Below, piece by piece: positions 1 to 22,619 of a stretch of DNA of 22,619 bases (position 1 is its first letter; every line of letters begins with the position of its first letter). The notes under the pieces are model-generated. The model had not been told where the DNA came from. It worked only from the letters and a program-made list of their open reading frames with translations, and did not search any database. A program made the position numbers and the translations under genes. The DNA comes from a virus. The stretch is taken from IMG/VR virus record IMGVR_UViG_3300038548_000053, positions 1 to 22,619 of that record; one strand, given 5' to 3'.

Positions 1-818
1 TAGATGAAGGTGCTGAAGTAGTTACGGCTACATTAGTATTAGATAGTGGGCAGATAACTCAATTGAAGATGGCTGTACTGTCTCTTGATGCAGCTGCTAA
101 TGGGTATAAGACATCCTTTGCTTCTTTCCATAGTAGGACATTCACTGACTGGCAAGTAGCAGCAGGGGATAATGAAGGGCTACCTATGGTATCGTTTATA
201 GAGTTTGCTGAGTTTAATATGCAAGCAACACATACAAGAGGAAGGCCAACACATGTTCATAGTTTCTTTAGTAAGGAAAGTAAGAACCTAAGGGAAGGGG
301 ACTACTATGAGCTACCACTGCTAGGGTCAGGGTGTGATACTCCTACTGCGGATATTATGTTAGTTGTAGATAATACAGGTAGTCAGAAGCAGGATGAATA
401 CTTTACAGTAACTCTACCTGCAATTAATAATATGATACAACAGTGGATAGACTCAGGTTTTGATGGGACGTTAGGTTCAGTAGTAATTACAGCAGCACCG
501 TTTTTACTGAACTCGCTTACTACCAACTTTGCTACAGTGCAGTCATTTATTAGTGCATTACCCACCCCGTCAGGGTTAACCAACATAGCAACAGCTATTA
601 ACTTAGCAGCGACGGAACTGACATTGAATGGCAGAGAGGGAGTTACTCCAATTATGGTTATAGTAACAGATGGAGCAGCTAACTCCCCTAATGGAATAAC
701 TGCATATCATGAGGCAGAAGCAGCTGCATTAGCAGCAAGAAACGCTGGCATACGCATAGTCGTATTTGGTGTTCTGGGACAAGATTTGTCAGACCAAGAA
801 GGTGGAGGAGGTGGCTAA
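1..818 (+). CDS. Tail-associated protein with C-terminal von Willebrand factor A (VWA) domain, 5' partial
   Basis: The reading frame is open from the left edge (codon phase starts at base 3) to the stop at 816-818, so the gene begins outside the window; the TTG at 63 is only an internal codon. The last ~160 residues look like a VWA/Rossmann-type domain. A hydrophobic strand ends in the MIDAS-like motif DNTGS (Asp codon 369-371), a later Thr sits in GLTNIATA (579-581), and a VTDG loop follows (Asp codon 669-671), giving the usual three metal-site positions. VWA domains bind metal and mediate adhesion or complex assembly. Lying just before other tail genes in a virion operon, it is probably a tail fibre or appendage protein; this role is inferred. 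It ends in five glycines, encoded by the SD of the next gene. Confidence 0.75.
   Translation, partial: DEGAEVVTATLVLDSGQITQLKMAVLSLDAAANGYKTSFASFHSRTFTDWQVAAGDNEGLPMVSFIEFAEFNMQATHTRGRPTHVHSFFSKESKNLREGDYYELPLLGSGCDTPTADIMLVVDNTGSQKQDEYFTVTLPAINNMIQQWIDSGFDGTLGSVVITAAPFLLNSLTTNFATVQSFISALPTPSGLTNIATAINLAATELTLNGREGVTPIMVIVTDGAANSPNGITAYHEAEAAALAARNAGIRIVVFGVLGQDLSDQEGGGGG
806..811 (+). promoter_or_regulatory. Consensus Shine-Dalgarno embedded in the preceding gene
   Basis: AGGAGG lies 6 nt before the ATG at 818 and is read by the upstream gene as part of its terminal poly-glycine codons (GGT GGA GGA GGT GGC). Stop and start overlap as TAATG, so the beta-propeller gene is coupled to translation of the VWA gene. 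Confidence 0.75.
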
Positions 819-2044
819 TGGCTACTAAATTTATAAATGATTGGTGGTTATCTACACAGATAGCCACAGAGAGTACGGAAATAGAGCAGAACTATTATGC
901 ATTAACTCTTAATAGTGAATTAGATTTAGCACTAACAGATTTTGGTTGTGATTTGCAGGGAACAGGCATAGCAATTTTACCTCCATTTGATGGATGGGAT
1001 GCAGCACCTACATCCACAGAGTTCCAAGAGGTTTGGGATAATCTGCTATTCATGCCCGGAGTGGGCTACCTTGCCTCGACACAGGATGCAAATGCAGGGG
1101 CTATAGGTAATGTCAGTACCAGCCCTGATGGTATAACATGGACAGCACGGACAACCCCTACAGCAAATTTCTGGAGAAAGCCTATACATATTCCAAGCAA
1201 AGGCTTAGTAATTGTTCCAACAGATGCTGATATCGGAGGTGTTGGTGATAACTTTGTAACCAGTGCTGACAACGGTGTTACTTGGGTGTTGGGAACTACT
1301 GGAGTATCGCCTAGCCTAGGCAAAGTTCCTAACATAACTGACATTATATGGGTAGAAGACTTTGGACTGTATATAGTCACTGGAGATTTACAGCATATCT
1401 TGTGGAGCACAGACCTAATAACATGGACAGAAGGTACAATGGCACAACCTGCATTCAATGGACATCCATCAGTTATAACTTATGCCCCTGCCTTGGGTTT
1501 GGCAGTATGTCTTGATAGTTTTGGAGTGGCTTACACTAGTGCAGATGGTAAAGTATGGACACACACTACCTTAGGAACTTCGTTTGAGATTTTTTATAAT
1601 GACATAGCATGGTCAGAGCCTTTAGGCTTATTTGTCGCTAGTATTGAACATCATGAAGGTGTTAACGAGCTGTTTGTAACCAGTACTGATGGAGTTAGTT
1701 GGACACAAACTCCTATAGGCATTCCTATCGTACAGCACAACGATGGACAGGACACATTCCTACCGGGAGGGCAGGTCGAGTGGGATGACTTCACTAATAA
1801 GTTTTATGCATTAACTAAAGGTGATGATAATGGTAGCTCCTCTGGGCAAAGTTTAATAACTCCTTCGATGAACCTGTTAACTAGCGTTGATGGATTTACT
1901 TGGGTGATTGATACCACAGTCCCCGGCACACATGATTTCAGCTACCCAGTATTTGGAACGGCACACTTTGTAGCCTTTGCAATAAAGGATGCTACTAATA
2001 TGGTCATGATAAACAGACATTCAGCAATACACAGAATACCTTAA
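818..2044 (+). CDS. Predicted beta-propeller tail protein with six Asp-box (BNR-like) repeats
   Basis: 408 aa, starting at the ATG in a TAATG junction behind a perfect SD. It contains six regularly spaced copies of the S-x-D-G-x-T-W Asp-box signature, near residues 102-108, 149-156, 197-203, 241-247, 289-295 and 355-362 (SPDGITW, SADNGVTW, STDLITW, SADGKVW, STDGVSW, SVDGFTW). Asp boxes sit on the outer hairpins of propeller blades in sialidases and related sugar-binding or secreted proteins. Spacing of about 45-65 residues fits one per blade, so a six- or seven-bladed propeller is expected. I see no sialidase catalytic arginine set, so an enzyme is not claimed. Lying among tail genes, it is most likely a receptor-binding or tail-decoration protein. 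The N-terminal ~60 residues would be the attachment part. Confidence 0.7.
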   Translation: MATKFINDWWLSTQIATESTEIEQNYYALTLNSELDLALTDFGCDLQGTGIAILPPFDGWDAAPTSTEFQEVWDNLLFMPGVGYLASTQDANAGAIGNVSTSPDGITWTARTTPTANFWRKPIHIPSKGLVIVPTDADIGGVGDNFVTSADNGVTWVLGTTGVSPSLGKVPNITDIIWVEDFGLYIVTGDLQHILWSTDLITWTEGTMAQPAFNGHPSVITYAPALGLAVCLDSFGVAYTSADGKVWTHTTLGTSFEIFYNDIAWSEPLGLFVASIEHHEGVNELFVTSTDGVSWTQTPIGIPIVQHNDGQDTFLPGGQVEWDDFTNKFYALTKGDDNGSSSGQSLITPSMNLLTSVDGFTWVIDTTVPGTHDFSYPVFGTAHFVAFAIKDATNMVMINRHSAIHRIP

Positions 2045-2056
2045 GGAGAAAATTAA

Positions 2057-2344
2057 GTGAAATTATCAAGCATATACAGCTGTATATTAACAGCAAAGTT
2101 TGATTGGGCTATCAGTGATGCATCAAGTAAGTGGAGCACTCCCCAGCAGGCATGGAAGTACAGTACTCTGCGGCTTGGGAGAGTGAATAACGTAGAAGCA
2201 GATTACCCGTATAAAGTAATAGATACACGTTTGAGAGTACGAGGAACTGGACGGGTAGTAGTCCTGCGATATGAATCAGAAGCTGGTAAAGACTTTGAAC
2301 TACTAGGGCGCATAACGCCATACACATTTGAGACAGAGGGTTAA
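2057..2344 (+). CDS. Small structural-module protein of unknown function
   Basis: 95 aa. The start is a GTG at 2057, supported by AAGGAG at 2043-2048 with an 8-nt spacer; no better ATG exists nearby. The C-terminal half is beta-rich and basic (RLRVRGTGRVVVLRYESEAG, then FELLGRITPYTFE). That pattern resembles the C-terminal segment of phage tail or stabilisation proteins, in which a 'lRgrGraL-lrfeSe-gk-F-LlGw' strand pair recurs; I make this comparison from memory and cannot test it. It lies 12 bp after the propeller gene and before the adaptor gene, so a virion role is likely. Confidence 0.6.
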   Translation: MKLSSIYSCILTAKFDWAISDASSKWSTPQQAWKYSTLRLGRVNNVEADYPYKVIDTRLRVRGTGRVVVLRYESEAGKDFELLGRITPYTFETEG

Positions 2345-2347
2345 ATC

Positions 2348-2434
2348 ATGCCAAAGCATACTAAAAAAGAGAAAGCTAAGATTAAGTCACGTAAGACTAT
2401 GGTTAAGAAGGTTATTAAGAAGCGAGGCAAGTAA
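2348..2434 (+). CDS. Tiny lysine-rich basic protein
   Basis: 28 aa (MPKHTKKEKAKIKSRKTM...KKRGK), 13 of them Lys or Arg-type basic residues in a near-continuous pattern. The ATG at 2348 follows AGAGGG with a 7-nt spacer, and its stop overlaps the next start as TAATG at 2432-2436, so it is well placed as a real, coupled gene. The high charge suggests nucleic-acid or polyanion binding, for example a small DNA-condensing virion component, but no family is recognised. Confidence 0.6.
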   Translation: MPKHTKKEKAKIKSRKTMVKKVIKKRGK

Positions 2435-3192
2435 TGGCTAAGAAAACTTTACTCAAAATAGTCAAGCTTATCGGGGAACGTATTGGCGCTGATGAGATTG
2501 ACACACTGGATGAGACTATCGAAGTTGACGAGATTGTCAGCATCCTTGAGATGACTTACGATGAGATACTGGACCGAAGGGACTGGGAATTCTTACGTGA
2601 TAGAACTCTCAGGATGAAGGCAAGAGATGTTGCTGATACCAAGATATTCAACCTTGCAATACCTTCCGCTGTAACCAAGCTACAGTGTGTTAAATACATT
2701 GACGATAATGGTAAGTTCCCTGAACTAGAATACTTAACACCTTGTCAGTTTATAGAACGGCTGGATGGACGCAACCCACTAGAAGATAATGTCACAGGCA
2801 TTGCTAATGATGATGGGGTGATATTACAAATCATAACCGACCAACCCCCAACATCCTATACTAGCTTTGATGAAGACAACTTAACCTTTGACGCATATGA
2901 TGAAGCTAGGGGAACTGGTAATCAGGCTGGAGATAGCCTTATACTGGCTAATGTAAAACCAGCAATGGACTTTACTGACCCTACAGCTAAGTTTCCCATC
3001 CCTGAAAGGATGCAGACTTTGTTAATCAATGAGGCTATGGCAACGGCTGGGGTAGCATTAAGACAGGTCCAAGACCCTAGAGCAGAACGCATAGCCAGAA
3101 GACAGGGCATCAAGCTTAGGGAATTAGAACCAAAAACTCAACGTGATTTACAGGTGAAACTACATGGCAGACGTACAAGAAGCAACAGATAG
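2434..3192 (+). CDS. Head-to-tail adaptor / tail tubular protein A-like (T7 gp11-like)
   Basis: 252 aa. The N-terminal third is helical with an 'ILEMTYDEILDRRDWEFL' segment, matching the pattern in podoviral gp11/gp4-type adaptors where a helix leads into a W-x-F motif. A middle beta-rich region follows ('TDQPPTSYTSFDEDNLTFDAYD', close to the 'PPtyyTSFDdd-ivFDayd' pattern of these proteins). Then comes a C-terminal helical region that begins with FPIPE and is rich in basic residues. In T7 this protein forms a ring beneath the portal and attaches the tail nozzle. Its place just before a gp13-position gene and a gp14-like gene supports the call. It starts at the TAATG junction with the 28-aa gene (SD GAGG, 6-nt spacer). 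Confidence 0.7.
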   Translation: MAKKTLLKIVKLIGERIGADEIDTLDETIEVDEIVSILEMTYDEILDRRDWEFLRDRTLRMKARDVADTKIFNLAIPSAVTKLQCVKYIDDNGKFPELEYLTPCQFIERLDGRNPLEDNVTGIANDDGVILQIITDQPPTSYTSFDEDNLTFDAYDEARGTGNQAGDSLILANVKPAMDFTDPTAKFPIPERMQTLLINEAMATAGVALRQVQDPRAERIARRQGIKLRELEPKTQRDLQVKLHGRRTRSNR

Positions 3193-3433
3193 TTACGGCA
3201 AGATGTTATTAGGCACAACTCCTAAAGGTAAAGAAGTTTACATGGTACGTAAGTACAACAGGACAGTGCGATTTATTGAATTCGGCAGTGGTGGTCAGCT
3301 TCCTGAATGCTTAGAAGGTGGATACAGTTCCATTCAACTGGCACAGAAAGCAGTCACTGATTACTTGGACAAGATTGAGTCTAAGCAGATTGACGAAGCT
3401 GGTAAAGAGCTTAAGAAAGCGAAAGCTAAATAA
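3164..3433 (+). CDS. Hypothetical protein in virion operon
   Basis: 89 aa; the ATG at 3164 lies inside the end of the adaptor gene (29-nt overlap in another frame) and is preceded by AGGTG with a 7-nt spacer. Predicted fold: a short beta region (residues ~20-50: KEVYMVRKY, VRFIEFGSGG, LPECLEG) then a long amphipathic helix ending in a Lys/Ala tail (KELKKAKAK). No family recognised. It is immediately followed by a hairpin terminator, so it is the last gene of its transcription segment and could be expressed at a higher level than the genes after it. Confidence 0.6.
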   Translation: MADVQEATDSYGKMLLGTTPKGKEVYMVRKYNRTVRFIEFGSGGQLPECLEGGYSSIQLAQKAVTDYLDKIESKQIDEAGKELKKAKAK

Positions 3434-3444
3434 CTAAAATCAAG

Positions 3445-3468
3445 GGCTACACTACGGTGTGGCCTTTT
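3445..3468 (+). terminator. Intrinsic terminator with a cUACGg tetraloop, mid-operon
   Basis: GGCTACAC (3445-3452), loop TACG, then GTGTGGCC (3457-3464), followed by TTTT. The 8-bp stem has one G-U pair and is closed by C-G around a UNCG-class loop (cUACGg), an exceptionally stable tetraloop. The A-rich bases before and the T-run after complete a classical rho-independent terminator. It sits in the 51-bp gap before the GNAT gene, and probably attenuates rather than stops late transcription since the ejection-protein genes lie downstream. Confidence 0.8.
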
Positions 3469-3484
3469 GCTATTGGAGATAACA

Positions 3485-3940
3485 ATGAGAATTGAACAAG
3501 TAACATATGACACAGCCAATAGAGCTATGTGTGAGGATATGTGCTCTCATTGGGAGGAAGTACCCTTTGGTGAGTTTGTTATGGACTTGGAGCTGGACCA
3601 TGCTGCATACTTGCTGGCAGAGGAACAATCCTATGCAAGGTTCTACCTCGTATATGACGATTCTGACAAAGCTATAGCCTATATGAGCGTCTTTGCCAAT
3701 GAGATGATACAGCATAAAGGAGTGATTCAAGCAGTCACTGATGCATTCTATGTGGCTCCTGACTATCGCAAGAGCGGAGTTTTTGGTAAACTACTAGAGT
3801 TCGTAGAGCAAGACCTCAAAACATACGGCATAAGATTTTTCACAATCGGCACTAATCCAATGTACAAAGGTAAGACCGAGCAGTACTTAGAACATGTAGG
3901 GTACTGTAAAACAGAAGTGTTATACACTAAGGAATTATAA
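3485..3940 (+). CDS. GNAT-family N-acetyltransferase-like protein at the T7 gp13 position
   Basis: 151 aa. The ATG at 3485 follows GGAG with a 6-nt spacer; upstream TTG codons in frame are not needed. The sequence has the GNAT layout: N-terminal helices, central strands (ARFYLVYDD, AIAYMSVFA), strand 4 plus the acetyl-CoA loop 'TDAFYVAPDYRKSGVFGKLL' with the R-x-x-G-x-x-G/A motif, then a strand (RFFTIGTNP) and a C-terminal 'YLEHVGYCKTEVLYTKEL' typical of GNAT ends. T7 gp13 and its relatives at this position have an acetyltransferase-like fold and are involved in virion assembly. Whether it is an active enzyme or a structural descendant cannot be decided. It ends in TAATG with the next gene. 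Confidence 0.7.
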   Translation: MRIEQVTYDTANRAMCEDMCSHWEEVPFGEFVMDLELDHAAYLLAEEQSYARFYLVYDDSDKAIAYMSVFANEMIQHKGVIQAVTDAFYVAPDYRKSGVFGKLLEFVEQDLKTYGIRFFTIGTNPMYKGKTEQYLEHVGYCKTEVLYTKEL

Positions 3941-4368
3941 TGGCAACAGCAGCATTAGTAATCGGAGCAATAGGAACAGTATCAAGTGTTATCCAGCAAC
4001 GCAAAGCTGGCAAAGAACAACGTAGACAGAGCCAAATACAGAATCGCATTGCAGCAACAAGGCGTGTACGTTCTATCAAACGTAACATAGCAGCATCACG
4101 TATTCGCAGAGCAGAGGCTCAATCAGCAGGATTTGAGTTCGGTGTAGCTGGTGGTACAGCAGCACAAGGTGCAGAGTTCGGAATCACTGGTGACTTGGCA
4201 AGCTCTATCGGAGCATCTAATCAGCAGTTCACAGGTCAACAAGCAGTAGTAGCGAGCCAGAACAGAGTAAGCAGCTTACAACAATCAGCAGCCACCTTTG
4301 GTGGCATTGCAAATCTTGCAGGGCAGTTTGATGAGCAAGCAGTGGCATCAATTACAAGTTTAGTTTAG
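3940..4368 (+). CDS. Internal virion (ejection) protein, T7 gp14-like
   Basis: 142 aa; the ATG overlaps the GNAT stop (TAATG) and follows AAGGA with a 6-nt spacer. The N-terminus is a short hydrophobic helix (ATAALVIGAIGTVSSVI, residues 2-18), followed by a strongly basic helical stretch (~residues 20-60) and an Ala/Gly/Gln/Ser-rich remainder. T7 gp14, which forms the outer-membrane pore of the ejectosome, has the same plan: a hydrophobic start, then Q/A-rich helices. Position directly before the giant ejection protein genes matches the T7 order 14-15-16. Length is below T7 gp14 (196 aa). Confidence 0.6.
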   Translation: MATAALVIGAIGTVSSVIQQRKAGKEQRRQSQIQNRIAATRRVRSIKRNIAASRIRRAEAQSAGFEFGVAGGTAAQGAEFGITGDLASSIGASNQQFTGQQAVVASQNRVSSLQQSAATFGGIANLAGQFDEQAVASITSLV

Positions 4369-4376
4369 GAAACAAC

Positions 4377-7300
4377 ATGGCACATATAAACCCAGACGAA
4401 ATGCACTCTCTAACATCTGATGAAACAAAGCCAACAGACTCTTTATTGAGTCCTGATGACGTTAGTAGCTTATTAGATGATGGGAGTGTAGTAGGTGAGG
4501 TACGTAAGAACCAACTAACAGGTCAGATAGTCTCAGCCCAAGGCAAGGCTATGGAACCTATGGCTATCAACCAAGCAGATGCATCACTGGACCACAGAGC
4601 AGCATTAGAAGAAGCTGCCCAAGGAGTATACAACAGTCTTGAAGGTGAGTTAGCCAATGCAGCAGGGCAATCTATTGCTATGCCCGGAGGGGATGCAACG
4701 CTTGTTGCTCAACAATTAGCAGAGGGTCAGAACTTAATCAATAATAACAGAGTAGACCCTATCTCAACTGAGTTAGCTATCATCCAGAATGCAGCAAACA
4801 TTCCGCTAGCTGACGCAGTACGTAGAGAAGTAGCTCTGAACTTAGCAGCCACTAATGAGATGGCTCGTATGATTGATGAGATGGGCTTAATGGACTTCTT
4901 AGCAGATGGTACGGCATTGATGTTGCCTCTAAGAGAGACAGCTGCATGGGAGCAGATTAAAGAGGGTGTGGAAGAGAACGATGTCCTAAGCCTCTACATG
5001 ACTGGGGATAGTATCTCTGGCATGATTACCTCTTGGCAGAACCAACCAACTGCAAGGAAGGAAGTATTGTTCCCTGTATTGGTCAAGACTATTACGGATT
5101 CTCTTGCTATTACCACTCCTAGTATCTTTGGTGGTGAGAAGATGGAGCCTAACACCCTGCTAGCAGTTAGCGCATTGATGAGATTCTTCCAACCAGAGGG
5201 TGCAAAGCGTGCAACACAGGAACAACGTGCAATATTAGCCCTAGATGTAGCTGACATTGGACTCAGTGCTGTCGCAATAGCACAGAGAGCGACTAGGGTG
5301 GCTAAGGCGGCTAGAGCTACCGCTGCACCATCACAACCTGTAGGTGGACCTCGTAGACCCTCTCCTGAGGGATTCGGTATTGACCCGAACAGATTACGTG
5401 ATACCAGTATCATTGAAGGTGAAGTGATTAGCAGCACAGTAAGTGACATAGCTAAGTTACCTAAGCCTGTCCGTCAACAGATGGAAATGATTATGTATAA
5501 TGCAGCTGACTTGGCGACACGCCTCCACTCATTACCAAACTTGGTAGCCAGAGCTGGTGATATTCCACAAGCAGCACGTATCAACTTGGCAGCAATGGAC
5601 AGCCCCGAGATTGCAAGAGCATTTAACATCAGCACAGATGATGCCATCACCAATGCCATGCCATTCCAGACTAACGAATGGATGCCACAGGCTATTGAAG
5701 GTCTAGTACCAGAGACAGCCAATGCAATCAATGACTTCTTACGCGCATCGGAGAAGAAGGTTCGTAGCATGACTACTGAATCTGACCTATTGCGAGTTGG
5801 TGCATTGGATAAGTCTGACCGTAAACGTGTAGTTCGTAACTTCTTAGATGAGATGGAGCGCACTGGTGAAGATATGATGATGGAAGGTATCACACTAAGC
5901 CGTGTTGATGTTACCAAAGAGTTGGCAGATGGATTTGAATTCGAGTACACCATTACTCGTACCTCTGATGGTATCCCTGAGAATGTAGTAGGTAGACGTT
6001 CATGGAAAGTCAACCAAGTAACAGGTAACTACGACGACACTGTTGTTGATTTGGCAGGTACAACAACTGCAAGTATACCGGGATTAGCTCCTACTGCATG
6101 GTCAGTGACTAAGCCGGGAGCAGCATTAGATTTCAATGACGTGACCAAGACTGCATTGCAGTTAGAAGATATTGCAGTAGCAAGTAAAACTCGTATCAAT
6201 GAGCTATGGCTAGATGCTAACACCTCTATCAGCGGCCCTACTCAAGTTAAAGCAAGAGCACGAGTAAATGATGTGGAGCTTGCAGGGGATGAGTATGTTA
6301 ACCCCGACTCTATGGAACGTGGTCGTGTGTTCACTAGCGGTGAATTGATGGCAGGAATTCAGACAAGGACTGGCACAGTACGACTAACTAATCCAGCAGA
6401 AGTAGAAGCATATTACAAGCGACGTTTAGTGGCTGATGCATTCCACTCTATGCAGAACTTTGTAACTCGTAGAGAGCTGGAGTTAGGTGGCTTTAAGTCA
6501 ACTTTCGTTAGCCCATCAGGGGAGGACTTGGCTATCTTAGTTAAACCTTTTGATGATGCTGTACAGGCTATGTCATCTATTAGAAACAAGACAGGATTTG
6601 AAGCATGGGACACAGCAACTAAGTCCACCAATGTCATGTCACCTGAGTATATTGCTCGCGTGTATGAAGATGGTAAGGTACTTGCTCGTTTACGTGAAGA
6701 CTGGAATGTAACAGGCAACGCTAATATGCGTGGCGGTAGGAGTGTTGAGTACATCGTAATGGACCCAGCAAATGTTAAGCAGTTACCAGAACAGGTGGTT
6801 AATTACCATCCGGGATATGTGCCTAAGATTAATGAAGGCATTGAGTTTGTAGTGAAACAATTATTCCCTTACAAGAAGGCTGGTACTACTGGCAAGAGTA
6901 AAGGTGAAGCACTAAGAGCATTCGCATCTCGTAAGGATGCAGAGAAGTTTCAAGTTATCATGGCCACCAAGTATGCTGCAAAGTATGACATCCCACTAGA
7001 GGATGCTTTATTGCAGTTTGAGCTAGCAGATGGTTCAGCTATGGGACAGATGGAGCGTATGGAGAACGCCTTAAGTGGTACTTCAGGACTATTCACTGGT
7101 ACTCGTGCAGCAGACGACTTGCTAATGGGCTTAGATGGGGTAGAGATTGAGCGTATGAACCCTTCTGAGGCATACGGACGTTACATTGACCACCTTGGAA
7201 CTAAGGTTGCTAAGAACGAATGGCGCATTGGTCGTGAAACAGATTGGTTAAACACTGTTCGTCGTCAAGTACCAGAAGCTAAGGTCAATGGCTTTAATGG

Positions 7301-9248
7301 CACTATACTTCCTGATACTGACAAGGGTAAGGCTCTTGACAAGTTACGTGACCAGATTAACAAATGGAATCGTGTACCAAGTCGCAAAGAGTCTCTTTAT
7401 GAGGCAGCAATACAAGGCACACATGATTGGGTATTGGAAGGAGCAAGAGGCTTAGGACTTAAAAAGGAAAGTGTACCATCCATACTATACCTCAAGCACA
7501 TGGACCCAGCATCAGCTGTAATGTCAGCAAGTATGCATACCATGCTAGGCACTTTGAACCCAGCACAGTTGTATGTACAGGCATCGGCCGCAGTGGTAGC
7601 ACTATCACTACGACCAATCAGAGACATCCCACTTATTATGGGCAGGAGCGCAGCCTTTGGCATATTCGACAACATGAGAGATGTCAGCACAGTGGCTAAA
7701 GCTATGCGTAGGTTGCGTAAGTCTACTGATACAGAAGTACGAGCAGCAGCAGAGGACTTAGAAGTTTATCAGTTGTGGCGTAGGAGCGGTCAGTGGGAAT
7801 CAGTAAGAAGTAATGCTGATATGAACTACATGTCCAACACAGGTTTGGGATTGACTAATGACGTGCTACGCAATGCAGGTAATGTCAGCTTAATGTTCTA
7901 TCGTTCTGCGGAATTACTTAATCGTCGTGTATCTTTCATCAGTGCATACGATACCATCAAAGCACAGAGCAAGGGACGTAAGGTAGACGATGACTTCTTG
8001 GCAGACGTGCTGAAGCTATCTAACCTCACTATGTTGGAGCTTAACGCTGCAAATAAGGCATGGTGGCAGGGTGGTCAAGGTGCTAATGGTGTACAGAAGA
8101 CCTTAGCAATGAGTACACAGTTCTTGCAAGTACTTACCAAGACAGTTGAGTTGATAGCTAAAGGCCCAAGACGTGGAGGATTTGATAATGCTCAAAAACG
8201 TAGGATTGCAGCAGGACAATGGTTAATGTTTGGAGCGGCAGGTGTACCACTCACTGCTATGGTAGGTCCAGCCTTTGTAGACTGGGTAGGGGACAAGGCA
8301 AGTCTTGATGACAACAACCCAGCAGATGTTGAACTTAAGCAGTCTATTGCCAACACTGTTAACCAAGGCACAGCAGGGTTTCTTGCTCATGAAATGTTCG
8401 GCGCTAAGATAGAAGTTGCAGGACGTGCAGCACTAGCATCAGGTATCCTAGAATCAGTTAAAGATATCATAACTAGTAAAGACCCTTTGTGGATTAAAGC
8501 ATTGGGTGTATCAGGTGAGACAGGTAGACGTTTCGGTGGTGCAGTAATACAGACTAGTGCTATAGCCAAGTCGCACGCTATTGCAGCATTGGCAGAGCTA
8601 GAACCATTCTCTATGGCTGATAGACGAGGACAGCCTAACTTAAGCACAGGTAATATGGTGGCAGCAGCCGCTGATATAGCAGCACTTATGGGTACTATCC
8701 CTTCATTGGGACGACAACTTCTTAAGGCTCGTATGATGAACAAGCACAACATCATTATGGACCGTAGAGGTCGGGTAACTGTAAAGGCTGACTTTGATTT
8801 AGCAACTGAGGTAGGGGTAGCATTAGGCTTCCAAACTACGCGAGAAACTAGACTACGTTCAGTACAGCAAACTAACATGGATAACACTGAGTTGGTAAGA
8901 GCTGCATCGGATGTTATAGTATCTGCATATCATCGCCTAGCATACATCCATGACAACAGCCCAGACAATGCAGAGAGTGTGCATATCTTGGTGCAGTATG
9001 TGCAGGAAGCACTAGACAATGACTCATTAGTAGAGGAACTACGCAGCTCACTAAACGTGCGGATATTCTCTGACCCTAAAACTTTGGAAGAAAGAGAGCT
9101 GTTGAAGTTCTTTGAACGCACAGCATCTGATAAGATAAGCCAAGGGCTAGTAATTGATGCAGAGAATGCACTCAACCCTAGTAAACTATTCAGTAAGCAA
9201 GCGGTAGTAATACCATTCGCTGACACACTTAAACGAGAAGGAGAGTAA
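4377..9248 (+). CDS. Giant internal virion / DNA ejection protein
   Basis: 1623 aa, the largest gene in the window; ATG at 4377 with AGGA 6 nt upstream. Mostly alpha-helical and Ala/Met-rich. I see no peptidase or transglycosylase motif. Notable parts: an Ala/Arg-rich linker around residues 300-330; a central beta-containing region (~480-720); a motif 'NYHPGYVPKINEGIEF' near residue 810; a conserved-looking hydrophobic region at about 1040-1105 (LKHMDPASAVMSASMHTM and following); and a strongly hydrophobic helix near 1278-1305 (QWLMFGAAGVPLTAMVGPAF) that could cross a membrane. By size and place (after a gp14-like gene) it corresponds to T7 gp15/gp16, which form the periplasmic tunnel. The lysozyme that T7-like phages fuse to gp16 seems to be a separate gene here (11061-11732). 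Confidence 0.65.
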   Translation: MAHINPDEMHSLTSDETKPTDSLLSPDDVSSLLDDGSVVGEVRKNQLTGQIVSAQGKAMEPMAINQADASLDHRAALEEAAQGVYNSLEGELANAAGQSIAMPGGDATLVAQQLAEGQNLINNNRVDPISTELAIIQNAANIPLADAVRREVALNLAATNEMARMIDEMGLMDFLADGTALMLPLRETAAWEQIKEGVEENDVLSLYMTGDSISGMITSWQNQPTARKEVLFPVLVKTITDSLAITTPSIFGGEKMEPNTLLAVSALMRFFQPEGAKRATQEQRAILALDVADIGLSAVAIAQRATRVAKAARATAAPSQPVGGPRRPSPEGFGIDPNRLRDTSIIEGEVISSTVSDIAKLPKPVRQQMEMIMYNAADLATRLHSLPNLVARAGDIPQAARINLAAMDSPEIARAFNISTDDAITNAMPFQTNEWMPQAIEGLVPETANAINDFLRASEKKVRSMTTESDLLRVGALDKSDRKRVVRNFLDEMERTGEDMMMEGITLSRVDVTKELADGFEFEYTITRTSDGIPENVVGRRSWKVNQVTGNYDDTVVDLAGTTTASIPGLAPTAWSVTKPGAALDFNDVTKTALQLEDIAVASKTRINELWLDANTSISGPTQVKARARVNDVELAGDEYVNPDSMERGRVFTSGELMAGIQTRTGTVRLTNPAEVEAYYKRRLVADAFHSMQNFVTRRELELGGFKSTFVSPSGEDLAILVKPFDDAVQAMSSIRNKTGFEAWDTATKSTNVMSPEYIARVYEDGKVLARLREDWNVTGNANMRGGRSVEYIVMDPANVKQLPEQVVNYHPGYVPKINEGIEFVVKQLFPYKKAGTTGKSKGEALRAFASRKDAEKFQVIMATKYAAKYDIPLEDALLQFELADGSAMGQMERMENALSGTSGLFTGTRAADDLLMGLDGVEIERMNPSEAYGRYIDHLGTKVAKNEWRIGRETDWLNTVRRQVPEAKVNGFNGTILPDTDKGKALDKLRDQINKWNRVPSRKESLYEAAIQGTHDWVLEGARGLGLKKESVPSILYLKHMDPASAVMSASMHTMLGTLNPAQLYVQASAAVVALSLRPIRDIPLIMGRSAAFGIFDNMRDVSTVAKAMRRLRKSTDTEVRAAAEDLEVYQLWRRSGQWESVRSNADMNYMSNTGLGLTNDVLRNAGNVSLMFYRSAELLNRRVSFISAYDTIKAQSKGRKVDDDFLADVLKLSNLTMLELNAANKAWWQGGQGANGVQKTLAMSTQFLQVLTKTVELIAKGPRRGGFDNAQKRRIAAGQWLMFGAAGVPLTAMVGPAFVDWVGDKASLDDNNPADVELKQSIANTVNQGTAGFLAHEMFGAKIEVAGRAALASGILESVKDIITSKDPLWIKALGVSGETGRRFGGAVIQTSAIAKSHAIAALAELEPFSMADRRGQPNLSTGNMVAAAADIAALMGTIPSLGRQLLKARMMNKHNIIMDRRGRVTVKADFDLATEVGVALGFQTTRETRLRSVQQTNMDNTELVRAASDVIVSAYHRLAYIHDNSPDNAESVHILVQYVQEALDNDSLVEELRSSLNVRIFSDPKTLEERELLKFFERTASDKISQGLVIDAENALNPSKLFSKQAVVIPFADTLKREGE

Positions 9249-9250
9249 TA

Positions 9251-11050
9251 ATGGCCGGACCATTTAGCTCAACAGGAAACCAAGCAGCTGAGATACCGGG
9301 TGTGCAATTGCAGGGTGGGTTTGCGCCTACCCCCGGCATTGCCGATGCTCTTAATGCAGTAGCTAGCGTAGCTATTCCAGCTATCAAGAAGAACCACATT
9401 GATAACTTGCAAGAGGATATCACAGGTAAGACGGATTCGATTAAGACTGCTTTGCTTGCGCGTGCTAACCCAGCACTTTCACAGTCACTGTTTACAGAGG
9501 AAGCGTTAGCCAACCCTGCAACAGCAGCAGCCTTTGCACAGTTCAATGACATTGCCAATGCAGTTAAGCAAGGTAAGTTACCGGGCCAGTTTGCATTAGA
9601 ACGCTTGTCAGTTATTCAGAATGATGCCATTGCAGCATCTCCTGAGTTCGAGCAAGAGATTAGGGCAGCTATGATATCAGCTACAGGACAAGACCCTGAG
9701 AAACGCTTGTTTGCTAGCTTATTATCTACTCAGGCAGAGGGCTTATCAGCTGAAGAGAAGTTCCAGCAGAAGCTTAGTAACGATGCTCGTCGAGTGGGTC
9801 TAACAGTACCAGCATTTATTGAGGCTAACAACTCAATACTAATGGCACAGACAGAGAACGCAGAATTCACTCGCTCTAAGGTTAATGGCACAATCAATCT
9901 GCGTAAAGTGGCAGGAGCTGTTAACAACCGTTCTGGTTTAATCATGATGGATATTATGCAATCAGCCAGAGGACAGATGATAGCAACAGGAGGCTTAACT
10001 CCCGAGTTTACTACCCAACTAACACAACAGATGGGTGCAAGTATTGCAGCAGCTCAGGCTCAGATTATAGCTACAGCAGGAGATGCAGTGGACCCTACAG
10101 AATTGGCAGCAGCAGTAGCTCCCTTAGTAGCGTTACAGGGACAGATAGAATCCATGATTGAGGATGGTTCTTTGCAGGCTATGGCAGGTAACACTGTTGC
10201 ACTGAACAAGATGTTAATACTTGGTGAGGCTATGGAGTTTAAAGACTTCGCAGTAGCTCATGCTCTAGGTGGAGAACGAGGCTTCCTTGATGTAATGAAG
10301 TTCTTTGAGAAGGCTACCAATCCTCAGACAAGAGCGTTACTTGACAAGCTTAACCCAAGAGCAGCGGGGGCAACACTTCTTGGTGAGATTACACAAGGTG
10401 TTCAGCTAGTCCCAACGCCTATGGGAGTAGTTAAACAATATGGTCAGTTGGGTACAGGTACAGCTGGACTAGGAACTAATGTAGTTAATGAGCGTATCAT
10501 TGCAGCCAATGTAGCAGTACAAACAGTCGGTGGTAAAGAAGAAGCGCATACAGCAGCCATGTCTGACCTTGAAGCAGTTAGCTCTGAACATGCGTGGGTA
10601 GCATTTGATAGTCGTAAGACTTTGGCAGCAGCTATGCAGAGCAAGGCATTACAAGCCAAGCTCATACCATTACAGGCTAACCAGACAGCAGGGTTATCAA
10701 GTGAGTACTTTGGCCTAACAACCCTACCGGGATTTAGAGCAGACAAGTTTGAGATTATTGGAGGTCAGTTAACTTACAAGTTAGAGGGACCGCAAGGTCA
10801 AGGTCAACGTCTTGAGATAGACAATGAAGCACCAGCATTTGTTAAACGATTCAACCGGGCTAATAAGATTTCATCTATGTATTCTGGAGTAGGCATACTG
10901 CCTGCCTCACGCTACACAAATGTGCAGGATTATCTGAAGGTAATACAGGAAGCAGTACCAGCAACAATTAATGGGGAGAGAGCAGATGCACCTAAGACTG
11001 GTCCTCGTCGCATTATTCGTGGCCCTGATGGCAAGCTCAGTTTCGAGTAG
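9251..11050 (+). CDS. Second large internal virion protein
   Basis: 599 aa; ATG at 9251 behind AAGGAG with a 7-nt spacer, 2 bp after the giant gene. Predicted largely helical, rich in Ala, Gln and Asn, without Cys-rich, signal-peptide or obvious catalytic motifs. It begins with a Gly/Pro-rich start (MAGPFSSTGNQAAEIPGVQL), typical of virion proteins whose N-terminus is exposed for packing. Operon position between the giant ejection protein and the lysozyme gene suggests a partner of the ejection complex, playing the part of gp15 or gp16 by order. No confident homology; the assignment rests on context. Confidence 0.6.
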   Translation: MAGPFSSTGNQAAEIPGVQLQGGFAPTPGIADALNAVASVAIPAIKKNHIDNLQEDITGKTDSIKTALLARANPALSQSLFTEEALANPATAAAFAQFNDIANAVKQGKLPGQFALERLSVIQNDAIAASPEFEQEIRAAMISATGQDPEKRLFASLLSTQAEGLSAEEKFQQKLSNDARRVGLTVPAFIEANNSILMAQTENAEFTRSKVNGTINLRKVAGAVNNRSGLIMMDIMQSARGQMIATGGLTPEFTTQLTQQMGASIAAAQAQIIATAGDAVDPTELAAAVAPLVALQGQIESMIEDGSLQAMAGNTVALNKMLILGEAMEFKDFAVAHALGGERGFLDVMKFFEKATNPQTRALLDKLNPRAAGATLLGEITQGVQLVPTPMGVVKQYGQLGTGTAGLGTNVVNERIIAANVAVQTVGGKEEAHTAAMSDLEAVSSEHAWVAFDSRKTLAAAMQSKALQAKLIPLQANQTAGLSSEYFGLTTLPGFRADKFEIIGGQLTYKLEGPQGQGQRLEIDNEAPAFVKRFNRANKISSMYSGVGILPASRYTNVQDYLKVIQEAVPATINGERADAPKTGPRRIIRGPDGKLSFE

Positions 11051-11060
11051 AGGATATAAC

Positions 11061-11732
11061 ATGTCACAAGTAATAGAATTTGAAGGACAGGAGTATGACT
11101 TCCCTGATGATGCAACTAACGATGAGATACTGGGTATGCTTAGTACAGTTGAGCAGCCTACCCCTGCTAAGATACCTGACAAACCCCTCATAAATACACA
11201 GGGAGATGTCTCACAGCTACATGTAGAGAACAAAGCAATTAGGAAGGACGAGGGTGCAGTGAGGAATAAAGATGGGCAGCATATGTCTTACAATGACTCT
11301 AAGGGATTTGCTACTGGAGGCATAGGCCACTTGCTAACCAAGGAAGAAAAGAAAACATATCCGATAGGGACAGAGATTCCAGACGAGATTGCTAATGCAT
11401 GGTTTGCAGAGGATATGGATGAGGCAGTTGGCGGAGTAGACAGGATGTTAGAAGCTCGCAGAGTAGATTTGCCTGATGCAGCTTATGATATTTTAGTGAA
11501 CATGACCTTCAACATGGGACGTGGAGGAGTAGAAGCGTTTACTAAGATGTGGGATGCACTGGAGGTAGGAGACTATGAGACAGCAGCCGCAGAGATGGAA
11601 GACTCCGACTGGTTTGATGAGGTGGGTAATAGAGCAGTAAGGTTAATCAATCGTATGCTAGCTATCCCCTCTGCTAGACCAAAGGAAGAAGAAGAAGAAG
11701 AAGAAGAAGAAGAACCAGAAGACAAAATTTAG
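11061..11732 (+). CDS. GH24 (T4-type) lysozyme, probable virion-associated peptidoglycan hydrolase or endolysin
   Basis: 223 aa; ATG at 11061 (GAGG, 7-nt spacer). A longer frame from 10971 would overlap the previous gene and has no SD. Residues ~3-28 carry a small domain of the form 'I-F-G-Q-Y-x-F-P-D-D-A-T-x-E-I-x-x-L' that I associate with N-termini of phage virion proteins. The GH24 domain follows: catalytic Glu64 (KDEG), Asp79 (YNDSKG) and Thr85 in FATGGIGHLL, matching T4 lysozyme E11/D20/T26. There is a 6-residue insertion between Glu and Asp. Helical lobe motifs (LVNMTFNMG, NRAVRLINRM) are intact. No signal or SAR segment, so it needs a holin or delivery in the virion. The C-terminus is a poly-Glu tract. 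Last gene of the late operon. Confidence 0.85.
   Translation: MSQVIEFEGQEYDFPDDATNDEILGMLSTVEQPTPAKIPDKPLINTQGDVSQLHVENKAIRKDEGAVRNKDGQHMSYNDSKGFATGGIGHLLTKEEKKTYPIGTEIPDEIANAWFAEDMDEAVGGVDRMLEARRVDLPDAAYDILVNMTFNMGRGGVEAFTKMWDALEVGDYETAAAEMEDSDWFDEVGNRAVRLINRMLAIPSARPKEEEEEEEEEEPEDKI
11685..11714 (+). repeat. (GAA)10 trinucleotide tract encoding poly-Glu
   Basis: Ten perfect GAA codons in a row near the 3' end of the lysozyme gene give ten glutamates, followed by PEDKI. Perfect short tandem repeats are prone to slippage; changes of whole units would stay in frame and change only the acidic tail length. Confidence 0.9.
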
Positions 11733-11736
11733 ACAC

Positions 11737-11768
11737 AAAAAAGCCCGCGACTAAGCGGGCTATCTTTT
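11737..11768. terminator. Bidirectional intrinsic terminator between convergent operons
   Basis: A 7-bp perfect GC-rich stem, AGCCCGC (11742-11748) and GCGGGCT (11755-11761), with a 6-nt loop. Read leftward (- strand) the stem is followed directly by TTTTTTG, a strong terminator for the early operon. Read rightward it is followed by ATCTTTT, a weaker U-tract for the late operon. It fills the 34-bp gap between the lysozyme stop (11732) and the end of the last - strand ORF (11767). Confidence 0.9.
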
Positions 11769-11862
11769 ACATTGTAGTTAGTACGGCATTCACTTTAAAG
11801 GCTATGCCTAATACTATGACTGCAACTACCATCGCAGCTAGAAACTGCTCACCTCTACTCAT
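11767..11862 (-). CDS. 31-aa single-helix membrane peptide
   Basis: Reads MSRGEQFLAAMVVAVIVLGI followed by AFKVNAVLTTM. Residues ~7-22 form one hydrophobic helix flanked by charged residues (R3, E5; K23), the layout of a miniature inner-membrane protein. The start ATG overlaps the stop of the upstream mini-ORF by ATGA, and GGAG lies 11 nt upstream. It is the last gene before the terminator. Length and topology are compatible with a pinholin-like or regulatory peptide, but no family is recognised. Confidence 0.5.
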   Translation of the reverse strand: MSRGEQFLAAMVVAVIVLGIAFKVNAVLTTM

Positions 11863-11942
11863 GATGCTGCAAACTCCGCTATCAATACTATCACTCCGCA
11901 CACTGCTAATGTGCCTAAGAACAATCCACCTAATACTTTCAT
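11859..11942 (-). CDS. 27-aa single-helix membrane peptide
   Basis: MKVLGGLFLGTLAVCGVIVL followed by IAEFAAS: one basic residue, then ~20 hydrophobic residues including one Cys, then an acidic residue. It overlaps both its upstream and downstream neighbours by ATGA, so three mini-ORFs are chained by stop-start overlaps. The Cys at residue 15 with the preceding LAVC could suggest a lipobox (L-A-V-C), hence alternatively a tiny lipoprotein signal sequence such as an outer spanin remnant; there is almost nothing after it, so this is weak. Confidence 0.45.
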   Translation of the reverse strand: MKVLGGLFLGTLAVCGVIVLIAEFAAS

Positions 11943-12049
11943 GATGTCACCACCGTATAAATTAAGTTACCTATCAAGGCGACAGCAGCTACTGCATAGC
12001 AATACCCAATCACCTCACCTATATCCATAGTAAACTTATCTCGTTTCAT
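11939..12049 (-). CDS. 36-aa single-helix membrane peptide
   Basis: A charged N-terminus (MKRDKFTMDIGE) is followed by one hydrophobic helix (VIGYCYAVAAVALIGNLIYT, residues 13-32). ATG at 12049 follows AGAGGA with an 8-nt spacer, a strong ribosome binding site. The stop overlaps the next start by ATGA. First of three consecutive mini membrane ORFs at the end of the operon. Confidence 0.55.
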   Translation of the reverse strand: MKRDKFTMDIGEVIGYCYAVAAVALIGNLIYTVVTS

Positions 12050-12158
12050 TTCGTGCGTCCTCTGACCTTACGCGGTTTTCTCTTACCCGCTTCTCGTGCC
12101 TCTTGCGTAGCCTTTCTTGTTTCTTCCGTGCTGACTTGCTTCTTACGGGAGCGTCCAT
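12036..12158 (-). CDS. 40-aa highly basic protein
   Basis: MDAPVRSKSARKKQERLRKR is followed by another Arg-rich half; about 16 of 40 residues are Arg or Lys, with Glu/Asp interspersed, suggesting a single charged helix. ATG at 12158 follows GGTGGAG at ~12 nt, a rather long spacer. It overlaps the next ORF by 14 nt, the same relative phase as other overlaps in this operon. It fills what would otherwise be the largest hole in the operon. Probable RNA- or DNA-binding peptide, function unknown. Confidence 0.45.
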   Translation of the reverse strand: MDAPVRSKSARKKQERLRKRHEKRVRENRVRSEDARNETR

Positions 12159-12164
12159 AATTAA

Positions 12165-12497
12165 TCACATCTCCACCTGACAGTTTTTGTTGTATAAAGC
12201 AAGTGCAACCTCTGCCAATGGCAATTCTAAGAGCTGGGAGGTAGCGCTAAGGTGTCCCATGCGGTAGCCTATATGGTAGCTCACCTCTGCATTGTACTCT
12301 TGTCTGTACTCTGCTAAGGCTGTTCTGTGTACTATGGCAGGTACTGAGAGTCCAGCTGCACTAGCAGCAGCATAGCAGTAAGCTTGCCGTTGCAGTGGGG
12401 ATATCTCAATACTCCTTGCCTCAAATGCCATAGCCAGCAAGCCCAAGCCTAGCCCTATTACTCCTACGATGTAGGGTTTAATAAAATGTTTACTCAT
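12165..12497 (-). CDS. N-terminally membrane-anchored small protein
   Basis: 110 aa; ATG at 12497 follows AGGAG with a 7-nt spacer, and overlaps the upstream gene by the 8-nt motif ATGAGTAA. Residues ~9-26 (YIVGVIGLGLGLLAMAFE) form a signal-anchor helix; the remaining ~80 residues are soluble, helical, Ala-rich, with Cys41 and Cys106 that could pair in an oxidising periplasm. The plan is broadly like an inner-membrane spanin, but the long charged coiled coil of Rz proteins is absent. Unknown function; membrane location fairly sure. Confidence 0.6.
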   Translation of the reverse strand: MSKHFIKPYIVGVIGLGLGLLAMAFEARSIEISPLQRQAYCYAAASAAGLSVPAIVHRTALAEYRQEYNAEVSYHIGYRMGHLSATSQLLELPLAEVALALYNKNCQVEM

Positions 12498-12666
12498 CAG
12501 GCTTCTCCTCTAATACTGCATCGTTCCAATGGCCGGGTGCATAGACTACTGCTTTATCCTCTCCAGCACAGATTAAGTGACCGCCATCTAATTCTAATGC
12601 TGCATTATCATGCATGTTAACTTCGGTGACACCACTATCAGTTGTTACTTTTAATACTTTACTCAT
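12490..12666 (-). CDS. Small hypothetical protein
   Basis: 58 aa. The frame offers three Met codons; the third (12666) is chosen because AGAGG is 9 nt upstream of it, while the first would touch the SD, and because it gives the recurrent ATGAGTAA overlap with the upstream gene. Beta-rich with an acidic C-terminus (VLEEKPDE) and one Cys; no family recognised. The stop again overlaps the next start by ATGAGTAA. Confidence 0.55.
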   Translation of the reverse strand: MSKVLKVTTDSGVTEVNMHDNAALELDGGHLICAGEDKAVVYAPGHWNDAVLEEKPDE

Positions 12667-12802
12667 CTTCATCATCCTCTTCTTTCATTCGTTTAGCGCA
12701 AGTAGCACACTCGATGCATCTGCGCTGGCATTTACCATGACAATCAAACTGACCTGAGGTAGTTCGTGTACGCGGCCTTTCTGCTTTCTTCGTTCTTGAC
12801 AT
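12659..12802 (-). CDS. 47-aa zinc-ribbon-like Cys-rich protein overlapping the HNH gene
   Basis: Basic N-terminal 15 residues, then C21-H-x2-C25-x3-C29-x2-C32-x2-C35, then a very acidic tail (KEEDDEDE). The cysteine spacing suggests one or two structural metal sites. The first 59 nt lie inside the 3' end of the HNH gene in another frame. Only one ATG (12802) is available, with a weak GAAG 4 nt upstream. Support for reality: it fills the space up to the next gene, and its end forms the same GAG-TAA / ATGAGTAA 8-nt overlap seen elsewhere in this operon. Confidence 0.5.
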   Translation of the reverse strand: MSRTKKAERPRTRTTSGQFDCHGKCQRRCIECATCAKRMKEEDDEDE

Positions 12803-13304
12803 CTACTTCACAATAACCCTTAGCTAGTAACCACTTAATCTGTGGTCCAGCAGGTTGCTTCATGAACCTGATTACTTTCTTAGCTAACCGAGCATCTTCA
12901 AAGGTAAGGTCATGCTGCTCTGCATAGCTCTTAATGTAGTGGCAGGGTTTACATATGATAGCCAAGCTGTTGTGATTGATATGCAACAGCCCCTTAATCC
13001 ACACGTTGAACTCATCCCAGCTCTTACAGCCACCAGCCCTAGCCTTATGGTCAACCTCAGTCTGCCCTTCCTTGAATACCTTATGACAGGTCTCACATGT
13101 AGTGGCCCATATCATTGTACCCTTAGGGGCTTTGAATGTAACCTTACCAAGAGGAGCTTTGAAGCGATGCAAGTGCATGTAGCTTATCTTAACCGGGTGT
13201 CTACACCACGCCTTTCGCATAGCGCCACGAATCCAGTTGAAGTATGCAGCCTGCGTCTTCCACACCTCTGGTAGTTGCTCCCATGGTTCTAACTCTTTAC
13301 TCAT
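12744..13304 (-). CDS. Phage HNH-type endonuclease-like protein
   Basis: 186 aa; ATG at 13304 with GAGG and a 9-nt spacer. The N-terminal ~60 residues are of the type 'LPEVWKTQAAYFNWIRGAMR' followed by a segment with HPVK. Then comes the zinc/HNH core: C70-x2-C73, V-D85-H86, N112, C118-x2-C121-H122 and K125 (ICKPCHYIKSYAEQHDLTFE). The DH pair and the two CxxC pairs are the standard metal-binding and catalytic positions. This architecture is common in phages with T7-like gene sets, where it is usually annotated as an HNH endonuclease, possibly for junction resolution or host DNA breakdown. Exact substrate unknown. C-terminal ~35 residues overlap the following ORF in part. Confidence 0.75.
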   Translation of the reverse strand: MSKELEPWEQLPEVWKTQAAYFNWIRGAMRKAWCRHPVKISYMHLHRFKAPLGKVTFKAPKGTMIWATTCETCHKVFKEGQTEVDHKARAGGCKSWDEFNVWIKGLLHINHNSLAIICKPCHYIKSYAEQHDLTFEDARLAKKVIRFMKQPAGPQIKWLLAKGYCEVDVKNEESRKAAYTNYLRSV

Positions 13305-13508
13305 TTAATGTTTCCTCTTGTGTGCAGTGACTGAACGTACTCTTTCCTCAACCGTAGCGCCAAGCTCAGAGCCTTTAGGCATTGACTTAACATAGTGCCT
13401 TACTAGCTTTAATGCCTGCGCCTGTGTGAGTCCTATGCACATTGCAGATTCAATGGTCTTACTACATGCACAGCCTTTCATTGATTCAATGGCCTCTTCT
13501 CTAGTCAT
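13305..13508 (-). CDS. Small helical hypothetical protein
   Basis: 67 aa with the start set at ATG 13508: it has GGAG at 7 nt and overlaps the upstream stop in the 8-nt form ATGACTAG. A longer frame from 13577 has no such site. Sequence begins MTREEAIESMKGCACSKTIE; predicted three helices, two close Cys (C-x-C) and a third Cys, and a basic C-terminus (VTAHKRKH). No family recognised. Confidence 0.55.
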   Translation of the reverse strand: MTREEAIESMKGCACSKTIESAMCIGLTQAQALKLVRHYVKSMPKGSELGATVEERVRSVTAHKRKH

Positions 13509-13698
13509 CCCAGCACTCCATTTCATCCATACATGCATCGCATGGGTCGTATTGTTCAAGGTAGATTTGGTCATCATTCTCTACCATTTCCATGCTAGCT
13601 AATGCACAGTCATAGCAATACTGATAGGCAATGCCGCCAATGATATGTTGTTGCATATACTCAGCGTATGCCTTAAGCCAATCACTTTTCTTACTCAT
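13501..13698 (-). CDS. Small Cys-rich acidic hypothetical protein
   Basis: 65 aa from ATG 13698 (AGGAG with a 10-nt spacer), starting MSKKSDWLKAYAEYMQQHII. The longer frame from 13785 begins in the upstream gene and is rejected. Cys residues occur as YCYDC (C-x2-C) and PCDACMDEMEC (C-x2-C-x5-C), a possible zinc site of two CxxC knuckles. The C-terminus is acidic (ECWDD). Coupled on both sides by 8-nt overlaps (ATGAGTAA and ATGACTAG). Confidence 0.55.
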   Translation of the reverse strand: MSKKSDWLKAYAEYMQQHIIGGIAYQYCYDCALASMEMVENDDQIYLEQYDPCDACMDEMECWDD

Positions 13699-13885
13699 CT
13701 TTAATTGTCTCCTGAAATTTATAGGTATTGCATGGGTTGCCAGTAAACTTAGTGCTACTGTATATGAAGTAAACGTGTGTCTCACCAGTATCTAATGCTA
13801 CTATTTCAATACGGTCAGCAGTTTTGTCTACTGTCATAACCTCACCATCGCATGGCCCTTCAAATAAGAATGCTGTTACGTCCAT
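13691..13885 (-). CDS. Small beta-rich hypothetical protein
   Basis: 64 aa; ATG at 13885 follows AAGGGG at ~8 nt. The N-terminus LFEGPCDGEVMTVD resembles the 'GP-DG--v-v' turn found in many short phage proteins of unknown function, followed by alternating strands (RIEIVAL, THVYFIYSS). Ends KDE, whose codons create the ATGAGTAA overlap with the next gene. No function assigned. Confidence 0.6.
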   Translation of the reverse strand: MDVTAFLFEGPCDGEVMTVDKTADRIEIVALDTGETHVYFIYSSTKFTGNPCNTYKFQETIKDE

Positions 13886-13888
13886 CCC

Positions 13889-14143
13889 CTACCCCTTGTT
13901 GTGTTTTCGATATAAGTACATGGCAGATATTACACCTAAGCTGCCCCCAAGTGCTAGCGGTGGAAAGGCTACCCAACCACTGCTAACGATTAATGTTACT
14001 GTCAGAACCTGTGTTGCTGACATGAGAGTAGACACCCAGAAGGCCACTAGATACTGGCCTCCTATGACTGCCTGCGTTTGATAACTCTTAAGGAAAATGA
14101 ATGCAAAATTTGCCAAGAACATTAGCAAAGATTCTACAATCAA
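13889..14143 (-). CDS. Three-helix membrane protein (holin-like topology, unproven)
   Basis: About 84 aa with three hydrophobic segments: LLMFLANFAFIFLK, YLVAFWVSTLMSATQVLTVTLIV and a Gly/Ala-rich GGSLGVISAMYLY, ending in a basic tail (YRKHNKG). Start is uncertain. A GTG at 14158 lacks an SD. A TTG at 14143 has GGGAG with an 8-nt spacer and a TTGA overlap with the upstream stop, and is chosen. An ATG at 14122 also exists without SD. Small three-TM phage proteins with a 'K-x-Q-Q-x-V-GG-Y' loop and a charged end recur in marine and environmental phages; their role is not established to my knowledge. Holin is possible from topology and basic tail only. Confidence 0.65.
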   Translation of the reverse strand: MIVESLLMFLANFAFIFLKSYQTQAVIGGQYLVAFWVSTLMSATQVLTVTLIVSSGWVAFPPLALGGSLGVISAMYLYRKHNKG

Positions 14144-14352
14144 CCTATATACTCCCACCTATAAATGAGTGTCATGCCTTCGTCTTCTGGCTCTACAAAC
14201 CATTTGTATGCAGGGTCCAGCAGGAGTATACACATCCCCATGATTGGAGCACCTCGTTCCTTAAGGATATGGTAGGTTAGCTGGCTTGTGTAAGCTGCAT
14301 CCTGTAGCTCTGAGGCTCTGATTAGGCAACCTCCATCAGGGATTCTAGGCAT
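14140..14352 (-). CDS. Hypothetical protein
   Basis: 70 aa from ATG 14352, whose first 8 bases (ATGCCTAG) contain the upstream stop, following the operon's overlap pattern; GGTGGTGG lies just upstream. The in-frame ATG at 14373 would add seven residues and has a poorer SD. Mixed alpha/beta, with aromatic C-terminal half (YKWFVEPEDEG, LIYRWEYIG). No family recognised. Confidence 0.5.
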   Translation of the reverse strand: MPRIPDGGCLIRASELQDAAYTSQLTYHILKERGAPIMGMCILLLDPAYKWFVEPEDEGMTLIYRWEYIG

Positions 14353-14602
14353 AGACCACCACCCATGAACCATGTGATTTATGGCCCCAGTTCCAGTGGT
14401 TGCGAGATGCTATCTGTACCTGTTCAGGTGAATAGATGCGAGCATGGTCCCGAAGCACGGTGACAGTACCAAATCTGCTATAGTATAGGTCTGTGTCTAT
14501 CTTACGGAACAAGTAACCTCTAACCTTAGGACTGGTAGTCACTGGCAGTAAGAGTGCAGCCATCTCAGGTGGCACAATATTTCTTACAATTCTTTCAAAC
14601 AT
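14345..14602 (-). CDS. Hypothetical protein
   Basis: 85 aa from ATG 14602, 2 nt after the preceding stop with GGGG 6 nt upstream; a GTG 12 nt earlier is possible but lies inside the previous gene. Begins MFERIVRNIVPPEMAALLLP; contains a beta-rich middle (VTVLRDHARIYSPEQVQIA) and an aromatic/His C-terminus (NHWNWGHKSHGSWVVVYA). No family recognised. Confidence 0.55.
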   Translation of the reverse strand: MFERIVRNIVPPEMAALLLPVTTSPKVRGYLFRKIDTDLYYSRFGTVTVLRDHARIYSPEQVQIASRNHWNWGHKSHGSWVVVYA

Positions 14603-14604
14603 AA

Positions 14605-14817
14605 TTAACCCCACTTCTCATAAGCTAAAATGATTGGTATTGATACTGGTGCTATCACGGTGACAAAGATATCAAACCACAAATCATACGTGTTATTTTC
14701 ATATTCACCAGCGTCCCAAGATTCCCTAACAACCTCTAAAGCTAAGGCATAGGTTCCTAGCAAGTACAGCACGACAAATATGCCGACTATCAAATGTAGT
14801 AATGTTAGTAGTTCCAT
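14605..14817 (-). CDS. Two-helix membrane protein
   Basis: 70 aa; ATG in a TAATG junction with the coiled-coil gene; GGGAG lies at a long 12-nt spacing. A first TM helix at residues ~5-27 (LLHLIVGIFVVLYLLGTYAL), an acidic hydrophilic loop (~28-46), a second TM at ~48-65 (FVTVIAPVSIPIILAY), and a short end (EKWG) give a hairpin topology. Function unknown. Confidence 0.6.
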   Translation of the reverse strand: MELLTLLHLIVGIFVVLYLLGTYALALEVVRESWDAGEYENNTYDLWFDIFVTVIAPVSIPIILAYEKWG

Positions 14818-15068
14818 TAGAGGTGGTTACTCCCATCGTCATCATCACTGCTATCTTTCAAGCCTTCAAAGAGCATTCGCATACCCTCGACATCTTCTAG
14901 CACATCGGCTAACTCATTCTTTAAGCTAGTAATTTGTGCCTTGAGTTGATTGTTAGCAATAGTCAGGCTAGCTATGCGCTTGTCCTTCCATGCTATGTCA
15001 GCTCGTGCCTCTTCTAAGTCCATAGACCTATTGGATAGGTCGTAGTCTTGACCTTTCTTATTTGCCAT
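14817..15068 (-). CDS. Coiled-coil protein with acidic tail
   Basis: 83 aa; ATG at 15068 overlaps the end of the PhoH gene by 11 nt (ATGGCAAATAA). Residues ~17-62 form a heptad-patterned coiled coil (ARADIAWKDKRIASLTIANN and onward), and residues 73-80 are SSDDDDGS. Close coupling to PhoH suggests co-expression; a partner role is only a guess. Confidence 0.6.
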   Translation of the reverse strand: MANKKGQDYDLSNRSMDLEEARADIAWKDKRIASLTIANNQLKAQITSLKNELADVLEDVEGMRMLFEGLKDSSDDDDGSNHL

Positions 15069-15777
15069 ACTTCACCGCCTGTTCATATGATTCAAAGCCC
15101 ATGCCCCAAGCCTTAGCTTGTGGAGACCTTACGCAATAGTCCCAGCTATCAAAGTTAATGATAGGTACTGGTAGCTTGCTATGCTCTGCCACGTTGAGTA
15201 GTAGCTGTAGCCCTGAGAATTCCAGCATGTCTTGCTGTGCTATGTCACCTGTAATGACTAGCTTAGAGCGCATACCGATACGAGTTACTAAACTCTTAGC
15301 CACATCACACAACAGGTCTTCAGCCTCATCTATCAGGATGAATGTATCGTTCCATGACTTGCCTTTAATCTGTTCGAGTGCAACCAGTTCAATCTGCCCA
15401 TTGTCCACGTAGTATTCGTACTTGGTGATACCCAGCTGCTGCTTCAGGACATCAGTGATAGGAGCACACCAGCCCTCTAACTTCTCATCCTTGGTTCCCT
15501 TAAAGAACCCTAGTGATTTGCCAACACCCTCATTAGGACGGGCAATAACAATACGTTCAACCAGTCTACGTGATAGCATATCAGCTGCCATGCATGCCGG
15601 GATGTAAGTCTTAGAGCTGCCTAGTACTCCAATACAAATGACTGTATCGTTTTCCTTAATAGCATGAATGTACTCAGCCTGTCTTGGGTTGAGAGGCTTA
15701 AGATTTTGTTTCTTATCGATTTGACGCTTGTTAACTTTAACTTTCTTTGTGATAGGTGTGTTGTTATTACCTTTCAT
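15058..15777 (-). CDS. phoH: PhoH-like P-loop ATPase
   Basis: 239 aa; ATG at 15777, AAGGA with a 6-nt spacer. After a basic N-terminus (residues 1-28) comes the PhoH core: 'LNPRQAEYIHAI', Walker A GVLGSSKT (residues 50-57), 'ARPNEGVGKSLGFFKG' (79-94), Walker B FILIDEAED (147-154), and TGDIAQ (176-181). These are the standard PhoH/RNA-helicase-like NTPase motifs. The Walker A has S instead of the usual G before the Lys (GxxGSSKT), but the Lys and Thr that contact nucleotide are present. PhoH is widespread in marine phages; its function in infection is not settled (RNA metabolism and phosphate stress have been proposed). Located between an HTH gene and the small-gene cluster. Confidence 0.88.
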   Translation of the reverse strand: MKGNNNTPITKKVKVNKRQIDKKQNLKPLNPRQAEYIHAIKENDTVICIGVLGSSKTYIPACMAADMLSRRLVERIVIARPNEGVGKSLGFFKGTKDEKLEGWCAPITDVLKQQLGITKYEYYVDNGQIELVALEQIKGKSWNDTFILIDEAEDLLCDVAKSLVTRIGMRSKLVITGDIAQQDMLEFSGLQLLLNVAEHSKLPVPIINFDSWDYCVRSPQAKAWGMGFESYEQAVKYGK

Positions 15778-15779
15778 GT

Positions 15780-16019
15780 TTAATCCTTAGCAGATTTAAG
15801 TTGAATGCCTAAGCGTCTAGCTCTGGCACGTATGGTGTTAGTTTTATGTCCGAGATGAAGTCCCGCTTCATTAGCAGTATACTTAGTGGAGTTTGATTGT
15901 AGCCAAGCTGTCTCAGCCTTGGTAAATCGTTTGCAAGTACGGCTACTATGGTTAGTACCAATAAGGGAACTCTCAAGGGCATTAGCTTTTTGAAATTGTC
16001 GTATCATCTCTAGGTTCAT
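15780..16019 (-). CDS. Helix-turn-helix DNA-binding protein
   Basis: 79 aa from ATG 16019, which overlaps the upstream stop by ATGA; an ATG at 16031 is an alternative without a good SD. Residues ~32-72 read 'FTKAETAWLQSNSTKYTANE', then an AGLHLGHKTNTIRARARRLGI helix pair. This is the SANT/GcrA/NUMOD-like HTH pattern (W-x-x-x-E/T-x-x-L ... Y-s-x-x-E-x-A-x-x-L-G-r-x-x-x-x-I-r-x-R-a-r-r-L-G). The final helix is rich in Arg and would read DNA. No nuclease domain is attached, so a small regulator of phage or host transcription is likely. It precedes phoH by 2 nt. Confidence 0.7.
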   Translation of the reverse strand: MNLEMIRQFQKANALESSLIGTNHSSRTCKRFTKAETAWLQSNSTKYTANEAGLHLGHKTNTIRARARRLGIQLKSAKD

Positions 16020-16207
16020 AGCCCACGCCATTCCCGGCGCTCAGCCTTGGTAGTTAGCATGATAGCATCAAGGCATATCATTGCACATTCACGGCACTGC
16101 AACGGAGCATCCTTAAGTTCGTCACTGAACACTGCTACACCACACAGAGTGCCAGTCTTACCACGAAGGTGGGTTACACAATCGTCATCACATAAAGTCT
16201 TAGCCAT
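16016..16207 (-). CDS. Cys-rich putative metal-binding small protein
   Basis: 63 aa; ATG at 16207 behind GGGAG (9-nt spacer), overlapping the upstream gene by ATGGCTAA. Cysteines at 6, 10, 22, 38, 41 and 45 plus His13 form a likely zinc site (C-x3-C-x2-H ... C-x2-C-x3-C). No family recognised; candidate small host-interaction or nucleic-acid-binding protein. Confidence 0.55.
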   Translation of the reverse strand: MAKTLCDDDCVTHLRGKTGTLCGVAVFSDELKDAPLQCRECAMICLDAIMLTTKAERREWRGL

Positions 16208-16388
16208 CTAAATCTACTCCCAGTTCTCGCATTGCATGTGCCACCCCCTCAAGGGTCTTTCTTGCATCGGCTAGAAGGGGTTTGCCATTTAGTATCATGA
16301 TTAGTGCAGAGAATACTAGTACTGATTCTTTCTTACTCAGCTCAAGCTCTACTTCGCCCGTCTGGTCACATCTAAGTCCGTTTGCCAT
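16200..16388 (-). CDS. Small hypothetical protein
   Basis: 62 aa; ATG at 16388 inside the upstream gene (17-nt overlap), AAGG with a 9-nt spacer. Three short amphipathic helices with a hydrophobic core (ESVLVFSALIMILNG, TLEGVAHAMRELGV). No family recognised. Confidence 0.55.
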   Translation of the reverse strand: MANGLRCDQTGEVELELSKKESVLVFSALIMILNGKPLLADARKTLEGVAHAMRELGVDLDG

Positions 16389-16557
16389 TGCCTACCGCCT
16401 TGGTTAATGATTGATATATAGCCACGATTAAGTGTGACTGAGTGGTTGTTAATTTTTGCTGTGATACTTGTTCCAAGAACACAATGAGAGCATCAGCCTC
16501 ATCGAGTGATAAGGATTGCACCACACTTACTTTAGTAAACTTACTCGCTGTTGCCAT
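16372..16557 (-). CDS. Small hypothetical protein
   Basis: 61 aa, starting in a TAATG junction with the exonuclease gene (AGGAG ~10 nt upstream). Helical, with LSLDEADALIVFLEQVSQQK and IVAIYQSLTKAV segments. Its gross plan resembles the next gene downstream (helix-rich, ~60 aa, similar hydrophobic pattern), but I cannot show they are duplicates. Confidence 0.55.
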   Translation of the reverse strand: MATASKFTKVSVVQSLSLDEADALIVFLEQVSQQKLTTTQSHLIVAIYQSLTKAVGNGKRT

Positions 16558-17624
16558 TATCTATCTTCTCCTAGCATGGCGATAACAATACCCTTAGGGT
16601 ATGGCTCCCGCACTTTGAATGTATCTTTCTTGTTAACAGGTGCAACATACTGGTCATCAGGTGTACGGAGCATATATAACAGGTCAGCATTCTCATAGAA
16701 CACATCTTCAACTGTCATCTGTACCGTCTTATCTGGGTAGTCCTTGCGCTTCTGTTCAGCTAATGCAAAGTCAGCGTACTCAGGGTCAAAGAATCGTTCA
16801 TTCTTAACTGACTCATCCCACCACCAAGGGGTGCATAAGAACCCATCGCCTAACTTTTTCTTGTAGTGATTGAAGGTAGCAATGAACAGGTCATGTACAC
16901 TCTGGCAACCATCCAATAATTTCTCAGCACTTTTTTCACCAACACGGTCAAGACCGGGGATGTTATCAGCAACGTCACCCATTAGCATCTGCTTATAGAA
17001 TGAATATTGCCCAGTGAAATTGTCCACCACGTACACACCTTGAGCCTTCTTGTTAGGGTTGATATGTCTGCCCTCCTGCTGCTCTAAGTCCTTGTCAATG
17101 GCCGCGAGGATAGCTTGGTACTCACCTGAAGCGTTAGCTTTCTCCATGGCCATGCAACACATGTCATCAGCCTCAAACTTACTGTATGTTAGAGCCTTGT
17201 ACTTGGTTACTAAGTACTCACGCAATTCATGGTAGTAAGGAGGATGCACTAAGTTGTCACGATTACCCTTATACTTTCTAAGCATCGCACGGTATGTTCT
17301 AAAGCATGTGCCACCCTTGGTAAGCAATAAGGTTTTGTTCTGTGTACCAGCCAACTTCTGGAGGGTAGTAATCCAACCATCAAAGGCTTTACGTGCCTCA
17401 TGGAACGGTAGGTTATCTTCAGTGAAATCATGGTCGATACATGCTTGGTCGATAGGGGATTGTTCTTTGAACCACTTGTTGTACTTGTTCTTGTCTTTGA
17501 ATGTGCCAATCACCTTACCATTCATGATAGCAAAGTGAACACGCTTGACAGTAATGAAACAGCAGGCATAGATAGCTGAGTCACTATCAATGAATAGTTT
17601 TTTCTTGAGAATTTTACGAGCCAT
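16557..17624 (-). CDS. 5'-3' exonuclease, FEN/T7 gp6-like
   Basis: 355 aa from ATG 17624 (GGTGG, 5-nt spacer; an 11-nt overlap ATGGCTCGTAA with the upstream gene); a GTG three codons earlier is less likely. Metal-binding acidic residues appear in family order: D13/D15 in FIDSDS, then FEADD (E151, D153, D154), AAIDKD (D177, D179), and MGDVADN (D217, D220). A helix-hairpin-helix (IPGLDRVGEKSAEKLL, 222-237) follows for DNA binding. The 'RKYKGNR' stretch (116-122) is the usual basic arch segment. Such phage enzymes remove RNA primers and degrade host DNA. Its length exceeds T7 gp6 (300 aa). It lies downstream of the polymerase and SSB in the same operon. Confidence 0.88.
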   Translation of the reverse strand: MARKILKKKLFIDSDSAIYACCFITVKRVHFAIMNGKVIGTFKDKNKYNKWFKEQSPIDQACIDHDFTEDNLPFHEARKAFDGWITTLQKLAGTQNKTLLLTKGGTCFRTYRAMLRKYKGNRDNLVHPPYYHELREYLVTKYKALTYSKFEADDMCCMAMEKANASGEYQAILAAIDKDLEQQEGRHINPNKKAQGVYVVDNFTGQYSFYKQMLMGDVADNIPGLDRVGEKSAEKLLDGCQSVHDLFIATFNHYKKKLGDGFLCTPWWWDESVKNERFFDPEYADFALAEQKRKDYPDKTVQMTVEDVFYENADLLYMLRTPDDQYVAPVNKKDTFKVREPYPKGIVIAMLGEDR

Positions 17625-17907
17625 AGCGTCCACCTGTCATCTCGTTTTGTACTGTAGTTGCTAGCAGTTTAACAAACTCATCCTTACTAAGCTCAGGCAT
17701 TACAAACTGCCCTCTACCACACAAGTATGATTGGAACATGGCAAAGTAATTAGATGAGTCAGCTGAGGTAAGTTCTTGGAACCATGCAGCTAGTATATGG
17801 CAATGGAAAGGGACTCCCTCTCCTCCGTTGATGGTGACGTTAGGAACTTTGATAAAGTCCAGAGAGAAGTCTAATAATAGTTTAGGGGTGAGGTCTACTT
17901 CTTGCAT
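17614..17907 (-). CDS. Hypothetical protein
   Basis: 97 aa. Start at ATG 17907 is decided by a perfect SD AAGGAGG (17913-17919) with a 5-nt spacer; a TTG frame extending to 17937 lies inside the upstream gene. Sequence begins MQEVDLTPKLLLDFSLDFIK; contains a NGGEGVPFHCHILAAWFQEL segment and a helical C-terminus (LSKDEFVKLLATTVQNEM). No family recognised. Confidence 0.6.
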   Translation of the reverse strand: MQEVDLTPKLLLDFSLDFIKVPNVTINGGEGVPFHCHILAAWFQELTSADSSNYFAMFQSYLCGRGQFVMPELSKDEFVKLLATTVQNEMTGGRYGS

Positions 17908-17912
17908 AATAT

Positions 17913-17919
17913 CCTCCTT
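17913..17919 (-). promoter_or_regulatory. Perfect Shine-Dalgarno overlapping upstream stop codon
   Basis: AAGGAGG with 5 nt to the ATG at 17907. Its first bases fall in the stop codon of the 130-aa gene (TAA at 17918-17920), so translation termination there would open the site for the next gene. Confidence 0.7.
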
Positions 17920-18310
17920 AAGGCTTTTGAAATTCAACTAAGTTTTCACATAGCCAGTCATCTTGCTCTTGCCATTCAGCATCGGTCAAGTCAACAGCTC
18001 CTGCTTGGTCAGCTGCCATCTCTTTTAATTTAGTAAGAGGGAAGTTACCCATCTGACATGCTCGCAGAATCATCAGGAATTTGCGACAATCTCGCTGGCA
18101 TTTGTCACTCCATAGAATGTAAATGTCAGTACCATAAATCTCCCAAGTGTCTAGCAAAAGTATGCTACCTATGCCACCCATAACACCTTGCGGGTCTATC
18201 TTCTCGCCTTCCTTTATCATGTCCATCAATGCAGACATTGCGCCCGGATTGCCCTCGCACATCTTGACTATCATATCAAATGGACTGTCTGTCAGTTCAA
18301 TTCTACTCAT
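17918..18310 (-). CDS. Conserved phage hypothetical protein
   Basis: 130 aa; ATG at 18310 with AGGAG and a 7-nt spacer, after a 44-nt AT-rich spacer, the second-longest gap on this strand. Pattern: 'CEGNPGAMSALMDM', then 'DPQGVMGGIGSILLLDTWEI', 'YGTDIYILWSDKCQRDCRKF' and 'LRACQMGNFP'. This ordered set (GNPGA..vL, D....G...iL.LD...IYG..IW.LykD.C..d......LRa.Q.G) is one I recognise as a widely distributed phage protein without an assigned function. Confidence 0.7.
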   Translation of the reverse strand: MSRIELTDSPFDMIVKMCEGNPGAMSALMDMIKEGEKIDPQGVMGGIGSILLLDTWEIYGTDIYILWSDKCQRDCRKFLMILRACQMGNFPLTKLKEMAADQAGAVDLTDAEWQEQDDWLCENLVEFQKP

Positions 18311-18354
18311 GGTTGTTCTCCTAGAAAGCCAAGATATTTTCTCAACTTTTTATT

Positions 18355-18663
18355 TTAAAATGGGGATGTTTGAATTGCATCAGTGAATGTAATCCTCTTA
18401 CCTTGATGCGTGCAGTAGGAGGCAGGTCTAAAAGGGATGTCGTCTTCCCAATCCTCAGCCACATTAACAGGTCGGGACTTGAAGACTAACCAGTGAGAAT
18501 CAAGGATGATGTGGCCAGTCAAGGGATGATTGACACACACCATTAAGTTTGATTCACAACTCTGGGACTCTACAAATGCTAGTATGTAGAAGTCCTTTCC
18601 TTGAGTTTGTATCTTATTGTGAAAGCCAAACCCATTGAGCTTGACTATATCACCTACTAACAA
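18355..18663 (-). CDS. Hypothetical protein, TTG start
   Basis: 102 aa, beginning at TTG 18663 (MLVGDIVKLNGFGFHNKIQT); no ATG or GTG occurs in frame before residue 41 and AGG lies 4 nt upstream, so the rare start is a best guess. Beta-rich; the first residues 'VGDIVKLNG' and 'FYILAFVESQS' look like a small barrel. Follows the SSB-like gene by 23 nt. No family recognised. Confidence 0.5.
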   Translation of the reverse strand: MLVGDIVKLNGFGFHNKIQTQGKDFYILAFVESQSCESNLMVCVNHPLTGHIILDSHWLVFKSRPVNVAEDWEDDIPFRPASYCTHQGKRITFTDAIQTSPF

Positions 18664-18686
18664 TTGACCTAGCTTGCCAGCAGTCC

Positions 18687-19397
18687 CTATTCCGGGACAT
18701 CATCCTCATCATACTCTTCAGCGTCATCCTTGCCATTGTCATAGCAACCATCCACGATGTCACTGTATTTGTTGAACAAGCGGTCAGCTTCCTCTTCAAC
18801 CAGTGCTAGAAAAGCATCATACTTCTTAGCCTTAGCAGCTGGTAAAACAATGCAACCATTAGCTAGGCCACAATTAACAAATGCAATCGCTGTATTCTGA
18901 CTGGATTGTAGACGGATAAGATTATCCTTACGCTCCCAATCTACTTCTTGCTTTGCAGGAGTCTTAGTTCGGCCTGAGCTTTTGCTTTCGCTACGGCCCT
19001 TGCCTTTGCTTCTGCTGCTGTCCCTGCCACCAGAGTTAGGCTTACTGCGGCTATCCCCACGACCACGGCTGCTGCTGTTGCTATTCCCTCTACTGCTCCG
19101 GCTATTACTGCTAGGCTTACTGCGAGCATTTCCGCGAGAACCACGGCTACTGGACTGACGCTGTGGAGCTTCTTTAACAACCACGAGGGTGTCTTGGTTA
19201 ATATTCGTGTAGTCACCGTTGTAATCAATGTCGAATTCAATTTCATCACCTTCGTTTAGTTTAGGGTCATCGAAGCCACAACCAAACCACTCCTCGCCAT
19301 TGTCTTCCGTATCGACACAGACATTGTATACTGTGCCACCATTTGCTGTTGGTTTCTCACTAACTTTTGCTACTGTACCTGCGACAAAATCTGCCAT
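18687..19397 (-). CDS. Single-stranded DNA-binding protein-like, with Ser/Arg/Gly-rich linker
   Basis: 236 aa; ATG at 19397, GGAG with a 10-nt spacer. Three parts: residues 1-75, a beta-rich region compatible with an OB-like fold (VAGTVAKVSEKPTANGGTVY, EFDIDYNGDYTNI); residues ~78-149, a low-complexity Ser/Arg/Gly/Lys linker with repeated RSKP, SSRG and RGN units; residues 151-212, a helical domain (NLIRLQSSQNTAIAFVN, ALVEEEADRLFNKYSDI). A strongly acidic tail follows (DDAEEYDEDDVPE). A nucleic-acid-binding domain, a basic flexible linker and an acidic C-terminus fit phage and bacterial SSBs such as T7 gp2.5, whose tails recruit replication partners. Location between MazG/polymerase and the exonuclease supports a replication role. 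The exact family is not recognised. Confidence 0.6.
   Translation of the reverse strand: MADFVAGTVAKVSEKPTANGGTVYNVCVDTEDNGEEWFGCGFDDPKLNEGDEIEFDIDYNGDYTNINQDTLVVVKEAPQRQSSSRGSRGNARSKPSSNSRSSRGNSNSSSRGRGDSRSKPNSGGRDSSRSKGKGRSESKSSGRTKTPAKQEVDWERKDNLIRLQSSQNTAIAFVNCGLANGCIVLPAAKAKKYDAFLALVEEEADRLFNKYSDIVDGCYDNGKDDAEEYDEDDVPE
18962..19150 (-). repeat. Low-complexity repeat region in the SSB-like gene
   Basis: Degenerate short repeats encode the Ser/Arg/Gly linker. For example TAGGCTTACTGCG occurs twice on the + strand (19037-19049 and 19112-19124), coding RSKP both times, and CCACGGCT recurs at 19063 and 19141. This suggests expansion by internal duplication. Confidence 0.65.
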
Positions 19398-19398
19398 G

Positions 19399-19638
19399 TT
19401 ATACGTTCTCCATTGATGCTTTTAGTGCTCTGTAAATACCACGACCACATGCTGGGTTGAGGTAGTTTGTTTGTGCTGTTGTACGACAGTTGACTACCTT
19501 AGTACCATCGTCATTGAGTTCAGTTAGGGAGTACCCTACCACTACGTGTTCATTGCGAGCCAAGTAAGCAACTTGATTGACATCAATTTTTTGCTCTCTT
19601 AAAGCTCTGCGAATAGCCTTACATTTTTTAGCATTCAT
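19399..19638 (-). CDS. Hypothetical protein
   Basis: 79 aa; ATG at 19638 with AAGGA and an 8-nt spacer, overlapping the mazG-like gene by 11 nt (ATGAATGCTAA). Basic N-terminal helix (MNAKKCKAIRRALREQKIDV), then strands (EHVVVGYSLTEL, TKVVNCRTTAQTNY) and a C-terminal helix. The next gene starts 1 nt after its stop. No family recognised. Confidence 0.55.
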   Translation of the reverse strand: MNAKKCKAIRRALREQKIDVNQVAYLARNEHVVVGYSLTELNDDGTKVVNCRTTAQTNYLNPACGRGIYRALKASMENV

Positions 19639-20005
19639 TATCTTGTTCCTTATCTACACGAGCAGCACATGCCGCATCACTATAACCATTCTCATATCTA
19701 CCACCCGTACCTGATAGCTTTTCCATGTTGCCTAGTAACACCCTATCACGGGTGACTCCTAGGGCTTGTCGAGTTGCTTCCATGTAGAATTCCGTATCTC
19801 CCATCTCCTTGATGACCTTCTCAAAGTTGAAGGGAGTGCCAGTCATGACAGACTTTTTAACCAAGTCCATTACTTCAGCTGCCTCCCCTGCTAGGCCCAT
19901 CGTACAGTGCAACAAGTTTAATTGCTCTGGTGTCAAGGTACGCATGATGTCGTTTGCATCTTTGAATAAACAATGCACCATCTTGCCATAATCTTCAGTG
20001 TTCAT
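19628..20005 (-). CDS. mazG: MazG-like nucleotide pyrophosphohydrolase
   Basis: 125 aa from ATG 20005 (GAGGG, 6-nt spacer); an upstream TTG frame is discarded. The MazG/all-alpha NTP-PPase signature is complete: GLAGEAAEV (E41, E44) and KEMGDTEFY (E67, D70), i.e. E-x2-E-x22-E-x2-D, which binds Mg2+. The C-terminal 'NMEKLSGTGGRYENGYSDAA' corresponds to the family's 'N-x-KL-x-R-Y--GFs-e-A' ending, here with a few extra Gly/Thr residues. These enzymes cleave NTPs or dNTPs to NMP plus pyrophosphate; phage copies have been proposed to alter nucleotide pools. It directly follows the polymerase gene. Confidence 0.85.
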   Translation of the reverse strand: MNTEDYGKMVHCLFKDANDIMRTLTPEQLNLLHCTMGLAGEAAEVMDLVKKSVMTGTPFNFEKVIKEMGDTEFYMEATRQALGVTRDRVLLGNMEKLSGTGGRYENGYSDAACAARVDKEQDNEC

Positions 20006-20092
20006 CGTATTCCCTCTGGTCTCATACCAAATAGTTGTATCATTAGAACGTGCCAACCTACTAGCCGCATCCTGTGTCTAACTCTACGGAAT

Positions 20093-22057
20093 CTAACCAT
20101 CTATCCACTCCGTTATTAATTCTTTATAATCAATGCCATCCATCCTGTATGGAGGTAGTGGCACGCATTTCTTCTCTTCACCTTTACCCCAGTTAGTACC
20201 AATCTTGACTCCAATCCCTAGCGGAACATTAAATTCCACATCGTAAACTTCTTTCAAGTAATGGTATGTAAGGTATGTGAAGGCGTATTTGCTGCACTCT
20301 CTGAACTCATCCACCTCGTCAGGGTGAATCTCTGAGACTACTGAGTCATGCACTGTGTTAACCAAGAAACTTTCCATCTCTTTCATCAAGTGCCACATGT
20401 AAACGATGGCGATAGGGATAATCTCAGCTGTTGCAAAGTGTTGTACAGGGTAGTTCTTAATGTTAGTTGTGTTGCTAACATATCCTGATTGACTCATGTG
20501 ACAATGAGGAAAGAAGAATCTAAACCCATGTATCATCTTGACACGTTTGTGTATCAACGCTTGGTCAATCCAATCTTGTTGTGCTCTAGCAATACCATCG
20601 TAGTGTTCAACAAACCACTGATAATATGCCACTTCAGCTTCAGTACCGCTCATGCCACCAAACAAAGGCTTGAATGTGTGTGGCTTGGCTTCTTGCCTGT
20701 TTATCTCCTGCCCTTTACCACAAATAACGTTCATGGTATCAGTGTGGACATCCAAGTTGTTGACGATAGCTTGAGTTGCTACCTTGCATTGGCCTAGGAA
20801 TGCAGCCACCCTGAATTCAAGTTGGCTACCATCAGCCTCACCTATCAACCAACCCTTCTTACGTGCATTCGTCGTGCATTTGAACTCACGTTTGATGTTC
20901 TGTCCTTGAACTGATTTAGTCTTGGGTTTGTCCTTATCAGTACGCAACTGAATGAAGGTACGCTTGATACCTGTTGAGCTAAGTCGGTGAGTAACTGTAA
21001 CAGTCTGATTAAAATTTGCAAAGAATATGCAACTGTCATTGTTAGGGTCAGTGCATACACCGTGGAAAAACTCCAGCGATTTACTAATGTCAGCGTTGAA
21101 TACAGCATATGTCTTTTTAAGCTTCACAAACTCACGCTGCCGCTTGGTAGTAGCCTTAAGAGCCAGTAGGTCATCTGCTCCAGTTGGATACAATGGAGTG
21201 GCGTTGCGGCCCTTACCTCTCATCTTAGGCTTGAACTTTAAGATGGTATAAACAAACTCCCTCACTTGCTTAGGACTGTTGGGATTTATGCCTCCTGTAA
21301 ACAGGTCAATTGCTGCACTAGCCTCAGCTAGCTTACCAGCACGGTCATGGTACAAATCTTCAACTAATTTCTTGTCTAAATGTATACCCTTAGATTCGAT
21401 ATCCGTTAAGGGAAGCGAAAGTAAACATCGGGTGTACACATGGCCAAGTAGCCCTAATCGCTCTAATTTTTCTCGTTGTTTTAAGAATATATCGCGGGTC
21501 ATTTTGATATCAGAATTGCAACGTTCGACTAGCTTAGATTCAATCATGTCGCCGGGGTCAACCTTACCTTTCATGCAAATATCAATGAAGTGGGCCTTGC
21601 TATAGCCTAGATAGTCTTGCGACATCTTATCGAGGGACAAATGCCCCATTGCAAGGTTGCCACGTATCACATACTCCGCAATCATAGTGTCATACAAGAT
21701 GAGCTTATACAGGTCGATACCAGCACGCTTCATCCAGCCAATATCAAATTTTCCGTTATGTGCAATGATAAAATCGGCCTCATGTAGAGCATCGACTAAA
21801 TCACCTTGTTCTAACTCATTGCCATAGATATTATGGCTAGGACCGTCCAAGCCTTTGCACCAGCTGCCACATACAACACTATTTTGTGGCCAGCATGGCA
21901 ATGGCGAACCGTCATCCCCTTGGGTGTTAGTTTCAAGGTCAAACACTACAAAATTGTCACCCATGTAAATATTAGGGTCTGGGTTAATAACAAAGTCCGG
22001 TAAACGCTGAAGCAAGTGCAACGGAACCTTACTTAGAATCTTGTGCGGGTTTGTCAC
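20093..22057 (-). CDS. polA: Family A DNA polymerase with 3'-5' exonuclease domain
   Basis: 654 aa; start is GTG 22057, fixed by a perfect SD (AGGAGGT). Exonuclease: ExoI VVFDLET (D40, E42), ExoII IIAHNGKFD (D105), ExoIII around RCNSDIKMT (D183). Polymerase: THRLSSTG (R358), motif A EADGSQLEFR (D409, E414), motif B R454-x3-K458-x3-F462-x3-F466-G, motif C VHDS (D571). Length is close to T7 gp5 (704 aa). Oddities: Phe instead of the usual Tyr at the O-helix position before Gly467, and Arg at the place of the ExoIII tyrosine (residue 179). It replicates the phage genome; no helicase or primase is visible in the window, so they must lie to the right. First large gene of the visible replication module. 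Confidence 0.93.
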   Translation of the reverse strand: MTNPHKILSKVPLHLLQRLPDFVINPDPNIYMGDNFVVFDLETNTQGDDGSPLPCWPQNSVVCGSWCKGLDGPSHNIYGNELEQGDLVDALHEADFIIAHNGKFDIGWMKRAGIDLYKLILYDTMIAEYVIRGNLAMGHLSLDKMSQDYLGYSKAHFIDICMKGKVDPGDMIESKLVERCNSDIKMTRDIFLKQREKLERLGLLGHVYTRCLLSLPLTDIESKGIHLDKKLVEDLYHDRAGKLAEASAAIDLFTGGINPNSPKQVREFVYTILKFKPKMRGKGRNATPLYPTGADDLLALKATTKRQREFVKLKKTYAVFNADISKSLEFFHGVCTDPNNDSCIFFANFNQTVTVTHRLSSTGIKRTFIQLRTDKDKPKTKSVQGQNIKREFKCTTNARKKGWLIGEADGSQLEFRVAAFLGQCKVATQAIVNNLDVHTDTMNVICGKGQEINRQEAKPHTFKPLFGGMSGTEAEVAYYQWFVEHYDGIARAQQDWIDQALIHKRVKMIHGFRFFFPHCHMSQSGYVSNTTNIKNYPVQHFATAEIIPIAIVYMWHLMKEMESFLVNTVHDSVVSEIHPDEVDEFRECSKYAFTYLTYHYLKEVYDVEFNVPLGIGVKIGTNWGKGEEKKCVPLPPYRMDGIDYKELITEWIDG

Positions 22058-22361
22058 AGGCTGCTACCTCCTCTATACCACGTTGCAGCACCCCCAGTTC
22101 AACGGTCAACTTCTCCCGTTTGTCGCACTCTTCTAAGTACCATCCATAATACTTAGCTTGTGCTGCACCTAGGGACCTATTAGTAACATTCAATACTTCT
22201 ATCTGTGCAAGCAAATCAGCCACTAATTTATCAGCTACCTTGACCTTTGCATTTAGGTCTTCGTATTCCCAAGCTAACTTAGAACTGTCACAGCAAGTGC
22301 CACAACAATAAGTATACTCAGGCTCTTTGTCTTCACGGTCATTAATAGGTATGTTAACCAT
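22029..22361 (-). CDS. Hypothetical protein with Cys cluster and coiled coil
   Basis: 110 aa from ATG 22361 (AAGGGG, 7-nt spacer); the longer TTG frame to 22400 lies in the previous gene. After an acidic N-terminus comes a CCGTCC cluster (Cys 19, 20, 23, 24), then a long helical, coiled-coil-like region (~28-95: YEDLNAKVKVADKLVADLLA, ITVELGVL-type heptads). The last 29 nt overlap the start of the polymerase gene and contain its SD. No family recognised. Confidence 0.6.
   Translation of the reverse strand: MVNIPINDREDKEPEYTYCCGTCCDSSKLAWEYEDLNAKVKVADKLVADLLAQIEVLNVTNRSLGAAQAKYYGWYLEECDKREKLTVELGVLQRGIEEVAACDKPAQDSK
22066..22072 (-). promoter_or_regulatory. Perfect Shine-Dalgarno of the DNA polymerase gene
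   Basis: AGGAGGT lies 8-9 nt before GTG 22057, inside the coding end of the 110-aa gene. It is the reason for accepting a GTG start for the polymerase. Confidence 0.75.
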
Positions 22362-22365
22362 AAGG

Positions 22366-22563
22366 CTACCCCTTACGACCAGTACTTGAGATTTGGCCAA
22401 GTAACGCTTTTGCTTGAGCTACTGAGGTGTGTTCAACCACATCATAGGGCGTAACAGGAGCCGATGTGCTAAGAGTTGTTTTCCAAGTGACATTACCGTC
22501 ACGATGGAGGATGTAGCCATTTCTGACTGATGGTACGCGCAAATGTTGAGTAGGGAATTTCAT
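22366..22563 (-). CDS. Small hypothetical protein
   Basis: 65 aa from ATG 22563 (GGAG with a 9-nt spacer); the frame upstream of that ATG is open to the edge but needs no longer start. Begins MKFPTQHLRVPSVRNGYILH; strands (NGYILHRDGNVTWKTTLS) then a C-terminal helix (VAQAKALLGQI). Its stop is 4 nt before the next ATG. No family recognised. Confidence 0.55.
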   Translation of the reverse strand: MKFPTQHLRVPSVRNGYILHRDGNVTWKTTLSTSAPVTPYDVVEHTSVAQAKALLGQISSTGRKG

Positions 22564-22567
22564 AATT

Positions 22568-22619
22568 TTATTCTCCAAAATAATTTCTAATGTAATTGAG
22601 GCACTTTGCCCCGACAAAC
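22568..22619 (-). CDS. Possible 3' end of the preceding gene
   Basis: The last 52 bases contain a frame without stop from the edge to TAA (22568-22570), reading FVGAKCLNYIRNYFGE. It would end 4 nt before the ATG of the next gene, and the SD of that gene lies in its final codons, as at other junctions here. Too short to identify. Confidence 0.3.
   Translation of the reverse strand, partial: FVGAKCLNYIRNYFGE

Follow-up and report, generated by a model that had tools for sequence, protein, structure and literature searches.

A chain of three single-helix ORFs closing the early block of a Zobellviridae-like phage: tentative candidates for holin accessory proteins

Gene content of the locus

The locus described here lies in a virus record of 22,619 nucleotides (IMG/VR record IMGVR_UViG_3300038548_000053, analysed over its whole length and called the window below), and consists of three very short ORFs chained on the minus strand, each with one predicted membrane helix (Table 1). 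Late genes of the window occupy the plus strand and early and replication genes the minus strand, and the early block that carries the trio includes DNA polymerase, exonuclease and PhoH-like genes. The DNA polymerase is 43–47% identical, and the giant internal virion protein 33–38% identical, to those of the Vibrio phages 1.015.O, 1.070.O and VpV262. Judged by these identities the window is a Zobellviridae-like podovirus, with the VpV262-type polymerase and internal virion protein as well as the convergent layout; in annotated relatives the two blocks likewise converge near the equivalent gene. The 22.6-kb record is probably a fragment.

A first-pass annotation had described three chained single-helix ORFs at positions 11767–12049, closing the early operon and lying across a terminator from a lysozyme gene; their place, lengths, ATGA joints and neighbours were all borne out. 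The overlaps lie at 11939–11942 (ORF1/ORF2) and 11859–11862 (ORF2/ORF3), and a third, at 12046–12049, joins ORF1 to a basic ORF of 40 aa upstream. The SD of ORF1, which had been called strong, is only fair (AGAGGA, 8 nt spacing); ORF2 is preceded by the SD-like sequence GGTGGTGA, and ORF3 has a weak SD, GGAG, with a spacing of 11 nt. A second in-frame ATG of ORF1, at codon 8, is without SD, and ORF3 has an alternative GTG start at 11901 that would give 44 aa. Kyte–Doolittle 18-mer maxima are 2.03, 2.52 and 2.67 for ORF1, ORF2 and ORF3, respectively, and the best 19-mers on an approximate position-weighted insertion scale score about +0.3 (marginal), −2.1 and −2.5. The N-terminus of ORF1 has three positive charges and is predicted to lie inside. 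No internal duplication was detected within the trio, pairwise scores being no better than those of shuffles. An ORF on the opposite strand (11804–11944) was set aside because the terminator precedes it.

The chain runs further upstream, from the trio through the 40-aa basic ORF to a gene for an exported protein of 110 aa. A competing basic ORF of the same length lies in another frame; both are open, with codon scores near zero, so that the score cannot choose between them. In phage 1.015.O the corresponding region holds a basic ORF of 55 aa. The exported protein belongs to a family that matched nothing in Pfam or PHROG and whose genes lie towards the end of the early block. Its other members are 16–25% identical to that of the window, and two cysteines (window residues 41 and 106) are invariant throughout the ten sequences aligned. 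In one member, from contig L125, the signal resembles a lipobox (LASC). An AlphaFold2 model of the 110-aa protein (pLDDT 81) has confident helices in the mature part and gave no informative match to PDB or viral structures. A T4 RI-like anti-holin was considered as a possible identity, and T4 RI was absent among the few structural candidates returned by the search with this model.

The lysozyme across the terminator matches Pfam PF00959 (1.2e-12) and T4 lysozyme structures (1.6e-13), and its residues E64, D79 and T85, which we take to be the T4 triad, are invariant across eight aligned sequences. Its start was taken as the ATG at 11061, behind an AGAGGA SD, rather than position 10971, so that the protein probably lacks the hydrophobic N-terminal stretch which the longer ORF would add. 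PHROG matches are to both endolysin-type and virion-lysozyme kinds, and the protein could be a virion lysozyme rather than a lysis enzyme. A run of about ten glutamates, absent from the other aligned relatives, stands just before the end of the gene at 11732.

Table 1. Features of the locus in the window, and related features in other phages and contigs (prefixed by contig).
Feature	Coordinates	Strand	Remarks
T4-type lysozyme	11061-11732	+	last gene of late block, convergent to trio
Intrinsic terminator, bidirectional	11742-11761		between convergent operons, after ORF3
ORF3	11862-11767	-	ATG start, 31 aa, MSRGEQFLAAMVVAVIVLGIAFKVNAVLTTM; one predicted helix
ORF2	11942-11859	-	ATG start, 27 aa, MKVLGGLFLGTLAVCGVIVLIAEFAAS; one predicted helix
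ORF1	12049-11939	-	ATG start, 36 aa, MKRDKFTMDIGEVIGYCYAVAAVALIGNLIYTVVTS; one predicted helix, about residues 12-34
Competing 40-aa basic ORF	12158-12036	-	ATG start, other frame
40-aa basic ORF	12168-12046	-	GTG start; GTGA overlap with exported-protein gene, ATGA overlap with ORF1
Exported or anchored protein, 110 aa	12165-12497	-	two-cysteine family, found at equivalent junction in relatives
Probable holin, 89 aa	13889-14158	-	phrog_7045 holin, 2.5e-12
Exported-protein family members	L119:1663-2061, L121:7044-7445, L122:1425-1826, L123:7193-7561, L124:7176-7550, L125:7005-7370, L120:7093-7503, L126:7773-8090, L129:7349-7780		
Rz-like spanin candidates	L119:2227-2732, L121:7611-8038, L122:1992-2587		TTG start, unannotated
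Single-helix ORF, 26 aa	L124:8264-8344	-	end of operon
Single-helix ORF, 33 aa	L048:8888-8989	-	TTGA joint to exported-protein gene
Basic ORF, 55 aa (1.015.O)	L005:25824-25991		region corresponding to 40-aa basic ORF
ORFB (VpV262)	L006:44422-44820	-	annotated as holin-like

Coding potential of the trio

Proteins shorter than 40 aa are usually omitted from phage annotation. Chains of three ORFs of the kind seen here (ATG-started, 20–50 aa, joined by exact ATGA overlaps, each with a Kyte–Doolittle 18-residue mean of at least 1.9) were counted elsewhere, and none was found on either strand of 3.57 Mb of other phage loci, a figure in which partly overlapping loci cause some sequence to be counted more than once, nor in any of 400 minus strands of the window simulated with a first-order model. 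A coding score, the codon log-odds trained on the larger genes of the window, gave 0.16, 0.28 and 0.27 bits per codon for ORF1, ORF2 and ORF3, and from −0.28 to 0.00 for the other minus-strand frames. For same-sized ORFs that are out of frame the median is −0.07 bits per codon, and the 90th and 95th percentiles are 0.15 and 0.22; all three ORFs thus score above 90% of spurious ORFs and two of them above 95%, with the limitation that the score partly reflects hydrophobic amino acids and not codon choice, its synonymous part alone being uninformative. Because no such chain occurs in the other loci or the simulations, and because the codon scores favour these three frames, the trio probably represents real genes.

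On the other hand, the three frames might be open by chance in a 3′ part of the early transcript that is not translated, a reading to which the absence of relatives and of a known product, the weak SD of ORF3 and the marginal helix of ORF1 lend something. It is improbable in view of the chance statistics and coding scores, and the trio region shows no sign of an RNA element, having no Rfam match and ordinary folding (z −0.94). That the three ORFs are both translated and inserted in the membrane is, as a joint claim, likely in our judgement. They belong to a kind that is already known, the phage small membrane proteins, and are orphan members of it.

Homologues and the junction in relatives

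Patterns built from all three ORFs found no homologue of the trio in IMG/VR, and neither tblastn of ORF1 nor blastn of the trio region gave anything meaningful in INPHARED. Tblastn against the relatives fetched up to that point gave nothing convincing, and no spanin in PHROG matched the trio. Relatives of the phage were gathered by IMG/VR profile scans with the internal virion protein, polymerase, lysozyme and HNH endonuclease (for the last, a single-sequence search returned none and the profile search succeeded). These scans yielded about a dozen contigs with the layout of the window, approximately 43–54% identical in the compared proteins, and no recognisable trio is present among them. The phage group was not found in bacterial genome contigs.

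Three of the relatives, L119, L121 and L122, share one order of genes at the junction: the exported two-cysteine protein, a small protein, an Rz-like spanin, a mini ORF and a small cysteine-containing protein. The spanin candidate (109–165 aa) has an N-terminal helix followed by a coiled coil, through which its length varies, and matches phrog_1026 in L122 (1.5e-4) and in L119 (0.049). The mini ORF encodes 31–33 aa with one helix and has ATGA joints both to the spanin gene and to the next gene. It can be aligned in all three contigs, where its frame and a GVKH tail are kept across an in-frame two-codon indel. Its dN/dS is 0.29–0.65, and amino-acid changes are fewer than in neutral simulation in one of the three pairs (P 0.005; 0.14 and 0.17 in the others).

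Other relatives have junction ORFs of similar size, namely the single-helix ORFs of L124 and L048 (Table 1), and L120 has a 66-aa ORF with a helix. The L124 and L048 ORFs score against each other well above shuffles and are perhaps a second mini-ORF family; among the other junction helix pairs low p-values are few, from many comparisons and uncorrected. No mini-helix ORF is present at the junction in L123, L125, L129 or the Vibrio phages. Enrichment of mini-helix ORFs at the junction has p 0.004 with the window included, 0.08 without the window, and 0.25 without the window and homologues; it is thus not significant unless the window is counted, and the recurrence is suggestive only. In VpV262, ORFB was annotated as holin-like on account of its two helices, yet the profile that it matches is that of an Rz-like spanin (phrog_1804, 6.9e-5).

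The probable holin of the early block

It had been supposed that the window has no conventional holin/endolysin pair; as regards the holin, this was wrong. The probable holin in Table 1 aligns over residues 7–88 to positions 4–88 of the 94-position phrog_7045 profile, contains a hydrophobic segment, and shares about 34–43% identity with phage proteins that include annotated holins. Its gene is on the same strand and in the same block as the trio, 1.8 kb upstream of it, and the relatives L123 and L126 also have a phrog_7045 holin in the equivalent block.

Possible functions of the trio

The reading that we prefer, at a probability of roughly 0.3 and thus tentatively, is that the three ORFs encode inner-membrane microproteins that tune the holin, as accessory proteins or anti-holins. 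It is preferred because lysis genes surround the site in relatives and because there is a precedent in Salmonella phage BSPM4, whose ORF52, a 64-aa protein with one helix and early-like expression, binds and inhibits the holin (PMC11657625). The three microproteins would be made by translational coupling from the genes that close the early block and would insert in the inner membrane with the N-terminus inside, the charge pattern being clear only for ORF1 and ORF2. Their helices might then pack against those of the holin and so set when it fires; as early products they could, like BSPM4 ORF52, also hold lysis back in a superinfected cell.

An anti-holin or holin accessory should be embedded in the membrane by at least one helix and should have a cognate holin in the same phage. 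Hydrophobicity predicts such a helix in each ORF, marginally in ORF1, and the phrog_7045 protein supplies the holin, in the trio's own block and with a T4-type lysozyme convergent across the terminator. Against this reading, the holin gene is not adjacent to the trio, no homologue of the trio was found, some relatives that share the holin or the layout (L123, L125, L129 and the Vibrio phages) are without a mini-helix ORF, the lysozyme could be of the virion type, and the junction of the window is without the spanin of L119, L121 and L122. The first-pass annotation had also proposed a possible role in lysis; the argument from an absent holin falls away, and the proposal gains indirect support from the Rz-like spanin and conserved mini ORF at the junction of those three relatives.

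Nearly as likely as a holin accessory role is that the trio has no part in lysis and acts early in superinfection exclusion or takeover of the host membrane, by binding either proteins of the host inner membrane (in transporter, secretion, respiratory or division complexes) or the route of incoming DNA. The trio closes a block that encodes DNA polymerase, exonuclease and PhoH-like proteins and not a dedicated lysis cassette; its upstream neighbour is an exported two-cysteine protein conserved at the site, as an envelope-exclusion cluster might have; and fast turnover of sequence at the site suits exclusion genes. However, no homology to known exclusion proteins was found, and the Rz-like spanin at the very same site in three relatives points to lysis.

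Less probable than either is that the peptides are translated but largely neutral or newly arisen, short hydrophobic products of coupling and a U-rich message that are tolerated and not selected. Short ORFs come and go easily, no homologue of the trio occurs in any relative and the synonymous component of the coding score tells nothing either way, all of which agree with neutrality; three consecutive helices with precise ATGA joints are, however, far beyond chance, and it is rare for 280 nt that could be spared to persist in a phage operon, where genes are densely packed. There is also a precedent for inert peptides in the leviviruses, where 178 of the 293 tested candidates, all of them with a predicted TMD, left plating unaffected (PMC7693330).

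We give only slight credence to a bolder reading, in which the three helices would be subunits of one hetero-oligomeric membrane device, held at a fixed ratio by translational coupling and serving to time lysis or sense superinfection in a new way; the junction would then be a place at which unrelated microproteins of one helix replace one another within this phage group. Least likely of all is autonomous lysis by pinholin-like or single-gene-lysis-like proteins that need no holin to depolarise or collapse the envelope. Size and single helix fit the leviviral criteria (at least 25 codons, SD and TMD), but most leviviral candidates that fit those criteria were inactive (PMC7693330). Such proteins would also be redundant beside holin and lysozyme genes; and SAR endolysins are the partners of pinholins, whereas the lysozyme read from its likely start at 11061 has no N-terminal helix.

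Some specific identities were rejected. A spanin of the Rz/Rz1 type is excluded by length, as 27–36 aa leave no room for a periplasmic domain (an i-spanin has a helix and a periplasmic coiled coil), and an o-spanin by the cysteines of ORF1 and ORF2, which are without a lipobox (Y or V at −1). The S21 68-type pinholin has a SAR endolysin as partner and two helices, of which the first can leave the membrane; in the window, by contrast, each ORF of the trio has one helix and the lysozyme, read from its likely start, lacks an N-terminal one.

Comparison with known systems

If the trio is made, the early/late junction of Zobellviridae-like phages would be a recurrent place for tiny, little-conserved membrane proteins. 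The view that the window has no holin is corrected in any case. The closest positional parallel, the mini ORF of L119, L121 and L122, resembles the trio in its place between early block and lysozyme, its single helix and its ATGA coupling on both sides; unlike the trio it is one ORF, follows an Rz-like spanin, has a basic tail that suggests the opposite topology, and has no detectable sequence similarity to the trio. The Sgl proteins of ssRNA phages are alike in size range, in having one helix and in their little conserved sequence, but they act alone, are often embedded in other genes, and belong to phages without holin or endolysin (PMC7693330). LysF1b of the F1 cluster of mycobacteriophages is likewise a single-helix membrane protein, and it times lysis together with a holin-like protein of two helices; it differs in being N-out-C-in, in lying within the mycobacteriophage lysis cassette and in having genetic proof of function (PMC13056207). 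BSPM4 ORF52 differs from the trio in its greater length, in being one gene, in its conservation among related phages and in its experimentally shown holin binding (PMC11657625); like the trio it is small, has a single helix (N-terminal in ORF52) and no homology to characterised proteins, and is encoded outside the holin/endolysin cassette with early-like expression.
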